From the NCBI GenBank assembly GCA_019685575.1, contig JABFQO010000008.1:1-64000 (forward strand): a stretch of DNA of 64,000 nt, in the 5' to 3' direction. This document shows, in pieces, positions 1 to 64,000 of this stretch. The translations under genes were made by a program, and so were the position numbers. Source of the DNA: Candidatus Bathyarchaeota archaeon A05DMB-4. GTDB taxonomy: Archaea; Thermoproteota; Bathyarchaeia; Bathyarchaeales; SOJC01. Each line of letters begins with the position of its first letter. Position 1 is the stretch's first letter. The notes beneath the pieces are model-generated. The model worked only from the letters and a program-made list of their open reading frames with translations, was not told where the DNA came from and searched no databases.

Positions 1-1
1 G

Positions 2-74
2 TAGCCCGGGAGAGATTCGAACTCTCGTCAATGGCTCCAAAGGCCACTATGCTTGTCCGCTACACCACCGGGCT
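2..74 (-). tRNA. tRNA-Gln (UUG)
   Basis: The minus strand folds as a complete cloverleaf. The acceptor stem pairs AGCCCGG with CCGGGCT, and the T arm is GAGAG-TTCGAAT-CTCTC. The anticodon stem GTGGC/GCCAT encloses the 7-base loop CTTTGGA, giving anticodon TTG at 40..38. No intron is seen. The 3' end abuts the window edge, so only the first base of a possible encoded CCA is visible. Confidence 0.95.
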
Positions 75-151
75 TCACATCTCGGCAAATCTTCTACGAT
101 ACTTCTAAATAATAACCTTAACGTTAAAGCAAGTGAAAGCAGGCGTAGTGG

Positions 152-1186
152 TTGGGCGTAAACCTTACTCCAATAATAGTCAAAGAAATCTTGACATTGA
201 ACGACTTGAGACGCAGAAGCCTCGCCGTAGACGCAAACAACTATCTCTACCAGTTCCTCGCGCTTATCCGTACACGCGACGGCATACCTTTGAAAGACAG
301 AAGGGGCAACATCACTTCTCACCTTGCCGGGTTACTTTTCCGTTCTACGAGGCTCATCCAAGACTATGAAGTTAAACTTGTCTTCGTCTTTGACGGCGAA
401 CCGCCAAAGCAAAAGAAAAACGAAATTGCAAAAAGACGCGAACTGCGGGAAAAGGCAGTCGTAGACTGGCAAAAGGCACTGAAAGAGGGCGACTACGCGA
501 CAGCGTGGTCCAAGGCGGTGATGACAAGCCGCCTAACGAAGCCCCTAATCGAAGACGCAAAACACCTACTTTCGCTGCTAGGAATCCCCTACGTGCAGGC
601 GCCAAGCGAAGCTGAAGCCCAAACCGCGCATATGGCAAAGAAAGGCGACGTGTGGGCAGCAAGCAGCAAAGACTATGATAGCCTCCTTTTTGGCGCCACC
701 CGACTGCTCAGATACTTGACCATATATGGACGCGAATATTTACCTAGCAAGGGTACTTTCCGTCTGCTCAAACCCGAACTCATTGAACTCCAAAAACTAC
801 TCGCCTACCACGGCATCAGTCACGCCCAACTTGTCGACATCGCTCTGCTCGTTGGCACAGACTTCAACAAAGGCGTAAAAGGCATAGGCCCAAAAACAGC
901 CCTAAAACTAATCAAAACTCATGGTGCCCTTGAAAACCTCCCGCAAAGCATCAAGTCCAAATTAGCCGACGATTTGAAAGAAGTGCGCAACATTTTCCTG
1001 AAACCGCCTGTCACCGACGACTACGCGCTGAAATACGATGCGCTACGGGAGGACGAGTTGTACCGGTTCTTATGCGAAGAACGAGACTTTTCAAAAAATC
1101 GTGTTCAAACAGTCATTGAAAGAATGAAAAAATTCTATAGGGAGAAAAAACAAGCGGACTTGGAGAGATGGTTTAATGCTTGTTAA
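152..1186 (+). CDS. fen: Flap endonuclease 1 (FEN1)
   Basis: Structure-specific 5' flap endonuclease that trims Okazaki fragments and acts in excision repair. The TTG start gives the family N-terminus MGVNL, whose free amino end sits near the active site. The seven acidic metal ligands are visible: D27, D81, E153, E155, D174, D176 and D237. The helix-two-turn-helix GVKGIGPKTA lies at about 241-250. The C-terminus ends in a PCNA-interacting box, QADLERWF (334-341). The length of 344 aa is normal for archaeal FEN1. It is followed by a small membrane protein gene and shows no obvious operon partner. Confidence 0.97.
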   Translation: MGVNLTPIIVKEILTLNDLRRRSLAVDANNYLYQFLALIRTRDGIPLKDRRGNITSHLAGLLFRSTRLIQDYEVKLVFVFDGEPPKQKKNEIAKRRELREKAVVDWQKALKEGDYATAWSKAVMTSRLTKPLIEDAKHLLSLLGIPYVQAPSEAEAQTAHMAKKGDVWAASSKDYDSLLFGATRLLRYLTIYGREYLPSKGTFRLLKPELIELQKLLAYHGISHAQLVDIALLVGTDFNKGVKGIGPKTALKLIKTHGALENLPQSIKSKLADDLKEVRNIFLKPPVTDDYALKYDALREDELYRFLCEERDFSKNRVQTVIERMKKFYREKKQADLERWFNAC

Positions 1187-1275
1187 CCTTAGCCAAAAGA
1201 GATGTTTTTATGGGAAAATTATTTAACCATGTTGCACGAAAATGGTAGCAGATTTGAAGGAAAAGAGGCAAGTAA

Positions 1276-1662
1276 ATGAGAGCAGATTATCCTTTGTATA
1301 TCGTGGCTATAATATGCTTCATAGTTGCGGGATACGGCTATGCTTACCCATTCACCGAGCCGTCTACCAACTTTCTGCTGGTGGTCACGCTTACGATCTT
1401 GGGTGTAATATTCGCTGGAACGGGCTATGCCTTCAGAGAAAAAGAAACCAAAGTCGTCACAGCCAAACCTTCTCCGCCACCGAAAGTTGAGGCACCACCA
1501 CCGCCGCCCCCTCCGCCAGAAGTTGAAAAAAAAGAAGAGCCTTCTGAACCCCCGCCGATGGAAACCGTAGAAGAAAAACCTTCAGAAGAAACCGTAGCCC
1601 CTTCGGAGACACCGTCAACAAAGCCGCCGTCGACGCGTCGGAGAAGAAAGAAAACAGCATAA
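1276..1662 (+). CDS. Small two-helix membrane protein with Pro/Glu-rich tail
   Basis: No family is recognised. The 128-aa product has two hydrophobic segments (about 5-25 and 34-54). A hydrophilic tail from about residue 60 follows, rich in Pro, Glu and Lys, with a PPPPPPPP-type run and a basic end (TRRRRKKTA). The ATG follows a purine-rich stretch. The tail looks like a flexible linker, on the cytoplasmic side if the basic end obeys the positive-inside rule. The function is unknown, but the clear hydrophobic periodicity and proper start make it a likely real gene. Confidence 0.7.
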   Translation: MRADYPLYIVAIICFIVAGYGYAYPFTEPSTNFLLVVTLTILGVIFAGTGYAFREKETKVVTAKPSPPPKVEAPPPPPPPPEVEKKEEPSEPPPMETVEEKPSEETVAPSETPSTKPPSTRRRRKKTA

Positions 1663-1769
1663 CCGTAGTACATCTACTGATTCATTCCTTTTTTTAGATT
1701 TGGTAATCGATAATTAGGTTCAAAAAATATCGAAAAATGGAAAAAACAGTTCTTGTTTGAGGGTAGGTT

Positions 1770-2096
1770 TTATTCACTTTCCTCAGTTTCTTCTGTGCTT
1801 TCTGCGGTTTCTGGCGCTTCTCCTTTACCAACGACTTCTGCTTCTGCGAAGCGGCGGCTGATGCGGTTTATGCGTATTTTTACGTGGTCTCCTGTTTTAG
1901 TGTCGGGTACGAAGCATACTAGTCCCTTGATCCTGGCTATTCCTTCGCCTCGGCGGCTGATTTCTTGGATTTCAACGTCGTATTCTTTGCCTACTTCGAC
2001 TGGTTTTGGCGGGAATCCTCGTCTTTGGCCATATCCTCCTCGTCTCGAGCCGAAGTCACGTCTTCCTCTTCTTTCATAACTCATGTCTTTTTTCAC
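1770..2096 (-). CDS. TRAM-domain RNA-binding protein
   Basis: A 108-aa protein with an Arg/Gly-rich N-terminus (about 8-28), a TRAM domain (about 30-92) and an acidic Glu/Thr tail. The TRAM core carries the family pattern VGKEYDVEIQEISRRGEGIA followed by FVPDTKTGDHVKIRI. Stand-alone TRAM proteins in archaea bind RNA and are proposed RNA chaperones, an archaeal counterpart of cold-shock proteins. The RGG-like N-terminus would add non-specific RNA affinity. The gene lies just downstream of, and co-directional with, an OB-fold gene, suggesting a small nucleic-acid-binding operon. Confidence 0.9.
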   Translation of the reverse strand: MKKDMSYERRGRRDFGSRRGGYGQRRGFPPKPVEVGKEYDVEIQEISRRGEGIARIKGLVCFVPDTKTGDHVKIRINRISRRFAEAEVVGKGEAPETAESTEETEESE

Positions 2097-2132
2097 CTCT
2101 CAAACGTTTTACCCTTCGTTTACAGTTCAGAA

Positions 2133-2432
2133 TCAAGTGGCTTTGACTACGCTGAGTTTTCCGAATCTTCCTACGTTGAGTTGGATTTCTCCTTTGAAAC
2201 TGGTTACGTAGCCGTTTTCGATTTTCACCGTGTCGTTTACGTTTACGTCGTTGATTTGCTCGTTCCATAGCGTAAGTTTTATTTGTCCTGTGCCGTCGCT
2301 GATGATGGCGTTTGCGACGTTGTATGTTTCGTCCTTGTACCGTGACAGCACTTGTCTAGGGGGCGTTTTCTCGATGACTTTTGCTTCTACATCGACACGT
2401 TTCATGCCGTTTCTCAATTCTTTTATGTTCAA
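2133..2432 (-). CDS. OB-fold single-stranded nucleic-acid-binding protein
   Basis: A 99-aa protein consisting of one OB fold, with the RPA/SOSS-B-like core ANAIISDGTGQIKLTLWNE and the later strand NDTVKIENGYVTSFKGEIQL. Archaeal single-OB SSBs of this type bind ssDNA and sometimes RNA. It lacks the acidic C-terminal tail of crenarchaeal SSB, so it may be an accessory RPA-like protein. It sits 36 bp upstream of the TRAM gene on the same strand. The 250 bp upstream of its start (2433-2685) shows no convincing gene. Confidence 0.85.
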   Translation of the reverse strand: MNIKELRNGMKRVDVEAKVIEKTPPRQVLSRYKDETYNVANAIISDGTGQIKLTLWNEQINDVNVNDTVKIENGYVTSFKGEIQLNVGRFGKLSVVKAT

Positions 2433-2685
2433 GTTTCTCCTCCCGTTTCAAATTTTTTGCTAAAAGACGAACGTCTCTCTTTGTGATTATGGTTCAGTAA
2501 AACAAGACCCGATTCTTGTTTTCTGGAAGTTTTCTTCGTCGACGGTATCCGCATTTAATGTTCGTCCTTACAGCAAAAGCCTACCAAACAATCGCAACCG
2601 CGCCGGACAAAAACGCCGTCTTGCGTCTGGACGTTCGGGTAGGCTAACGGAAAAGGGAATTGCTGATGCAGAGATATAAGGTTTG

Positions 2686-3960
2686 TCATTCATACCGTAG
2701 GGCTTGCACAGGGTCAAGTTTTGCCGCTTTTCTTGCTGGATACCAGCCGAAGATGACGCAAATGAGAATGCCGAAAACTAATGCGCCAACGGTCCATTCT
2801 AACGAGAATACTGGGTTAACAGTGGTTGATGGCTGTCTTTCTGGGTTGGATAAGACGCCGTTATTTCCTCCTTGATTTAGCATAAATCGTGATAGTATCA
2901 TGGTAAGAATCTGGGCGACCCCGTAACCGGTTGGAACGCCGATTAGCCCGCCTGCTAGTCCAATAAGTATGGTTTCTGCAAGGAACATTGTCATGATGGT
3001 TCTCTCTTTCGCGCCGATGGCTTTCATTATGCCGATTTCTCGGGTACGTTCCATTACTGAAACGGTCATGATGTTCATTATGCCTATGCCTGCAACTAGA
3101 AGCGAGATGGCAGCGATAGAGGTAAGGAATATTTGAATGAGGTTTAGGATGTGGTCAACTTGGCGAATGAATGTGATGGGAACGATTATGGTGATGCGGA
3201 ACGGTGGAAACAGAGCCTCGATTGCGTCGGTCACTTTGTCGGAGATTTCGGGGTTGTTGACTTGAGCAAATATTACGTCCGATTCTTCGGTTTGGTATAT
3301 GTCTCTGCCCGTTGTTAGCGGTATGAAAACCCAGTAGTCGAAACTCGTTAGAATAGAAGAGCCACTCTCCGCAAGAATTCCAGTGACGTTGAAGGTTAAT
3401 GTTTTAGTAAAGGGAGGAACGGAACGTACCGTAAATGTTACGTTAACTTGGTCGCCCACTTCTGCGAAGGTTCCTGTTTGGTTGACAGTGTTTACTTTGT
3501 GGCCTATGATGATCGTGTCGTTCTTCGGCGAGCTTGGCAACCCGCCTTCTTGAAAGGCTAATCTGTTTCTAAAGATGCGCCAGAAATCCGTGAAATTCAC
3601 AGCTGCAACCACTAAAGCCGCACTTTTTTTGTCTCCATTTTTGAGGCTTGCGCCAGTGATCTGCATGATAGGCGTGACGGTTGTTACATTTTGGATACTT
3701 CTTATGCTCGTCACGTTTTGGTCGGTGAATTTTTGGTAGCTGTATCCGCCTATGATGCTGCCTGGGATTACGGTGAGCACGTCGAGTTCGAAGCCTTGTT
3801 CCATGTTGGTTTTCACTGCAAGACGGAAGCCTTCACCGATTGATGAGAGGGCGATTATTGCGGTTATGCCGATGACTACGCCTAGGGTGGTGAGCGAGGT
3901 GCGGAACCTGCGGCGTTTTAGGTTCTCTAAAGCCATTTCTAATGTTTGCTTAAGCCTCAT
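2686..3960 (-). CDS. MacB/FtsX-type ABC transporter permease
   Basis: Membrane subunit of a type VII (MacB/LolCE-like) ABC system. The 424-aa protein has the standard layout: a cytoplasmic N-terminus, TM1 at about 20-42 and a large extracytoplasmic domain (about 45-280). Three further TM helices follow, at about 285-310, 330-365 and 385-415. The characteristic SVMERTREIGIMKAIGAK coupling motif is present. Its ATG overlaps the stop of the upstream ATPase gene by 4 bp, so the two are translationally coupled. Substrates of archaeal members are unknown; the family exports peptides or lipids, or performs mechanotransmission. Confidence 0.93.
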   Translation of the reverse strand: MRLKQTLEMALENLKRRRFRTSLTTLGVVIGITAIIALSSIGEGFRLAVKTNMEQGFELDVLTVIPGSIIGGYSYQKFTDQNVTSIRSIQNVTTVTPIMQITGASLKNGDKKSAALVVAAVNFTDFWRIFRNRLAFQEGGLPSSPKNDTIIIGHKVNTVNQTGTFAEVGDQVNVTFTVRSVPPFTKTLTFNVTGILAESGSSILTSFDYWVFIPLTTGRDIYQTEESDVIFAQVNNPEISDKVTDAIEALFPPFRITIIVPITFIRQVDHILNLIQIFLTSIAAISLLVAGIGIMNIMTVSVMERTREIGIMKAIGAKERTIMTMFLAETILIGLAGGLIGVPTGYGVAQILTMILSRFMLNQGGNNGVLSNPERQPSTTVNPVFSLEWTVGALVFGILICVIFGWYPARKAAKLDPVQALRYE

Positions 3961-4655
3961 TTTTTATTCACTCGCTCCTTTATTCCTTCAACTATGCCAT
4001 CTTTGACGTAGATTATGCGGTCGGCTTCTTCTGCGATGCTGGGGTCGTGGGTGACGATGATAAAGGTTTGTTCTTTTTTCGCGTTCAGGTTTTTCATCAA
4101 TTCCACTATTTCCCATCCGGTTTTTGTGTCCAAGTTGCCCGTGGGTTCGTCAGCAAGAATGATTTTTGGGTCGTTAATTAAAGCCCGCGCAATTGCGACG
4201 CGTTGTTGTTCTCCTCCGCTTAATTCTGATGGTCGATGATGCATTCTTTCGCCCAAGCCGACGAGCGCGAGCAGTTTTTTTGCTTTTTCTGTTGTTTCTT
4301 TTTCGTTCACGTCTGCAAGAGTTAGCGGTAACTCTACATTTTTCAAAGCACTCAAGCGTGGAAGCAAATTGAAAAACTGGAAGACGAAGCCGATTTTGTG
4401 CAGCCTTACGTCGGCTAGTTGATTGCTACTAAGTGTGAAAATGTCTTCACCGTCGATGAAAACTGTTCCCTCGTCTGGCCTGTCCAGCCCACCGATTACG
4501 TGTAGGAGAGTTGATTTTCCACTTCCAGATGGTCCGAGTATGGCGACGAATTCGCCTTCCTCAACTGAGAAAGATACCCCTCTGAGGGCTGGGACCGAAA
4601 CATTTCCCATTCGGTAGGCTTTCTTTACTCCCTTAACCTCGAGGATGAACTTCAA
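3957..4655 (-). CDS. MacB/LolD-type ABC transporter ATP-binding protein
   Basis: ATPase partner of the adjacent permease. It has Walker A GPSGSGKST (41-49), signature LSGGEQQR (145-152), Walker B IILADEPT and an H-loop in IIVTHDPSIA. The length of 232 aa is typical of LolD/MacB ATPases. The stop codon overlaps the permease start by 4 bp. The two-gene operon appears self-contained; no periplasmic adaptor is seen, as expected for an archaeon. Confidence 0.95.
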   Translation of the reverse strand: MKFILEVKGVKKAYRMGNVSVPALRGVSFSVEEGEFVAILGPSGSGKSTLLHVIGGLDRPDEGTVFIDGEDIFTLSSNQLADVRLHKIGFVFQFFNLLPRLSALKNVELPLTLADVNEKETTEKAKKLLALVGLGERMHHRPSELSGGEQQRVAIARALINDPKIILADEPTGNLDTKTGWEIVELMKNLNAKKEQTFIIVTHDPSIAEEADRIIYVKDGIVEGIKERVNKK

Positions 4656-4824
4656 AGGTTTTCACCAGACTTCATACACTAAAAACTATGCTTTTATTTA
4701 AACGTTGAAGGAAATTCAAAATCAGATAATGAAAAAGTTACGTTTGCGGAGTGGTATAGAGGTTTCGTCTAGAAGAAACTTCTATGCGTTTTGGAGAAAA
4801 ATTTGTTGTAGGGTGTTTTTGTGA

Positions 4825-5241
4825 TTATTCTTTTTCGTCTTCTTCATAGCCCAGTAGTTCTTTAAGCGACTTTACTTCGTCCCGAAGCATTGTTATTTCG
4901 TTTTCGAGTGCGTTCGCTTTGGATTCCGCCATCTTTTTGAGTTCTTCAATTTCCAATAGCAAATTTGACCTTTCCCCTTCCAACTTTTGAATTTTCTCGC
5001 GTAGGTTTTTGAGCGTGTTCACGAATTCTCCCTCTATGTTTTTTAGATTTTTCACTATGCTTTTAATAGTTGTTGGCTCTGCTGGTTTTTCCACGGTTGC
5101 TCTGAACTGTGCGCTGCAGTTGGGGCATATGAAGGTTCCGAAGACAATTTTTGATTTTTCGCCGTTCTTTGTCTTTTTCGGCAGTGACCATTCTTTGATG
5201 GGTGTTTCGACAATGGTTCCACATTTTGGGCATTTAGCCAA
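4825..5241 (-). CDS. Zinc-ribbon plus coiled-coil protein
   Basis: A 138-aa protein of unknown function. An N-terminal zinc ribbon is formed by CPKC (4-7) and CPNC (39-42). A lysine/glutamate-rich coiled coil (about 60-130) with heptad-like Leu/Ile spacing follows, and the C-terminus is acidic. The ribbon-plus-coil layout suggests a small adaptor or scaffold that binds nucleic acid or protein. It is transcribed divergently from the thermosome gene across a 200-bp intergenic region. Confidence 0.75.
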   Translation of the reverse strand: MAKCPKCGTIVETPIKEWSLPKKTKNGEKSKIVFGTFICPNCSAQFRATVEKPAEPTTIKSIVKNLKNIEGEFVNTLKNLREKIQKLEGERSNLLLEIEELKKMAESKANALENEITMLRDEVKSLKELLGYEEDEKE

Positions 5242-5377
5242 TCAATCAGCCTCTGATATGCAATACCTTGGTGGTCTATCGTAAATGTGTTTTCATTTTC
5301 GCATAATCGACGCATACGCAGAGAAAGGCATAGAACATAGCACATAAAGAGTACCTAGCCATCGTCGCTGGGCAAAG

Positions 5378-5387
5378 TTTATATTTT
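5378..5387 (+). promoter_or_regulatory. TATA box of thermosome gene
   Basis: An A/T box of the form TTTATATTTT lies 55 bp upstream of the thermosome ATG. A purine-rich flank (GGCAAAG) directly 5' of it is compatible with a TFB recognition element. A strong Shine-Dalgarno sequence, GGAAGGGA (5427-5434), precedes the ATG by 7 bases, so the transcript should have a leader of about 30 bases. Confidence 0.65.
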
Positions 5388-5441
5388 CCGCAAGAATTTG
5401 CTGTAATACGCAAAATTTCCAAACACGGAAGGGATTTAAAA

Positions 5442-7088
5442 ATGGCTTATTTAACCACACAAGGCGGACAACCCGTACTAATTCTCAAAGAAGGAACCGC
5501 TCGAAGCCGCGGAAAAGAAGCACAAAGAAACAACATCATGGCTGCGCGTATAGTAGCCGAAGTACTAAAAACTACGCTGGGACCACGCGGCATGGATAAA
5601 ATGCTCATCGACAGCCTCGGCGACATCACCATAACCAACGACGGCGCCGCAATCCTTGACGAAATCGAAGTAGAGCACCCTGCGGCAAAAATCATGGTCG
5701 AAATCGCCAAAACCCAAGATGACATGGTAGGCGACGGCACCACCACAGCCGTGGTTTTAACAGGCGAACTGCTGAAAAAAGCCGAAGAACTGCTTGACCA
5801 AAACATCCACCCAACTGTCCTCGTAAGCGGCTACCGTAAAGCGTCAAAAAATGTCATAGACCTGCTCGCCAAAAAATCGATTCGAGTAGACATTAACGAC
5901 AAGAAGACGCTGAAGAAAGTCGCGTTGACCTCTATGTCAAGCAAAGCAGTGGGCACGGCGCGAGAACACTTAGCCGACATAGCCACCGAAGCAGTCCTCC
6001 AAATAGTTGAAGACAGAGGCGACAAAAAAGTCGCAGACATAGACAACATCCAAATCATCAAAAAAACCGGCAAAAGCCTCTTCGAATCCGAACTCGTCAA
6101 AGGCATAATTATCGACAAAGAAGTCGTACATCCCGGCATGCCCAAACGCGTCGAAAAAGCAAAAATAGCCCTCCTCGACACAGCGCTCGAGGTTGAAAAA
6201 ACAGAATTCAGCGCTGAAATCCGCATACGCGACCCAGAGCAAATGAAATCGTTCCTCGATCAAGAAACCCGCATGCTAAAAGAAATGGTCGATAAAATCA
6301 AGGCTGCAGGCGCAAACGTGGTGTTCTGCCAAAAAGGCATCGACGACATGGCACAACATTTCCTTGCAAAAGAAGGAATACTCTCCGCTCGACGAGTAAA
6401 ACAGTCAGACATGGAAAAACTTGCACGCGCTACTGGTGGAAAAATCGTCGAGAACCTTGCTGACCTTTCAAAGCAAGACTTGGGCGTAGCGGATCTGGTG
6501 GAAGAACGCAAAGTTGGCGAGGACAAGATGGTTTTCGTCGAAGGCTGTAAAAACCCACGCTCAGTGGCAATTCTAATTCACGCTGGCTTAGAGCGAATGG
6601 TAGACGAAGCAGAACGCGCCATGAACGACGCACTCTCAGTAGTTTCCGATGTCGTCGAGAACAACAAAATAGTCGCCGGCGGAGGCGCAATCGAAGCAGA
6701 AATCGCCAAAGCACTGCGAAGTTACGCCACCCAAGTAGGCGGCAGAGAGCAACTGGCTATCGAAGCGTTCGCTGATTCTGTCGAAGTAATACCTAGAACA
6801 CTCGCTGAGAACGCGGGGCTTGACCCAATCGACATAGTTGTCGCCTTGAGGGCTTCTCACGAAAAAGCAGATGGACACTTGATGGGCGTTGACGTTTTTA
6901 CGGGCAAAGTTGTGGACATGCAGGACAAAGGCGTCATCGAACCCCTCAGCGTCAAAGAACAAGCAATCAAATCAGCAACAGAAGCCGCTTGCATGATCCT
7001 CAGAATCGACGACGTAATAGCGGCATCAAAACCAAAAACCGAAGGCAAGGGCGAAGAAAAAACACCAGAATACGGCGGCGAGGAATAA
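5442..7088 (+). CDS. thsA: Thermosome subunit (group II chaperonin)
   Basis: ATP-driven protein-folding chaperonin that assembles as a double ring. The 548-aa protein shows the nucleotide-binding motifs LGPRGMDKM (46-54), NDGA (66-69) and GDGTT (98-102). The C-terminal ATPase motif [10 protein letters not shown] is also present. The C-terminus is a short acidic tail (EYGGEE), without the Gly-Met repeats seen in some thermosomes. A strong promoter and SD precede it. Only one subunit gene lies in this window, so ring composition cannot be judged. Confidence 0.97.
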
Positions 7089-7104
7089 AAAAGGTTCCTT
7101 CGCG

Positions 7105-7178
7105 AAAATACACCTCTATCTTTTTGTTTCCATCTTTCCTTTTCATCAATCGTTGCCAGTTTTTGGCTACTTTTTATT
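7105..7178. terminator. Pyrimidine-rich bidirectional termination region
   Basis: The roughly 90 bp between the convergent thermosome and MFS genes is rich in T runs on the plus strand (CTTTTTG, CCTTTTC, GTTTTTGG, ACTTTTTATTTT). This resembles intrinsic archaeal termination tracts that need no hairpin. On the minus strand the A-rich equivalent is weaker, so termination of the MFS transcript may lie elsewhere. Confidence 0.35.
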
Positions 7179-8441
7179 TTACGATGATTTTTCGGCTTTC
7201 CTGAAGAAAAGGTAGAACAATGTGCTAGCGACGACGTAAGTGATTGTTGTGCCAAGGAAGGGCGTGAAGAAATCGCTTTCCGTCATCATCCCGCCAGCGA
7301 TCGAAGCAGTTATGGCTCTGGGTATGTTGTCCGCCATTACCATAAAGCCGCTTGTGGTGGCGCGTTCGGTTTCGCTGACCAGTTCCATCTGTAACGTAGT
7401 GGTTATGGGTCCGGCCATGTTCATTAAAGCGCCACGGATAACGTATGCGGTAGCGGCGAGGGCGAGGTTAGGTGCGACGGTAATTAGCATGATGAAAGGA
7501 ATGGATAAAAACTCGCAAAGGGCTACGCTTTTAACTTTGCCGAGTTTGTTTGACAAAACAGGTGCAGCGAGTGTTCCGATGCCTAAGGTGACACTGCCCA
7601 ACGCTGATATTAGACCGATCTGTTCTGTCGTGGCTGCGAGTTTAAGTTTGAAGAACAAATTAAAAAGAGGCACGATGAAGCCTGCGCCGAAGCCTACCAA
7701 GCCTACTGGAATCATAAATTTAACTATTGTACGTGGGTTTTGGATGTTTTTTAGACTCAGAAGAGCCAATGTTTTCTGTCTTTCAATTTTCTTTTCTTTG
7801 ATTAACAGTATGGGGATGACCGTGGCGAGAGTTAGGATTACAGAAATCAAGAGAGTAAAGCGGTATCCAACGGGCGAACCTGCTTCCGCGCCTGTAGGTA
7901 AACCCAAGAAAGCATTGACCGCATCGGGCATAACGCCTCCAACATAGCCGCCCACGACCCCCATAATTATCATCAAAGCCCAGTTAAGACTGAAGAGATG
8001 GGTGCGTTCTTCTTTTTCGCTGTTTTCCATCATAAAAGGTGCACCGGCCACCCAGCCGATCGTTCCGATCAAACCGGAAACGAAACTTGCAATTAATAGA
8101 ATTGAGGGTTCAAGAAGGATTATCAGTGGGAAACTTAAGAAGTTTGAGGTTAAACTGACAAGAATTGCCTTTTTTGGACCAAACCGTTCGCAGAAAAGCC
8201 CAGCGGGAAGTGCGATTACTCCTGTAGCGATAGTGCTGGCAGTGAAGATGTTGCTGATAAAGTCGGGCTTGAAGCCAATCGCGTTGAGGTTGAGGTAAAG
8301 GTAAAAGATGACACTCCATATGCCGAGGCTCAAGCCCTGAGTGGCGGTTGCGAATAAGTATAGTTTAGCGTTGCGGCTAAGCATCCCGACGCGTCGAATA
8401 TATTGTGCGGCCCTTGCAAAAAACCCACAAGCATTCACCAT
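7179..8441 (-). CDS. Major facilitator superfamily transporter
   Basis: A 12-TM secondary transporter of the inner membrane. The N-terminal half carries the MFS loop 2-3 signature in the form GLFCERFGPKKAI. Hydrophobic helices are spaced throughout, with a long cytoplasmic loop (LLIKEKKIERQ) between TM6 and TM7. The frame stays open upstream to 8579, but that part looks non-coding. The ATG at 8441 (MVNACGFF) or the one at 8384 (MLSRNAKL) fits the family start better; neither has a clear SD. The substrate is not predictable. Confidence 0.85.
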   Translation of the reverse strand: MVNACGFFARAAQYIRRVGMLSRNAKLYLFATATQGLSLGIWSVIFYLYLNLNAIGFKPDFISNIFTASTIATGVIALPAGLFCERFGPKKAILVSLTSNFLSFPLIILLEPSILLIASFVSGLIGTIGWVAGAPFMMENSEKEERTHLFSLNWALMIIMGVVGGYVGGVMPDAVNAFLGLPTGAEAGSPVGYRFTLLISVILTLATVIPILLIKEKKIERQKTLALLSLKNIQNPRTIVKFMIPVGLVGFGAGFIVPLFNLFFKLKLAATTEQIGLISALGSVTLGIGTLAAPVLSNKLGKVKSVALCEFLSIPFIMLITVAPNLALAATAYVIRGALMNMAGPITTTLQMELVSETERATTSGFMVMADNIPRAITASIAGGMMTESDFFTPFLGTTITYVVASTLFYLFFRKAEKSS

Positions 8442-8632
8442 GTCTAGAGCACGAGTCTGTAGCATAGACTGAACGAGAAATATAATCATTTCCAACCGAG
8501 ACTGGAAAACACGCCAGTCAACTGATTTGTGTTCGCAACGTGTTTGAAGCCCAATAATGTTGCATAAAATAAACCTCAATCGAGATGTGCCACTTTCTTT
8601 CGGCGCAGAAAAACCTTATAGAGAAAATAAAT

Positions 8633-9166
8633 CTACGTTAATGCGAGTCCTTTCCTGAATGCTTCGATGTTCACTTCTTTCACTTTTTCTGGGAAACTTT
8701 CTGCGATGGCTTTTTCCAACGCGCCTATGGAAACAACGCGGGAAATTTTTGTCATTGCGCCCAGCATGATCATGTTTGCGTAGAGTTTTGATTTGAATTC
8801 GTTTTCGGCTGTTTTGGTTGCTGCAACTCGGAAGGTCTTTGCTTTTAGTCCGCTGGGGATTTTTTCCACTAAGCCCTCGTCCACGATGAGTATGCCGTCG
8901 TCTTTCAAATCTTTCACGTACATGTCCAAGGATTTTTGATTCATGGCAACCAGCACGTCGCAATGTCTAATCATTGGAAAACCAACCTTAGTATCTGAAA
9001 GAATTACCTCACTCTTGGCTGCGCTTCCTCTAGCCTCAGCGCCATAACTTTGCGTCTGCACCACGTTTAATCCGTCAAAAACCGCGGCTTTCCCGAGGAT
9101 CTGTCCTGCCAGAACCACGCCTTGTCCGCCTAAGCCGCAGATTCTGATTTCCACGTGCTTGGTCAT
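8633..9166 (-). CDS. korC: 2-oxoacid:ferredoxin oxidoreductase, gamma subunit
   Basis: Gamma subunit (177 aa) of a CoA-acylating, ferredoxin-reducing 2-oxoacid oxidoreductase. The motif GLGGQGVVLAGQILG near the N-terminus and the later QTQSYGAEARGSAAKSEVI are diagnostic. Its start overlaps the stop of the beta subunit by 4 bp, completing an alpha-beta-gamma operon. The ferredoxin-like delta subunit often found with 2-oxoglutarate enzymes is not adjacent. Confidence 0.94.
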   Translation of the reverse strand: MTKHVEIRICGLGGQGVVLAGQILGKAAVFDGLNVVQTQSYGAEARGSAAKSEVILSDTKVGFPMIRHCDVLVAMNQKSLDMYVKDLKDDGILIVDEGLVEKIPSGLKAKTFRVAATKTAENEFKSKLYANMIMLGAMTKISRVVSIGALEKAIAESFPEKVKEVNIEAFRKGLALT

Positions 9167-9984
9167 TTTTTCTGAGCCTCCTTCAACACGGCGTACACTG
9201 TTTCCGTAAGGCTTGGTGCTTCTTTTTTCACGAATTCGCCCACCACAATCTTGTTCTGTAATTCCTCTTCGGTCAGTTTGTTTGCCTCCTCAACCGTTAC
9301 AGAATTTGCCTTAAACCACTGCAACATCTCGCCAGCGTCCTTAAACCCTACTCGGCGCCCAAAAGCGGTTGGACACTGGCTGATTACTTCGATGAAGGCA
9401 AACCCCTTAGTGTTAACAGCAGTTTTGAAGGATTCCTTAAGTTGCGAAACATGAGTTGTAGTCCAGCGGGCAACGTAACAAGCACCAGCAGACGCTATGA
9501 GTTTTGACGCGTCTAAAGCCCGTTCAAAATTTCCGTAAGGCGTCGTAGTTGTGGGGAGTTTAAAGGGCGTAGTCGGCGCCACTTGTCCTCCTGTCATGCC
9601 GTAAATCATGTTGTTCACCATCACAACCGTAATGTCAACGTTCCGCCTCGCAGCGTGAATCAGGTGGCTTAACCCGATGCCCACGATGTCTCCGTCGCCG
9701 CCGAAAACAACCACGTTCAGATCAGGCCGCATCAACTTTACGCCAGTTGCCACGGGTATGCTTCTTCCATGCGTCACGTGTATGGTGTCCGCCTTGAAAT
9801 GGGGCGAAGGAATCCAAGAAGAACAGCCGATGCCGCTACAGAAAGCAAACCCTCGTAGATCTTTATGCCCCATTTCGTGAACTGCTCGAAGAAAAGTGTT
9901 CATGACAGTGAACGCGCCGCATCCTGCACAAAACGGTGGCTGAATGTCCCGCAGATAAGTTCTAAGTGAAAACTCTTCACTCAT
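9163..9984 (-). CDS. korB: 2-oxoacid:ferredoxin oxidoreductase, beta subunit
   Basis: Thiamine diphosphate-binding beta subunit. CAGCGAFT and GIGCSSW supply Cys ligands and substrate-site residues. GGDGDIVGIGLSHL with VNNMIYGMTGGQ forms the TPP/Mg site, and TGGQVAPTTP is typical of 2-oxoglutarate-type enzymes. The frame is open to 10014, but ATG 9984 (MSEEFSLR) leaves a 1-bp gap after the alpha-subunit stop and is the likely start. The enzyme converts a 2-oxoacid plus CoA to acyl-CoA and CO2 with ferredoxin reduction, or runs in reverse. Confidence 0.94.
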   Translation of the reverse strand: MSEEFSLRTYLRDIQPPFCAGCGAFTVMNTFLRAVHEMGHKDLRGFAFCSGIGCSSWIPSPHFKADTIHVTHGRSIPVATGVKLMRPDLNVVVFGGDGDIVGIGLSHLIHAARRNVDITVVMVNNMIYGMTGGQVAPTTPFKLPTTTTPYGNFERALDASKLIASAGACYVARWTTTHVSQLKESFKTAVNTKGFAFIEVISQCPTAFGRRVGFKDAGEMLQWFKANSVTVEEANKLTEEELQNKIVVGEFVKKEAPSLTETVYAVLKEAQKK

Positions 9985-9985
9985 T

Positions 9986-11119
9986 CTATGCGCCCTCCTT
10001 GAGTAGAACTGCAAGAATCTCTTCGGGAGTTATCATTTCTCCTCCTCCAATCTTGTTCAACGGTACAACCTTCGCAGCGCCTTCAGCGACGCGGGTAACT
10101 TCGAAGAAAATTTGCCGCAAGTTCATCTCGGGAACTAGGATTGTTTTTGCTGTTTGGGCTAATACTTTCACTTGTTTTTCTGGGAAGGGCCAGAGCGTTT
10201 TCAATCGGATAAAGCCGGTTTTTACGCCTTTTTCGTTTGCACGTTCTACGGCTTCGTAGACCGCTCTCGAGGTGCACCCAAAGGAAACTACGCCGATTTT
10301 GCAGTTTTCCGTGTTGTAGGCTTCAACCTCAACAATTTCGTCGGCGTTGTTCAAGATTTTTCCAACAAGTCTCTTCACAAGTTTTCTATGCCCAACCGGG
10401 TCAGCAGTAATGCGTATCCCGTACTCGTCATGCGTGGAACCCGTGACTGTGACATTGAAACCTTCGCCAATCGACGGCATAGGCGGGATTTCTTCGCCCC
10501 CGAAGAACATGGTTTCGCCGGGTCTTGGTTTTTTGCGGTTGACGATTTCTATACTGTTTTTAGGCGGGATTATGATGCTTTCTCGCATGTGAGCGATAAT
10601 TTCGTCACCGAGCAAGATAACCGGCGTGCGGTATTTTTCGGCAAGGTTAAACGCCCTAATGGTTAGGTCGAACATTTCCTGCACCGAGTTTGGCGAAAGT
10701 GTGATTGAAGCGTAATCCCCGTGCGTGCCCCACCGCGCCTGCATCACGTCGCCTTGACCACATTTTGTGGCTTGCCCCGTGCTTGGACCGGCTCTTTGCA
10801 TGTCAGCAATGACCAGCGGAGTTTCCGTCATGAAAGCCAAGCCGATGTTTTCTTGCATTAGGCTAAAGCCCGGACCCGACGTTGCGGTCATTACTTTGGC
10901 ACCCGTCCAAGATGCGCCAATTATCGTTGCTATAGAGGCTATTTCGTCTTCCATCTGGATGGCAATTCCGCCAACCTTGGGCAACTCTTTAGCCAAGTGT
11001 TCGGCGATTTCGCTTGCGGGAGTAATTGGATAACCTGCAAAAAACCGTAGTCCAGCGGTGATTGCGGCTTCGGCGAGTGCTTGGCTGCCTTGCATGAATT
11101 TGATGCCTGGATTTAGCAT
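9986..11119 (-). CDS. korA: 2-oxoacid:ferredoxin oxidoreductase, alpha subunit
   Basis: Alpha subunit (377 aa) and first gene of the korABC operon. It starts with the pyrimidine-binding domain motif GYPITPASEIAEHL and continues with IQMEDEIASIATIIGASWTG, as in KorA/PorA. The C-terminal transketolase-like domain contains VVSFGCTSRAVYEAVERA. The 2-oxoglutarate assignment rests on the length and on the beta-subunit TPTTP motif; a pyruvate or branched-chain oxoacid is possible. The enzyme links amino-acid or central carbon catabolism to reduced ferredoxin. Confidence 0.92.
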   Translation of the reverse strand: MLNPGIKFMQGSQALAEAAITAGLRFFAGYPITPASEIAEHLAKELPKVGGIAIQMEDEIASIATIIGASWTGAKVMTATSGPGFSLMQENIGLAFMTETPLVIADMQRAGPSTGQATKCGQGDVMQARWGTHGDYASITLSPNSVQEMFDLTIRAFNLAEKYRTPVILLGDEIIAHMRESIIIPPKNSIEIVNRKKPRPGETMFFGGEEIPPMPSIGEGFNVTVTGSTHDEYGIRITADPVGHRKLVKRLVGKILNNADEIVEVEAYNTENCKIGVVSFGCTSRAVYEAVERANEKGVKTGFIRLKTLWPFPEKQVKVLAQTAKTILVPEMNLRQIFFEVTRVAEGAAKVVPLNKIGGGEMITPEEILAVLLKEGA

Positions 11120-11226
11120 GGGTTCAAGTGTGACGAGCGGTTGATATATAACTTGCGTGAAAACCTTGAATAGGCGAAAACTTCAAAAAAGACTATAAAA
11201 ATAGGTCATATCAAAAGAGGAAAGCA

Positions 11227-11673
11227 ATGCTGAATAGGAAAATCGTTGCTTTGTGTTTGGTTTTAGTTTCGTTTTTGAGCCTTTTCGTGTTTCATTATTT
11301 TGTGCCTTCGTTGGGGTTTTATTTTTTGTTTTCAACGTTTGTTTTTTTGTTCAGTATTCTTTGCAGCATATCTTCTGTACTATTTAGAAAGCGGTATCCT
11401 TGTAGATTTTAACAAATGGTTAGAGGATGTTGAGGAAATGTCTCCATGGTTTAATCGTATGTTTCTCTGCTGGCTGTTTGCCAATGACAGAAAGCGATGG
11501 GCAAAGTGGGCGAGTAAACTTGTAGTTTTTTTGCTTCGTTTTGCTTGGGCAGTCTGATAATGCTTCTGTTGTTCCGTGGGTATCCAAGTATTATTGTGCT
11601 GCTGGAGAGTTGTTTAGTCGGATGGCTTGCCATGCTCATCGTGGCTCTCGCTTGGTATCAACGTTATTCGTGA
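11227..11673 (+). pseudogene. Frameshifted small membrane protein
   Basis: Three consecutive hydrophobic reading frames join into one plausible membrane protein of about 148 aa. Frame 1 (11227 to about 11350) encodes an N-terminal helix, MLNRKIVALCLVLVSFLSLF. The next frame to 11557 carries VDFNKWLEDVEEMSPWFNRM and FANDRKRWAKWASKL. A third frame continues with LLLFRGYPSIIVLLE and ends at TGA 11671. The first shift lies at or near the run of T at about 11341-11347; the second lies around 11550. No family is recognised. It is either a decayed gene or one broken by base-calling errors. Positions 11674-11785 hold nothing recognisable. Confidence 0.5.
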
Positions 11674-11785
11674 CAAAACAGACCCCCCATCGGAAACATT
11701 CGGGTTCTCGTATATCTCTGGCTAATATGCTGACAAGATTGTTTGTCAGTAGCACATGCAAAATAGCCGATACAATTTTCGATGT

Positions 11786-11962
11786 CTATTTCTTGAACGG
11801 GTCTGGAAAGTATACGGCTTTCTTGGTGATTTCGACTGAGCAGGTGCCGGTTTTCTTGCACCATTCTTCACATTTTTGAGCCGTTTCTCTATCCAAATAC
11901 CCAAGTTCGCACACGCTGCAGAGATACAGAGTTTGGTTGTCTATTTTCTTTTCTTTCACCAC
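11786..11962 (-). CDS. Small Cys-rich (zinc-binding) protein
   Basis: A 58-aa protein starting at tandem GTG codons (11962 or 11959) behind the Shine-Dalgarno sequence GGAG. It contains LYLCSVCELGY, CEEWCKKTGTC and a C-terminus AVYFPDPFKK. The CxxC, CxxxC and single Cys pattern suggests a metal-bound knuckle; the family was not recognised. It lies 36 bp downstream of the AlkZ-like gene on the same strand, so the two are probably cotranscribed. The good SD and clean Cys spacing support a real gene. Confidence 0.72.
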   Translation of the reverse strand: MVKEKKIDNQTLYLCSVCELGYLDRETAQKCEEWCKKTGTCSVEITKKAVYFPDPFKK

Positions 11963-11998
11963 ACAAATCGCCTCTCCAAAGTGTTACGGTGATTCTTG

Positions 11999-13162
11999 CT
12001 ACTTGTTGATTGTGGTTGCTGTTTGTTTGAGGTTCATGAAGTCGCCCAGTTTTTTGACTGTTTGTTCTAGTTCGGTTAATGTTTTCTTGTCCAGTTTCCT
12101 AAACGGTGCAAGTGCAACGGTTAGTTTTGTTTTGGTTTTCTTGCGTGTCCATGTTCCTGCTATGCGCCCGTTGATTAGTATGGTGGCGGCTACGTCGCCT
12201 ACGACTGGGCGGAAAACCCGCTGCCGAAACTCCTCGTCTATTATTCTCGCTCTGTTCTTATGCCCCAGAAGGTAGGAGTCGAATTTTGGCAAAAGCCGCG
12301 GCTCCGCTTCTTCTTGCAAGTCAATTTTTTCAAGCGTTTTGAAGTCTTCTTTCAGCAACCAAAACGGTTTACGAGAATTTTCGACACGAACCTCTTGTAA
12401 GCGGCTCTTGTTTGCTTCGATTATCTTGTTTGCCTCGCTCGTCAGCAGACCGCTCCAGCAAGCGAAATCTTCAGCCGAGGCTGGTCCGTAAGAGTGCAAG
12501 TATTTTAGTAGGAGTTTTGTTCTGGCTTGTTCTTCGCTGATTTCGTTCAGGTCTACGTGTGGCAACCACTTGTCCAGCCTTGCGAAGCATGATTCTTTGC
12601 CGCATGGCTCTGCGAAAACCGTCAAGCCATAGTAGTTGGTTACTTTCAGTATGCCACCCCAAGCGGAGAATACTCTCACGTCAAAGTTGCCCCTACCCTT
12701 AAGCATAAAACGAACCTTTGTGTCGAGTTCTTTTCTACGAAGAGGTTTCTCAGCCAGAGCCTCCAGAATCTTGGGAAGTAGCAGTCGCTCTAAAGAAGGC
12801 CATTCGGGGGTTTGCATGAATCGTCCATGATGCTCGAACCACATTCTCTTCAAAGCATTAACGTAGACGGGCAAATCCGCTGAAGGAATAACATGAACAG
12901 TACCGCGCATGCACCAAATTTTCACCAAACTCTTTCTGCTGTAGAGCCCGTCGTCGAGCAGTTTCGGCTCAAAATCTTCCACACGATTCCAAAGCGAAAG
13001 GTAAGGCGTCAACGGCACCTGCGAATGCAAACCACAAAGCGCGCCTATAGCATCTGTAACATTACGTTTTTTCGTTTTATGTAGTAAGAAATGATTCTGC
13101 AAATAGAACCTTGCCACTTTTTGGAGCGAAATTATCTCCGCATGCTTTTTGCCCAAATGCAC
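11999..13162 (-). CDS. Winged-helix DNA-binding protein, AlkZ/YcaQ-like
   Basis: A 387-aa member of the HTH_42 (PF06224) family, which includes the bacterial DNA glycosylases AlkZ and YcaQ that unhook bulky and crosslinked bases. Family landmarks are GALCGLHSQVPLTPYLSLWN near residue 41 and IWCMRGTVHVI near 83, with later DSYLLGHKNRARIIDE and GDVAATILINGRIAGTW. The glycosylase catalytic motif could not be confirmed by eye, so the DNA-repair role is an inference from family. It is followed by a small Cys-rich gene. Confidence 0.85.
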   Translation of the reverse strand: MHLGKKHAEIISLQKVARFYLQNHFLLHKTKKRNVTDAIGALCGLHSQVPLTPYLSLWNRVEDFEPKLLDDGLYSRKSLVKIWCMRGTVHVIPSADLPVYVNALKRMWFEHHGRFMQTPEWPSLERLLLPKILEALAEKPLRRKELDTKVRFMLKGRGNFDVRVFSAWGGILKVTNYYGLTVFAEPCGKESCFARLDKWLPHVDLNEISEEQARTKLLLKYLHSYGPASAEDFACWSGLLTSEANKIIEANKSRLQEVRVENSRKPFWLLKEDFKTLEKIDLQEEAEPRLLPKFDSYLLGHKNRARIIDEEFRQRVFRPVVGDVAATILINGRIAGTWTRKKTKTKLTVALAPFRKLDKKTLTELEQTVKKLGDFMNLKQTATTINK

Positions 13163-13315
13163 GGCTCAGTTTGCCCCTTTTCTCCACGGTCACGCGATTC
13201 TCTAATCATCCCAAGATCGCTATAAAGCTTGCATCCCTACGTCACAATGGATGCAAAATACTGAAAACCAATGCGAAATGCATAAATTAGAATTGTTCTT
13301 TCTGTAGTTTTCGGT

Positions 13316-13487
13316 CGGGCGGTAGCTCAGCCTGGTAGAGCTTCCGAGTCCGCTAGCGCTTAGGATGCCTAGCAGACGGAGACGCTGTAGACGCCCACCA
13401 ATCATGGGGTGGACGCCGCTTTCAGCCTATCAGGCGTACAACGCAGAAACCGGAGTGTCGCAGGCTCAAATCCTGCCCGCCCGACCA
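13316..13487 (+). tRNA. tRNA-Tyr (GUA) with two introns
   Basis: Acceptor CGGGCGG/CCGCCCG has the archaeal Tyr identity pair C1-G72, and CCA is encoded. Exons are 13316-13346, 13384-13390 and 13449-13487; the anticodon GTA is at 13387-13389. Intron 1 (13347-13383, 37 nt) interrupts position 30/31. Intron 2 (13391-13448, 58 nt) is at the canonical 37/38 site. Each forms a bulge-helix-bulge: CTTC pairs with GGAG with 3-nt bulges CG|A and AC|G, and CTGT pairs with GCAG with bulges AG|A and AA|A. After splicing the anticodon stem TCCGG/CCGGA is perfect. A TATA-like CATAAATTA lies about 30 bp upstream, and a T run follows the gene. Confidence 0.93.
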
Positions 13488-13553
13488 CTTTTTAACTTGA
13501 ATACATCAGTCATAAGAAGAAGTCCTTGAGTTGGTCATGCTTTCATTTCGGAA

Positions 13554-13563
13554 TTTTTAAATA
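13554..13563 (+). promoter_or_regulatory. TATA box of channel-like gene
   Basis: TTTTTAAATA lies 45 bp before the ATG of the ligand-gated-channel-like gene, in an otherwise uncrowded intergenic region after tRNA-Tyr. The distance predicts a leader of about 20 bases. Confidence 0.5.
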
Positions 13564-13607
13564 CCGCCTTCCGAATACGAAGCAGAATACTACATCAACG
13601 GTGTAAC

Positions 13608-14543
13608 ATGATGCCAAAGAAGTGGTTTGCCGTAGCAGTGTTGGTGTTGGCGTTGGCTTTTCTAGGGCTTTTCGTACAGAACGCAATGGCTGTGGGCCCT
13701 TCTGGTACTCCTACGAATATTCGGGTGGGGGTTTTGCTAGTGAACGTCGAAAAAGTTGATTTGAGTGCAAACAGCTATAGACTGGATTTCTACTTGTGGT
13801 TCACGTTTAATCCTTTGGAAATAAGCCTTGAGCAAGTAAAAGACTTCGAGTTTGTCAATGGAGCGCCAACAAAATACGTGGTTTATGAAAACGAAACTCA
13901 AGGCTACTTAGAATACCGTGTTAGAGGAGATTTTATCCGAACCTTCGATTTCACGCGATACCCATTTGAAGCGCATGAACTTGCCGTCGAACTGGAACAC
14001 AAAAACTTCAACATATCTCGTGTGGTTTTTGAAGAAGACCCAACTTCCTATATTGAGGAAACCGCAAACGTGGCTGGTTGGAATCTCGAAGATTTCCAGA
14101 TCTCGGTTACTGAGCATGCATACGGCGAAGATACGTATTCTCGCTTTGTTTTCAGTGTTACTTTAAAGAGACCTACGCTTTCTTCCTTCATCAAGAGTGT
14201 CTTGCCGATTTCGGTTATAACGGCGATTTCTCTTCTTGCTTTTTTTATATCCCCCCAGAACTTTGCTCAACGAATAGGCTTGGGGGTGACTACTCTTTTA
14301 TCAGCGACGGCCTTTCATCTATCACTCATTAGCGGTATCCCGCCGACTGGATATCTAACACTGGCAGACAGAATGATGCTTTCTATCTACACAATTTTCC
14401 TTTACAATCTTTCCGCTTCAGTATACATCATGAAACTTGTAGATTCAAAGAAACCAGACGAGGCTGCAAAATTCAACAGAAAGGCACTGAGATTCTTGCC
14501 AATACTGATAATAACCCTAATTATAATTCAAGCATTACTGTAA
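13608..14543 (+). CDS. Pentameric ligand-gated ion channel-like protein
   Basis: A 311-aa protein with a signal peptide (about 1-28, cleaved after AMA) and an extracytoplasmic beta-rich domain (about 35-188). Four TM segments follow at about 194-214, 222-242, 254-276 and 292-311. The ectodomain shows VNVEKVDLSANSYRLDFYLW (46-65), like beta1-beta2 of prokaryotic channels, and FDFTRYPFE (113-121), the conserved YPF of the Cys-loop equivalent, without the two cysteines. The M1 Pro (200) and the SGIPPTGYLTLADR segment after M2 also fit the fold. Ligand and ion selectivity are unknown. It is a monocistronic gene with its own promoter. Confidence 0.8.
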   Translation: MMPKKWFAVAVLVLALAFLGLFVQNAMAVGPSGTPTNIRVGVLLVNVEKVDLSANSYRLDFYLWFTFNPLEISLEQVKDFEFVNGAPTKYVVYENETQGYLEYRVRGDFIRTFDFTRYPFEAHELAVELEHKNFNISRVVFEEDPTSYIEETANVAGWNLEDFQISVTEHAYGEDTYSRFVFSVTLKRPTLSSFIKSVLPISVITAISLLAFFISPQNFAQRIGLGVTTLLSATAFHLSLISGIPPTGYLTLADRMMLSIYTIFLYNLSASVYIMKLVDSKKPDEAAKFNRKALRFLPILIITLIIIQALL

Positions 14544-14629
14544 AGGTTATATCCTATTATCGTTACTAAATTACGAGTCTTTTTTATGGTAGGTTCTTAT
14601 AGAAACATTTGCTAAACTTTGGTGAGAAG

Positions 14630-15416
14630 TTGCGTATAGAAAAAGTGACAAAGGCGAGTTTGCTGAGGAGTTGTAGACGATTCTTAGCCCGAGACCTTGT
14701 TGCGAATGTTCTGGTGCTTGGTGACCTTTACGCGCCTCTATTAGGCGTGAGCGATGTTTATGCTGCGTTTCAGAACAGTCGGTTGGTAGGCGTGTGCGCA
14801 GTTTTCCACGGATACTCGACGCCCAGCATAGTTTTCGGAGCAGAAACACCAGAAGCCAAACAAAACCTCGTCGAGGTCGCGTTAAACCAAAACTCGAACG
14901 AGTTCATTTCGCTTTGCCCACCCAACGAAGCACGCTTGTTTGAAGAGCGTTTCGTTGTTTTGCATTGTCATTCTGAGCAACAGATGGTCGCAAATCCGCC
15001 GACCCCCCATCCCACTTGGCAGCGTCAAGATTGAGAAGGTTGACGAAAACGAACTGGAAGCCCTAGCCAAGTTTTACCGTCAACATAATGCAGAAGCGTG
15101 GATTCCCATGCAGCTCAAGGTTGGACCATACTACTGCGTGAAACAGGACGGCAAAATTGTCAGCGCCGCCGGCGTTCACGTGGTCACGCCGCAGATTGCT
15201 CAACTAGGCAACATAGTTACGGACGAGGCTTACCGAAACCGGGGCTATGCAACGGCGTGCACGAGTGTGTTGGCGACGGATTTGGCTTCCAAAGGGCGAA
15301 TCATCAGTTTATTCGTAAGAACCGACAATTACTCTGCCATGCGCGTGTATGAAAAACTGGGATTCCGTAAGGTTCGCGAAGTGGTGTTTCTGGTTTTGAA
15401 AAAGAAAAATTTGTGA
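14630..15416 (+). pseudogene. GNAT acetyltransferase, frameshifted
   Basis: Two overlapping frames join into one GNAT-family N-acetyltransferase of about 260 aa. The upstream part has GVSDVYAAFQNSRLVGVCAV and runs to about 15003. The downstream part starts at LGSVKIEKVDENELEALAKF and contains the acetyl-CoA loop YRNRGYAT plus a terminal NYSAMRVYEKLGFRKV. The break is at the C6 run 15005-15010 or its neighbours: removing one C restores a single frame. The TTG at 14630 sits 5 bases after GGTGA and is the likely start. A homopolymer miscount is as likely as true inactivation. Confidence 0.75.
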
Positions 15417-15424
15417 ATGTTTTC

Positions 15425-16120
15425 TTATCGAGCCCTCGATCGAACTCTTGGCTCGAGCAGCGTCCATAGCCATTCGACGAATTCTCTGAGGTTTTTTGTT
15501 TGTATGTAGATGTCGCCGGGTCCCGTGATTTGCGTGACTAAGCCTTCTCCGCCGAGTATGGTTTCTTTCAAGCCTCCGAATTTTGTGACCTTGTAGCTGC
15601 ATGTGTCGCTGAAGGCTACGAGGTGAAAGTTGTCTACGATCATGGTTTGTCCCGGGGCAAGCGTGTGTTTGTCTATTGCGCCGAAGGTGTTGATAAAGAG
15701 GGTGCCTTCGCCCTTAACTCTTAGCATGAACAAGCCTTGACCGAACAAGCCTTTTGTGAAGCCCTCCCATTTGACGTCTAGGTCCACGTTTTCTGTTGAG
15801 GCGATGTATGCGGCTTTCTGGATGATGTAACCATGGTCGGGTTTGACTTGAAGTGTTTCGATGTCGCCGACGGGTGCAGAAACAAACGCAACTTCTCCGG
15901 GGCTTCCTGAGGCGGTGTATTCGTTTACCCAGAAGGATTGTCGTCCCAAGAATGAGAGCCCCAAGCTGCTGAGGATGCTTTGTTCTCTTTTTCGCGTGTG
16001 AACTTCTATGGCTGGGTTCATGTACGTCATGGCGCCGGATTCGGCGACGATTTTTTCGCCCTGCTCCAAGTTGACAACGAGCATTGAGTAGGATGGTTTG
16101 TATTTTATTTCATATTTCAT
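15425..16120 (-). CDS. AIM24 / TIGR00266 family protein
   Basis: A 231-aa protein of the beta-rich AIM24 family. Family features are YSMLVVNLEQGEKIVAESGA near the N-terminus, GLFMLRVKGEGTLFINTFGA in the centre and the late GLVTQITGPGDIYIQTKNL. The function is unknown in prokaryotes; the yeast homologue supports mitochondrial membrane organisation. It ends in a basic RVRSRAR tail. It is convergent with the frameshifted GNAT and apparently monocistronic. Confidence 0.9.
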   Translation of the reverse strand: MKYEIKYKPSYSMLVVNLEQGEKIVAESGAMTYMNPAIEVHTRKREQSILSSLGLSFLGRQSFWVNEYTASGSPGEVAFVSAPVGDIETLQVKPDHGYIIQKAAYIASTENVDLDVKWEGFTKGLFGQGLFMLRVKGEGTLFINTFGAIDKHTLAPGQTMIVDNFHLVAFSDTCSYKVTKFGGLKETILGGEGLVTQITGPGDIYIQTKNLREFVEWLWTLLEPRVRSRAR

Positions 16121-16218
16121 TTTTGAAAACCTCTTTATTATAATGCTTCGTGGTTATTAGTCGTTACGCAAAAAACGTTATTATTGTCTTCGGATACTAC
16201 GTCTAAATCGGGATAAGG

Positions 16219-16422
16219 TTGAGTTTTCCTGTTAGTGAGATTTTAGGAATCGCCGCTCTGATCATAATCGGCCTCATTATAATATTCATAATTCGCCTGC
16301 TCTTGATACTGATTCCCGCAGCCATAGTTGCCGTTGTTGTTTGGTTTCTTACAGGAAGCCTCTGGTGGGCTGGTGTGGCGTTTTTGGCTATTGTCGCCTT
16401 GTCGATACTGAAAAAACTGTAA
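16219..16422 (+). CDS. Small hydrophobic membrane protein
   Basis: A 67-aa protein made almost entirely of hydrophobic residues, with two closely spaced TM helices (about 8-30 and 32-62). The motif TGSLWWAGVAFLAIVALSIL precedes a short basic end. The start is TTG at 16219, preceded by AAGG. No family is recognised. The tRNA-Ala gene follows about 70 bp downstream. The strong hydrophobic bias is consistent with a real small membrane peptide but gives no function. Confidence 0.6.
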   Translation: MSFPVSEILGIAALIIIGLIIIFIIRLLLILIPAAIVAVVVWFLTGSLWWAGVAFLAIVALSILKKL

Positions 16423-16491
16423 CAAACAGACAAATTTAACACGGGGAAAATGCTTAATAGCGCTAACCAGTTTTCTATGAAAGACGATTCT

Positions 16492-16569
16492 GGGCGGGTA
16501 GATCAGCCTGGTATGATCGCCACGTTGGCATCGTGGAGGCCGCGGGTCCAAATCCCGCCCCGTCCACCA
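16492..16569 (+). tRNA. tRNA-Ala (GGC)
   Basis: Complete intron-less cloverleaf with encoded CCA. Acceptor GGGCGGG/CCCGTCC includes the G3-U70 wobble that identifies alanine tRNA. The anticodon arm CCACG-TTGGCAT-CGTGG gives GGC at 16527-16529, and the T arm is GCGGG-TCCAAAT-CCCGC. A repeat-family copy begins 40 bp downstream. Confidence 0.95.
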
Positions 16570-16608
16570 CACACTACCTCCGAACAAGTCGAACTGCAAA
16601 TTCTCTGA

Positions 16609-16658
16609 TCATATTTGCGGTATATTTGGAGCCTAATAGGATCATATATGGAAGAGGG
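16609..16658 (+). repeat. 50-bp dispersed element A, copy 1
   Basis: One of four near-identical 50-bp intergenic copies in the window (also 33131-33180, 37490-37539 and 49587-49636). The core holds CCTAATAGGATC, the centre of an imperfect palindrome, flanked by TATATTTGG and ATCATATATGG and ending GGAAGAGGG. This copy is in the plus orientation, between tRNA-Ala and the 3' end of the minus-strand DMT gene (48 bp after its stop). Confidence 0.9.
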
Positions 16659-16706
16659 CCTAGAAACGCGGCACACACTTGCACCGAAAAACCCAAAAAC
16701 CACCCG

Positions 16707-17612
16707 CTACCTTGCAGCTTTTCTCGACCCTAAAAGCAAAACAACTCCAAACAACGCCAAAACAACACCAAACACCTGCAAACCTTCAAGGCGCTCGCCC
16801 AAAACAATAGCCGAGAAAACCGCCGCCGACAGAGGCTCAATCACTGAAAGAATACTGCCCTTTGCTTTCACATACTTCAACGCCGTAGAATACAACAAAT
16901 AAGCCAAAATGCTGGGAAACCATGCAATAACAAAAACAAGCACCCACAACTCCCACGGAAACCCAACCATCTCTGGAAAAGAAACAAACAAAACCGGTAG
17001 CATAACCAACGTACCTACACCCTCACCATAAAAAACCAAAGCCCAACCAGCATACCTTCGCCGAAGCCGCCTAACAAGCATAAAATAAAGAACAAAAAGC
17101 AAACTCGCAACCAACCCCAAAACAATCCCCAAAAAATTCACACGCAAAGCAGCCACGTCATAAGCCCTCACAACAAACGCCACCCCGACAAACGTCAAGA
17201 CCATAGCCACAAACTCCCAAAAAACCAGCCTCTCACCAAAAAACACCGCGGCCAAAAGCACCACAAAAACGGGATAAGTATAAAAAAGAATCGCCGCCAC
17301 CGTAGGCGTAGTAAAATCTATCGTATAAAAATACGTCAACCGCTGCAGAGTAACCGCAAATACGCCCAAAACCAAAAACCACCCAACATCCGCTCGGCGA
17401 ACATTAAAGGAACTTCTATGAAACACCGAAAGAATGACGAACAAAGTTGCAAACCCAATAACCAACCGCAAAGCAATCAAAGGCACGGGTGAAATTCCAA
17501 ACCCATAAGCCAACTTCGCAAAAATCCCCATACTACCCCACAAAACCGACGCAGCGACAATCAAAACGTACCCGCGCATCTCATCTACAGAACCATCATT
17601 CAACCCGTTCAC
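16707..17612 (-). CDS. EamA/DMT-family transporter
   Basis: A 301-aa drug/metabolite transporter-superfamily protein with ten TM helices in two EamA repeats. The first begins at VAASVLWGSMGIFAKLAYG; the second contains RRYAGWALVFYGEGV and the typical end helix SVIEPLSAAVFSAIVLGERL. The GTG at 17612 has AGGTG 8 bases upstream; an ATG at 17579 is an alternative start. It probably exports amino acids or other small metabolites, but no substrate can be assigned. A copy of repeat element A follows its stop. Confidence 0.9.
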   Translation of the reverse strand: MNGLNDGSVDEMRGYVLIVAASVLWGSMGIFAKLAYGFGISPVPLIALRLVIGFATLFVILSVFHRSSFNVRRADVGWFLVLGVFAVTLQRLTYFYTIDFTTPTVAAILFYTYPVFVVLLAAVFFGERLVFWEFVAMVLTFVGVAFVVRAYDVAALRVNFLGIVLGLVASLLFVLYFMLVRRLRRRYAGWALVFYGEGVGTLVMLPVLFVSFPEMVGFPWELWVLVFVIAWFPSILAYLLYSTALKYVKAKGSILSVIEPLSAAVFSAIVLGERLEGLQVFGVVLALFGVVLLLGSRKAAR

Positions 17613-17709
17613 ACCCCACGCACCTACTCAACAAACCAATAACCAAAACCACCAAACACTAATACATTTCCCAAACAAACAACCAAACCAAACACAACAA
17701 CCTACGGAT

Positions 17710-18114
17710 TCAGCCCCTCAAACGCTCAGCAAGTTCCAAAACACGCTTCTTAATCTCCTGAAACACCTTCTCCTCAAAACCCACAGAAGTAAAATACGGA
17801 TCTTCTATATCCCAAACCTCAATCCTCTCGGTGCACTCTGGGCACCTGCTCATAACCGCGTATTTATGGCCCACCTCCATCACCACGATAAGATCATAAT
17901 CACCAAGCGGTTTCTCCCAAATTCCCTCAGAACGCTGCTTAAGCCCATCCGCGGCATTCTCCCGCAACAAGAACCTTCGAGCACTTTCAGAAACAAGCGA
18001 AACAGGCAAGGTTCCCGCAGAATCAACCTCAACCCAAGGTGCATACTTCTTCAGCAAAGCCTCCGCAACAGGGCTCCGATAAGCATTACCCGAACAAACA
18101 AACAAAACCTTCAC
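17710..18114 (-). CDS. Low-molecular-weight phosphotyrosine phosphatase / arsenate reductase family
   Basis: A 134-aa LMW-PTP fold enzyme. The P-loop CX5R is CSGNAYRS, with nucleophile C7 and R13, and the acid aspartate lies in DIEDPYF near residue 107. This DP pattern resembles phosphatases more than ArsC, which needs additional resolving cysteines; a CPEC pair near residue 91 leaves an arsenate-reductase or redox role conceivable. It likely dephosphorylates protein or small-molecule tyrosine/arginine phosphate. It is transcribed away from the MscS gene. Confidence 0.88.
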   Translation of the reverse strand: MKVLFVCSGNAYRSPVAEALLKKYAPWVEVDSAGTLPVSLVSESARRFLLRENAADGLKQRSEGIWEKPLGDYDLIVVMEVGHKYAVMSRCPECTERIEVWDIEDPYFTSVGFEEKVFQEIKKRVLELAERLRG

Positions 18115-18180
18115 AAAAACCCACCGACCAACCTAACCAAGAATAACGAAACAAATATTTCAACATACCGCACAAAAGGA

Positions 18181-18190
18181 TTTATAAAAA
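18181..18190 (+). promoter_or_regulatory. TATA box of mscS
   Basis: TTTATAAAAA preceded by AAAAGGA (a BRE-like purine stretch) lies 41 bp before the MscS ATG. The spacing gives a leader of roughly 15 bases in an A-rich, SD-poor region. Confidence 0.6.
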
Positions 18191-18230
18191 ACCACAACAA
18201 GAACAAGCAAAAACAAAGAGTGAAAAAACC

Positions 18231-19034
18231 ATGAACATCCAAGATTTCTTCGATTACCTAGACCAAGAAACCGTCCTAGGCATCAAACTGTCAACCATCC
18301 TCTCAATCATAATCGTAGTAATCATCGCCGTGCTCTTAGAAAGAATCATAACAAGATACCTGCGAAGATTCGCCAAACGAGCCCGCTTGGCACCGAACGT
18401 AACAAACGGCCTAATCTTAACATTCCGGCTCCTCATTTTAATCGGCGCCGTAGCCTCCTTAATTCGCGTAGGCGGATTTCCCGCAGAATGGTTTGTAGCC
18501 TTTTCTGCTCTCGGGGGCGCAGCTGTAGGTTTTGCGTCCAGCACAACCATAGGAAACTTCATTGCGGGGCTTTTTTTGTTTACAGCGCGTCCGTTCAAAG
18601 TGGGCGATTATGTTCGCATAGGCACCGTGGAAGGAATTGTACAAGAAATAACCATTAATTATACCAAGATTTTGACACCGGGAAACAATGTCGTCTCGAT
18701 CAGCAACATCCAAATCATCGATAGAGACTTGACAAATTATTTCTACGAAACCGAGAAACATTTTAACCTTTATTGTTACACCTTCGAAATCGGTTTTAAT
18801 CACGACGTTTCTGCAGTTACACTCGCGGAAATTTTCAAGGAAGTTTTCAGCAAATACAAGCATATACTTCCCCGAGAACCTAGTTACATGCTGGTGAGAT
18901 CGGGCGCCTTCGAAAGAGTTTACATGGTTTACTTGTACGTGGAGCATCCGGAAGACGTTTTTGTTTATAGACCTCAAATCGCAGAAGAAGTGTTTAAACG
19001 TTGGGACATGGCAAGAGGCAAAAGCGCTGCCTAA
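18231..19034 (+). CDS. mscS: Small-conductance mechanosensitive channel MscS
   Basis: A 267-aa MscS-family channel that opens under membrane tension to release osmolytes. TM1 lies at about 20-40 and TM2 at about 60-80. The pore-lining TM3, with the Gly/Ala pattern ALGGAAVGFASSTTIGNFIA, lies at about 93-112. The beta domain begins at the conserved RPFKVGDYVRI (120-130). The C-terminal alpha/beta domain is complete. It has its own TATA box and is followed about 65 bp later by the Rpb5-like gene. Confidence 0.95.
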   Translation: MNIQDFFDYLDQETVLGIKLSTILSIIIVVIIAVLLERIITRYLRRFAKRARLAPNVTNGLILTFRLLILIGAVASLIRVGGFPAEWFVAFSALGGAAVGFASSTTIGNFIAGLFLFTARPFKVGDYVRIGTVEGIVQEITINYTKILTPGNNVVSISNIQIIDRDLTNYFYETEKHFNLYCYTFEIGFNHDVSAVTLAEIFKEVFSKYKHILPREPSYMLVRSGAFERVYMVYLYVEHPEDVFVYRPQIAEEVFKRWDMARGKSAA

Positions 19035-19100
19035 CCATAAAGTTTAAGGGTTGTTTGTGAGATTTTCAGTAAACAACAACGCGACACATGAGGGTAAATT

Positions 19101-19652
19101 TTGCCCAAAAAAGAATCTACCATCGAAGAGAAAAAAGCCGAAGTTCTCATGCACCTAAGAGGCTACAAAAAAATCGACCAAAAACGCCTCCCCGACGGCA
19201 TAACCACTTACACGACAAAAACAAAAACTGGCGACATCATCATCTACTGCATACCAGGGCAAGGCACGATTGGCGTGCAGTATATTAATAAACTTAAAAA
19301 AGTCATGAAAGACGAAAACCTCGAACGCGGCATAATCATCACCAGCGGACGTTACACACAGGCTGCCAAGTCGGCGGCCAGAAAAAGAGGCATCGAACTC
19401 ATTCCAAGAATGTTTCCGGCATTCAACCTTTTCGAGCATGTTATGGTGCCAAAACACGAAATAATCTCCGATGAGGAACGCCAGATGATTCTGCAAAAAT
19501 ACAAGGTTCAACCGTATCAACTGCCGTACATTCATGTTTCAGATCCCGCGGTGAAAGCCGTCGGCGCAAAACCGGGTGACATCGTGAAAATCACTCGTAA
19601 CAGCCAAACTGCGGGAAAATACTTTGCTTACAGGTACGTAGTTGAAGGCTAA
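19101..19652 (+). CDS. rpoH: Rpb5/RpoH-like RNA polymerase subunit with nuclease-fold N-terminal domain
   Basis: A 183-aa protein with a TTG start behind TGAGGGT. The C-terminal part (about 110-183) is the whole archaeal RpoH/Rpb5 assembly domain: EHVMVPKHEIISDEERQMI, QLPYIHVSDPAVKAVGAKPG, TAGKYFAYRYVV. Ordinary archaeal RpoH is only this domain, about 80 aa. The N-terminal part (about 10-105) resembles Mrr/Holliday-resolvase-type nuclease folds: TGDIIIYC, IGVQYINKLKKVM, GIIITSGRYTQAAKSAARKR. The expected E/QxK catalytic motif reads IPGQGTIG, so it is probably inactive. The arrangement matches the jaw-plus-assembly organisation of eukaryotic Rpb5. Confidence 0.88.
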   Translation: MPKKESTIEEKKAEVLMHLRGYKKIDQKRLPDGITTYTTKTKTGDIIIYCIPGQGTIGVQYINKLKKVMKDENLERGIIITSGRYTQAAKSAARKRGIELIPRMFPAFNLFEHVMVPKHEIISDEERQMILQKYKVQPYQLPYIHVSDPAVKAVGAKPGDIVKITRNSQTAGKYFAYRYVVEG

Positions 19653-19739
19653 ACTGGAAGAACCGAAACCTATATTTCTCTCCGTTTTTAGCATACACGC
19701 CAGCCGAATAATATGTAACTGTAGAAAGGCGAGAAAACA

Positions 19740-20438
19740 GTGACCATAAAAGCCGTAGTCTTCGATTTGGACGGAACGTTAGTTAAATTCAACTTGGACT
19801 TCAAAACCCTACGCGCCGAAGCCATAAACTATCTGACAAGAGCAGGCTTTCCCGCTTCCGTGTTCTCCCTAAACGAAACCATATTTGAAACATTAAAAAA
19901 AGCAGAACTCTACATGAAGAACAGCGGCAAGACTAAGGTTGACATCACGAAAATTAACCAAGAAGTATTCAAATTAGCCGAAAGATACGAAATTCAAGCC
20001 GCGAAGCATACGGACACCTTGCCAGGCGTAAACGGCGCATTAAAACTGCTTAAAAAAATGCAATTAAAACTTGGACTGTTCACGATCAACAGCAGCCTCG
20101 CGGCGGGTTATTTGCTGGAGAAACTTAAGCTTAAACAGTTTTTTGACGCTGTCGTAACGCGGGATTCCGTTGAGATGGTTAAACCAAACCCGCAACATTT
20201 GACTGCTGTTTTGCATGAATTAGATGTTAAGCCGAAAGAAGCCGTCATCGTGGGCGACAGTGTTCTGGACATGAAAAGCGCCACTGAACTGAAAGCCATC
20301 GGAGTCGGCATACCTACGGGCATTTCCACTCAGCAAGCTTTGATCCAAGCAGGTGCGACGTACATAATTACCTCGTTAACCGACCTGCCCACGCTGGTGC
20401 ATCAACTGAACCAAGCGCAAGCAAGAACTCGCCGTTAA
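19740..20438 (+). CDS. HAD-superfamily hydrolase
   Basis: A 232-aa haloacid dehalogenase-type phosphatase with cap domain. Motif I is FDLDGTLV (D9 and D11), motif II lies in LGLFTINSSL, a Lys in EMVKPNPQHL serves motif III, and motif IV is VIVGDSVLDMKSA. It resembles phosphoglycolate phosphatase/beta-phosphoglucomutase-like enzymes, but the substrate cannot be read from sequence. The start is GTG 19740 after AGGCGAG. The next gene starts 5 bp after its stop, so they are likely cotranscribed. Confidence 0.92.
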   Translation: MTIKAVVFDLDGTLVKFNLDFKTLRAEAINYLTRAGFPASVFSLNETIFETLKKAELYMKNSGKTKVDITKINQEVFKLAERYEIQAAKHTDTLPGVNGALKLLKKMQLKLGLFTINSSLAAGYLLEKLKLKQFFDAVVTRDSVEMVKPNPQHLTAVLHELDVKPKEAVIVGDSVLDMKSATELKAIGVGIPTGISTQQALIQAGATYIITSLTDLPTLVHQLNQAQARTRR

Positions 20439-20443
20439 GGGTA

Positions 20444-21154
20444 TTGAGAAATTTGAGGCTTTTTCTGCTTCTCAACGGATTTTTCAGTCTCGACAAAGGT
20501 TTTCTCGTCTACGCTAAATATTACGGCAAGGTTTACACCGCCGCTTTGAAGCCTCTACTAATCGTCGACGGAAAAGAAAAAATTCTCATCGATACAGGAA
20601 TAGGCGACTTGCCGGAGCCATACAAACGATTCTATGCCGTAACACAAAGTTCCGAGTGTACGTTACAAGCGCAGTTGTTGAAGTGTGGACTTAAGCCAGA
20701 AGACATCACGACGGTCGTTAACACCCATTTGCACTTTGACCATTGCGGGAACAACAAACTCTTCGGAAACGCCAAATTCTATGTGCAAACAGACGAACTG
20801 CGTTATGCTTATTCGCCCGACCGATTCCAAAAAAACTCTTACATAAAACAGTTCTTCGATTATGGCTGCGATTTCGTGGAAGTGAAAGGCGATTACAAAC
20901 TCTCGGAAAACGTAATGCTCATCGCAACTGTCGGTCATTCGCCGGGGCATCAATCCGTCGTGGTTAGGCATAAAGAAAACAGTTATGTTTACTGTGGTGA
21001 TGCGGCGCCTTTAAAGGAAAATTTGGAGGCACAAAACATTCCTGGAGTGCTATACCGTGCGGACGATGCTTTACGTTCTCTTGAGAAGTTGAAAAGTTTT
21101 AAGAACGCTCACTTCATTTTTTCCCACGACAACGAGCAATTATCCTTAGAGTAA
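20444..21154 (+). CDS. Metallo-beta-lactamase fold hydrolase, lactonase-like
   Basis: A 236-aa zinc hydrolase. The signature HLHFDH is at 95-100, a further His lies in VGHSPGHQS, and an Asp in YVYCGDAAP bridges the metals. The order and spacing resemble N-acyl-homoserine-lactone lactonases (AttM/AiiA) and related esterases; quorum quenching in an archaeon is not implied. It forms an operon with the preceding HAD gene (5-bp gap, TTG start). Confidence 0.9.
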   Translation: MRNLRLFLLLNGFFSLDKGFLVYAKYYGKVYTAALKPLLIVDGKEKILIDTGIGDLPEPYKRFYAVTQSSECTLQAQLLKCGLKPEDITTVVNTHLHFDHCGNNKLFGNAKFYVQTDELRYAYSPDRFQKNSYIKQFFDYGCDFVEVKGDYKLSENVMLIATVGHSPGHQSVVVRHKENSYVYCGDAAPLKENLEAQNIPGVLYRADDALRSLEKLKSFKNAHFIFSHDNEQLSLE

Positions 21155-21208
21155 AGCGTTTCACGATAGCTTTATACCGTAGCATCGGCAACGTGTTTCT
21201 AACAAAAA

Positions 21209-21586
21209 ATGCCAAACAAAACGTTAATGCGATTAATTCTTTTGTTGATTATCGAAGTTTTAGTTGTTGTTTTGGTGTTTTCAGCAATCAATTTCTTCAT
21301 ACTCTCGCGCAACAGTAACATTCGGATGTTTGATTGGTTCTTGTTAGAAGGAATCTTCTGTATCATCGTAAGCATGCTATTCGCCCTCGGCCGCGGGGGA
21401 CTAGACGCTTACACGTTAAGGTCAGCCGCAACCGTTGCCGCGGCAGATGCGCTTTATGATGAGGAACACAAGGTTTCTGATGTTTTTCAAAAGGATAAAT
21501 GGAAACCGTCGGGTTTTCCAAAAGCGGCGCTTGTTCTGTTAGTTGTGGGTGTCATCTTCTTGTTAATCTACTTCTTGACCTTGTAG
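21209..21586 (+). CDS. Small multi-pass membrane protein
   Basis: A 125-aa protein with three TM segments (about 8-31, 42-63 and 103-124). A soluble loop, RSAATVAAADALYDEEHKV, lies between TM2 and TM3. No recognised family. It begins with ATG 21209, about 54 bp after the lactonase-like gene. The region around 21170, CTTTATACC, could be its TATA box. It may be an assembly or stress membrane protein; no function is assigned. Confidence 0.7.
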   Translation: MPNKTLMRLILLLIIEVLVVVLVFSAINFFILSRNSNIRMFDWFLLEGIFCIIVSMLFALGRGGLDAYTLRSAATVAAADALYDEEHKVSDVFQKDKWKPSGFPKAALVLLVVGVIFLLIYFLTL

Positions 21587-21646
21587 CTATGATTATGACA
21601 ATTTTTTTATGTTCTGCTGTAGAGAGAATAGTTTGTGGTTGTAAGA

Positions 21647-21730
21647 ATGGCTGCTGAAAAGAAGAAAAAATACTACTATTATAAGAAGAAGGAAAAGAAA
21701 GCCGAGCAAGTTAAGAAGAAAAAGTGTTAG
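21647..21730 (+). CDS. Lys/Tyr-rich micropeptide (27 aa)
   Basis: A 27-residue frame beginning MAAEKKKKYYYYKKKEKK, extremely rich in Lys and Tyr, with a single Cys at the end. The ATG follows a TATA-like TTTTTTTATG (21603-21612) at the right distance for a near-leaderless transcript. Its stop abuts the convergent primase gene. The composition suggests an RNA- or membrane-binding micropeptide, but low complexity makes chance coding possible. Confidence 0.35.
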   Translation: MAAEKKKKYYYYKKKEKKAEQVKKKKC

Positions 21731-21731
21731 G

Positions 21732-22499
21732 CTATAGGAACTCGGGTAGGCACCGTTTATCCGTGACTGGATTGAAATCGGGTAACTCGTCCACTGTGAG
21801 AGGAAGCACTATCCGCGAGACCATGCCGTGCAAACTATAAGGCAACCGAATCAGTCGCATTCCACCGCTCGTGACCCATTCGTCGATGAGAAAACCTTCT
21901 TTCGTCAACTTCTTTGCTAATCTGCTTCTTTCCCGTCTCTTCCAGCCGAGAGTTTCTTCATCAAGCACGTGAATGTGAAAACCTCTGCCCGAATAAACGA
22001 TGCGTAAATTAGAAAACAACTGTTCCAGCCGTTTGTATAGTTTGGCGGTTTCCTCTTTCACCATTTTAAGTTCTGTTTCACAAAAGCCCAAGCCTTGATG
22101 TCTACGCATTTTGTCCTCAAGAGTGCCATGAATTGGGCATGTTAAGTTTTCCGGGTCAAGGTCGAAGGCTAATTCTTGCCCGACAACCTTGCCGTGAAGG
22201 TTGTAAAGGTTTCTATCGTAGTAGACGGATTCTGGTAGAAACTCGAGAACCTGTGCTTTCATGTCTTCTAGGTTCTGATAGTTTTCGATTAGAATAGTAG
22301 CGTCTGCATCCTCTGCGTATTCTCTGCGAAAAATGTGAGTGTGCCGTCCCATAATTACAGCGAAAACAACATGGCCTACGGATTCAAAGGGCGTTAGCCA
22401 CTCTTTTACTCGTCTTAAATCAAATTCTCGCCGATAAAAAAACTCACGTTCGGCAAGCGTTGCGTAACGCATGCCCTTAGGCAAAATATAACGGTGCAT
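21732..22499 (-). CDS. PriS-like archaeo-eukaryotic primase domain protein
   Basis: A 255-aa protein with the AEP-primase motifs: REFFYRREFD near the N-terminus, ELAFDLDPEN (metal-binding DxD), IVYSGRGFHIHVLDEE (SGRGxHxHxxD) and EWVTSGGMRLIRLPYSLHG. A C/H cluster (CPIHGTLEDKMRRH ... GFCE) sits where PriS has its zinc knuckle. It is shorter than typical archaeal PriS. It is either the compact small primase subunit or a PriS paralogue; the large subunit is not nearby. ATG 22499 has GGTGA 6 bases upstream and is preferred over 22517. Confidence 0.82.
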   Translation of the reverse strand: MHRYILPKGMRYATLAEREFFYRREFDLRRVKEWLTPFESVGHVVFAVIMGRHTHIFRREYAEDADATILIENYQNLEDMKAQVLEFLPESVYYDRNLYNLHGKVVGQELAFDLDPENLTCPIHGTLEDKMRRHQGLGFCETELKMVKEETAKLYKRLEQLFSNLRIVYSGRGFHIHVLDEETLGWKRRERSRLAKKLTKEGFLIDEWVTSGGMRLIRLPYSLHGMVSRIVLPLTVDELPDFNPVTDKRCLPEFL

Positions 22500-22565
22500 C
22501 TCTTCACCTTCAAACAAAACTCATACGGCTTCACAGATAATAAAGAGAACCCTTTTTTGGCAACG

Positions 22566-23165
22566 TTAGGGGTAAGTCATAACTGTTTCGTAAGGAAGAT
22601 ACCGATTAACTGTGTACCCGCCCAAAAATGTAGAAAGCGCCAAATAACAACTTAGTCCCCACTGTATTTTGGCTGGTCGTGAACTTAAGAAACCTATAAA
22701 CGTCATGGCGTTTTCTTTTTCACGGTCGGTTCCAGCGTAAGGGTTCACGTAGACAGTCAAATCGATCGTTTCGTTTGCAAAAGCGCGAACAGGAAGTCTC
22801 AGAGAGAATGTTTGGGATTTCAATTCCCACACGTTCGATTCCCGCCATCCACCTCCCCAGTGCCCAGGTAACGACGGGTCCCATACTAAATGCGATTGTG
22901 CCGGGTTCACGTATTCTACACCTATAGTAATCGAAACCAGCTCTAGACCGGAATAATCGACTGGGTTGGCGTATAACAATTTTATGGTTATCGGCGTATT
23001 CGCTTGGCTCAAGTTTATGTCAACGCTTAAGACGGTGTAATCGAAATTCCACAAAGCCATATAATACTTGGTATAATTCCACATGGGGTAAACCAAAAAA
23101 CCGACAGAAACTGCTGCAAGAGCTAAAAAAACAGTAGTCGGTTTGTCAAACTTGGGGATTTTCAT
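22566..23165 (-). CDS. Membrane-anchored extracytoplasmic protein, unknown function
   Basis: About 199 aa. A hydrophobic segment at about 11-28 (TTVFLALAAVSVGFLVYPMW) acts as a signal anchor. A beta-rich domain follows, ending with a weak hydrophobic stretch WGLSCYLALSTFLGGYTV. The middle holds VLSVDINLSQANTPITIKLL and VSITIGVEYVNP, an alternating pattern like LEA14/immunoglobulin-type folds. No family is assigned. Start ATG 23165 is preferred; GTG 23186 is in frame. Confidence 0.65.
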   Translation of the reverse strand: MKIPKFDKPTTVFLALAAVSVGFLVYPMWNYTKYYMALWNFDYTVLSVDINLSQANTPITIKLLYANPVDYSGLELVSITIGVEYVNPAQSHLVWDPSLPGHWGGGWRESNVWELKSQTFSLRLPVRAFANETIDLTVYVNPYAGTDREKENAMTFIGFLSSRPAKIQWGLSCYLALSTFLGGYTVNRYLPYETVMTYP

Positions 23166-23243
23166 TTTCGCAATCACTTTAATCACTGCAAAAACAGATT
23201 AATAAGCATTAGAGCAATAGAAACTGGGAGTTTTGCTGAAAAC

Positions 23244-23642
23244 TTAGGGTTTAAAATAGCACCGTGGCCATTGTGGCCATCCTTCAGATTTGGCTTCTTC
23301 GAAGTCTATTGTTAGGCGCATTCCGATTTTGATTTTTTCATGCGGGATACCTTTGATCATTCCTGGCAAGTGTGCGCCGTTTTCGAGTTCTACTACGCCG
23401 ACAGCATATGGGGCTAGTGGTTGGAATTGTTCGGGGCATACGTGGATGATTGTGTATGTTAGTAGTTTTCCTTGTTTTGGGTTTTCTTTCCATGTTAAGT
23501 GTTTGGAGAGACATTTTGGGCATACTGGTCTTGGCGGTACGGTAACGTGTCCGCATTTGTTGCATTGAGCGCCCATGATTTTTCCTTCTTTTACGAACTT
23601 GTAGAAATTTTCAATAGTGAAAGCAACTGTTTCTTCTGTCAT
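23244..23642 (-). CDS. DUF35 Zn-ribbon/OB-fold protein, thiolase partner
   Basis: A 132-aa acyl-CoA-associated DUF35 protein. A rubredoxin-like zinc ribbon has Cys pairs CNKC (27-30) and CPKC (41-44). An OB fold follows with LLTYTIIHVCPEQF and PYAVGVVELENG. In archaea such proteins scaffold the acetoacetyl-CoA thiolase/HMG-CoA synthase complex of mevalonate synthesis or related Claisen enzymes. It sits 3 bp after the thiolase gene on the same strand, matching that arrangement; no HMG-CoA synthase is in the window. Confidence 0.92.
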   Translation of the reverse strand: MTEETVAFTIENFYKFVKEGKIMGAQCNKCGHVTVPPRPVCPKCLSKHLTWKENPKQGKLLTYTIIHVCPEQFQPLAPYAVGVVELENGAHLPGMIKGIPHEKIKIGMRLTIDFEEAKSEGWPQWPRCYFKP

Positions 23643-23645
23643 TTC

Positions 23646-24818
23646 TTAGCCCCTCCTAAAAATGTTGACCACGCCGGTTCCGCCCAACCCGCCTATGTTA
23701 TGCGTCAAGCCGATTTCGGCGCCTTTCACTTGTCGTCTTTCAGCTTGTTCGGTTAGCTGCAAATAAATTTCGTAGGCTTGCGCCGTGCCCGTGGCGCCGA
23801 CGGGGTGTCCTTTCGATTTCAATCCGCCGCTTGTACACACGGCTACCTTTCCGCCTATTTGGCTTTGTCCCTCTTCGATGAAACGTCCACCTTCGCCGGG
23901 TTTGCAGAAGCCGAGGTCTTCGTAGGCAACGATTTCTGCGATAGTGAAGCAATCATGCACTTCTGCGACGTCAACTTCCGAGGGGTCGATGCCCGCCATC
24001 TTGTATGCCTCTTGTGCTGCGGCTTTGCCTGCGTTTAGGCTTGTGAACTGGTCTCTTTCAAACAGTCCAATGGTGTCGCTTGCTTGTCCCGAGCCGATTA
24101 TATGCACCGGTGTATCGGTGTATTTTTTGGCGAGTTCGGGCTTGGCTAGAATGAGGCAACTGGCGCCATCGGTTATCAGTGAGCAGTCGTAAAGTTTAAG
24201 CGGCCACGCCACAACCCGTGAAGACAAAGCCTGCTCCATGGTGATTTCCTTCTGCATGTGCGCCTTAGGGTTCAGGGCTCCGTGGTGATGATTCTTTACC
24301 GCCACCATAGCCATCTGCTCTTCTTTTGTTCCATACTTGTGCATGTGCGCAGTGGCTACCATAGCAAACAAGCCTGGAAAGGTAAGGCCGTTCCATTGTT
24401 CAAAGAAGAAGTCTGAAGCCATGGCTAAATATTCCGTTACGTCAGCGGTAGCCCGATGAGTCATTTTCTCTACGCCCCCTACCATCACGATGTCGGCTAA
24501 GCCGGATAAAACAGCGAATATTCCGCATCGTATCGCAGTGGCGGAGGAACCGCACGCGCCTTCGGTTCGAAATGCTTGCACGGGTGTTATGCCTATCCAG
24601 TCTGCGATGGTTGGTCCTGTGTGGCCTTGGTGCTCGTAGGATTCGCCCATCATGCCTACAAAGAGTGCCTTTATGTCTCTTTTTGGGTCGAGGTTGGGGC
24701 ATCTTTCGTAGGCTTCGGTTGCGGCTTCCACGAAAAGTTCTCTTCCGAAAAGTCCGTCTCTCTTTCCGAATTTAGACATTCCCGCTGAGATTATGGAAAT
24801 GAGAGGTTTTCCCGACAT
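23646..24818 (-). CDS. Thiolase-family protein (acetyl-CoA acetyltransferase-like)
   Basis: A 390-aa archaeal SCP-x/thiolase-type enzyme. The nucleophilic Cys is present in RTEGACGSSATAI (C89). The catalytic His segments are EVHDCFTIAEI and KSKGHPVGATG. The C-terminal GGLGGTGVVNIF lacks the second Cys of bacterial degradative thiolases, as is usual in archaeal members. It likely catalyses CoA-dependent Claisen condensation or cleavage, together with the DUF35 protein encoded 3 bp downstream. Confidence 0.93.
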   Translation of the reverse strand: MSGKPLISIISAGMSKFGKRDGLFGRELFVEAATEAYERCPNLDPKRDIKALFVGMMGESYEHQGHTGPTIADWIGITPVQAFRTEGACGSSATAIRCGIFAVLSGLADIVMVGGVEKMTHRATADVTEYLAMASDFFFEQWNGLTFPGLFAMVATAHMHKYGTKEEQMAMVAVKNHHHGALNPKAHMQKEITMEQALSSRVVAWPLKLYDCSLITDGASCLILAKPELAKKYTDTPVHIIGSGQASDTIGLFERDQFTSLNAGKAAAQEAYKMAGIDPSEVDVAEVHDCFTIAEIVAYEDLGFCKPGEGGRFIEEGQSQIGGKVAVCTSGGLKSKGHPVGATGTAQAYEIYLQLTEQAERRQVKGAEIGLTHNIGGLGGTGVVNIFRRG

Positions 24819-25065
24819 TCTTTGTCCCTCTATGGGTCAGGATGTTTTGTTGAAGAGCCAATTGTATAGGCTGAACCCATATATAAACCAAGTTTTTCTC
24901 AACCCGACAGCAACCAGAGTGTTTAGGTGGCGCAAACCGTATAGTTGATGATGAATGAGTATTATCCATTGTATCGTGAAAGAGGCTGATGTAGGCACAT
25001 AGAAAATTGAACCATAAGCCTTTAAAAGATTCCTTGCACAAATTAAATGTGCTGAGGAGAAGGAG

Positions 25066-26980
25066 TTGTCCAAACAACTTTCCACTTTAGCAGTCATTTT
25101 GCTCTTAATCGCAAGCATGCTGTCCCAAGTTCCGTTCGCGTTCGGTGTTGGCGGCTTGAAGATTTACTCTCAGAGCACGGTGGTTAACAAGGGCACCGAA
25201 ATAACCAGTCACGTTGAAAGTCACGTTTCCGATGACGTGTGGTACCAAATCGACACAGTTAAAGTCGGCGTTTTTAGCGTAATCACCGTTGAAATGATTT
25301 TTTCCGTGCCCCAAATTGAACCAAACGCGCTGGTGCAGATTTAAGTGTTCTCTGAGGCACACATAAAAAATGGCAGTGTCTCGGGTTATATGCGAATTTT
25401 CAATTATGCGAGTTCTTTGTGGGAGGACTGCTTCGCCGTAAATGAACTCTCAGACACGGGTCACGAGAAAATCTTTACCGCGAACCTCGCTGGCTACGTG
25501 AATGATGGTGAAATGAAACTGCAAGTGTTGTATAACGGTTATCCACAGTCGTTCTTTCAAGATTACACTTACATTCAGTTGACAACCAAGCCCCACGCCA
25601 CTTTCACGTATGCACCTAGCATAATACTCTTCAACAAACCTGTAACGTTCAACGCTCCGCAAGCTACGACCTCGACGGCGCCATAGTTAGTTACGAATGG
25701 GATCTGGGTGATTCCACAATCAAGACGGGAATGATAATCACGCATACTTACGTGGAGCTTGGAAATTTCACGGTTACGCTTACGGTTACGGATGATGACG
25801 GGTTAATCGATACCGTGTCCATGAATATTACGGTAAAGAATAGTCCTCCCATAGCCAACTTCACTTTTTCTCCGCTTGCGCCGGTAGTAGGCGAACTCGT
25901 AACCTTTAATGGTTCGCTGTCGTCGCCTGAAGGAGGTGTTATAGTTGGTTATTATTGGGATTTTGGCGATGGCGCCAACAGCACGGGCGCCATAGTGTCG
26001 CATGCGTATGGGTATTCGGATACTTTCAACGTGACGCTTACGGTTTTAGACAGTGAAGGATTGAACGACACTTTGGTAAAACAAGTAACAGTTTACACGC
26101 GAAACATAGCCATCATCAGCCTCACCCCCTCCACGAGCAAGGCGTACGCGGGACAAGTAGTAACCATAAGTGTGGGCGTCAGAAACTTCGGAAACGAGCC
26201 GCAAACGTTCAACGTCACCGCATACTATGGAGGCGACAACGTCACGATAGAAACAAAACGAGTCAGCCTCGAACCTTTCGAGACGACGACAGTGGTCTTC
26301 AACTGGAACACGTCAGGCCTCGTCTACAAGATTTCCTATTCGCTGAAAGCCGAAGCCACTATTCTGCCGCTGGAAACGGACGTCACAGACAACATTTTAG
26401 TCAACAGCACGGTTAGGATTAATCTGTTAGGCGACGCGAACAACGACGGCGTCGTTAACATTAAAGACGCAACTTTGCTTGGCATATCTTGGCTTGCGAG
26501 GGAGGGAAGTCCTAGCTACAACGAAGATGCAGATTTTAACCGCGACAAAATAATAAACATTAAGGACGCCACGTTGCTTGGGGCTCATTGGGGAGAGAGG
26601 CAGAACCAACGTTTGTGGTGTCGCATGTTGTTTCGTGGGGTGGACAAGATTATCGTGTTTTTTCTAAAAGCAATTGCACTGTTTCTGACGTTTCGTATAA
26701 TGGCATGTTTAAACGCATCAGTTTCAATGTGTCAGGGCCTAAGGGGATAGGAGGATATTTTGAGATGACGATTCCTAACAGTCTCATGTCTGGGCCATTC
26801 ACCGTGGTTATTGACGGTTCGCCAGTGTCGTTTCTCATATTGAACCCGAACTTTTACAATTTCACGATAAGAGCCGTCTTCACCCTAAGCACACATCAAG
26901 TGCAAATCAGCGGCTACGTGCCGCCGTTGCTTTCGGCTTTACAGTTTTCCTTTAACACGGATGGCATAGATAGCCGTTAA
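25066..26980 (+). pseudogene. Broken PKD/CARDB/dockerin-type surface protein
   Basis: The TTG start after GAGGAGAAGGAG gives a signal peptide (LAVILLLIASMLSQVPFAFG). The frame is cut by an in-frame TAA at 25342, by a one-base shift near 25655 (in the first PKD domain, before SASYDLDG) and by another shift near 26600. The reconstructed order is N-terminal domain, two PKD domains (YEWDLGDS, YYWDFGDGANS), and a CARDB-like domain from about 26100. A dockerin pair follows (DANNDGVVNIKDATLLG, DFNRDKIINIKDATLLG). A last domain is shared with the protein at 53830. The end overlaps the convergent permease gene by 42 bp, and no C-terminal anchor remains. Confidence 0.8.
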
Positions 26981-27718
26981 GTATGCCACGAGACCGAGAA
27001 CCGCCAAGGGAATGCTTGACAGCAGAAGAGTTACCAAAGCCCAAGGCTGGATGGGAGCCCCTGCAAAAGCATACTGCCGCATGGCTTCGGCGGCTTGGCT
27101 AAGTGGATTGGCAGAAACAACTGCAACCATGAACGAGGGAAGGTATTGTTTAACCACATCGATGGGATAGAAAACCGTGCTGAAAGCTAGCAGTAATACT
27201 TGGACGATTTGTTGATAGGCAAAATAGTATTCGCCGTGGGTTGATGCTAATGACGCAAGCGAGGCGGCGATGCCTGCCAACCCCATGGCTAGGACGAAGA
27301 GGAACGGTAACAAGATAAGCGTATTCCATATGGCTTGAGCGGGAAGAACAACCAAAGCTATTAACAGAAGCGAACCTGAGTAAACCATGGCTGCGGATCC
27401 TCCTGCCAGTAGGTATGCGATGACGATGCCTTCGTTGCTAATAGGCAGGGCAAGGTAATATTGGAGCATTCCTTCGCGGATTGCCAGCCAGATGCGTCTT
27501 CCTGTGTCGAGTGCGGCGACGAATAACCCCATAATTACGACGCCGGGAACGAAGAATTGGAAGTAGTTTATTTCGGTTATTAATCTTCCATAAACCAGTG
27601 CGACGATGAGCATGTCTGAAAGGTTTAGGCTTAGGAGCACCGCCATGAGCCACTTGGTTCTAAAGAAGTAGGAGAAATCGTTTCTCGCTACCCGTAGTAT
27701 CAACCATAACTCGGTCAT
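26939..27718 (-). CDS. ABC-2 type transporter permease (second)
   Basis: A 259-aa ABC-2 membrane subunit with six TM helices and the family segment REGMLQYYLALPISNEGIV. Its ATG overlaps the stop of the preceding permease gene by 4 bp (ATGA). Together with the other permease and the ATPase it forms a complete drug, polysaccharide or lipid exporter. The substrate is unknown. Its 3' end overlaps the decayed PKD gene on the other strand. Confidence 0.92.
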   Translation of the reverse strand: MTELWLILRVARNDFSYFFRTKWLMAVLLSLNLSDMLIVALVYGRLITEINYFQFFVPGVVIMGLFVAALDTGRRIWLAIREGMLQYYLALPISNEGIVIAYLLAGGSAAMVYSGSLLLIALVVLPAQAIWNTLILLPFLFVLAMGLAGIAASLASLASTHGEYYFAYQQIVQVLLLAFSTVFYPIDVVKQYLPSFMVAVVSANPLSQAAEAMRQYAFAGAPIQPWALVTLLLSSIPLAVLGLVAYLTAIYAIRVKGKL

Positions 27719-28485
27719 CCGGCTTTCACTCCTTCCACCAACCTTTGCAGAAGCATGAGACCCAAGCCTAATGTGCTCACTGCCAAAGCGATAAGAACAG
27801 CCACTGCTATGTTGGGGTCTAAGAGTATGTTGGGGTCAAAGCCTAAAATGAGACGAACCAAGTCTGCACCGTAGGTTAATGGACTGAAAAAAGCTGCAGT
27901 AGCGTAGCCAGGCGGCAAAAATATGAGCGGGTAAAGTACGGTGCTGAAGCGAATTATGAGGCTACTTAATCCCACGGTAATCGCCGAATACACGTCTGCA
28001 GATTTGAAGGCGATGAATGACAAGCCCAGCATTACGCCAGTTACGCCGAAACCGAGACAAAAGAGTGTCACGAGGGCAGCGACAATTGATATGATGTTTA
28101 GGTTTCCGATTAACGCCAAAGTAATCGCGAACGGGACAGAAAGCATCAGTATCAGTTCAACTCCGCCTTGTATGGCCATGGAGAGGAATAATTTTGTACG
28201 TGAAATCGGCAGGCTAAGCAAGTATGGCAATCGTCCTTCATGAGCATCTTCTACAAAGTGGCGGCCCGTGTGCGATCCAATGTCGTAGGTCATCATCACG
28301 ATGAAACCCACAGCGTAGAATTGCTGATAATTAGCGCTAAGTTGTGGAGCGGTTACGAGTTGCGAGATGAGGGCGCCGTATATGGTGAGTTGTATAATGA
28401 AAGTTAACCATTCCAGCATTATCCACACTGGCGGCGTAAGTTCGAGTTTAAGGTCGAACCATACCAGACGGATTACGTTACGCGT
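27715..28485 (-). CDS. ABC-2 type transporter permease (first), apparent ACG start
   Basis: ABC-2 membrane subunit with the coupling motif HEGRLPYLLSLPISRTKLFL and six TM helices. The first canonical start (GTG 28428) has no SD and would cut off family-like residues. The open frame continues upstream as RNVIRLVWFDLKLELTPPVW to an ACG codon at 28485-28483, nine bases after GGAGG. Taking ACG as start gives 256 aa and an 8-bp overlap with the ATPase gene. The same situation holds in the next gene upstream. Either ACG initiates here, or an ATG has mutated or been misread. Confidence 0.85.
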   Translation of the reverse strand, partial: TRNVIRLVWFDLKLELTPPVWIMLEWLTFIIQLTIYGALISQLVTAPQLSANYQQFYAVGFIVMMTYDIGSHTGRHFVEDAHEGRLPYLLSLPISRTKLFLSMAIQGGVELILMLSVPFAITLALIGNLNIISIVAALVTLFCLGFGVTGVMLGLSFIAFKSADVYSAITVGLSSLIIRFSTVLYPLIFLPPGYATAAFFSPLTYGADLVRLILGFDPNILLDPNIAVAVLIALAVSTLGLGLMLLQRLVEGVKAG

Positions 28486-29440
28486 TTTTAGGCGCCTCCA
28501 GCGCTTTTCCTGTGAAGTGCAAGAATACGTCGTCCAAGGAGGGTTCAGTTACTTTCACTGAAAGCAAGCGGGCTTTTCTTTCGAAGCAAAGGTTTGTCAT
28601 CTTGGGCACCCATGCTTCGGCCATTGAGACGTGGACTTTGTACCGATTTTCTCCGGTGTTGACGAGGTTCACGGTGCCTTTTATTTGTTTTAGTTCTTCT
28701 TGAAGTCTGGCGCTGTCGGGTCCGGGTTCCAGTTCCAGTTCAACGATGTCGCCGCCTGCAATTTTATCCTTCAAGTTCTTGACGGTGTCGCAGACGATGC
28801 TTCTGCCCTGGTCAAGTATCGTAACTCTGTCGGCCAAGTATTCGGCTTCGCGGACTTCGTTTGTGGCAACTAGGATGGTTGAGCCTTCATCTCTGAGTCT
28901 GAGGATTTGTTCCCAGATTTCTCGTTTACCCCGCAAGTCCACTTGGCTACTCGGTTCATCGAATATGGCGAACTTTGGACGTTGAATTAAAACTTTGGCT
29001 GTTTCCAAGCGTTTTGCTTGTCCGCCCGACAGGTGCATGAAGAGTTTGTTGCGGTCGTCCCACAGTTCAAGGGCTTTAAGGATTTCTTCTATCTCAACGT
29101 CTCGCTTGGCTTTCGGGACTCCACAGACGGCGGCGTGGAAGCGAAGGATGTCGGCGGGTTTATGTCTCCAGAAGCCTCTCGCCTCCTGAAACGCTATGCC
29201 GAGAACCTTGCGGACTTGGGTTGGTTGTTTTGTCACATCGATGCCCAACACTTTGGCGGTGCCGCTTGTGGGCTTTAAAACCGTGGCAAGAATCATGAGA
29301 AGCGTGGTTTTCCCTGAGCCGTTAGGTCCGAGCAACACCATGATTTCGCCATAGTTTATGGTGAAGTCGAGACCTTTCAGTGCCAAAGTCTTCTTGCCGT
29401 AACGTTTAGTTAAGTTCTTGGTCTCGACAGCGTAAGACGT
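28478..29440 (-). CDS. ABC-2 transporter ATP-binding protein, apparent ACG start
   Basis: ATPase of the three-gene exporter. Counted from the ACG start, Walker A GPNGSGKT lies at about 41-48, and signature LSGGQAKR and Walker B FAIFDEPSS follow. An accessory C-terminal domain (SLDDVFLHFTGKALE) is present. The frame upstream of the first canonical codon (TTG 29386) reads SYAVETKNLTKRYGKKTLAL, the expected beta-strand and A-loop region. It begins at ACG 29440-29438, exactly 6 bases after the Shine-Dalgarno sequence GGAGGGG. No ATG, GTG or TTG lies between. This gives 320 aa, a normal family length. Confidence 0.88.
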   Translation of the reverse strand, partial: TSYAVETKNLTKRYGKKTLALKGLDFTINYGEIMVLLGPNGSGKTTLLMILATVLKPTSGTAKVLGIDVTKQPTQVRKVLGIAFQEARGFWRHKPADILRFHAAVCGVPKAKRDVEIEEILKALELWDDRNKLFMHLSGGQAKRLETAKVLIQRPKFAIFDEPSSQVDLRGKREIWEQILRLRDEGSTILVATNEVREAEYLADRVTILDQGRSIVCDTVKNLKDKIAGGDIVELELEPGPDSARLQEELKQIKGTVNLVNTGENRYKVHVSMAEAWVPKMTNLCFERKARLLSVKVTEPSLDDVFLHFTGKALEAPKNA

Positions 29441-29536
29441 GCTTTACCCCTCCGTATGGAAACGTAAACCTCACTACACCACGACGAACAAATATAAAAA
29501 CGATATGCACACAGCCTTGTGCATGGAAAAACGCGT

Positions 29537-30064
29537 CTACTCTAACGCTAGGCGGACTAACGGAAAATCTTCATCATCGCTTTTTATCTTGAACCCGTTT
29601 TTCAAATAGAAACCCAAAGGTCCAGACGGGTTTTCTGGAGAAGTTTTTCGGGCAAAGGTTTCTACGGCTTTGAACTCTTGCTGCCTTAGTTGTTTGATTC
29701 CTGTTTTGAGGATTAGTGTGCCGACGCCTTTCCTTTGGTTTTCTTTATTTGGGACGTATAGGCATGCTAAGAAAGCCGCGTCTTCGCTCGGCAGTCCAGA
29801 CGGGTATTCCTTCACATTCGGAAAATACTTCGCGGGAGCACATTGAACAAACCCTACAGCCGTGTTGTCTTGGTAGGCGATAAAGCCGCCGCTGCAACCT
29901 GTTTCCAGTTTCATCCGTATGAACCACTCTAGCCGTTTCTTTTCCTTCTCTTCTCTCAGATTTTTCCCCGTAAATTTATCCATGGTTTGCCAATAAAAAC
30001 AGCGTTTACACTCCTTCGGCATGTCTTTGAAGTTTTTCCTGTTCACGGCTACAAGTTTTAGCAT
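29537..30064 (-). CDS. GNAT-family acetyltransferase
   Basis: A 175-aa protein. The GNAT core is seen in FIAYQDNTAVGFVQCAP, the acetyl-CoA loop NQRKGVGTLILKTG (Q/RxxGxG/A) and the terminal FYLKNGFKI. The N-terminal CKRCFYW segment is shared by a group of archaeal/bacterial YoaP-like GNATs. The substrate is unknown. It lies next to a GyrI-like gene on the same strand, 23 bp apart. Confidence 0.85.
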   Translation of the reverse strand: MLKLVAVNRKNFKDMPKECKRCFYWQTMDKFTGKNLREEKEKKRLEWFIRMKLETGCSGGFIAYQDNTAVGFVQCAPAKYFPNVKEYPSGLPSEDAAFLACLYVPNKENQRKGVGTLILKTGIKQLRQQEFKAVETFARKTSPENPSGPLGFYLKNGFKIKSDDEDFPLVRLALE

Positions 30065-30087
30065 ACGGTGTCAACTGAGAAATTTTG

Positions 30088-30546
30088 TTATTTTTTCTTC
30101 ACTGGAAGCTGGATTTCTGTGAGGAGTTCGTTTTCTGGAACTGTGGCTGGGTCGTTTAGGTAGATTTCTATGGGGCATCCCTTTAGGACGTAGCCATGCT
30201 TACGGGCGTACTGAAACAGCGCAGAGTAGGCTGGTCCAACTTCTCGGTACGGTCCCCTATGCGTAGTGTAAAGTACTTCTTGCACAGGAATTTTCTTGAT
30301 TTCTATCCTACCCTCGGGCTTTGCTTCGGCTTCGAAGGGAAAACCCACCTCGCTCCTTAGTTTTTGCGCGGGCACTTCTTCGGGGTTGTCGTAGAACCAT
30401 CCGAACGGGGGTCCCGTGATGCAGAGTTGTTTTTGCGTTATCCATTTTGCAATTTCATTATAAAGCCGTCCAGCGTCTGAATACGGTCCTACGTGTTTTA
30501 TTATGGCGGCTTGGAAGGATTCGTTTTTCTTTAATTTAATTTCCAT
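30088..30546 (-). CDS. GyrI-like small-molecule-binding protein
   Basis: A 152-aa stand-alone GyrI-like (AraC effector-binding) domain made of two SHS2 repeats. The repeats start at QAAIIKHVGPYSDAGRLYNE and EVLYTTHRGPYREVGPAYSA, with the family end IEIYLNDPATVPENELLTEI. Such domains bind hydrophobic drugs, and some hydrolyse or transport small molecules. No DNA-binding domain is attached. It is upstream of, and probably cotranscribed with, the GNAT gene. Confidence 0.9.
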   Translation of the reverse strand: MEIKLKKNESFQAAIIKHVGPYSDAGRLYNEIAKWITQKQLCITGPPFGWFYDNPEEVPAQKLRSEVGFPFEAEAKPEGRIEIKKIPVQEVLYTTHRGPYREVGPAYSALFQYARKHGYVLKGCPIEIYLNDPATVPENELLTEIQLPVKKK

Positions 30547-30611
30547 GAGAAAACCGTCCGAGGTTAACCTTTCCGTGTTATTGTTACTTATAGTTTTTCA
30601 TGCGTCTCGAA

Positions 30612-30621
30612 AGTTTTATAG
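30612..30621 (+). promoter_or_regulatory. TATA box of second thiolase operon
   Basis: AGTTTTATAG lies about 55 bp before the preferred ATG (30676) of the thiolase-like gene, in the divergent region with the GyrI-like gene. Confidence 0.5.
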
Positions 30622-30675
30622 TGCTCCTTAGCGTAACTATGTTTTCTTTCAATAAAAATAAAAATGGTGAAAAAC

Positions 30676-31977
30676 ATGGCGAATAAGAAAGTGGCGATTG
30701 TTGCTGGTGCTATTTCGCGGTTTGACAATCCGCGGCATACTTTGCAGGAGGAGATGTGCGCCGAAGCGGTGCGGATGATTTTGGATGATTTGCCGAACTT
30801 GGATTTGGGCACTTGGGTGAAGGAGCAGGACACGGCGGCGTGTTACTCGTATTTCAGCGACATTCTGGAACAGCAGCAGTGTATGCATTGGATTATCAAT
30901 GATTATTTGGGTTTGAGTGGTCTGCCTCAGTATCGTGTGGAGTCGGGCGGTGCAACGCCGATTGACGCAGTTGTGAACGCGGCTTTGTGGATTCGTTCGG
31001 GCTTGTTCAAGCAGGTGCTGGTGGTTGGTTGGGAGAAGATGAACGAGTTGCACATTCAGAAGGTCAACGAGGCTATTGCGATTGCGGGTGATACGGATTG
31101 GGATTTTGTCTCGGGCTTTACTTACAATGCTTTCTATGCGACGTTGGAAACGCGGCGTATGCACGTGTTCGGTGAAACTGAGGAGGATTTAGCCGAGGTT
31201 GCAGTTATGACGCATAACAATTCGTTGGACAACCCTTATGCGCAGTGGCCGGCTCAGCATGGGTTTGGTAAGATTACGGTGGACGACGTGTATAAGAGTC
31301 GTTTGATTAGTTGGCCTTACAGGCTTTACGAGTGTGCGATGACGAGTGAAGGCGCCAGTGCCTTGTTGCTTACGGATGCGGAGACGGCGCGGAAGTATAC
31401 GGACACGCCTGTTTGGATTAGCGGCGTTGGCTTCGGCAGCGACACTATGCGTCCAGGTGACCGCCCTGATAACCCAGCGTGGAAAGGACTGTTTCCTGAG
31501 GATGAGAAGCTTTGGCCAGGGCATGTTGAGCGTCCGTTGTCGCCTTATCCTGATTTGACGAACTTTGGTGCGTTCCGTACGGCTGCAAGGTTGGCTTACA
31601 AGGATGCGGGTATTCGGAATCCGCGCAAGGAGATTGACATGGTGATGGTGTTCGACCCGTATGCTGGTGTTGTGTTGGCGGGCTTGGAGGACATGGACTT
31701 TTGCAAGCGTGGCGAGGGAATGAAACTGCTTCGTGAGGGTGTGATTCAGCCTTGGGGTGATTTGCCGTGTCAGTTTAGCGGTTCTTTGACGGCGCAGGGT
31801 CACGCGGTGGGCTCCACGAGTATCGCTGAGGTGGTTCAAGTATACTGGCAGTTGAGTCAGCAGATTGGCAAAAAGTGGGGTGCACCGAAGCGTCAGATGA
31901 GCAAGGCGAGACGAGGCTTGATTCAAGGGCACGGCGGCACGGGCTGTCAAGCCGGCGTGGTGATTTTGGAGAGGTGA
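30676..31977 (+). CDS. Thiolase-like protein lacking the catalytic cysteine
   Basis: A 433-aa thiolase-fold protein (ATG 30676 has GGTG 6 bases upstream; ATG 30664 is also in frame). It aligns by motif with the window's other thiolase, but RTEGACGSSA is replaced by RVESGGATPIDA, so the nucleophilic Cys is absent. EVHDCFT is replaced by MVFDPYAG. The GH of LTAQGHAVGSTS is kept, and the C-terminus reads GHGGTGCQAGVV. It may be a non-catalytic partner or may use other chemistry on acyl-CoA or steroid-like substrates. A DUF35 gene follows 7 bp later. Confidence 0.88.
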   Translation: MANKKVAIVAGAISRFDNPRHTLQEEMCAEAVRMILDDLPNLDLGTWVKEQDTAACYSYFSDILEQQQCMHWIINDYLGLSGLPQYRVESGGATPIDAVVNAALWIRSGLFKQVLVVGWEKMNELHIQKVNEAIAIAGDTDWDFVSGFTYNAFYATLETRRMHVFGETEEDLAEVAVMTHNNSLDNPYAQWPAQHGFGKITVDDVYKSRLISWPYRLYECAMTSEGASALLLTDAETARKYTDTPVWISGVGFGSDTMRPGDRPDNPAWKGLFPEDEKLWPGHVERPLSPYPDLTNFGAFRTAARLAYKDAGIRNPRKEIDMVMVFDPYAGVVLAGLEDMDFCKRGEGMKLLREGVIQPWGDLPCQFSGSLTAQGHAVGSTSIAEVVQVYWQLSQQIGKKWGAPKRQMSKARRGLIQGHGGTGCQAGVVILER

Positions 31978-31984
31978 GATAAGA

Positions 31985-32689
31985 ATGGTCAAGATGGAGC
32001 AGCCTGGTCCTGAGAAGGTGATTAAACAGTCGGCGTACGATGAGAAGTGGTGGAACGATTGGGTCATGAAGGGTGGCTGGCGGCCTGAAGCTTGGAAGAT
32101 CATTGAGATGAAGGATGGCCCCACGTTGACTTCGTTGAAGACTGAGCGGTTCATGATAATTCATAGACCTCACGCGAACATGTTTAACCACAGTTATGGC
32201 AAGGTGTCAAGGTTTTTCGAGGGTTTGCTCGAAGGAAAATTGATGGGTACAAAGTGTCCAAAATGTGGGCTGGTGTATTGTCCGCCACGTGCGCATTGCT
32301 TTAACCCGAAGTGCCGTTTGGCCGAGACTACTTGGGTGGAACTGCCGAAGAAGGGCGTGGTGCACAGCTACACGATTATGGCTATTGCGTGGCCTTCGAT
32401 GGCGCATCTGCAGCCGTTGGTGGGCGCTATGGTGCGTGTTGACGGGACGAATACTTGTTTGCCCATGACGATGCGGGACATCGACCCTGAGAAGGTGAAC
32501 ATCGGGCTCAAGGTGAACATTCACATTAGCAAGGATGCGAAGGGCGATTTGCTGGACGTGTATGCTACGCCGGCGGAAGAACCGAAGGCGCCGAAACGGA
32601 CAGAAGCGGAACTGAAACGGTTCAGAGAAGACATGGACAAAACACGCGAATGGGTCAAAAAAACCTTCGGAACAAAAACAAACAAATAA
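31985..32689 (+). CDS. DUF35 Zn-ribbon/OB-fold protein with N-terminal extension
   Basis: A 234-aa DUF35 protein. An extension of about 70 residues rich in Trp and charge (YDEKWWNDWVMKGGWRPEAW) precedes the zinc ribbon, CPKCGLVYCPPRAHC plus CxxC-like FNPKC. The OB fold follows (VHSYTIMAIAWPSMAHLQP, VGAMVRVDG). It is encoded directly after the thiolase-like gene and is its probable partner. Compared with the 23244 paralogue it is about 100 aa longer, suggesting a different complex geometry. Confidence 0.9.
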   Translation: MVKMEQPGPEKVIKQSAYDEKWWNDWVMKGGWRPEAWKIIEMKDGPTLTSLKTERFMIIHRPHANMFNHSYGKVSRFFEGLLEGKLMGTKCPKCGLVYCPPRAHCFNPKCRLAETTWVELPKKGVVHSYTIMAIAWPSMAHLQPLVGAMVRVDGTNTCLPMTMRDIDPEKVNIGLKVNIHISKDAKGDLLDVYATPAEEPKAPKRTEAELKRFREDMDKTREWVKKTFGTKTNK

Positions 32690-32739
32690 CCCCACAAAAA
32701 CTCTTTTTTTATAATTAATCCACCTTTAACTAAACATCT

Positions 32740-32895
32740 GTGCGTTCCATTACACCGGAAGTTTTCGAAGCCATTATGCAAACATTGAACGAAACAGCTA
32801 GAGCTATAAAAAAGAACAATGAACGCAGTTTCATCCTCACGTCCTCTCTTTTTTTGCGTAACACTTCAACGCAAATGTATTTCGGCAAAGACTGA
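32740..32895 (+). CDS. Possible 51-aa protein
   Basis: A GTG-initiated frame, VRSITPEVFEAIMQTLNETA, ending TQMYFGKD. A TATA-like TTTATAATTAAT at 32708 lies about 30 bp upstream, so the mRNA could be leaderless. The first 30 residues look like an amphipathic helix pair. No family is recognised. Repeat element B starts 7 bp after its stop. Support is only positional. Confidence 0.25.
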   Translation: MRSITPEVFEAIMQTLNETARAIKKNNERSFILTSSLFLRNTSTQMYFGKD

Positions 32896-32902
32896 ATAAC
32901 TA

Positions 32903-32932
32903 CACATTGTGCTATGCAGAAACGATACTAGA
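32903..32932 (+). repeat. 30-bp element B, copy 1
   Basis: An exact 30-bp match to 38383-38412. The element holds the start-stop minigene ATG-CAG-AAA-CGA-TAC-TAG and is followed here by GAGAGAAGCGTG. That tail also resembles the flank of element A copies. Confidence 0.85.
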
Positions 32933-33130
32933 GGAGAGAAGCGTGCCACCCAACACAAGGAGAAGACCGACTCTACAATCCTAAAAAGACAAAAACAACA
33001 TCCAAATTTCAACATTCTGAACCAGAAATTTGATTTAACTCTAATAAAAACTAGTCCGCCGCGATGTTCGCATTACAACCACCCCCAACAAAACATGACA
33101 ACACACCCACAACACATCATACTATCAGAA
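32933..33130. other. Intergenic stretch without a recognised gene
   Basis: Between element B copy 1 and element A copy 2 the DNA is A/C-rich on the plus strand (many CAACA/AACAC triplets) and shows no supported reading frame, tRNA or promoter. Confidence 0.4.
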
Positions 33131-33180
33131 TCATATTTGCGGTGTATTTGGAGCCTAATAGGATCATATATGGAAGAGGG
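33131..33180 (+). repeat. 50-bp dispersed element A, copy 2
   Basis: It differs from copy 1 at a single position (GGTGTATTT for GGTATATTT). Plus orientation, 82 bp beyond the stop of the minus-strand ferredoxin gene. The tail continues AGGAGAAAAGCGAGCGCAC, similar to the tails of copies 3 and 4. Confidence 0.9.
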
Positions 33181-33262
33181 AGGAGAAAAGCGAGCGCACA
33201 GAGAAAAAACTATTAAGCCCAAAAACATATCCAACAAAGCAACTGGGAAAGCAAATTTTACG

Positions 33263-33466
33263 TTATTCTTTAACTTCAATCGCTTGCGTTGGACACGAAG
33301 CCACACACGCCATGCACAGAATGCAATCTTGTTTTCGCACAGGCACTGATTTTTTGCTGTCAGGATACTCGGGCAAATCCTGAAGCTCGAAAACGCTCAC
33401 CGGGCAAACTTCAACGCAAACGCCGTCACCGTTGCATTTTTTCCAATCAACCTTAACATCTGGCAT
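33263..33466 (-). CDS. Dicluster ferredoxin
   Basis: A 67-aa ferredoxin. The second motif is classical, CILCMACVASCP. The first is CNGDGVCVEVCP, with C-x5-C-x3-CP spacing as in crenarchaeal (Sulfolobus-type) ferredoxins, whose first cluster can be [3Fe-4S]. The His/Asp zinc-binding N-terminal extension of that type is missing. It is the likely low-potential carrier for oxidoreductases such as KorABC, though not adjacent to them. The adjacent minus-strand gene encodes a ferritin-like protein. Confidence 0.93.
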   Translation of the reverse strand: MPDVKVDWKKCNGDGVCVEVCPVSVFELQDLPEYPDSKKSVPVRKQDCILCMACVASCPTQAIEVKE

Positions 33467-33498
33467 CCTTCATCAACCTCCATCATTTTTTCTTCGCT

Positions 33499-33978
33499 TT
33501 ATCCTCCTGGGGCACCATGAAAGGGAACATTCTTCCACAAAATGTCCCACCAATCTTCTTCACTAATCGTTTCCTTTTGCACAAGAATTTCCATGACGCT
33601 ATTTAAAAGCTTATGGTGACGCTGCTCATCAGAAAAAATCGCCTCCAGAAGCAGCTTAACTTTTTCGTCCTTAACATGGCTCATTACCTCCTCCATACTC
33701 AAAATAGCCCTTTCCTCATCGGCAATGTGCTTCTTAACAAACTTCAACAACTCATCAAACTCACGCTGAGTAAGCGCAGGCGGAACCGTCGACAAAAGCT
33801 CGACAGCAGCCTTATACATCTCCCCGTGCTTCACAGAATCCAAAGAAATCCCCTTCAATACACCTTTAACTACGGGATTTCTGATCTTCACCAGAGCCTT
33901 GTTGATTGACTTCACAATCTTGTTTTCTAAGAAAACTTGCTTTTCAAAAAACTTTATCGTTTCCTCTTTTGAAAGCAT
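33499..33978 (-). CDS. Ferritin-like (rubrerythrin-type) four-helix protein
   Basis: A protein of about 159 aa predicted to be all-helical. Candidate diiron ligands are E in IKFFEKQVFLENKIV, E and H in SVKHGEMYKAAVE, DEE in KHIADEERAIL, and EQRHH in IFSDEQRHHKLL. This resembles ferritin-like/rubrerythrin domains without a rubredoxin. It may handle peroxide or iron. The start at about 33978 (MLSKEETIKF) follows GAGGAG by 6 bases. It is encoded just upstream of ferredoxin on the same strand, suggesting a redox pair. Confidence 0.8.
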   Translation of the reverse strand: MLSKEETIKFFEKQVFLENKIVKSINKALVKIRNPVVKGVLKGISLDSVKHGEMYKAAVELLSTVPPALTQREFDELLKFVKKHIADEERAILSMEEVMSHVKDEKVKLLLEAIFSDEQRHHKLLNSVMEILVQKETISEEDWWDILWKNVPFHGAPGG

Positions 33979-34011
33979 AAAGCACTCCTCGTGCCTACTC
34001 ATCCACCAAAA

Positions 34012-35022
34012 TTAATAAACCTTATGCGAAACATCCGATTTCACCAAAACCTGCAAAGGCTTCTCACCAACATTCCCATCAACATCAGGCGACGGAACAC
34101 GCTCGAACACTCCTAAACTCTTAGCAATTTCCGCCGAAACCTGAGCAAAATCCACAACCAACGCACGCATCTTCTCGAGCGTTTCCGCGATTCGCACTCC
34201 TTCTGCAGAGAGAAAATAGGTTTTTGGGCATCTTCGTTTAAAGGCAAGCTTTTTGCCCCTGAGCTTTCTGAGATATTTATAGGTTCTCCGCAATGAAATC
34301 TTCGTTTTCTCGGCCAACCTTTCCGCCGTGATACCCTCTTCAGGAATGTTTTCATGAACACGTTTCTCGGTTAACGAAAGCCTTTCAATGTTCGGGTTTC
34401 TTTTTGTTTTAAAGTAGAAAATATAATTATTTTCGTCCTGTTTTGCAATCAAGTTTGCCGCTTGAAGCCGCTCCAACGCTCTTGGTAAACTTTTGATTTG
34501 AATACGAGATTTCAATTCTTCAAAAGTTCTTGGCTTTTCAAACAACACCCGTATAATTTCTTCCTCATAGCATTCCGAATGAGGCGACAAAACCTCTCCG
34601 ATGTCGCGAAGATCGTTGAATAACCGATTAACTTCTGCACCAAACATCGTCGCACGGTAACAACCCGAATTAGACAAAATTAACCCCACCGCCGCAAGAG
34701 GCTGAATATACTCGTTTATAATCGTTTTTTGACTATGAACATAACCGTGCTTCTTTAACTCTTTCTGAAGCAAAGAAACAGAAAAACGGTTCTCCGCAAG
34801 AATCCCGAGAATCTCCAAACGCCTCTTATTTTTCAAAACATTCAAAAGCCTATTCTGAAAACCCTTCTGCGAAATCACACCGTAAAGACGCTTAAGCTCG
34901 TTCTTAAACCTCCAAACATCGCACCCCTCAACACACTCCAACGGAGTCAACGGCCGACAACTTCCACACTTCTCATCAAGCTTCTCAAGCGTCTGTGCTA
35001 AAAGTGTTTTTTCACTTGCCAT
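34012..35022 (-). CDS. Multi-domain winged-helix transcriptional regulator
   Basis: About 336 aa. An N-terminal Cys set (CGSCRPLTPLECVEGC) could bind metal. Three winged-helix-like segments follow, around NKRRLEILGILAENRFSVS, EEEIIRVLFEKPRTFEEL and ERLAEKTKISLRRTYKYLRK. It is a predicted archaeal transcription factor with possible redox or metal sensing. It is transcribed divergently from an XRE-type regulator across a region with repeated operator-like sequences, so it may be the regulator of that site. ATG 35022 is the likely start; upstream in-frame ATGs lack an SD. Confidence 0.78.
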   Translation of the reverse strand: MASEKTLLAQTLEKLDEKCGSCRPLTPLECVEGCDVWRFKNELKRLYGVISQKGFQNRLLNVLKNKRRLEILGILAENRFSVSLLQKELKKHGYVHSQKTIINEYIQPLAAVGLILSNSGCYRATMFGAEVNRLFNDLRDIGEVLSPHSECYEEEIIRVLFEKPRTFEELKSRIQIKSLPRALERLQAANLIAKQDENNYIFYFKTKRNPNIERLSLTEKRVHENIPEEGITAERLAEKTKISLRRTYKYLRKLRGKKLAFKRRCPKTYFLSAEGVRIAETLEKMRALVVDFAQVSAEIAKSLGVFERVPSPDVDGNVGEKPLQVLVKSDVSHKVY

Positions 35023-35154
35023 CTTATTCTTTCTTCCACGCATCGCCATACAGCCACACCTTGTGACGTATGCAAAAGGCGTCATCGGAGACGTTCTCGA
35101 ACGATTGTTGAAAGGAGGAGGGAGAGTTGCGCATTCTTGTCTTCCTCAACCCCT

Positions 35155-35190
35155 TATGACATACGTCATTATATTTATGACATACGTCAT
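35155..35190 (+). promoter_or_regulatory. Tandem 15-bp operator repeats
   Basis: The identical 15-mers TATGACATACGTCAT occur at 35155-35169 and 35176-35190. Their centres are 21 bp (two helical turns) apart, placing them on the same DNA face. Each is an imperfect dyad (TGAC..GTCA). A third, inverted half-like copy, TGACGTATG, is at 35064-35072. They lie directly upstream of a TATA box between two divergent regulator genes, so they are probably transcription-factor binding sites. Confidence 0.7.
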
Positions 35191-35191
35191 G

Positions 35192-35201
35192 CTTATATAT
35201 C
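35192..35201 (+). promoter_or_regulatory. TATA box of XRE-type regulator gene
   Basis: CTTATATATC begins 2 bp after the second operator repeat and 31 bp before the GTG start at 35223, a spacing expected for a leaderless or very short-leader transcript. A protein bound at the repeats would abut TBP/TFB. Confidence 0.7.
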
Positions 35202-35222
35202 TTTCCCCACACTTTATCCACG

Positions 35223-35621
35223 GTGAAAAGTCGGTTGTTTCCGCCTTGCGAAGTTGCGTCAAAATCTGTGGTTCCGGCGATTAAAGCCTCGATAGCCATA
35301 CGGCTTGTGGAGTCGTACAATATGAGGCAGAAGGAAGTTGCTGCGCTTTTGGGTTTGTCGCAGTCTGCGGTAAGTAAGTATACGACGGGTGCCCGGGGTT
35401 ACGTGTTGAGGGTTGATGAAATAGAAGAAGCGAAACCAATTATTGCTGAGATTGTCGCGATGTTGGCTAATGGAAGTGCCGAGCGAATTAGGGTTTTGGA
35501 GAAATTCTGTGAGGTTTGTATGTTAGTTAGAAGGAAAGGTTTGATGTGTCAGTTTTGTGAGAAAATGGATCCTTTGTTGAAAATCGGAAAATGTGATTAT
35601 TGCTTGGTTGATGATCGTTAG
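35223..35621 (+). CDS. XRE-type HTH transcriptional regulator with Cys-rich tail
   Basis: A 132-aa protein of the COG2522-like archaeal regulator group. The N-terminus is LFPPCEVASKSVVPAIKASI, and the HTH is MRQKEVAALLGLSQSAVSKY (about 34-53) followed by TTGARGY. The C-terminal Cys segment reads FCEVCMLVRRKGLMCQFC ... CDYC, likely a zinc or Fe-S site. It is probably leaderless from the TATA at 35192. Divergence from the multi-wHTH gene and shared operator repeats suggest mutual or autoregulation. Confidence 0.88.
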   Translation: MKSRLFPPCEVASKSVVPAIKASIAIRLVESYNMRQKEVAALLGLSQSAVSKYTTGARGYVLRVDEIEEAKPIIAEIVAMLANGSAERIRVLEKFCEVCMLVRRKGLMCQFCEKMDPLLKIGKCDYCLVDDR

Positions 35622-35649
35622 ATTTGCTTCTTGCAATGGTTTATGCGGT

Positions 35650-36306
35650 TTAGTTTTTGCGGTTTCCTATTTTTCTTAGGCCTTCTAGGATTTGTTCGAC
35701 TGCTTTTTCGGGTGGCATGTCGATGTTTTCGCATTTGAAGTTTACGAAGGGTACTTTGTTTTTGTAGTATTCGAGTATCGGTTGAGTTTGTTTTTTGTAG
35801 ATTTCTATTCGGTCTTTGATAACGTCTTCTTTGTCGTCTTCGCGTTGGTATAGTTCGCCGCCGCATTTGTCGCAGATGCCGTCTTTTTTTGGTTTTAGGT
35901 TTAGTAGGTTGTAGATGGCTCCGCAGTTTTTGCAGATTCTTCGGCTTGAGAGTCTTGCGGTTATTATGTGGTCGGGTACTTGAAGGTTTATGATGGCGTT
36001 GATTTTTGTGATTTTGTCTAGGGCTTTGGCTTGTTCGATTGTTCTTGGGAAGCCGTCGAGGATGAAGCCTTTTTTGCAGTCTTCACGGTTGATTCTTTCT
36101 TTTAAAACTTCGATTACGATTTCATCTGGTACGAGTTGGCCGCTTTTTAGGTATTTTTCAACTTTTTTGCCTGTTGGTGTACCTTGTTTTATTGTTTCTC
36201 TGAAAATGTCGCCTGTGGCGATTGCGGGTATGCCGAGTTGGTTTTGGAGTCTTGTGGCGTATGTGCCTTTTCCTGAGCCTGGTGGGCCGAAGATGATGAG
36301 GTTCAT
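35650..36306 (-). CDS. adk: Adenylate kinase (zinc-LID type)
   Basis: A 218-aa bacterial-type adenylate kinase interconverting ATP + AMP and 2 ADP. The P-loop is GPPGSGKGT (7-15), the NMP-binding domain shows ATGDIFRETI, and FILDGFPRTIEQA is conserved. The LID carries two Cys pairs (CKNC and CDKC), a structural zinc site. This differs from the trimeric short Adk of many crenarchaea. It is convergent with the XRE regulator and shares an upstream region with the divergent TrmO gene. Confidence 0.96.
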   Translation of the reverse strand: MNLIIFGPPGSGKGTYATRLQNQLGIPAIATGDIFRETIKQGTPTGKKVEKYLKSGQLVPDEIVIEVLKERINREDCKKGFILDGFPRTIEQAKALDKITKINAIINLQVPDHIITARLSSRRICKNCGAIYNLLNLKPKKDGICDKCGGELYQREDDKEDVIKDRIEIYKKQTQPILEYYKNKVPFVNFKCENIDMPPEKAVEQILEGLRKIGNRKN

Positions 36307-36369
36307 TGTTTGTCACGTTGGTTGTTGTGGTGGTGTTAAGGCTTAAAAAGTTTAACTGTTTCTTTTTGT

Positions 36370-36828
36370 GTGTGGGGTTGTTTGTGGTTGGTGGGTGAAG
36401 AGTTTAAGGTTGTGCCTATTGGTGTGGTTGAGGTTGTTGATGATGCGAAGGGTTTGTCTTGGGTGAGGATTTTGCCCGAGTTTTGTGATGGGCTTTTTCG
36501 TTTGGATGAGTTTTCGCACGTGATTGTTTTTTATTGGTTTCATTTGCGTGACGATGTGAAGGAGCGTCGTGTTTTGCGTGTGGTTCCTAAGCGGCATGGT
36601 GCAAAGTCTGAGGTTGGTGTGTTTGCGTCAAGAAGCCCTAGCCGGCCGAACCCGATTGGTTTTTGTGTAGTTGAGCTTGTTAGGGTTGATGGGTGTGTTT
36701 TGGTTGTGAGGGGGCTTGATGCGTTTGTGGGTTCTCCTGTGATTGATGTTAAGCCGTATTTGCCTCGTGGTGATTTTGTTTCTAGTGCTAGGGCTCCGGC
36801 GTGGGTGAATCAGGGGCCGTCGACGTGA
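36370..36828 (+). CDS. tRNA t6A37 N6-methyltransferase TrmO-like protein
   Basis: A 152-aa beta-barrel protein of the TrmO/VirR (UPF0066) family, which methylates t6A37 using SAM. Hallmarks are RLDEFSHVIVFYWFH and the signature VFASRSPSRPNPIGFC, then LDAFVGSPVIDVKPYLP. The GTG at 36370 is the first start; a TTG five codons on (MVGEEFKVVPIG) may be the true one. The C-terminal extension of E. coli TrmO is absent, as in archaeal members. Confidence 0.93.
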   Translation: MWGCLWLVGEEFKVVPIGVVEVVDDAKGLSWVRILPEFCDGLFRLDEFSHVIVFYWFHLRDDVKERRVLRVVPKRHGAKSEVGVFASRSPSRPNPIGFCVVELVRVDGCVLVVRGLDAFVGSPVIDVKPYLPRGDFVSSARAPAWVNQGPST

Positions 36829-36842
36829 AAAAGGCGTTTTTG

Positions 36843-37406
36843 TTATTTTTCTTTGGCTATCATGACTTCGGTTGCTTTTATTACGGCTGTTACTTTGTCG
36901 CCGGTTGTTATGTTGAGTTCTTCTACGGCTTCGCGTGAAATTATTGCGGTGATTGTCGTTGGGGTTTGGATTTCTATTTTGATGCTGGCTGTGACGTTGC
37001 CTTTTTCTACGTTTTTGACCGTGCCTCTTATTTGGTTTCTTGCGCTTATTTTCAATCCTATTGCCATCCAGTATTGTTCGTCTTCCAGTATTTCGCCAAC
37101 GTAGTTTTCTGCTCGTTTGAATTCTTTTAGCAGGTTTTCTCCGAGTGGAGTTAGTGTGGTTTTGCCGCCGCCTTTTTTTCCTCCTTTTTGTGTGTTGACG
37201 ATGGGTTGTTGGAGGGTTTTTTCCATTTTTTTCAAGTAGGTCCACACGTATTTGTAGGACATGCCGAGTGTTTGGGCGGTTTTTTTGAGGTTTTTTTGTT
37301 GTTTTATGGTTTGAAGTATGTTGGCTCCGCCCTTGCCGAGTATGGGTTGGCCTTCTGTTTCTAGCCAGATTTTTGCGGTGGGCTTGGGTTTTTTGTTGGC
37401 GGGCAT
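36843..37406 (-). CDS. ModE-like molybdate-responsive regulator
   Basis: A 187-aa protein. An N-terminal ModE-type winged helix contains ANILQTIKQQKNLKKTAQTL and YVWTYLKKME with a Gly/Lys-rich wing. A C-terminal TOBE (Mop) domain carries ARNQIRGTVKNVEKGNVTAS and TTGDKVTAVIKATEVMIA, which binds oxyanions in this family. It has one TOBE unit, so two subunits would pair to form the site. No molybdate transporter or molybdoenzyme is in the window. Element A copy 3 lies 84 bp upstream of its start. Confidence 0.9.
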   Translation of the reverse strand: MPANKKPKPTAKIWLETEGQPILGKGGANILQTIKQQKNLKKTAQTLGMSYKYVWTYLKKMEKTLQQPIVNTQKGGKKGGGKTTLTPLGENLLKEFKRAENYVGEILEDEQYWMAIGLKISARNQIRGTVKNVEKGNVTASIKIEIQTPTTITAIISREAVEELNITTGDKVTAVIKATEVMIAKEK

Positions 37407-37489
37407 TGTGTTAGATAGTTTGTTTGGTGCGTATTAAAAGTTTCAACGGTAGTTTCTGCTTTTTTGTGGGCGTGTCGCGCTTCTCTCCC

Positions 37490-37539
37490 CCCTCTTCCAT
37501 ATATGATCCTATTAGGATCCAAATATACGGCAAATATGA
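37490..37539 (-). repeat. 50-bp dispersed element A, copy 3
   Basis: Minus-orientation copy. Read on its own strand it has GGATCCTAATAGGATC, making the 15-bp centre a perfect odd-length palindrome. It lies between the ModE start and the 3' end of the acyl-CoA synthetase beta gene. Its tail GGGGGGAGAGAAGCGCGACAC matches the tails of copies 2 and 4. Confidence 0.9.
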
Positions 37540-37567
37540 TGAGAGAACTGTTGGTCTTCTTTTGGGT

Positions 37568-38263
37568 TTATTCGAGGATTATTCGGGCGTCGACGGTTTT
37601 TGCGCCTTTTTCGTAGACCATTATTGGGTTTAGGTCGAGTTCTTTTATTTCTGGATAATCCATTACTAGTTTGGATGTGGCTAACAAGATTTTGACTATG
37701 GCTTTTGTGTCTGCGGGTGGTTGACCTCGGTAGCCTTGGAGGAGCGGGTAGGCTTTTACCTCGGTTATCATTTCCTTCGCTTCTTGCTCGGTTATTGGTG
37801 CGATTTTGAAAGTGACGTCTTTTAGGATTTCTACGAAGATTCCACCCAAGCCGAACATAAGGGTTTGGCCAAATTGTGGGTCTTTCAGCGCGCCCACGAT
37901 GACTTCTGTTGAAGCCGGCGCCATCTCTTGCACTACGACTCCTGCGATTCGGGCTTTTGTGTTGTGTTTTTTTACGTTTTGCAGAATTGTTTTGTAGGCC
38001 TTTCTAACCTCTTGTGGCTTCTCAATACCCACAATGACGCCGCCCACGTCGAACTTATGAACAACATCGGGCGAAACAATCTTCATCACAACCGGAAAGC
38101 CTATTTTCTCGGCAAACTTTACTGCCTCGTCCTCGTTCTGGGCGATTGTGAATTTTGTAACTGGAATACCGTACTCCATGCAGACGGTTTTCGCTTCGGT
38201 TTCGAGCAGGTTTTTCCTTTGTTCTTTGCGTGCTTGTGCGAAGATTTCGGAAACTTTACTCAT
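37568..38263 (-). CDS. ADP-forming acyl-CoA synthetase, beta (ATP-grasp) subunit
   Basis: A 231-aa ATP-grasp subunit of acetyl/acyl-CoA synthetase (ADP-forming), which makes ATP from acyl-CoA in fermentative archaea. Features are YGIPVTKFTIAQNEDEAVKF, GFPVVMKIVSPDVVHKFDVG, LMFGLGGIFVEILKDVTFKI and LDLNPIMVYEKG. The alpha (CoA-ligase) subunit is not adjacent. Functionally it complements KorABC, whose acyl-CoA product it could use for substrate-level phosphorylation. Confidence 0.93.
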   Translation of the reverse strand: MSKVSEIFAQARKEQRKNLLETEAKTVCMEYGIPVTKFTIAQNEDEAVKFAEKIGFPVVMKIVSPDVVHKFDVGGVIVGIEKPQEVRKAYKTILQNVKKHNTKARIAGVVVQEMAPASTEVIVGALKDPQFGQTLMFGLGGIFVEILKDVTFKIAPITEQEAKEMITEVKAYPLLQGYRGQPPADTKAIVKILLATSKLVMDYPEIKELDLNPIMVYEKGAKTVDARIILE

Positions 38264-38382
38264 AAGGATTCATCCTTTAATGCAAGAGAGTTATGTTTGT
38301 GAAGTAAAAGACGTTCATGTATTTTAATCTTAAACTTCGCGGTTTTCTGTAACGCGTATTCTTACCGATCACCAGAGCTCTC

Positions 38383-38412
38383 CACATTGTGCTATGCAGA
38401 AACGATACTAGA
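38383..38412 (+). repeat. 30-bp element B, copy 2
   Basis: Exact duplicate of 32903-32932. It is followed by CCTAGAGAAGGTGTGC, which resembles the flank of element A copy 1 (GGGCCTAGAAACGCGGC). A short frame, VQLQKVLKLLDNSYRTVKKA, begins at GTG 38425 and ends at 38508; it has no known family. Confidence 0.85.
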
Positions 38413-38522
38413 CCTAGAGAAGGTGTGCAATTGCAGAAAGTGCTAAAACTACTAGACAATTCGTATCGTACAGTAAAGAAGGCAATGGGCATCTGTACAG
38501 TAGCATGAAATGGAATATCGAC

Positions 38523-38990
38523 CTATGGTGGCGGTGGCGGGGGCCAACCGCTCTCGTAGTACCACAGGAATGTTTCGCCGTCGGCTACTGCATATGCGTC
38601 TGGGCTTATATCTATGCGTGTCCAATTGGATAAGTTCGTGTCCCATTTCCACCAAACCCACCCGTGAGTAGCGTTGGCCGCTATGTTGTTTATTGATTTT
38701 ACGTAGACGCCGAAACCAGCGAAAGTGTCGTAAGTGACGTTTGCGATGGCTTTTGTGACTTTGAACAACGTCATTCCAGTTAACACTTTTGTGTTGTTGC
38801 TCCACATTCTAACCACTGGAAACGTGGCTCCGTAGTCTATCCCAATGTTGACGTAGATGGGTACGCCTCCGATCCTATTAGTAAACTCGGCATATTGAAG
38901 CCAATAATACGCAGCCAGAAACGACGCAACTATTGCCCAAGACGCGAACACCATGGCGAGAATTGTCCACTTATTCTTTATGGTTTTCAA
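38523..38990 (-). CDS. DUF4430-like membrane-anchored binding protein
   Basis: About 155 aa. An N-terminal anchor helix (ILAMVFASWAIVASFLAAYY) precedes a domain with the DUF4430 (transcobalamin/intrinsic-factor C-terminal-like) pattern: GFGVYVKSINNIAANATHGW, then WWKWDTNLSNW and a late DGETFLWYYESG. A poly-Pro end follows. TTG 38990, 5 bases after GGTGA, overlaps the stop of the upstream transporter gene. The pairing suggests a surface receptor feeding that transporter. Ligand unknown; a corrinoid is one possibility. Confidence 0.68.
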   Translation of the reverse strand: MKTIKNKWTILAMVFASWAIVASFLAAYYWLQYAEFTNRIGGVPIYVNIGIDYGATFPVVRMWSNNTKVLTGMTLFKVTKAIANVTYDTFAGFGVYVKSINNIAANATHGWVWWKWDTNLSNWTRIDISPDAYAVADGETFLWYYESGWPPPPPP

Positions 38991-39525
38991 CTTGTTCACC
39001 TTTTGTAACTTTAAAAACCGCATTAATCGTAGGTACACACCCCAACCCAAAAAAGACAGCATTACTAATCACGTGGAAAAGCCCGAACGGAAAAAATCCA
39101 ATAACAACGGCTAGGATAACGTTTACGCCGCTGACGTAGCCGAAGACAATATTCGTGAATACGTCGTAAGTTAACGTTAAGAATATGCCAAGTGTTCCGA
39201 AGAAAACATACGCATTAAGCGTTTCACTTTTAAGCTCTTCTGAATCGAAACCTTTCCTAACCAACCCACCAGCAATCCCGTAAATCATCTCAGAAAACAT
39301 CGTCGCCAACAAAATCGGCAAAACAAAACCCTGAGGATTCAACGTTCCATAAACCGACCAAGAAACCACACCAATCAAAACACCCACAACCGATCCAAAA
39401 CAAAAACCACCCACAAAAACAATAAAATCCATCAACTTCACATTCCACACGCCGATAAGCGCGTAATTAGTGCCAATCGAAAGCGCAACAAGACAAGCTA
39501 TTACCGCAATTCGCAGAGTCTGCAT
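38971..39525 (-). CDS. ECF-transporter S-component-like membrane protein
   Basis: About 184 aa with five to six TM helices. MQTLRIAVIACLVALSIGTN at the start and DFIVFVGGFCFGSVVGVLIG with LPILLATMFSEMIYGIAGGL are typical of S components, the substrate-binding proteins of energy-coupling-factor vitamin transporters. No EcfA/T genes are nearby, so it would share a remote module. ATG 39525 is preferred; the frame is open to 39651 but would overlap the divergent MBL gene. It forms an operon with the DUF4430-like gene. Confidence 0.75.
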   Translation of the reverse strand: MQTLRIAVIACLVALSIGTNYALIGVWNVKLMDFIVFVGGFCFGSVVGVLIGVVSWSVYGTLNPQGFVLPILLATMFSEMIYGIAGGLVRKGFDSEELKSETLNAYVFFGTLGIFLTLTYDVFTNIVFGYVSGVNVILAVVIGFFPFGLFHVISNAVFFGLGCVPTINAVFKVTKGEQVENHKE

Positions 39526-39625
39526 ATTCGATTCTCTGTAGTTGGTTGGATAATCCATCCATATAAAACTTTCCACTCGCCCTCCATAAAGTAAATATTC
39601 GTGAACGAGGATAAATCCAAATTCG

Positions 39626-40282
39626 GTGGAAGAATTGGTTCTTTCTGTCAAATGGTTGGCGCACGCAGGCTTTCAGATTAAGACGGGAAACAAAGTAATC
39701 TACATTGACTTGGAGGAGCATTGCGAAGCAGGGGAGAAAGCCGACTTGATCCTCGTCACGCACTCGCACTATGATCACTGTGACACGGCGAAGATTGGGG
39801 AGGTTCGGAAGAAAGACGCGGTCGTCATAGCGCCGAAGGATTGCGTTTCAAAAATCGGCGGCGTCGTTAAATCCTTGAAACCGGGAGAAGAAGTTGCTAT
39901 TGGCGACGTACATGTTAGGGCCGTGGAGGCTTATAACAATAAGCGTTTTCGGTCACCGGGGAATCCTTTTCATCCCAAGGGCTTTGGTGTGGGCTATTTG
40001 ATAACTGTCGAGGGCAAGACTGTTTATCACGCTGGAGACACCGACTTTATTCCTGAAATGCGTGGTCTTAAAGGAATAGATGTGGCTTTGCTTCCGACGG
40101 GCGACACGTACACCATGGACTATGCTGACGCGGCTGAGGCTGCGTTGGCGATTAACCCGAAAATCGCTGTGCCCATGCATACATGGGGCAAGGATATGTC
40201 TGAGTTCAAGAAGCGGGTTGAAGCAGGCTCGAAAACGAAGGTTATGATTCTGCGGGAAGACGAAGAATTCCAAGTGCTTTAG
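39626..40282 (+). CDS. Metal-dependent hydrolase of the MBL fold (UPF0173-like)
   Basis: A 218-aa protein. The motif THSHYDHCD (HxHxDH) is followed by VYHAGDTDFIPEM (metal-bridging Asp) and the terminal VPMHTWGKDMSEF. This is the layout of UPF0173/YtkL-like beta-lactamase-fold hydrolases related to UlaG. The substrate is unknown. GTG 39626 is the start, and it is transcribed divergently from the S-component-like gene. Confidence 0.9.
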   Translation: MEELVLSVKWLAHAGFQIKTGNKVIYIDLEEHCEAGEKADLILVTHSHYDHCDTAKIGEVRKKDAVVIAPKDCVSKIGGVVKSLKPGEEVAIGDVHVRAVEAYNNKRFRSPGNPFHPKGFGVGYLITVEGKTVYHAGDTDFIPEMRGLKGIDVALLPTGDTYTMDYADAAEAALAINPKIAVPMHTWGKDMSEFKKRVEAGSKTKVMILREDEEFQVL

Positions 40283-40368
40283 CGTTTACTTCGGGCAGTA
40301 GAAATTTCTACGGAAAACCTATAATCTCCGGTTCTCACTATTCCTAAGTTAAAATTTCGCAGAGATGC

Positions 40369-42831
40369 ATGTTCATGAAGCAGTTGCCTAAGGAGTTTAA
40401 CGTTCTCGAAATTGAGGCAAGGTGGCAGAAGAAGTGGGAAGAGTTGGGCATTTACCGTTTTGACTGGAAGGACAAGAAACGCCCCACCTTTAGCATTAAC
40501 ACTCCGCCACCGTATCCGTCGGGTGATTTCCACATGGGGAACGTCTTGAACTGGACATACTTCGACATGGTAGCCCGCTACAAACGTATGCGAGGCTTTA
40601 ACGTTCATTTTCCGCAGGGCTGGGACTGCCACGGCTTGCCGACCGAAGTCGAGACAGAGGAGTTCTACAAAATCAAAAAAACCGACGTACCGCCGGACAA
40701 GTTCCGCAAACTTTGCGAAGGCTTCGTTAACAAGTACATCGAAATAATGAAGAAAGCCATAATCCAGATGGGATGCTCTCCAGACTGGACGACCGAGTAC
40801 CGAACTATGGATCCAGACTATTGGCGACGTACCCAACTCAGCTTCATCATACTCTACAAGAAAGGCTTCATCTACCAAGGCACGCACCCAATCAACTGGT
40901 GCCCCCGATGCGAAACCGCTATCGCTGACGCAGAGGTTGAGCATGAAACCCGAGAGGGCACACTGCACTACGTCAGGTTCCCATTGGCAGATAGCAAAGA
41001 AACCCTAACGATAGCCACGACCCGCCCCGAACTCTTGCCCGCCTGCGTCACCGTGGCCGTCAACCCGAACGACGAGCGCTACAAGAAACACGTACACAAA
41101 CAAATCTACGTACCAATAGCCGAGCGAAACGTCAGAATCATCGCGGAAGACATGGTTGACCCCTCTTTCGGCACGGGTGTAGTAATGATTTGCACGTATG
41201 GCGACAAAGCCGACGTCCAAAGCGTCACCAAACATCACTTGCCAGTGATCATGTGCATAACTGAAACAGGCAAAATGAACCAAAACGCAGAGAAATATCA
41301 GGGTTTAACGGTTGCTGAAGCCAAAAAAGCCGTTGCGGAAGATTTGAGAAAGCAAGGGTTGCTAGAAAAAACAGAAAGACTGCAGCAGGAAGTTGGTGTA
41401 TGCTGGCGATGCGGCACACCCATCGAAATTCTCGAACGAAAACAGTGGTTCATGAAAACCCGCGCGTTAACTGACCAAGTTGAAAAACACGCGTTAGAGG
41501 TTAAGTGGTACCCGGATTACATGAAAGCCCGCCTAATCGACTGGGCAAAATCTCTCGACTGGGACTGGGTAATCTCGCGACAAAGAGTTTTCGCCACGCC
41601 CATCCCCATATGGTACTGCAAAAAATGTGGAGAAGTTATTCTCGCCGAAGAAGATTGGGTTCCGGTTGACCCGAAACTGGAGAAGCCTAGAATCAGCAAT
41701 TGTCCCAAATGTGGAGGCGCTGAATTCGTACCGGAAAAAGACGTGCTGGACACGTGGATGGACTCTTCAATTTCTAGCGCCGTGCATGCTGGATGGCCAG
41801 ACAATCAAGAGTGGAGAAGACTGTTTCCCGCGGATATGCACCCGTCTGGTACAGACATTATCCGCACATGGGCGTACTACCTAATGGTTAGAAACCTTGC
41901 TTTATTCAACGAGAAACCCTACAAAAGTTGCCTCATAAACGGCATGGTGCTAGGTAACGATGGCACAAAAATGAGCAAATCGAAAGGCAACTACACGGCG
42001 GCGCCAGAGATTTTGGGTAAGTTTGGGGCGGATGCAACGAGGCAGTGGGCTGCGAATGGTGGTGCCACTGGTTCTGACATACCGTTCCGTCAGCCCGATG
42101 TGGAGTACGGCTGGAGGTTTCAGAGAAAACTTTGGAATGCTGCGCGGTTTACTAGTTTACTTCTGGAAGATTATAAACCAATTAAAAAGCCACGGCTTGA
42201 ACTGCTCGACAAGTGGTTGCTTAGTAGACTTGAAAAGACGGTTAAGAAAGTTACTGACGCGTTTGAAAATTGTCAGTTCAACGTTGCCATCGAAGAAACC
42301 AGAAACTTCACTTGGCATGAATTCTGCGATCATTACATCGAGGCGGCGAAGGACAGACTCTACCGTCCCCAAGAGCATGGCGCGGAAAGTCGAAAGGCGG
42401 CGCAGTACACGCTTTATGTGGCATTGTACAAAATACTTCAACTTCTAGCTCCCGTGATGCCGCACACCGTAGAAGAAATTTACCAAACCATGTACGCTGA
42501 TACAATAAAAGCCGCAAGCATACACGTAACATCATGGCCTAGCTGTGACGAATCCATGATCGACGAAGATGCAGAAAAATATGGTGCCATTACAATCGCC
42601 CTAATCAGCCAAATCCGACGTGAAAAGTCAGAAAACAAAAAACCACTAAACACGCCGATAAAAACGCTCAAAATCTACGTAGAAACTCAAGAAACCGCGA
42701 AATTATTGAACCAAGCCAAAAAAGACATTTCTGGAGCATGCAAAGCTGAAAAAATCGAAATTACAACTGAAAAGCATGAGGGAAAAGAAATTCAAGGCTA
42801 CCCAAGCATTCGTTACGCGGCAGAGTACTAG
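40369..42831 (+). CDS. valS: Valyl-tRNA synthetase
   Basis: An 820-aa class I synthetase charging tRNA-Val. The HIGH-type motif is PSGDFHMGN, and the KMSKS loop is GTKMSKSKGN. The CP1 editing domain contains TIATTRPELLPACVTVAVNP, and zinc-knuckle pairs include WCPRCETAI, CWRCGTP, CKKCGE and CPKCGG. DVEYGWRFQRKLWNAARF is the Val-specific helix region. The C-terminal coiled coil of bacterial ValRS is absent, as in archaea. ATG 40375 two codons on is an alternative start. Confidence 0.97.
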   Translation: MFMKQLPKEFNVLEIEARWQKKWEELGIYRFDWKDKKRPTFSINTPPPYPSGDFHMGNVLNWTYFDMVARYKRMRGFNVHFPQGWDCHGLPTEVETEEFYKIKKTDVPPDKFRKLCEGFVNKYIEIMKKAIIQMGCSPDWTTEYRTMDPDYWRRTQLSFIILYKKGFIYQGTHPINWCPRCETAIADAEVEHETREGTLHYVRFPLADSKETLTIATTRPELLPACVTVAVNPNDERYKKHVHKQIYVPIAERNVRIIAEDMVDPSFGTGVVMICTYGDKADVQSVTKHHLPVIMCITETGKMNQNAEKYQGLTVAEAKKAVAEDLRKQGLLEKTERLQQEVGVCWRCGTPIEILERKQWFMKTRALTDQVEKHALEVKWYPDYMKARLIDWAKSLDWDWVISRQRVFATPIPIWYCKKCGEVILAEEDWVPVDPKLEKPRISNCPKCGGAEFVPEKDVLDTWMDSSISSAVHAGWPDNQEWRRLFPADMHPSGTDIIRTWAYYLMVRNLALFNEKPYKSCLINGMVLGNDGTKMSKSKGNYTAAPEILGKFGADATRQWAANGGATGSDIPFRQPDVEYGWRFQRKLWNAARFTSLLLEDYKPIKKPRLELLDKWLLSRLEKTVKKVTDAFENCQFNVAIEETRNFTWHEFCDHYIEAAKDRLYRPQEHGAESRKAAQYTLYVALYKILQLLAPVMPHTVEEIYQTMYADTIKAASIHVTSWPSCDESMIDEDAEKYGAITIALISQIRREKSENKKPLNTPIKTLKIYVETQETAKLLNQAKKDISGACKAEKIEITTEKHEGKEIQGYPSIRYAAEY

Positions 42832-42871
42832 CCAAGGATTTGCGGTTGATGAAAAAATCGTGGTGACCCTG

Positions 42872-44143
42872 TTAGTGAGAAAGTTTGAAGCGGAGGATCG
42901 CAGCGATTCCGCCGAAAGAGTTTTTGAGCATTTGTCCTTCTTCGGTTTCTGTTGATATCATCTCCACATCCGTGTTCGTGTGCATCGCAAGTTCGGCGAA
43001 TTCTTCTACAATGTCCTTTGTTTCTTCAATCGTGAGCGTTTGCGACTTGCAGTTTGGGCATTGTTCGCTGATGAGTTTCTGTTGAAAACTCGGAAGCGTT
43101 TGTTCACGTATGGTTTCTTGTTTTTTGTAACCGCATGACGTGCACTTCACGGTTATTCTCGTGATGTCGAGTCCTTCAGAAAGCAAAAGCATCTTCACCG
43201 CGCCCATCTGAAGCGCGCGTCTTACTTCATCTTCACCATACGTCGCCAACCCCGTGTCATGCCCAACCTGATACAAGAAATCCTGCACCAACTTCTTCTC
43301 GTCGACATACCGCACTTGACGAAGAATCTCGGGCGCCCGTTCCATAATTTCGTCGACACCCTGCTCACTTACGTAAGCCGTATCCAACACGGAGATAATC
43401 TTGCTTTTCAGATTGTAATGCAAATAGTCGCCTTTCTCAAAATCATACTTTGTAGGACCCGGCCCACCGATGATTAAACCCTTAAGGTCAGGAATCTGCA
43501 GAAAAATCTCGTTCGCATGCTTGCCCACACGGTTAAAGTACTCTAACATTTTTGCCTCTCTTTGTCTTTCAAAACGCGCCGCTGACTGCCCCCCAGCACG
43601 ATGTTTGCCCGGTACTCCCGACGTGATTTCTTGAACAATTTCCAACCGTTTACCTCGCAAGGTCGCGAATGACGCGTCATTAGCGTCGAGAAGAATGATT
43701 CCGTACGTTTCCTTTTCCCGCAACTGCTCCTGCAAGTATTCGGTGTGAAACTTTGGGTCACAACGATAAAGATAAACGTTAATCGGCTCAAGCGGCTCAA
43801 TCACGTAGGTTTCAAGTCTCTCACTGCCGGGACCATTCTGCGGAATCGCACCAGAAAAGATAACTAGACCGTTTTTTGGAATTTGCTTGAAAAGTTTAAG
43901 GCGTTGTTGCACCTTCGTAATTGCGTCTTGAACGTTTTTTCGTGTGGTGTCAGATTTGATGTTAGAAGCCGTGCCGTATTCATCCCGCAGCATGGCGAGA
44001 ACCTCACTGACCTGCTTGCCTGGTGGAATATGGAGCGAGACGAGTTCGGTGCCCCTTCCCTCCTTACGAGACAGAGCCTCCAGTGCCTTTCTGAGCCTAT
44101 AAAGCTCAAGCGAAGTTCTTTTTGGTTGTTGCTGATTACTCAA
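42872..44143 (-). CDS. prf1: Peptide chain release factor aRF1
   Basis: About 423 aa, the archaeal class I release factor that recognises all three stop codons. The N domain has TASNIKSDTTRKNV, with NIKS at 61-64. The catalytic loop is KHRAGGQSAARFERQRE. The C domain has a minidomain zinc ribbon, CTSCGYKKQET and CPNCKSQT. TTG 44143 (MSNQQQPKRTS) matches the family N-terminus; the open frame to 44209 adds unlikely residues. Convergent with valS. Confidence 0.96.
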   Translation of the reverse strand: MSNQQQPKRTSLELYRLRKALEALSRKEGRGTELVSLHIPPGKQVSEVLAMLRDEYGTASNIKSDTTRKNVQDAITKVQQRLKLFKQIPKNGLVIFSGAIPQNGPGSERLETYVIEPLEPINVYLYRCDPKFHTEYLQEQLREKETYGIILLDANDASFATLRGKRLEIVQEITSGVPGKHRAGGQSAARFERQREAKMLEYFNRVGKHANEIFLQIPDLKGLIIGGPGPTKYDFEKGDYLHYNLKSKIISVLDTAYVSEQGVDEIMERAPEILRQVRYVDEKKLVQDFLYQVGHDTGLATYGEDEVRRALQMGAVKMLLLSEGLDITRITVKCTSCGYKKQETIREQTLPSFQQKLISEQCPNCKSQTLTIEETKDIVEEFAELAMHTNTDVEMISTETEEGQMLKNSFGGIAAILRFKLSH

Positions 44144-44215
44144 CGTCCATCCACACGAGATGTTAAACCCAAAAATACCGTTCGCAAAATAAAAACTTTG
44201 GCTACACATCCTTTT

Positions 44216-44779
44216 TTATGATGATTTCAATTTAATTAGAACTTGCCCTCTTTCTACGCTTGTGCCCTCTGTCACGTTTACTTCTTGGACCGTGCCCGTT
44301 TTCGGCGCTAAAATCTCGTTCTCCATCTTCATAGCCTCCAAAATGCAGACTACGTCTCCTGCTTTGACACGGTCGCCTTTCTTAACTTTCACCGCCACCA
44401 CTCTGCCGGGCATTGAGGCGATTATTGCTCCTTTCGCTAAGGGAAGCTTCTTCACGGTTTCCTTTGTTGTAAGCGTCTGAAGCGTTTCATCTCTTACGGC
44501 TTTTTTGGCGGCAACCTCTGGTTTAATGACGAAACTCTTGTCGTCAACTTCAACCGTAAACTGCTCGCCTTCGCCTTGACAAAGCTTTATTCTGTATTGT
44601 TTGCCATCAACCTTTACCGTGAATGTTTGATCGTTTGGGTCAAGTTTGCGTGTTACTTCCACGCCATATTTTTTGTCGTCAACCTCGCAGACAAAGAATG
44701 TGGGTCTGTCAGTTTTCGCTAAACGCACATGGCGACTTCTGCCTTCCACTGCAAACGTCTGATCCTTAACTAGGAACAT
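44216..44779 (-). CDS. Biotin carboxyl carrier protein 1
   Basis: About 187 aa. Three divergent copies of a short beta motif (for example FAVEGRSRHVRLAKTDRPTF) precede a C-terminal biotinyl domain with the biotinylation site EAMKMEN. Positions 44264-44387 are identical in DNA to the other carrier gene. It lies directly downstream of the biotin carboxylase gene and overlaps its end. It carries carboxybiotin between the biotin carboxylase and a carboxyltransferase. Confidence 0.9.
   Translation of the reverse strand: MFLVKDQTFAVEGRSRHVRLAKTDRPTFFVCEVDDKKYGVEVTRKLDPNDQTFTVKVDGKQYRIKLCQGEGEQFTVEVDDKSFVIKPEVAAKKAVRDETLQTLTTKETVKKLPLAKGAIIASMPGRVVAVKVKKGDRVKAGDVVCILEAMKMENEILAPKTGTVQEVNVTEGTSVERGQVLIKLKSS
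44264..44387 (-). repeat. 124-bp identical segment in BCCP genes (copy 1)
   Basis: This stretch matches 46416-46539 base for base. It covers the biotinyl core (KKGDRVKAGDVVCILEAMKM and the following 20 residues). Sequence on both sides diverges strongly, which points to recent gene conversion rather than ordinary paralogue conservation. Confidence 0.9.
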
Positions 44780-46287
44780 TGTGTATCCACGCTCCAAAAG
44801 CCTCGGGTTTTCCAGTAAGACGCAACCGTGGTCTTTCGAACAGGCATAACCGCCCTAGTTACCTTTTGATTTTGCAGATACGTCGCGATGGCGGCTGACA
44901 AAACCGCGATGTCTTCATATTCGTGTTCTCTCGCTAAGGCAATGTTATTGATTCTTTCTTGAACGAAGTTCGTATGAATATTCCCCGACTGGTATTGTTC
45001 GTCCTCGAGAATCTTCTTGTGAAAAGGAATAGTGGTTTCGATGCCTTCGATAACATATTCACTCAAAGCATTCCTCATACGCGCGATTGCTTCTTCCCTC
45101 GTACGCGCCCAAACAGCCAACTTTGCGATCAAAGAGTCATAATAAACCGGAATAGTGTACCCTTCATGAAGCGCGCTGTCGACTCTGACGCCCAAACCGC
45201 CTGGCTGATGATACTTAGTGACCGTGCCCGGGCATGGCTCAAAATCGTTGTATGGGTCTTCGGCGTTGATTCTGCAATTTATCGCGTGTCCATAGAGCTT
45301 AACATCCTCTTGTTTGAACGAAAGCGGTTCGCCGGCTGCTATTTCTATTTGTTCCTTAACGATGTCGATGCCCGTCACCATCTCCGTGATCAAGTGTTCC
45401 ACTTGTAACCGCGTGTTCATCTCCAAAAAATAAAACTCGCCATGCTCATCGACCAAAAACTCCACGGTGCCCGCGTTGACGTATTCCGCCGCTTTTGCCG
45501 CCTTAACCGCTGTTTCTCCAATAATTTTTCGCAATTCCTCTGTCATCATTGGCGAAGGCGTTTCTTCAATGAGTTTCTGGTATCTTCGTTGAATGCTGCA
45601 TTCTCTTTCGCCCAGATGGAGTATCGTGCCTTTTTTGTCAGCGAGAACTTGAAATTCGATGTGGCGGGGTTTTTCCAACATCTTTTCAACGTAAAGCCGC
45701 GAGTTACCAAAAGATGTTTTTGCTTCCATACGCGCGCTTTCTACGGCTTGAGAGATTTCCGTTCTATCACGAACTACACGCATTCCTCTTCCTCCACCGC
45801 CAAAAACTGCCTTGATCAAAACCGGAAAACCCAAATTTTCTGCAACTTGTGCTATTTCCTTTTCATCAGCGATTGGTTCAGCAGTCCCTGGTATCAAGGG
45901 CACGTTAGCCTTCGCAACAGTCGTTCGCGCAGCGATTTTATTTCCCATCTTTCTCAAAGTAGCACTGGATGGTCCGATGAATACGATTTTGTTATTTTCG
46001 CATGCCTCGGCAAACGCCGGGTTTTGTGCCAAGAATCCGTAGCCGGGATGAATCGCGTCTGCACTTGTTTTTTTGGCGATTTCGAGTATTTTTTTGATGT
46101 TGAGGTAGCTTTCGTTTGGCTGGGGCGATCCAATGCAGTAGGCTTCGTCTGCGTATCTCAAATGTAGCGAGTTTCTATCTGCTTCGGAATATATGGCGAC
46201 TGTTCTGATGCCTAATTCTCGGCAAGCCCTCACGATGCGTAACGCAATCTCGCCTCTGTTCGCAACAAGAACCTTCTCGAATAGCAT
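44770..46287 (-). CDS. pycA: Biotin carboxylase subunit (PycA/AccC)
   Basis: A 505-aa ATP-grasp enzyme that carboxylates the biotin of its carrier. It shows KVLVANRGEIALRIVRACRE, the lid FGGGGRGMRVVRD, EFLVDEHGEFYFLEMNTRLQ followed by VEH, and INAEDPYNDFEPCPG. A linker of about 50 residues after the carboxylase ends in AIATYLQNQ, similar to the linker of PycB here (AIATFVSS), so both have the same helical extension. The gene is in an operon with PycB, BCCP2 and BCCP1. Confidence 0.95.
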   Translation of the reverse strand: MLFEKVLVANRGEIALRIVRACRELGIRTVAIYSEADRNSLHLRYADEAYCIGSPQPNESYLNIKKILEIAKKTSADAIHPGYGFLAQNPAFAEACENNKIVFIGPSSATLRKMGNKIAARTTVAKANVPLIPGTAEPIADEKEIAQVAENLGFPVLIKAVFGGGGRGMRVVRDRTEISQAVESARMEAKTSFGNSRLYVEKMLEKPRHIEFQVLADKKGTILHLGERECSIQRRYQKLIEETPSPMMTEELRKIIGETAVKAAKAAEYVNAGTVEFLVDEHGEFYFLEMNTRLQVEHLITEMVTGIDIVKEQIEIAAGEPLSFKQEDVKLYGHAINCRINAEDPYNDFEPCPGTVTKYHQPGGLGVRVDSALHEGYTIPVYYDSLIAKLAVWARTREEAIARMRNALSEYVIEGIETTIPFHKKILEDEQYQSGNIHTNFVQERINNIALAREHEYEDIAVLSAAIATYLQNQKVTRAVMPVRKTTVASYWKTRGFWSVDTQCS

Positions 46288-46373
46288 GCTCCTTTCTCTT
46301 ACCTAGCCTACAGCAAATCTACAACAAAATGTGGGCTTACTTTATAAAAAACTATTGCACAGCATGGAAGAGA

Positions 46374-46943
46374 TTATTTTATTATGAACAAAACCTGCCC
46401 TTCGCTTACTATTAAGCCCTCTGTCACGTTTACTTCTTGGACCGTGCCCGTTTTCGGCGCTAAAATCTCGTTCTCCATCTTCATAGCCTCCAAAATGCAG
46501 ACTACGTCTCCTGCTTTGACACGGTCGCCTTTCTTAACTCGGACAGAGGTTATTTTGCCAGCCATCGGCGCAGTCACCGCTCCGTCGACAATTCCTTTGC
46601 CGACGGGTTCTTTAATTCTTGTAAGCGTAGGCGTTGGCGTTTGTGTAGGTTGTGTGGCGAAACGGGGCAGTTGTGTTTTAACTTCTGATTTTATGGGTAT
46701 ATCTTCAACTTTAATCATGAATGATGGTTGTTTGCTTGGTTTACTTACTACGATAGTATAGGTTTTTTCGCCTATTTTTATTCTTAAAGGCGTTTCATAC
46801 TCGAACTTTCTGTTCACGAGTTCTACGTCGCGCATTTTATCGCCAATTTTGACAGTGAAATGTTGTTGGTTGTCTTTTTTTGCGAGTTCTATCTTGTACT
46901 GCGTATCCTCAACGGCAACCGTATAGTTAGTCAATGTACCCAC
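46374..46943 (-). CDS. Biotin carboxyl carrier protein 2
   Basis: A 189-aa paralogue of BCCP1. The N-terminal beta repeats (TNYTVAVEDTQYKIELAKKD) are followed by a Pro/Thr-rich linker (QPTQTPTPTLT) and a biotinyl domain with EAMKMEN. The GTG start overlaps the end of pycB by 17 bp. Its biotinyl core DNA is identical to that of BCCP1. Two carriers for one carboxylase suggest a second carboxyltransferase partner elsewhere, or redundancy. Confidence 0.9.
   Translation of the reverse strand: MGTLTNYTVAVEDTQYKIELAKKDNQQHFTVKIGDKMRDVELVNRKFEYETPLRIKIGEKTYTIVVSKPSKQPSFMIKVEDIPIKSEVKTQLPRFATQPTQTPTPTLTRIKEPVGKGIVDGAVTAPMAGKITSVRVKKGDRVKAGDVVCILEAMKMENEILAPKTGTVQEVNVTEGLIVSEGQVLFIIK
46416..46539 (-). 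repeat. 124-bp identical segment in BCCP genes (copy 2)
   Basis: Exact counterpart of 44264-44387; see that entry. The copies are about 2.15 kb apart in direct orientation with the biotin carboxylase gene between them, so unequal recombination could delete that gene. Confidence 0.9.
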
Positions 46944-48516
46944 CCTGCTTTAACAACGCCTGCCGTGCCCTAAGAGTCCAAGGCGAAATCGTTTCCCTTT
47001 TCCTTGAAGGAATTACGGCTATCGCTTCGCTTGTGCTGCTTACGAACGTGGCGATGGCAGCGGAAACGGCTGCGACTTCTTTCAATTCCTCTCTTTCTTT
47101 AGGGGGCAATTGGCTAAGTTTGTCTTCTTGTTTTGCTATTCTTTTCTTGAAAAACTCCAAGGCTACTTGGGGGAAAAGTACGTAGGTGAGTTTATCCTCT
47201 TCGGTTTTGATGTATTTCCATGCTTCTTCTGGGATTTTGTCTAACTCGGGTTCCAGTAGGTCGGCGGGACGCTGGGTTATTACCGGTTCGTCGCCAATTA
47301 TTTTTTTCTTTACTGACTCTGAAATCGGAGCGGGAGGTTTGCCGTATAATCCTTTCACGTAATCTTTGACTTCTTTGGGTACGTTTTTGTAGCGTTTGCC
47401 GGAGATGACGTTTAAGACTGCCTGGGTGCCTACGATCTGGCTGGTAGGCGTCACTAATGGTGGATAGCCAAGGTCTTTTCTTACCTTTGGTACTTCTTCT
47501 AAAACTTCCTTCAATTTTTCCAACGCGTTTTGTTCTTTCAATTGGGCGATGAGGTTGGAAAACATGCCGCCGGGAATTTGGTGTACAAGAATGGATGTGT
47601 CGACGCGTTCGGCTATGGGGTCAATTAGCCGTAGTGGGTCATAATATTTCTCTCGTAGGGTTCGGAAGTATTCGGCTATTTCTATAAGCAATGCCATGTC
47701 GAAGCCGGGGTTGTAAGGAGTGTTCTGCAAGGCGGCGACAAGAGTTTCCACAGGGGGTTGGCTGGTTCCCCACGCGAAAGGCGAAAACGACGTGTCTAAT
47801 ATGTCCACGTTCGCTTCGCAAGCTTTTTGATAGGTCATCAGTGCCATGCCGCTTGTGGAGTGACAGTGCAAGTGTACGGGTAGGTCTATGTTCTTCTTTA
47901 ATTCTGAAATTAGTTCGTAAGCTGGTTGTGGCGCCAGCATTCCTGCCATGTCCTTTATGCAGATTGAGTCGCATTCGAGTTGGGCAAGTTGGGTGGCTAC
48001 GTTTAAGTAATGTTCAACTGTGTGTACTGGGCTTATGGTGTAACAGATTGTGCCTTGTGCGTGTTTGCCTACTTTTTTGACGGCTTTTATCGCGGTTTCC
48101 AGATTGCGGACATCGTTAACCGCGTCGAAGACACGAAAGACGTCGATGCCATTTTCTGCGGCTTTTTCCACAAATTTTTCAACCACGTCGTCTGCGTAGT
48201 TTCTGTAGCCCACGATGTTTTGTCCGCGGAGAAGCATTTGGAGTTGGGTGTTTTTGATGGCTTTCCGTAAAGCCCGCAGTCTTTCCCAAGGGTCTTCGCC
48301 TAAAAACCTTATGCATACGTCGAAAGTTGCGCCGCCCCATGTTTCGAGCGACCAGAAGCCGACTTGGTCGATTTTTTCGGCGATTTGGAGCATGGATTCG
48401 GTGCGCATGCGAGTTGCCATGAGTGATTGGTGGGCGTCTCTGAAGGTTGTGTCGGTGATTTTGACGGGTTTTGTCAAATTGGATCCGCTCGGTGTTGTTT
48501 TGGGGGATAGAAACAA
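46927..48516 (-). CDS. pycB: Pyruvate carboxylase subunit B (carboxyltransferase)
   Basis: A 529-aa carboxyltransferase that moves CO2 from carboxybiotin to pyruvate, forming oxaloacetate; the family also includes oxaloacetate decarboxylase alpha. ITDTTFRDAHQSLMATRMRT is the catalytic N-terminus, CIKDMAGML carries the carbamylated Lys, and HLHCHSTSGMAL supplies metal His ligands. The usual C-terminal biotinyl domain is missing and is encoded by the next gene. It starts at TTG 48516 or a TTG at 48477 (MTKPVKITD). Anaplerosis is the likely role. Confidence 0.94.
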   Translation of the reverse strand: MFLSPKTTPSGSNLTKPVKITDTTFRDAHQSLMATRMRTESMLQIAEKIDQVGFWSLETWGGATFDVCIRFLGEDPWERLRALRKAIKNTQLQMLLRGQNIVGYRNYADDVVEKFVEKAAENGIDVFRVFDAVNDVRNLETAIKAVKKVGKHAQGTICYTISPVHTVEHYLNVATQLAQLECDSICIKDMAGMLAPQPAYELISELKKNIDLPVHLHCHSTSGMALMTYQKACEANVDILDTSFSPFAWGTSQPPVETLVAALQNTPYNPGFDMALLIEIAEYFRTLREKYYDPLRLIDPIAERVDTSILVHQIPGGMFSNLIAQLKEQNALEKLKEVLEEVPKVRKDLGYPPLVTPTSQIVGTQAVLNVISGKRYKNVPKEVKDYVKGLYGKPPAPISESVKKKIIGDEPVITQRPADLLEPELDKIPEEAWKYIKTEEDKLTYVLFPQVALEFFKKRIAKQEDKLSQLPPKEREELKEVAAVSAAIATFVSSTSEAIAVIPSRKRETISPWTLRARQALLKQGGYID

Positions 48517-48680
48517 GAATTTGCCGCTATTTTAAGTTACCTTTTTGGAATTGGGTGGGAGTGGTGTTGTTTTGGGGTGTGTGGTTTGTGTTTTTTGTGG
48601 AGGTTTTGGAAAGGTTTTAACGTTGAGTTTTTTTATATTCGGTAGTGTTGGTTGTTGTCAGGCGGTTGGGTGGTTAAGAT

Positions 48681-49544
48681 TTGTCGAGGGCGCCTGTTGT
48701 TTCTTTCTTTGCGTATGGGGTAGCTAAGAATTGGGTGGCAGGTAAAACTGTTGCGGATGCGCTTCGTGAGGCTGAGGTGGCGAATGCGAAGGGTTTTGGT
48801 GCGATTTTGAATTATTTGGGTGAAGAAATTCGAAGTCCCGCAGAAGTTCGTGCTTCTGTTGATGAGTACAAGCGGCTTGCAGGTTTTTTGCCTAAGCGTG
48901 GAATTCGCGGGTGTATTTCAATAAAACCGTCGCAAATCGGGCTTAATCTTGGCGAGAGTGTTTTTCGGCGGAATTTGGCGGAAATTGTCGAGTTTGCGGA
49001 TGAGTTGGGCGTGTTTGTTTGGGTAGATATGGAGGGTTCCAGTTTTACGGAGGCTACGTTGGATGTTTATTGTAGTTTGTTTTCTCGTTGGAAGGGGCTG
49101 GGTGTTTGTGTTCAGTCGTATCTTAAAAGGAGTAAGAGTGATGTTGAGCGGTTGGTCGGGGTTGGCGGGAAAATTAGGCTTGTTAAGGGTGCTTATAATG
49201 AAGCCGCATCTGTCGCTTATAAATCCAAAGTCGAGGTGGACACGAATTTTGCGAGGCTTATGGAGTATCTTTTTCGGAATAGCCGGAGTTTGTTTTCGGT
49301 TTCGACGCATGATGACGCATTGGTTAGGTTGGCGGTTAGGCTTAACAAAAAGTACAAGCGTGATTTTGAGTTTGGCTTTCTTAAGGGAATACGTGATAAA
49401 CTGAAGCTTGAGTTGATGCGGGAAGGGTTTAGGGTTACAGAGTACATTCCTTACGGGACGAATTGGTTACCTTACAGTATTAGGCGAATAAGAGAAAAGC
49501 CTAGCAATGTTTTGTTGCTTGCTAGGTCTTTGATAAACAGGTGA
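48681..49544 (+). CDS. putA: Proline dehydrogenase
   Basis: A 287-aa monofunctional FAD-dependent proline dehydrogenase oxidising proline to pyrroline-5-carboxylate. The TIM barrel shows GCISIKPSQIGLNLG, VFVWVDMEGSSFTEATLDVY, LVKGAYNEA and the substrate-binding end YSIRRIREKP. TTG 48681 is the start. The partner P5C dehydrogenase is not adjacent. Element A copy 4 starts 42 bp after the stop. Confidence 0.93.
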   Translation: MSRAPVVSFFAYGVAKNWVAGKTVADALREAEVANAKGFGAILNYLGEEIRSPAEVRASVDEYKRLAGFLPKRGIRGCISIKPSQIGLNLGESVFRRNLAEIVEFADELGVFVWVDMEGSSFTEATLDVYCSLFSRWKGLGVCVQSYLKRSKSDVERLVGVGGKIRLVKGAYNEAASVAYKSKVEVDTNFARLMEYLFRNSRSLFSVSTHDDALVRLAVRLNKKYKRDFEFGFLKGIRDKLKLELMREGFRVTEYIPYGTNWLPYSIRRIREKPSNVLLLARSLINR

Positions 49545-49586
49545 TTTTTGTTCTGTTTTTGTGTGGCTGCTCGGCGCTTCTCTCTC

Positions 49587-49636
49587 CCCTCTTCCATATA
49601 TGATCCTATTAGGCTCCAAATATACGGCAAATATGA
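49587..49636 (-). repeat. 50-bp dispersed element A, copy 4
   Basis: Minus-orientation copy downstream of proline dehydrogenase. It matches copy 3 except at one base (GGAGCCTAATAGG for GGATCCTAATAGG). As with copies 1 and 2, the GAAGAGGG end faces the 3' end of the neighbouring gene. Confidence 0.9.
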
Positions 49637-49739
49637 ACAGAGAACTTTGGGTTCACTTTTAGGAGTGTTAGGGAAGGTTTAAGAAACGCTGTATAAACAT
49701 GCTTCTTTTTTTGGTTATTCTTAGAAGTGGCTGTTTAAG

Positions 49740-50252
49740 TTGATTGAAGACGTGGAATATGCCATCCATGTGGTGCAGGAAGGGAAGGACGAGGTTAAAC
49801 TTGCTCAGATTCTTAGTGAATGTTTTTTTCCGTAACGCAGAGGCAGGTGTGTCAGTGGATGAAACGGGCGAAGAGGGATCCGTCTGGAGGTACGATTTTG
49901 GTTTGTGAGGTGGGAGGCGAAGTTGTAAGTCGGTATAGAATTCAAAGAACTTCATCTAGGCGAAGGTGTGTATGTGAAAGTAGGTGGAATGGCAGGTGTG
50001 TGCACGGGTTCTGACTATAGAAGGAAAGGCTTGATGACTAACCTCATGCAGCAAAGCCTAGAATACATCAAAAGTAAAGGCGCCGCCGTGGTCTATGCCG
50101 CTCATATTCGAAACCCTTACTACCCCAGAATCTTCTCTAAGTTAGGCTTTTTCGATGTAGAAACTGATGGAGTGTTCATGTACACAGTCGTTGACCCAGC
50201 AAAATTTCTCAAGACATCTTACCCATCATCGCTAACAGACTTAAACGATTAA
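49740..50252 (+). pseudogene. Eis-like GNAT acetyltransferase, frameshifted
   Basis: Three frames together give the N-terminal half of an Eis-type GNAT. LIEDVEYAIHVVQEGKDEVK comes first, then VCQWMKRAKRDPSGGTILVC, then VYVKVGGMAGVCTGSDYRRK with the acetyl-CoA loop and YYPRIFSKLGFFDVETDG. The first shift is at the T7 run near 49825; the second is near 49940. A following frame (50267) looks like the family's C-terminal SCP2 domain. It is a decayed gene or an error-rich assembly. Confidence 0.7.
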
Positions 50253-50266
50253 GCGGGTGGAACGGC

Positions 50267-50539
50267 TTGTTACAGATTACGCTCGAAGAAACCAGCCGAT
50301 TTTTCAAAAAAGACGACGAAACTGTTCATATCTTTCTTGCAGCAAATCAACCCATAGACTGCAAAATCGTGCTAAAAGCAAATACGCTAGCGAACATTCT
50401 TTTAGGCGCGATTGATGTTCAAAAGGCAATCGCTGACAGACCCGTATCTGTAATAACTGGGCTGAGTAAAGAAAAGACGCGTGAGCTATTGTCTACATTG
50501 TTTCCTAGGAAACAGTTTTTGGCGTTCGACTTTTGGTGA
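50267..50539 (+). CDS. SCP2-like sterol-carrier domain protein (possible fragment)
   Basis: A 90-aa frame with an SCP2-type core: FLAANQPIDCKIVLKANTLA, NILLGAIDVQKAIADRPVSV. In Eis-like acetyltransferases such a domain is fused to the GNAT encoded just upstream. Here it is out of frame by one shift, 14 bp after the GNAT stop, with its own TTG. It may be the severed C-terminus of the upstream pseudogene or a small independent gene. Confidence 0.55.
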   Translation: MLQITLEETSRFFKKDDETVHIFLAANQPIDCKIVLKANTLANILLGAIDVQKAIADRPVSVITGLSKEKTRELLSTLFPRKQFLAFDFW

Positions 50540-50546
50540 TAGTAGG

Positions 50547-50714
50547 CTATTTTTTCGTTTTCTTCTTTCTTTGTTCTTTGTATTGTTTGGCGCAGTGAGC
50601 ACAGCAGAAAACGTACTCTTTCCCGTCAATCGTGGTGCGATAAGCGGCAAACTCGCATTTGTCTAATTTAATGTTAGTCTTGCAAAAATCGCATTGAATA
50701 AATTCTGGCTTCAT
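50547..50714 (-). CDS. TRASH-like small zinc protein
   Basis: A 55-aa protein, MKPEFIQCDFCKTNIKLDKC at the N-terminus, then YVFCCAHCAKQYKEQRKK and a basic tail. The CxxC ... C ... CCxxC spacing matches treble-clef TRASH metal-binding domains. Its ATG overlaps the iscU stop by 4 bp, so it belongs to the iscS-iscU operon. It may bind zinc or other metal near the Fe-S assembly system. Confidence 0.82.
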   Translation of the reverse strand: MKPEFIQCDFCKTNIKLDKCEFAAYRTTIDGKEYVFCCAHCAKQYKEQRKKKTKK

Positions 50715-51100
50715 TTCTTCATTCCCTCATTCGCTTTTTGTTTTTTATAATAATCCTCTATCGCCGCGTGCAATCCGTCGGCGGCAAGGTTGGAACAATG
50801 CATCTTTATCGGTGGCAGACCGCCCAACTCGCTTGCTACGTCTGCACGAGTGATCTTCAATGCCTCTTCCAATGTTTTTCCTTTGGCTAATTCTGTGACC
50901 ATGCTACTGGTTGCTACTGCTGCGCCGCAGCCGAAAGTTTTGAATTTTATGTCTTCGATGCGGTTGTCTTTGACTTTGATGTAAATGGTCATCATGTCCC
51001 CACAAACGGGGTTACCGACCGTGCCTACTCCGTCGGCGTTTGGGATTTCCCCCATGTTCCGCGGGTTTCTGAAATGATCCATCACCTTTTCGGTGTACAT
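50711..51100 (-). CDS. iscU: Fe-S cluster scaffold IscU
   Basis: A 129-aa IscU/NifU N-terminal type scaffold. The three cluster Cys are in GNPVCGDMMTIYI, FGCGAAVATSSM and IKMHCSNLAADGLHAA, with the Asp of CGD conserved. Its start touches the stop of the cysteine desulfurase-like gene (1-bp overlap at 51100). It builds [2Fe-2S] or [4Fe-4S] clusters for transfer, for example to the ferredoxins and KorABC. Confidence 0.96.
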   Translation of the reverse strand: MYTEKVMDHFRNPRNMGEIPNADGVGTVGNPVCGDMMTIYIKVKDNRIEDIKFKTFGCGAAVATSSMVTELAKGKTLEEALKITRADVASELGGLPPIKMHCSNLAADGLHAAIEDYYKKQKANEGMKK

Positions 51101-52281
51101 TATTCTTTCAGCTCCTTCGGCGTTAATGGTGACATGCTTCTCAGCCTTTTAACTATATCGGGCATCACACTAACAACGTAATCTACTTCTTCTTCAGTGT
51201 TTTGCTTACCCAGCGTGAACAGCAACGAGCCGTGAGCCTCTTCGTGCTTCAAGCCTATCGCTCTTAATACGTGCGACGGCTCCAAGGTTTTAGCGGTGCA
51301 CGCTGAGCCCGATGACGCCGCTATGCCCAGCATGTCGAGGCTCAACAGCATGGATTCGCCTTCGATAAAACTGTACCTAACCGCCACGTTGTTAGGCAAC
51401 CGTTTCGTCGGATGCCCGTTCAAGAAAGAATACGGAACTGCTCCCACTAAGCCTTTGATGAACCTGTCGCGAAGCCTCGTTAACCTTTCGCTTTCAGTTT
51501 GCATTTCTGTTTTTGCTAGTTCTGCGGCTTTTCCGAATCCGACGATGCTGGGGACGTTTTCGGTGCCTGACCTTAAGCCTAACTCTTGTCCTCCGCCGTG
51601 AATCAGGGGTTCCACGACTACGCCCTTCTTGAAGTACAGCGCGCCAACTCCCTTTGGTCCGTACATGTCGTTCGAAGAAATGGTGAGCATGTCGATGCCT
51701 TCTGCTTGAACGTCGATCGGCACTTGTCCAGCCGCGGCCGTCGCATCCACGTGTAAGACTGCTTTTTTGCGGTGTACTATTTGGCTGATTTCTTTTATGG
51801 GTTGTATCGTGCCGATTTCGCCGTTGGCGTACATTATGGACACGAGAATCGTCTCGTCGGTTAATTCTTTCTCCAAGTTTTCAAGACTCACGAATCCGTA
51901 CTGGTCGACAGGCAGGAAGGTGGTTTTGAACCCGTGTGTGGACAGGTACTTGACGGGGTTGAGTACTGACATGTGTTCGATACTGGATGTGATGATGTGT
52001 GTTCCGCGGGTTCTGTTGCGGTTTGCGTAGCCTTTAATTGCCAAGTTGTTGCTTTCAGTGGCACCCGACGTGAAGATGATTGATTCCTTTCTTTCCGCGT
52101 TGATCAACTCTGCAACCTTCGCTCTTGCTTCTTCCATCGCCTTCCGGGGTTCCTGACCAAACGAATGGAGCGAAGATGGGTTGCCGAAGAACGTGTTCAT
52201 GTAGGGTAGCGTGGCTTCAATCACGCGGGGGTCGACTGGCATTCCGGCTGTGTGGTCCATGTAAATGCGTTTTGTTGACAT
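51100..52281 (-). CDS. iscS: Cysteine desulfurase-like IscS lacking the PLP lysine
   Basis: A 393-aa NifS/IscS-family protein. H103 (IEHMSVL), [20 protein letters not shown] and the Cys loop [15 protein letters not shown] are conserved. In place of the SxHK PLP-lysine motif the sequence reads [11 protein letters not shown], with D205 where Lys should be. Archaeoglobus fulgidus IscS is a known precedent with Asp instead of Lys. In that protein the Cys loop still contributes a cluster ligand. Desulfurase activity is therefore doubtful; a structural role with IscU, or sulfide as sulfur source, is plausible. Confidence 0.93.
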
Positions 52282-52355
52282 GATTATCAGTGTGTCTTAA
52301 TTGTTTCATCTTTAAAAACTTGTTCAAAAATACACTATTACTCGAGGCAGAATTC

Positions 52356-52817
52356 GTGAGAGCAAGAACACAGATTGTCGTCCGTAAGGCAACAGCCAAA
52401 GACGCTGCAAGCATAATCAACGTGCTGAGATCGACAAACCTCCATGGCGAGGAATGGACCCGAAACGAAGAATGGGTTGAAAAGGCTTTGGACAGGTTCT
52501 TGAGAATCGATGATTATAGGGTTTTCGTCGCAGAGGTTGATGATAAAATCGTGGGGCTCGTCGGCTTGGTTGTTTTTCCATCCCTTTGGGAAGGCTCCGC
52601 TCAAGGCTTGATTAACGATTTTTTCGTGGACAAAAGGTTTCAAGGCAAAGAAGCCGGGACGAAGTTGCTCGAGGCGCTTGTTGAATGGGCGGGCACTGAG
52701 GGAATCGAGGAATTGCACGTGTCTACTGGCTGGGAAAACGAAGCGGCACGTAGACTATATGAAAAGTTCGGGTTCACAAAGAAACGGTTGTTGCTGGAAC
52801 GCGAATGCGAAAGATAG
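52356..52817 (+). CDS. GNAT-family acetyltransferase
   Basis: About 153 aa. The GNAT fold shows VVRKATAKDAASIINVLRST at the start, the strand KIVGLVGLVVFPSLWEGSAQ and the acetyl-CoA loop RFQGKEAGTKLLEAL. The end is NEAARRLYEKFGFTKKRLLL. GTG 52356 after GAGG is the preferred start; the frame is open to 52290. Related to RimI/PhnO-like enzymes, substrate unknown. Transcribed divergently from iscS. Confidence 0.87.
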   Translation: MRARTQIVVRKATAKDAASIINVLRSTNLHGEEWTRNEEWVEKALDRFLRIDDYRVFVAEVDDKIVGLVGLVVFPSLWEGSAQGLINDFFVDKRFQGKEAGTKLLEALVEWAGTEGIEELHVSTGWENEAARRLYEKFGFTKKRLLLERECER

Positions 52818-52826
52818 TTGCATATT

Positions 52827-53693
52827 TTAACCGGTTTCTGGGGCTACGATTCCATAAACTCCCAAGGTGTCTCCTTTCGGCGCTGTTTCACCCTTGAACA
52901 TTCTGATGCTTCGTGGGCGCTGAACAAAACCCATACTTTCAACTAGTGCCACAGCGTCAAGGTTCGCCGCTAGCACGCCAACGTGGACTTCGATGCTGTT
53001 TTCGTTCACGGTTTCTATGCATGTTTCGAGCAGTGCTTTTGCGGTTTCTATGTGTTTGGGCCTGCATACCCATGGGCCTATGCGGCAAACGTTGTCGTCT
53101 TTTCGGTTTATGATGTAGCCGAGGGTTTTTTGGTTTCGTTTGGCGATCCAGCAGTATTCGGCGTAGTCGTCGTGTAGGCTTTGTAGTATTCGGGTTCGGT
53201 TTGCGCCGAAGATTTTTGCGTCAAATTTTGTTAGTGTTTTTAGGTCGTTTCTTTTGAGGGGGAGAATGTTTTTTGTTTGTGTGGGGATCCATGTGTGTTT
53301 TTGGGTTTGTTTTGTGAATCTGAGTGAGTCGTATGCTTTTTTGAAGCCGAGTCGCTCGTAGAGGGGGGCGGCTTTTTGTTCGGCGTCTAAGCCTATGGTT
53401 TTTGTTCCTTTTTTCTCTAAATATTGTATTGCTTTTTTCATTAGTTGTGTGCCTATGCCTTTTCCGCGGTGTTCTGGGTTTACGATTAGTAGTCCTATCC
53501 AGCCTAGTTTGTCGTAGTTTACGGTGAAGACGTGTCCGACTTTTTGGTTTTCATGTTCGGCGATGAAGCAGCCGTTGGGTTCGTATTGGAGGCATCGTTC
53601 TATGTCTCTTTTTGTGTGTCCCCATTGTTCTCTTTTTGTGTTCTGGAGTACGTAGTCTACGTCTTGTCTTCTTAGTTGTCTGATTTTGACCAT
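52827..53693 (-). CDS. Tandem GNAT-domain acetyltransferase
   Basis: About 288 aa with two GNAT domains. The first has the intact acetyl-CoA loop EHRGKGIGTQLMKKAIQYLE and APLYERLGFKKA. The second (about 150-288) has GYIINRKDDNVCRIGPWVCR and LDAVALVESMGFVQRPRSIR, with a less clear loop. This is the layout of two-domain mycothiol-synthase-like or YitI-like GNATs. ATG 53693 is preferred over the open frame to 53726. No SD is seen, so the mRNA may be leaderless. Confidence 0.86.
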   Translation of the reverse strand: MVKIRQLRRQDVDYVLQNTKREQWGHTKRDIERCLQYEPNGCFIAEHENQKVGHVFTVNYDKLGWIGLLIVNPEHRGKGIGTQLMKKAIQYLEKKGTKTIGLDAEQKAAPLYERLGFKKAYDSLRFTKQTQKHTWIPTQTKNILPLKRNDLKTLTKFDAKIFGANRTRILQSLHDDYAEYCWIAKRNQKTLGYIINRKDDNVCRIGPWVCRPKHIETAKALLETCIETVNENSIEVHVGVLAANLDAVALVESMGFVQRPRSIRMFKGETAPKGDTLGVYGIVAPETG

Positions 53694-53829
53694 TTTTTGG
53701 GCACTGCCGTAACGGTTGTGAAACAATCTAAGCGTTGGCGGGGTTATTGGGTTTGTGGACTAGTAGAACTAATTTATAGTCATGTTTAAAACGTAGTTCA
53801 TAAAAGTTAGAAATAGAAGTCGTTAGCGT

Positions 53830-55719
53830 TTGGAGACGGTTGAAGTGAACGTGAAAAAAACTGCTTTAACGATTTTTCTGATTATTTTCTTAAGCGTTTG
53901 GGCAGGTTTTTACCACTCCGCTGGCTTCGCCAGAGCAGGGGTTTATCCGTTAAGCCCCGGCGTTATTCATGTTCCTGAGAATTATTCTACTATTCAGGAG
54001 GCTGTGAATGCCGCGTCTCCTGGAGACACGATAATCGTTGCGAACGGCACTTACAAGGAAAGGGTTATCATAGATAAACCGCTTCGGCTTGTTGGCGAAA
54101 ACCGTAGCAACACGATAATCGATGCAAGTCGTGGCGCTTACGCTGTCAAAATAACGTCAAATGATGTCACGGTAAGCGGGTTTACGTTAAAGAACACTTC
54201 GACTGACCCTTTTGTCGCTTGGGGTGGGGTATGGCTTAACAACGTGTCGAACGTGACAATCGCCAATTGCACGGTGACGCAAAACCTGCATGCGGTTTGG
54301 TTTAACACCACTCAGAACAACGTTTTTAGGGGAAACGAGTTCGCGAACAACACGTATGATTTTGGGTTTTTCGGCGAACTTCCGAGGTATTTTGTTCAAG
54401 ACATAGATTCGTCTAACACAGTGAATGGCAAGCCTATTTATTGGTTGGTAAAACAGAACGATGTCACCGTGCCTTCGGACGCTGGAATGGTTGCTGCTGT
54501 GAATTCCACTAACATTAGAGTGAAAGATTTGGTTTTGGGGAGAAACGGGCGTAGCGTATTGTTTGTAAGCACGAATAATTCTCTTGTTGAAAACGTCACT
54601 GCAACAGACAGCGAGTTTGGCATTTATCTTCTCTATTCCTATAATAATACGGTGCGTAACAACAGAGTATCTAATAGCCCACAGTACGGAATCACCTTAA
54701 CATCTTCTAACGGCAACACCGTTCGCAACAATAATGTCTCTCACGCGGGTTATAATCTCAAGTTGGTTACTTCACATCAAAACAAAATAATAGGCAACAC
54801 ATTGACAAACAGCACGGACTTTTATGGTTTGATGCTAGACGCCGGATGCCTCAACAACACAATTTCTGATAACGTGATACGTTTTAATGCGTGGGCGGGC
54901 GTCGCTTTCGACGACCAGAGCAGATGGAACCTATTCGCGCGTAATCTTGTCGAGTATAACAAGGGTTCCACGGGCGGGCTTGAGCTTTCCGACGGTAGCC
55001 GCGACAACTGGATAATAGAGAACACGTTTAGAAACAACTCCTATGGGATAAGGTGCACATGGAATGAGAACACGATAAATCAGAAGGGCATAGTTTACAA
55101 GAACAATTTCATAGACAACACCGTGCAAGTGTCCAACCTGCCGTATACAAAAAACGGCGTTTGGGACAACGGTGCTGAAGGCAATTATTGGAGCAACTTT
55201 GTTGGGATCGATGCAAACATGGACGGCATCAGCGACACGGCTTACGCTATGGACGCTTACAACGTTGACCGTTATCCGTTGATGGAGCCGTGGAGCCGCA
55301 ACCGAACCTACACGGTCACGGTTGACGACAGAAATTTCACGGTTAGCATAGTCAGTAATTCCACCATAGGCGGTTTCAATTTCGATCAGTCTCTTATGCA
55401 CGTGGCTTTCAACGTTACGGGACCAGTCGGTGCCAAGGGATTCTTCAACGTAACTATCCCAAAAATACTGCTCAACGTCAATACCCCTCCTCATCAATGG
55501 GCTATCACGTTGGACGGCAATCTCGTAACGCTTCAAACGATAATCACAGAGAACAGCACACACACGTTCTTCTACCTAACCTACGACCTTACAACTCACT
55601 ATGTACGAATAATCGGCACAAACGCCTACCCAGAATTCCCAGTCCCAGCAGTGCTTTTGTTAACTCTCATTGTCGTCACTTTAAGCGTAGCAGTGCTTTT
55701 AAGGCGAAAACGTCATTAA
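53830..55719 (+). CDS. Surface parallel beta-helix (NosD/PbH1) protein
   Basis: A 629-aa secreted, membrane-anchored protein with a signal segment at about 10-32. A beta-helix repeat domain (about 45-460) starts at STIQEAVNAASPGDTIIVAN and has many NxTxxxNxV-type rungs such as YNNTVRNNRVSNSPQYGITL. A C-terminal domain (about 495-595) is similar to that of the decayed protein ending at 26980. A TM anchor (LLTLIVVTLSVAVLL) and the basic end RRKRH finish the protein. It is probably an S-layer-associated or carbohydrate-binding surface protein; no enzyme activity can be assigned. Confidence 0.9.
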   Translation: METVEVNVKKTALTIFLIIFLSVWAGFYHSAGFARAGVYPLSPGVIHVPENYSTIQEAVNAASPGDTIIVANGTYKERVIIDKPLRLVGENRSNTIIDASRGAYAVKITSNDVTVSGFTLKNTSTDPFVAWGGVWLNNVSNVTIANCTVTQNLHAVWFNTTQNNVFRGNEFANNTYDFGFFGELPRYFVQDIDSSNTVNGKPIYWLVKQNDVTVPSDAGMVAAVNSTNIRVKDLVLGRNGRSVLFVSTNNSLVENVTATDSEFGIYLLYSYNNTVRNNRVSNSPQYGITLTSSNGNTVRNNNVSHAGYNLKLVTSHQNKIIGNTLTNSTDFYGLMLDAGCLNNTISDNVIRFNAWAGVAFDDQSRWNLFARNLVEYNKGSTGGLELSDGSRDNWIIENTFRNNSYGIRCTWNENTINQKGIVYKNNFIDNTVQVSNLPYTKNGVWDNGAEGNYWSNFVGIDANMDGISDTAYAMDAYNVDRYPLMEPWSRNRTYTVTVDDRNFTVSIVSNSTIGGFNFDQSLMHVAFNVTGPVGAKGFFNVTIPKILLNVNTPPHQWAITLDGNLVTLQTIITENSTHTFFYLTYDLTTHYVRIIGTNAYPEFPVPAVLLLTLIVVTLSVAVLLRRKRH

Positions 55720-55753
55720 GGTATCCAAAACACAGGCTTAGAGGTTAAAACAA

Positions 55754-56272
55754 ATGTGCATCGTAGGAAAAAATAAGCTACTCGAGCTTATAGAAAAATA
55801 CAAAATCATCTACCCCTTCGACTACAACCTCCTCGACGGAGACGGCTACATCCTAACCGTAAAAGAAGAAACCACCCTCAACTATTTAGAGCACCAGAAC
55901 CTTCTCTCATACGAAATCGTCTTCACCCCACCACAATACGTCGCGCACTTAACCGCCAAAAGCAAGTACGGACGCATGGGCTTATCATTCCTCAACGCCG
56001 CAAAAGTACACAGCGGCTTCGTCGGACGCCTCGCACTGGAACTCGTCAACCTCAGCAACGACCGAAAACCCATCACAATCAAACGTGGTGACCCCTTCAT
56101 GCATATAGAACTAATCACCCGTGAAGGCGAACCGTCACCATACATGGGCGAGTACCAGTTCCAATACGTCAGCGAAGACGAAAAACGCATGTACATCCCC
56201 ATAATGCGCCAAGTCTTCCCAAACTTCGACGAACTAGCCAAAACATGGCTAAAAAACAAACCCACACACTAA
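55754..56272 (+). CDS. dCTP deaminase / dUTPase family protein
   Basis: A 172-aa trimeric nucleotide-hydrolase fold. Motifs are TAKSKYGRMGLSFLNAAKVH and SGFVGRLALELVNLSNDRKP, followed by IKRGDPFMHIELI. The general pattern SxxxRxG...GfxGxxxLEL fits Dcd/Dut enzymes that keep dUTP low or supply dUMP. The typical Dcd C-terminal lid is divergent, so deaminase and diphosphatase activities cannot be told apart by eye. It starts with ATG 55754, 35 bp after the surface-protein gene. Confidence 0.88.
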   Translation: MCIVGKNKLLELIEKYKIIYPFDYNLLDGDGYILTVKEETTLNYLEHQNLLSYEIVFTPPQYVAHLTAKSKYGRMGLSFLNAAKVHSGFVGRLALELVNLSNDRKPITIKRGDPFMHIELITREGEPSPYMGEYQFQYVSEDEKRMYIPIMRQVFPNFDELAKTWLKNKPTH

Positions 56273-56380
56273 CAACCACCAGCCCAAACAAACCAAAAAA
56301 CAACAAAACACCTAATCAACCATAATCATACAAGGAAAACCGCTAGAACCGCGCGCTAAACACTTACGCCAGAAAACTTC

Positions 56381-57163
56381 TCAACTAATGTAAGTAACCT
56401 TTTCTTCTTCCATCTTGCGCATCTTCCGCGCATGCAACTCTCGGCGCTTCTCGATCTGCCTCATCTTCGCAACAATCTTCTCAGCCTTTTCAATCTCCTT
56501 GTCCAAGGCACCCAAATCCAAGTCAATTCCTAACAGTTTCTGTAAAACGGCAAGCACGCTCTTCGCCGCCTTCGGATCTGGTAAATACCCCCGCGTCTCG
56601 CCTAAAAGACACAAAGCATCAATCTTCTTAAACCGCCCCAACCCCAAAAGCAAACCAGCCGTGCCGACAACCGGGTTTCCAGCACCGCTCACCACGGCGC
56701 CCGCCTCAACCGCCTTCTTCAAAAGATCATGATTAGAAGACGCCACAACAACCTTCGGCGCCTCCTCGGTTTCCACCCTAAAACCGCCCACAGTAAAAAT
56801 GGTCTTCACACCATGCTTCTTTGCAAACTCCAGAATACTCTCAGCAACCTCATACTGACCTTCAATAGTTTGTGCTTGGCTGTCGCCGGTTAAAAGAATC
56901 AAATCGTTCTCGCCCTTCTCGTTCCGCCAATAATGAAACTCGCCGTGAAGCAACCGCACATTACCCTTCTTGTTCACCAGCACGTAGTACGGAAAATGGG
57001 GCGAATGCAACTGCGCCAACCTTTCCGCCTTCAACGTCTTCACCAAATAACGCACCGCAATCCTTCCAACCATACCTAAACCTGGCAAACCTTCGACAAG
57101 AATCGGATTTTTCAACTTCACCTTCGCTACTTCAGTAATCTTCGTCTTCAACTCACGTTGCAC
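56381..57163 (-). CDS. PAC2-family proteasome assembly chaperone homologue
   Basis: A 260-aa PAC2-family protein (COG2047), homologous to the eukaryotic 20S assembly chaperone and always near translation genes in archaea. Features are LVEGLPGLGMVGRIAVRYLV, LLTGDSQAQTIEGQYEVAES, FTVGGFRVE and CLLGETRGYLPDPKAAKSVL. The C-terminus is a charged coiled coil (ELHARKMRKMEEEK). The GTG start overlaps the nop10 end by 16 bp, closing the ribosomal operon. Confidence 0.93.
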   Translation of the reverse strand: MQRELKTKITEVAKVKLKNPILVEGLPGLGMVGRIAVRYLVKTLKAERLAQLHSPHFPYYVLVNKKGNVRLLHGEFHYWRNEKGENDLILLTGDSQAQTIEGQYEVAESILEFAKKHGVKTIFTVGGFRVETEEAPKVVVASSNHDLLKKAVEAGAVVSGAGNPVVGTAGLLLGLGRFKKIDALCLLGETRGYLPDPKAAKSVLAVLQKLLGIDLDLGALDKEIEKAEKIVAKMRQIEKRRELHARKMRKMEEEKVTYIS

Positions 57164-57321
57164 CTTTCCTCTTTCAACACGCGCCTATACTTCGCATACT
57201 TGTCGTCGGGCGAAAACTTTGCAGGATGCGGAACATGCACAACACCACCACAACTAGGACACTTGTCTCTGTTCAACGTGTATTTCCCGCAGTCTCCACA
57301 TTTCCGTAGCCAAACCATCAT
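57148..57321 (-). CDS. nop10: H/ACA RNP protein Nop10
   Basis: A 57-aa protein: MMVWLRKCGDCGKYTLNRDK, CPSCGG, HVPHPAKFSPDDKYAKYRRV. It has a zinc ribbon (two CxxC) followed by the Cbf5-binding linker helix. Nop10 supports pseudouridylation by H/ACA guide RNPs. Either of two tandem ATGs (57321 or 57318) may start it; both overlap the aIF2-alpha stop. Position between aIF2-alpha and PAC2 is the standard archaeal order. Confidence 0.96.
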   Translation of the reverse strand: MMVWLRKCGDCGKYTLNRDKCPSCGGVVHVPHPAKFSPDDKYAKYRRVLKEERCNVS

Positions 57322-58106
57322 TTTTCCCTTTTAAAAACTCCTTGCCCACCGGCTTTAGTAATCGTCTTTATCACGTTCTCAGAAGCCTTCTGCAAAGTTT
57401 TTTCTGCTTTCTTGTAATCTTCCGCCGCCACTACAATCGAATATTTAGGCGGCGCCGTAACAAAAACGCGAATGTTGCCCTCGTTCGCATCCTCAACCTT
57501 CTTCGCAGAAAGCAAAGCCTCACGAATACAACGAACCCCGTTCGGCTTGGCACACTGCAACTCCAAAGTGCCCTTAACACGAACCATGGGCAAACGAACC
57601 TTCTCTCTCGCCACAGACTCCAACGCTTCAGCAATTTCCCGAGGCACCCCCGCATTCACGAAAACTGCAGCGCCCTCACGCGCCACTTTCTCCAAGCCCT
57701 CATAAACGTCGCCGAACGCTTTCTCAATCAACACCCCCGCCTTACTGTAAATCTCCTCGAGGGGCAAGCCGAGTTTTTCGCCTGCGCTCCGCATTATAGC
57801 CTCTGCCTTTCGCCCACGCTTCCACGACATAACCTTCTCTATGCGTTCACGCTTAGTGACCCGTCTCAGCGACAAGTCCACGTGTCCTTTCTCTTCGTCA
57901 ACGCGTAGAACCTTCAACACTGTTTTTTGGCCTTCACGTACAAAGTCACGGATGTTTCTAACCCAAGAAGACGAAACCTCAGAAACGTGCAACAACCCCT
58001 CTTTCCCAAACTCATCCAACGTCACATAAGCGCCATAATCAGTAATCCTGTTAACCGTGACTATGACAAGGTCGCCTGGTTCAGGCCACTCGGGCTTTTT
58101 GGACAT
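57318..58106 (-). CDS. eif2a: Translation initiation factor 2 subunit alpha (aIF2-alpha)
   Basis: A 262-aa alpha subunit of the trimeric initiator-tRNA-carrying factor. The N-terminal S1/OB domain reads PGDLVIVTVNRITDYGAYVT, LLHVSEVSSSWVRNIRDFVR and VDLSLRRVTKRER. The helical middle domain and the C-terminal alpha-beta domain (VFVTAPPKYSIVVAAEDYKK) that contacts gamma are present. It overlaps nop10 by 4 bp and follows S27e by 23 bp. Confidence 0.97.
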   Translation of the reverse strand: MSKKPEWPEPGDLVIVTVNRITDYGAYVTLDEFGKEGLLHVSEVSSSWVRNIRDFVREGQKTVLKVLRVDEEKGHVDLSLRRVTKRERIEKVMSWKRGRKAEAIMRSAGEKLGLPLEEIYSKAGVLIEKAFGDVYEGLEKVAREGAAVFVNAGVPREIAEALESVAREKVRLPMVRVKGTLELQCAKPNGVRCIREALLSAKKVEDANEGNIRVFVTAPPKYSIVVAAEDYKKAEKTLQKASENVIKTITKAGGQGVFKREK

Positions 58107-58129
58107 GGTTATTCACCTTTTTTCAAGAG

Positions 58130-58333
58130 TTACTCCAATTCTGCCACGATTTCTCCCCGAATCTTAGCCTTTCCTCCCGAAGGCTCAGCTAAGACTGCGC
58201 CGCAGACGTTACAATTCACCGTCAACGTTGTACTGTTAAACACGATTTGTTCATTACCGCAATCAGAGCACTTCACACGCAGAAACTTGCTCCTTGGTTT
58301 AGGAATAAGCTTGTCCCACTCACTCATCAGCAT
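58130..58333 (-). CDS. rps27e: Ribosomal protein eS27
   Basis: About 67 aa, small-subunit zinc-ribbon protein. [20 protein letters not shown], then CGNEQIVFN and [16 protein letters not shown], give four zinc Cys in the standard order. ATG 58333 or 58327 is the start (GAGGTG just upstream). It lies 8 bp after the eL42/L44e stop. Confidence 0.95.
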
Positions 58334-58341
58334 GCCACACC

Positions 58342-58617
58342 TCACTCGATATTTAATTTCCTAAGCCGAATACCATCCTTCTGCCTTGAAAACCCGCACA
58401 CTTTGCATTTCAACCGCAAGGCCAGCTTCTTAGTAGTCTTAGCAAACCTTTTCTGAAGCGGATATTTCTGGCCACCGTAGCCTTTTTTCTCTCGTTCATG
58501 TCTCCGTTCGCCGATGGCTAACGCTCTACGCTTTCCCGCCTTGTACAAGGTTACGGTGTGCGCTTGATGGGCTTTACATTTCGGGCAGTACGTGGTAATT
58601 TCTTTAGGCACTTTCAT
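58342..58617 (-). CDS. rpl44e: Ribosomal protein eL42 (L44e)
   Basis: About 91 aa, large-subunit protein near the E site. [20 protein letters not shown] is the family N-terminus; the basic [20 protein letters not shown] region and [19 protein letters not shown] follow. The four zinc Cys are intact. It is the first gene of the L44e-S27e-aIF2alpha-Nop10-PAC2 operon. Confidence 0.96.
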
Positions 58618-58845
58618 CGCAATCACTGCAACAGTGTATTACAACACACCACTCTGCTACCTATTATACTTTTTTCGTGCTGAAAAACACTCCCTCAAAA
58701 GGTTTATTGAATCAAACAAAAGTTATAGCCTTGTCTTTCCCCGTTTTTACATAATAACTAATAAATAGTCTTATATAAGAAAATTGAGCATACCGAGGGC
58801 ATAAAACAGTTTAAACCCGAGTGTTCTTGAAAAGGTGAAAAAAGC

Positions 58846-59781
58846 GTGAACGAAACGCTGCCTCACAACGCCCTTGTAGAAGAGGGCATTCTGTCGCGTT
58901 TTGCTACGAAATCGGCTGCGTCCACATGGGAAAAACTAGGTGCCCCCCTTCGGACGAGGAATGAACCGCTCGTAGCCGTCATGCTTCCAACCTACAATGA
59001 GGCAGCAAACATTGAAAGGCTTATCCGAGAAATCGAAGCCTTAAACCTTAATCTCATGCTGGTAATCATCGACGATTCAAGCCCCGACGGCACCGCTGAC
59101 ATTGTCCGCCGACTACAAAGAGAATATGAAAACATCGTACTCTTCGTTCGACCAGCCAAACTCGGACTGGGAACAGCGATCACCGCGGGCTTTCGCTTGC
59201 TCCTTTCCCTAGAAAACCCGCCAAAATACATAATCGCCATGGACTCTGATTATTCACACAACCCACGGGATATCCCACGCCTAGTCAACGCGGCAAAACA
59301 AGGCAACCACCTCGTCATCGGCAGCAGATACATCGTCGGCGGCAAAACCACTGGCTGGCCGGTCGCACGGCAAATAATTAGCCACACCGCCAACCTCATA
59401 GCGACAATGATGGTGGGCATGAAAGTCCAAGACTGCACCAGCGGTTTCAGATGCTACTCGCTTGAATACGTTAGAGAAGTCATCGACAATCTTCACAGCC
59501 AAACATACGAAATCCAAATAGAAACCGTGAAGCAAGCATGGATGAACAGGTTTAAGATAAGAGAGGTTCCAATCGTCTTCAGTAACCGAAAACGCGGAAA
59601 ATCAAAACTCACCAAAGGCGAGTTTAAAGGCTTCCTTTACTACGTTATGAAGAGCAAATTCGGCGTCCCAGTAATGGTGGAAACAGAAAATATAGGAACA
59701 TGGAAAACCCTAAACGCGCCTGTCATAGACGAAAGAGCACAAAGACTAATAGACCTCTACAGACGCGTACGATTCTTCTAG
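58846..59781 (+). CDS. Family 2 glycosyltransferase, dolichyl-phosphate mannose synthase-like
   Basis: A 311-aa GT2 enzyme. VAVMLPTYNEAANIERLIRE, VIIDDSSPDGTADIV (nucleotide-sugar DxD region) and IIAMDSDYSHNPRDIPRLVN are DPM1-like, as is GSRYIVGG. SGFRCYSLEYV and NRKRGKSKLTKGE complete the pattern. An unusual N-terminal extension of about 40 residues precedes the domain, and there is no C-terminal TM domain. It probably makes polyprenyl-phosphate sugars for N-glycans or lipids. It heads the surface cluster at the window end. Confidence 0.93.
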   Translation: MNETLPHNALVEEGILSRFATKSAASTWEKLGAPLRTRNEPLVAVMLPTYNEAANIERLIREIEALNLNLMLVIIDDSSPDGTADIVRRLQREYENIVLFVRPAKLGLGTAITAGFRLLLSLENPPKYIIAMDSDYSHNPRDIPRLVNAAKQGNHLVIGSRYIVGGKTTGWPVARQIISHTANLIATMMVGMKVQDCTSGFRCYSLEYVREVIDNLHSQTYEIQIETVKQAWMNRFKIREVPIVFSNRKRGKSKLTKGEFKGFLYYVMKSKFGVPVMVETENIGTWKTLNAPVIDERAQRLIDLYRRVRFF

Positions 59782-59822
59782 CCAAACAACTTCAATCGAT
59801 AACAAGATTTTTCTCCAAAAGA

Positions 59823-59830
59823 TTTTATAG
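59823..59830 (+). promoter_or_regulatory. TATA box of DUF362 gene
   Basis: TTTTATAG preceded by CCAAAAGA lies 47 bp upstream of the ATG at 59877, about 40 bp after the glycosyltransferase stop, so this gene has its own promoter. Confidence 0.55.
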
Positions 59831-59876
59831 ATATGTAGAAAAGACTTATGCATGTTCAGATACTGAAGTGGGATCA

Positions 59877-60977
59877 ATGGCGCGCACCTTACAAGATAAA
59901 TATGCAAATGCTCTTCTTGCGAATGCTCTCTCGACTAAACAGCGAAAAACGAGCGAAGTGCTTTTCATAAAAATAAAACAAGTGCCAAACGGTGTTCAAA
60001 CTGCAGTAAAAACCGCGCTGCAACCGTTATGGAAAAAACGTTTGTTGCGAGGAAAGAAAATTTTTGTCAAAGTTAATCTGATTTCATCGGAATTTGTTCC
60101 GGGACAGTGCACATCGCCTTTGGTTTTGGATGAAGTCTTGAAAGAACTCACAGAAAACGGCTACGACGTCACTTTTGGTGACGCAGATTTGGCTGCCGCA
60201 CGCCAATGTGACACGGCAGCAAAAGTTTGGGGCCATAAAAAATTGGCTGAAAAATATGGCGCGCGATTTCAAAACCTGTCTAAGGATAAACTAGTCCAGG
60301 TTAAATTGAATGGAAAAATTTTCAAAACGCTTGACGTCCCCGAATGTGTTCTCGAAGCAGACCATATCCTTAGCTTGCCAGTGATGAAAACTCACTGTCT
60401 TACAGGTTTGACATGCTCGCTTAAGCATTTCTGGGGCGTAGTGCCTCGTGTTAGGCACCAATACCATTTGGTAGTCGATGATGCAATTGCGGACATAACG
60501 AGTTTTCTCAGACCAAAACTTGCGTACACGATTGTTGATGGCACCGTTTGTATGGAAGGTGATGCTCCACGTACAGGGAAACCGAAAATCTGTAACATCA
60601 TAATGGCAAGTACCGATCCAGTTGCGTTAGATGCTGTTGCAGCAAGATACATGGGCTTACCAACACCTAAACACGTGATCGCTGCTTCTCAACGAGGAGT
60701 GGGCCAACTAAACTACGTCTTGGAGGGCGACGAATTTGAACCAAATCCGTTTCTTTTGCCAAATCCAGACAAACAGCCAATATTCTATTGGGAAATGACA
60801 TTGCGTAAAAGTCCTCTAAAGCCTATAATATTCGACACGTCATTGTTCAAGATATTTTCGTGGATTGCCACAAAATACAACAGTTTCTGGTACTACAACC
60901 GTGAAGGAATGCGATATACACAAGAAATCTCAAAAACATGGTACGGTAGAGAACTGACAAAATTCATAAACGTCTAA
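59877..60977 (+). CDS. DUF362 domain protein
   Basis: A 366-aa DUF362 protein. Signature segments are IFVKVNLISSEFVPGQCTSP, FGDADLAAARQCDTAAKVWG, LPVMKTHCLTGLTCSLKHFW and PVALDAVAARYMGL. Many DUF362 proteins carry Fe-S ferredoxin domains; this one shows only the DUF362 core with a conserved Cys. The frame is open upstream to 59700, overlapping the glycosyltransferase; ATG 59877 after AGTGGGAT is preferred. It may be an isoprenoid/lipid-cluster accessory. An FAD oxidoreductase follows 11 bp later. Confidence 0.88.
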   Translation: MARTLQDKYANALLANALSTKQRKTSEVLFIKIKQVPNGVQTAVKTALQPLWKKRLLRGKKIFVKVNLISSEFVPGQCTSPLVLDEVLKELTENGYDVTFGDADLAAARQCDTAAKVWGHKKLAEKYGARFQNLSKDKLVQVKLNGKIFKTLDVPECVLEADHILSLPVMKTHCLTGLTCSLKHFWGVVPRVRHQYHLVVDDAIADITSFLRPKLAYTIVDGTVCMEGDAPRTGKPKICNIIMASTDPVALDAVAARYMGLPTPKHVIAASQRGVGQLNYVLEGDEFEPNPFLLPNPDKQPIFYWEMTLRKSPLKPIIFDTSLFKIFSWIATKYNSFWYYNREGMRYTQEISKTWYGRELTKFINV

Positions 60978-60988
60978 AGGTTTTTTGC

Positions 60989-62287
60989 ATGACTAAAGCA
61001 CTAGTTCTCGGCGGGGGCTTGTCGGGCTTGGCCGCCGCGTACACGCTTACAAAAAATGAAATATCCTCTCTACTACTAGAGCGTGATGAAACGCTTGGCG
61101 GTTTGGCTTCAAGCTACTTAATCGATGGAAGTTACGTTCCTAAAACTTACCATCATGTCATGTATGGCGACGCTGCCACTTTAAAAATAATCCGTGATTT
61201 AAATCTAGAAAAAGACCTCTATTGGCGGAAACTGAAAGTAGGCTTCTATTCGAAGAATAAGTTTTACGATTTTTCCTCATCTATTTCCATTCTGAAGTTT
61301 AAGCCAATAAGCATGTGGGGGCGTGTCAAATTTGGTCTGCTGGTTCTGAGGGCACGGCGAAAGTCGAACTGGCAAGAGTTGGACGGTGTAAACGTCGAAG
61401 ACTATTGTCTCAAAACTACTGGCAAGGAAGCATACAAACTTATCAACTACATAGTTCAGGCGAAATTTGCTGAACCCTCGAACAACGTGTCGGCAGCGTG
61501 GTTAATGAGTCGTTTTGGGCACGAATCAAAATCTGTAAGCGATCAATTTGGCTACTTAAAAGGCGGCATAGAACAAATAATTCAAGGACTCGCAGTTCGA
61601 TGTGCAAAAAAGGGAACCATAAAAACAAATGCAAAAGTGACGCGCATTAATGTGAAGAGAGGCAAGGTTGACAAGGTGGAATATGAAGAAAATGGGCAGA
61701 TAAAAGAAGTTGAGCCAAACATTGTCATCAGTACGTTGCCCGTACCTGTTTTGTTGAAGGTGGCAGAAGACTTGCCAGATGAATATAGGCGAAGTTTGGA
61801 AAACATCAGATACAAGGCATCTCTTTGCGCGGCTGTTGGTTTATCCAGAAGGGTCAGCCCGTTTTATTGGCTTAACGTTATGGATCTTGATAGGCATCCT
61901 TTTGTAGGTGTTTTCGAGCATGGTCACTTGAATACGGAACTTAAGTATCCTAGCGTGATGTTCGTTGTTAAATATTTGAATTCAACTGACAGTTTCTGGC
62001 AAAAACCTGACCAAGAAATAATAGAAGAATTTCTTTCACATCTCAACGAGGTTTTTGACTGCGACGTTAAGGAGCATCTGTTGTGGTGGCGGCTTCACAG
62101 GGCAGAATATTCCACGCCACTATTTACTCCTAACTATAGCAAGTTTATGCCCGAAACAAAATCGCCCGTGGAAGGTTTGTACGTCGGCGGCATTTCACAG
62201 ACGTACCCTCGAGACCGTTACATGGGAACTGCTCTTCAAACAGGTATGGCGGTTGCAGAAAAGGTTTTGGCTGAGTACCGAACCTGA
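60989..62287 (+). CDS. FAD-dependent oxidoreductase, protoporphyrinogen-oxidase/UDP-galactopyranose-mutase-like
   Basis: A 432-aa flavoprotein. The Rossmann motif is LGGGLSGLAAAYTL (7-20), ERDETLGGLASSY is the second ribose-binding region, and YVGGISQTYPRDRYMGTALQ closes the FAD site. Such NAD(P)-binding amine-oxidase-like proteins are often found beside glycosyltransferases and act on polyprenyl, carotenoid or sugar substrates. It starts 11 bp after the DUF362 gene, so they are an operon. The substrate is open. Confidence 0.9.
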   Translation: MTKALVLGGGLSGLAAAYTLTKNEISSLLLERDETLGGLASSYLIDGSYVPKTYHHVMYGDAATLKIIRDLNLEKDLYWRKLKVGFYSKNKFYDFSSSISILKFKPISMWGRVKFGLLVLRARRKSNWQELDGVNVEDYCLKTTGKEAYKLINYIVQAKFAEPSNNVSAAWLMSRFGHESKSVSDQFGYLKGGIEQIIQGLAVRCAKKGTIKTNAKVTRINVKRGKVDKVEYEENGQIKEVEPNIVISTLPVPVLLKVAEDLPDEYRRSLENIRYKASLCAAVGLSRRVSPFYWLNVMDLDRHPFVGVFEHGHLNTELKYPSVMFVVKYLNSTDSFWQKPDQEIIEEFLSHLNEVFDCDVKEHLLWWRLHRAEYSTPLFTPNYSKFMPETKSPVEGLYVGGISQTYPRDRYMGTALQTGMAVAEKVLAEYRT

Positions 62288-62315
62288 AAGAAGTAAACGG
62301 GAAAAATGTTTATTC

Positions 62316-63968
62316 TTATTTTACATATAGGTACACGCCGTCTTCAGATTTTAGAAGACTAAAACTTGGGTGGTAATGCTGGATTCTTGCGAGGATATCG
62401 CTTGCCGTGTTTGTGTCGTATTTTGTATCCACTAACACGTACTTACTCTTCATGAAGAGTTGGTTTACATAATCATTCATTGCATCAGGCGCGTATTCAA
62501 AGGCGGAAGGAAGTGGGTACACGTACGCATTGCTTCTGTCCGCAAAGTGTGAGAATATGTGGTTTTGGGTTAAAATAGAGGCGTTATGTGGCACGAGAGT
62601 TACCATTTCTTGGAGGATTAATTCATGAGGCCCTATTCGAGGTAGTGTGTACTCAGAAAAATGAGGAATCGTAAAGTCTGTTGTAAGTAACAAAGGACTT
62701 AAAGGGCTGGCAAAAAGCGAAAATATAATCCCGAGTATGAGTAAATTCCTTGCAAAGTTACCAAATCTAGGGAGCTTAACGTCTCTATTTCGTTTTCTCA
62801 TTCCATCCACTGCTGCGAGGAATATGAATGGAATTAAATACAATGGATAGTGACTGCCCAGTATGTAGAATTTTTGTTCATTTGAAAGGAGAGCCGGTAC
62901 GAGCCATGATAGCGAAATGATAAGTATACTACTTCGAAAAGACAAAAAAAGCAAAGAACCGAAAATCAAGACAATAAAAAGAAGTTTAAGATAAGCATCA
63001 AAAGCTAACGCTTCAGCTACCTTTATCGGATTAAGAATTATATAAGATGGCACCGTAATCGGATCGATGCCAGACACGCCAAGAATAGACCAGTAATCCA
63101 CCGCTTTATAAAACTCCAGAAATCTAGGATCAATCGGGAAAAAAGTATCTTGTATCCATCTGCTAAGCAAAAACCATGATCCTGCCAACATAATTGTCGC
63201 AAAGGGCACCAGTATTTTCTTGTCAACAAGAGATTTTTGTTGCAAAGATTTAACTAAAATGTCCTTGTATTTAACCAATCCATACAGTCCAACAAACACG
63301 ACGACCATACTTACGCTTTCTGCGATAGCAAGCGCCAAAACAGTAAAAACTAAGTATCGCTTCCAATTTTCATGCTCAAAAAAGTAGATGGCTAAGAAGA
63401 AGAAAAGCGGCAAAAAAGATTGTACATGAAAGTCAAACCAGTTTGCACCGTGAAGAGGAGCATATAAAAGATAACTCAACGAAAAAGCAACAGCAATCAA
63501 CTTATTATGAAGAGCATCTCGGGCAAACCAATACAGTGGAAGGGCACCCAATCCAAGTATAAAAGATTGAAAAACAAAGAGAGTTTCCGGGGCTGGGTGT
63601 ATTGCATAGATCGGTAAAAGTAAAAACATTATTGGGCTGAAATGTAATCCAAAATAACTACCACTTAAGTTAAAAAAAAGTTCCGGGGTGTAATAAAGAA
63701 GTCTTCCATCATTTAGCGTAGTCCAAAGCGATTGACTAACTATTCCCAAATCCCATGCAAATGACCTAAAGGCGTAATGCTTCAAAATCGTGGCGTAAGA
63801 GAAGATTATGGTATAGATTATAATTGCCAGATAGACTAGAAGTTCGCCTTTACACCTTCCAAATATTTTTTCGTTTAACCAGTTCTCCAACTTTTCTTCG
63901 TTAACGTTCTTGATGGCTCTTATTTGTTTAGCAACAGAGTGAGTAAACGTTGTCAAAAGCCACTTCAT
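62316..63968 (-). CDS. DUF2079 membrane protein
   Basis: A 550-aa polytopic protein with about ten TM helices, family DUF2079. After a charged N-terminus, AFRSFAWDLGIVSQSLWTTL, LFFNLSGSYFGLHFSPIMFL and NWFDFHVQSFLPLFFFLAIY are characteristic. The last 100 residues (TLVPHNASILTQNHIFSHFA) form a soluble domain. DUF2079 members are related to GT-C glycosyltransferases and may transfer polyprenyl-linked sugars. It is convergent with the FAD oxidoreductase gene, and its start is at the window end with no SD. Confidence 0.9.
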   Translation of the reverse strand: MKWLLTTFTHSVAKQIRAIKNVNEEKLENWLNEKIFGRCKGELLVYLAIIIYTIIFSYATILKHYAFRSFAWDLGIVSQSLWTTLNDGRLLYYTPELFFNLSGSYFGLHFSPIMFLLLPIYAIHPAPETLFVFQSFILGLGALPLYWFARDALHNKLIAVAFSLSYLLYAPLHGANWFDFHVQSFLPLFFFLAIYFFEHENWKRYLVFTVLALAIAESVSMVVVFVGLYGLVKYKDILVKSLQQKSLVDKKILVPFATIMLAGSWFLLSRWIQDTFFPIDPRFLEFYKAVDYWSILGVSGIDPITVPSYIILNPIKVAEALAFDAYLKLLFIVLIFGSLLFLSFRSSILIISLSWLVPALLSNEQKFYILGSHYPLYLIPFIFLAAVDGMRKRNRDVKLPRFGNFARNLLILGIIFSLFASPLSPLLLTTDFTIPHFSEYTLPRIGPHELILQEMVTLVPHNASILTQNHIFSHFADRSNAYVYPLPSAFEYAPDAMNDYVNQLFMKSKYVLVDTKYDTNTASDILARIQHYHPSFSLLKSEDGVYLYVK

Positions 63969-64000
63969 TACTAAGCCTCTATTTTAAAGAGTTGTTTGTG

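Follow-up and report, generated by a model that had tools for sequence, protein, structure and literature searches.

Published accounts treat the jaw of RNA polymerase subunit Rpb5 as specific to eukaryotes and as what sets Rpb5 apart from archaeal Rpo5 (PMC2675907, PMC3906176, PMC6690254), and the inactive restriction-enzyme fold of the jaw has long been known (PMC551604, PMC1185551). The window analyzed here, a 64-kb stretch of archaeal DNA, carries an rpoH (rpo5) gene whose product bears an additional domain ahead of the RpoH part. The locus therefore raises the question of whether an archaeal polymerase can have a jaw as well, and whether such a jaw would share its origin with that of Rpb5. 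We found no prior description of a jaw-bearing archaeal RpoH in the literature searched, the scope of which did not extend to preprints and most subscription papers. Passages on Rpo6 and Rpo8 forms in Bathyarchaeota, from a survey of small archaeal subunits published in 2026, refer to an N-terminal domain for eukaryotic Rpb5 only (PMC13257274). As far as could be checked, the jaw-bearing form is undescribed.

Architecture of the Long RpoH

The long rpoH gene (19101–19652, + strand, coordinates including the stop codon) starts with TTG and encodes 183 aa, the length that an earlier, sequence-only reading of this DNA had given. The sequence GAGGG (19090–19094, +), which on reading is a probable Shine-Dalgarno site, lies 6 nt 5′ of the start, and an in-frame TAA is found two codons 5′ of the TTG. 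The RpoH/Rpb5 C-terminal assembly domain occupies residues 108–180 (19422–19640, +) and is complete, with PF01191 matched over positions 1–73 of 73 (Pfam, E = 3e-31). Residues 1–107 (19101–19421, +) form a jaw-like domain, as delimited by Pfam, AlphaFold2, and Foldseek. Pfam detects PF04471 (Mrr_cat) over residues 14–102 (E = 7.2e-11; 42.7 bits against a cut-off of 21) and PF22722 (“inactive restriction endonuclease”) over residues 26–97 (E = 6e-7), and the AlphaFold2 model predicts the order helix, three strands, helix, strand, helix, strand of an inactive Mrr-type PD-(D/E)XK fold. The proposal that a full RpoH at the C terminus is preceded by an Mrr-type nuclease-like domain of ∼105 aa is hence borne out by the PF01191 match for the one part, and by the Mrr_cat match together with the fold matches described below for the other. 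The canonical RpoH/Rpo5 subunits of Thermococcus, Sulfolobus, and Methanocaldococcus are 78–84 residues long, jawless, and usually encoded 5′ of rpoB, which the long gene is not; the C-domain of the long form is nevertheless complete and shows 44–57% identity to most of the solved subunits in Foldseek alignments.

No Second RpoH in the Source Genome

The source genome comprises 1.53 Mb on 20 contigs and is 94.46% complete. A search of this 94.46%-complete sequence for a second PF01191 match found none, the gene at 19101–19652 being the only one. The rpoB gene lies on a different contig and is followed by one fused rpoA, L30e, and nusA; there is no rpoH beside it and nothing RpoH-like 5′ of it. 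A separate short rpoH, in the genome or next to rpoB, would speak against the sequence-only reading. Such a gene was looked for in both places and none was found, so the reading is not refuted on this point. Judging from the gene content, the long rpoH product would be the only RpoH/Rpo5 of the cell, and most likely the sole Rpo5 of its polymerase.

The rpoA of the source genome is a single fused gene (A′ + A″, 1290 aa; L033:10360–14232), as in eukaryotes. For Asgard genomes, the str/L30e cluster has been reported with a conserved core of rpoA1-rpoA2-L30e-nusA-S12, which does not include rpoH (PMC10833476). Neither Rpo8 nor archaeal AmoA was found in the source genome; elsewhere in the phylum, AmoA occurs in family f29 and Rpo8 in family f42.

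Loss of the Nuclease Active Site

Alignment places T35 (19203–19205, +) at the site of the metal-binding Asp of Mrr and Y49-C50-I51 (19245–19253, +) at that of the catalytic (E/Q)xK, so that both elements are lost. The degenerate active site suggested earlier is thus confirmed as a loss, though not in its location: it had been put at IPGQGTIG, and the residues replacing (E/Q)xK lie just before that stretch. The catalytic Lys is present in 0 of 68 relatives and the metal-binding Asp in only 6 of the 68, and on these counts an active nuclease was rejected. Mrr_cat and PF22722 are matched by all of the 27 N-domains tested. As judged from these alignments, the N-domain is a catalytically dead Mrr-type PD-(D/E)XK domain. 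It is under purifying selection in most close pairs (e.g., dN of 0.06–0.12 vs dS of 0.8–1.6), with a dN/dS somewhat above that of the C-domain; for a small number of pairs, divergence is too low or the sites are saturated.

Fold and sequence family are held in common with Mrr-type and type IV restriction enzymes and with the PD-(D/E)XK domains of EndoMS/NucS. Unlike the Mrr-type nucleases, the archaeal N-domains have lost the catalytic Lys (all of them) and the Asp (nearly all), and they are fused to a polymerase subunit. An inactive Mrr-like domain is also common to the long RpoH and PF22722 (NA-iREase1, NACHT-associated inactive restriction endonuclease); that family is named for its association with NACHT, whereas the archaeal domain is fused to RpoH.

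Similarity to the Rpb5 Jaw and to Mrr

A single-sequence phmmer search of the PDB aligns residues 26–181 in one piece with residues 46–205 of Arabidopsis Rpb5, which covers both domains. When a profile of the N-domain only is used, the first seven PDB matches are eukaryotic Rpb5 (best E = 1.2e-4). In hhalign comparisons with five Rpb5 jaws, the N-domain gives a probability of 88.7–92% and a score of 38.8, as compared to 11.1 ± 2.3 (maximum 17.6) for 60 column-shuffled control profiles. The N-domain aligns with stand-alone Mrr at 97%, and the Rpb5 jaw aligned directly with Mrr gives only 1–2%. The link to the jaw is strongest for the order of the source genome (families f1–f9), at 90% and at 83–94% with nine-sequence subsets; it is weak, 4–13%, for f25–f27, f22, f17, and the stand-alone relatives. 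In profile comparison, then, the N-domain is seen to bridge the Rpb5 jaw and Mrr, and it is the only sampled group that does so. The long RpoH would in this way connect, at the sequence level, the jaw with the Mrr-type nucleases, a link that had been missing. None of the 27 N-domains has Pfam Rpb5_N among its matches up to E = 10 with the HMMER filters on.

Template-free AlphaFold2 modeling of the whole protein yields a pLDDT of 88.6, and modeling of the N-domain alone one of 91.5, values to be read in the knowledge that Rpb5 structures were included in the training of AlphaFold. Foldseek searches of the PDB with the whole model return Rpb5, eukaryotic or from ASFV, as the first 33 matches, mostly over ∼200 columns, with TMq of 0.63–0.79 and E of 1e-14 to 1e-9. 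Archaeal RpoH matches in the same search through the C-domain only (TMq ≤0.39), and giant-virus Rpb5 tops the whole-model search of a viral library. When only the N-domain is searched, Rpb5 ranks just behind EndoMS and MspJI. The fold is therefore that of the superfamily, and the likeness specific to Rpb5 resides in the two-domain arrangement and the sequence. A predicted N-terminal fold unrelated to the jaw and to nucleases had been named beforehand as evidence against the sequence-only reading; Foldseek instead matches the domain to both.

The long RpoH has the same domain order as eukaryotic Rpb5/RPABC1 and its NCLDV and ASFV counterparts, a dead PD-(D/E)XK jaw followed by the assembly domain, and resembles eukaryotic Rpb5 further in its whole-protein fold, a detectable sequence similarity of the jaw, and the length of the linker. 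The archaeal jaw is, however, shorter (∼105 residues vs 131–141) and is without the segment around yeast residues 38–60, the Pfam Rpb5_N match, and the proline of the TPSA element. We do not class the long RpoH as a member of Rpb5, because Rpb5_N is not matched and shared descent is only one possibility. It is a jaw-bearing variant of archaeal RpoH, real and widespread, which from its sequence and predicted structure in all probability works like Rpb5.

Proposed Function of the Jaw-Like Domain

In Rpb5, the C-domain binds the largest subunit and the jaw touches DNA 15–20 nt ahead through the TPSA element, and P86 of yeast Rpb5 has also been proposed as a DNA contact (PMC6690254). Residues T86-Q87-A88-A89-K90 of the long RpoH (19356–19370, +) align with the TPSA element, and T56-I57-G58-V59 (19266–19277, +) align with the P86 loop of the yeast protein (EPSVGV). 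The position of the TPSA threonine is Thr in 88% of relatives; within the element, T and [SA]-A are conserved and P is not, and a T-x-x-A-K element is typical of Mrr proteins too. The Sulfolobus polymerase has no jaw, and Rpo13 uses the groove that this leaves; in eukaryotes, the jaw fills part of that locus (PMC2675907). In Pyrococcus, the fusion of a yeast jaw to RpoH proved unstable (PMC3906176).

We infer incorporation into the polymerase, a position for the jaw, a contact with DNA, and an effect on transcription along the following lines. The C-domain of the long RpoH would dock on Rpo1, as it does in all archaeal and eukaryotic polymerases, which would put the dead N-domain at the downstream end of the DNA cleft, where the eukaryotic Rpb5 jaw sits and which is in part the place of Rpo13 in Sulfolobus. 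There it would hold the incoming duplex ∼15–20 bp ahead of the active site, with contacts provided by the loop T86–K90 and by the loop before helix 59–71, and this grip on the DNA would aid initiation and processivity without cutting. The best explanation of the data, and one that we consider quite probable, is a sole Rpo5 whose dead-nuclease jaw holds on to downstream DNA but does not cut it.

Instead, the N-domain might serve mainly in docking or regulation, with transcription factors, chromatin, or repair proteins as its partners. Such a role would suit both the binding of factors by the Rpb5 jaw (PMC3906176, PMC13257274) and the higher rate of evolution of the N-domain, relative to the C-domain, in most close pairs. 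Against it, the N-domain loops that are most conserved align with those of Rpb5 that face DNA, and we think it unlikely that docking takes the place of the DNA grip. Far more improbable still, to the point of being negligible, is a fusion that exists only as a MAG chimera or as a spurious 5′ extension of an ordinary rpoH. The source genome is indeed a draft assembly in 20 contigs, but the identical fusion occurs in dozens of independent genomes, some of them single-contig, and dN is far under dS for most close pairs. An assembly artifact was rejected because the same architecture is seen in 56 genomes of the class and the N-domain is under purifying selection. Should the proposed gripping jaw prove true, an archaeal polymerase with a working jaw would provide a simple one-polymerase system for testing jaw function.

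Distribution and Operon Context

The sample consisted of 398 genomes of the phylum, which is taken as GTDB Thermoproteota on account of the AmoA- and Rpo8-bearing genomes that it contains, and 323 of them lie outside the class; the latter is most likely Bathyarchaeia, an assignment that we infer, and has at least 257 species. Near-full matches to the 182-position model occur, within this sample, in 56 genomes of the class. No long rpoH was found among the 323 sampled genomes outside it, 311 of which have an RpoH match. The outside-class RpoH matches listed add no more than short extensions to the C-domain and score <125 bits, as compared to >170 bits for the weakest complete long forms seen. 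Within the class, families f1–f9, f17, f20, f22, and f25–f27 have the long form, and families f10–f15, f18, f19, f21, f23, and f24 the short one.

Every short rpoH of the class that was checked and for which rpoB was located lies directly 5′ of rpoB, whereas the long gene is beside rpoB in none of the 40 long-form genomes of the RpoB-tree sample. Gain of the jaw therefore goes with departure from the rpoB operon, which constitutes a second, clean evolutionary pattern. The surroundings of the 82 distinct long rpoH loci that were read differ between families: the gene lies 5′ of a HAD hydrolase gene in f1, and has other neighbors in f5, f6, and f27.

Two or three long copies with different N-domains are present in genomes G042, G057, G112, and G237 (L039/L040, L041/L042, L043/L044, and L154–L156). 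These may be paralogues for alternative polymerases or mixtures introduced by binning. In G145, a further long copy is broken by a stop codon (L157). Class genomes G138, G198, G127, and G242, at 94–98% completeness, are without any RpoH match, probably owing to assembly gaps.

Origin of the Jaw

The sequence-only reading suggested that the gene may preserve an intermediate in Rpb5 evolution. The jaw-like fold, the domain order, and the sequence likeness to Rpb5 hold up, but the intermediate status does not follow for a form that is restricted, in this phylum, to one class and scattered on the RpoB tree; on the sequences compared here it is possible. The long forms appear in several places on that tree (f1–f9; f25–f27; f17; f20; f22), which requires at least five changes. 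In the C-domain tree, a single clade of all long forms is not rejected (AU p = 0.70), with 76 columns that resolve little. The f22 protein has a different N-domain and a C-domain that groups with short forms, and its long rpoH seems to have arisen by a fusion of its own. Rpb5 and the f22 N-domain come out together in the N-domain tree; this grouping was flagged by the program as long branches meeting, and we set it aside on that account.

In f6/f3 and f22 (L022, L028–L030, L040, L109, and L110), there is a second N-domain type, distinguished by a four-residue insertion (SGxVGV-like). This type is more like the stand-alone relatives than the main type is, and in f6/f3 it may have been fused separately. 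The stand-alone relatives constitute an inactive Mrr-like family with a Cys-rich C-terminal half (L146–L149, L151–L153, L119, L143, and L150:3239–3811), related to the RpoH N-domain with E of 1e-10 to 1e-21 and present also in short-RpoH lineages (L146, L148, and L149). This family is a possible donor of the jaw. It is implausible that a short rpoH was regained exactly 5′ of rpoB, which therefore points to an old long paralogue with differential loss, to transfer between lineages, or to repeated fusion.

The resemblance to Rpb5 could have come about in parallel, by fusion of an inactive Mrr-like domain to RpoH within the class, probably more than once and independently of the eukaryotic jaw, which would derive from a related domain; the two would be alike in working without sharing a jaw-bearing ancestor. 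We give such an origin about an even chance. It is in keeping with the absence of the long form from all 323 sampled phylum genomes outside the class, the number of changes on the RpoB tree, the divergent N-domain of f22 and the placement of its C-domain with short forms, the resemblance of the SGxVGV-type N-domain of f6/f3 to the stand-alone inactive relatives, and the occurrence of possible donor proteins even in short-form lineages. It sits less easily with the N-domain of the f1–f9 order, which is nearer to the jaw than either the stand-alone relatives (8%) or Mrr (0.7%), and remains so when profiles of equal size are compared, with the agreement in domain order and linker length, and with the single clade of long C-domains that the AU test leaves standing.

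Alternatively, Rpb5 and the long RpoH would both derive from a jaw-bearing RpoH older than eukaryotes, present in a shared ancestor or passed from one archaeal lineage to another. The profile and structural similarity along the whole protein argues for this, as does the fact that no sampled group other than the archaeal domain links the jaw to Mrr; the restricted distribution argues against it, and in the N-domain tree the branches are too long and the columns too few to place Rpb5. We entertain common descent only tentatively. Confinement to one class of the phylum, scatter on the RpoB tree, and possible separate fusions of the N-domain make a parallel origin at least as likely, and the separate look of f22 together with the second N-domain type in f6/f3 shifts the odds toward parallel fusion and away from common descent. 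It is accordingly doubtful, though conceivable, that the Rpb5 jaw is pre-eukaryotic and arose in archaea through fusion of a dead Mrr-like domain with RpoH in a protein ancestral to Rpb5 and the long RpoH alike. Whether by descent or in parallel, a defense-type nuclease domain can turn into part of a polymerase, and the origin of the eukaryotic jaw becomes testable.

Other Features of the Window

The window begins with a tRNA-Gln gene (1–74, −), and a tRNA-Ala gene is located at 16492–16569 (+). The match of a 261-aa protein, encoded at 21732–22517 (−), to the DNA primase small-subunit family is partial (E = 5e-7). Finally, two gene pairs, at 23244–24818 and 30664–32689, resemble a thiolase together with a Zn-ribbon/OB-fold (DUF35-like) protein, as read from the translations alone.
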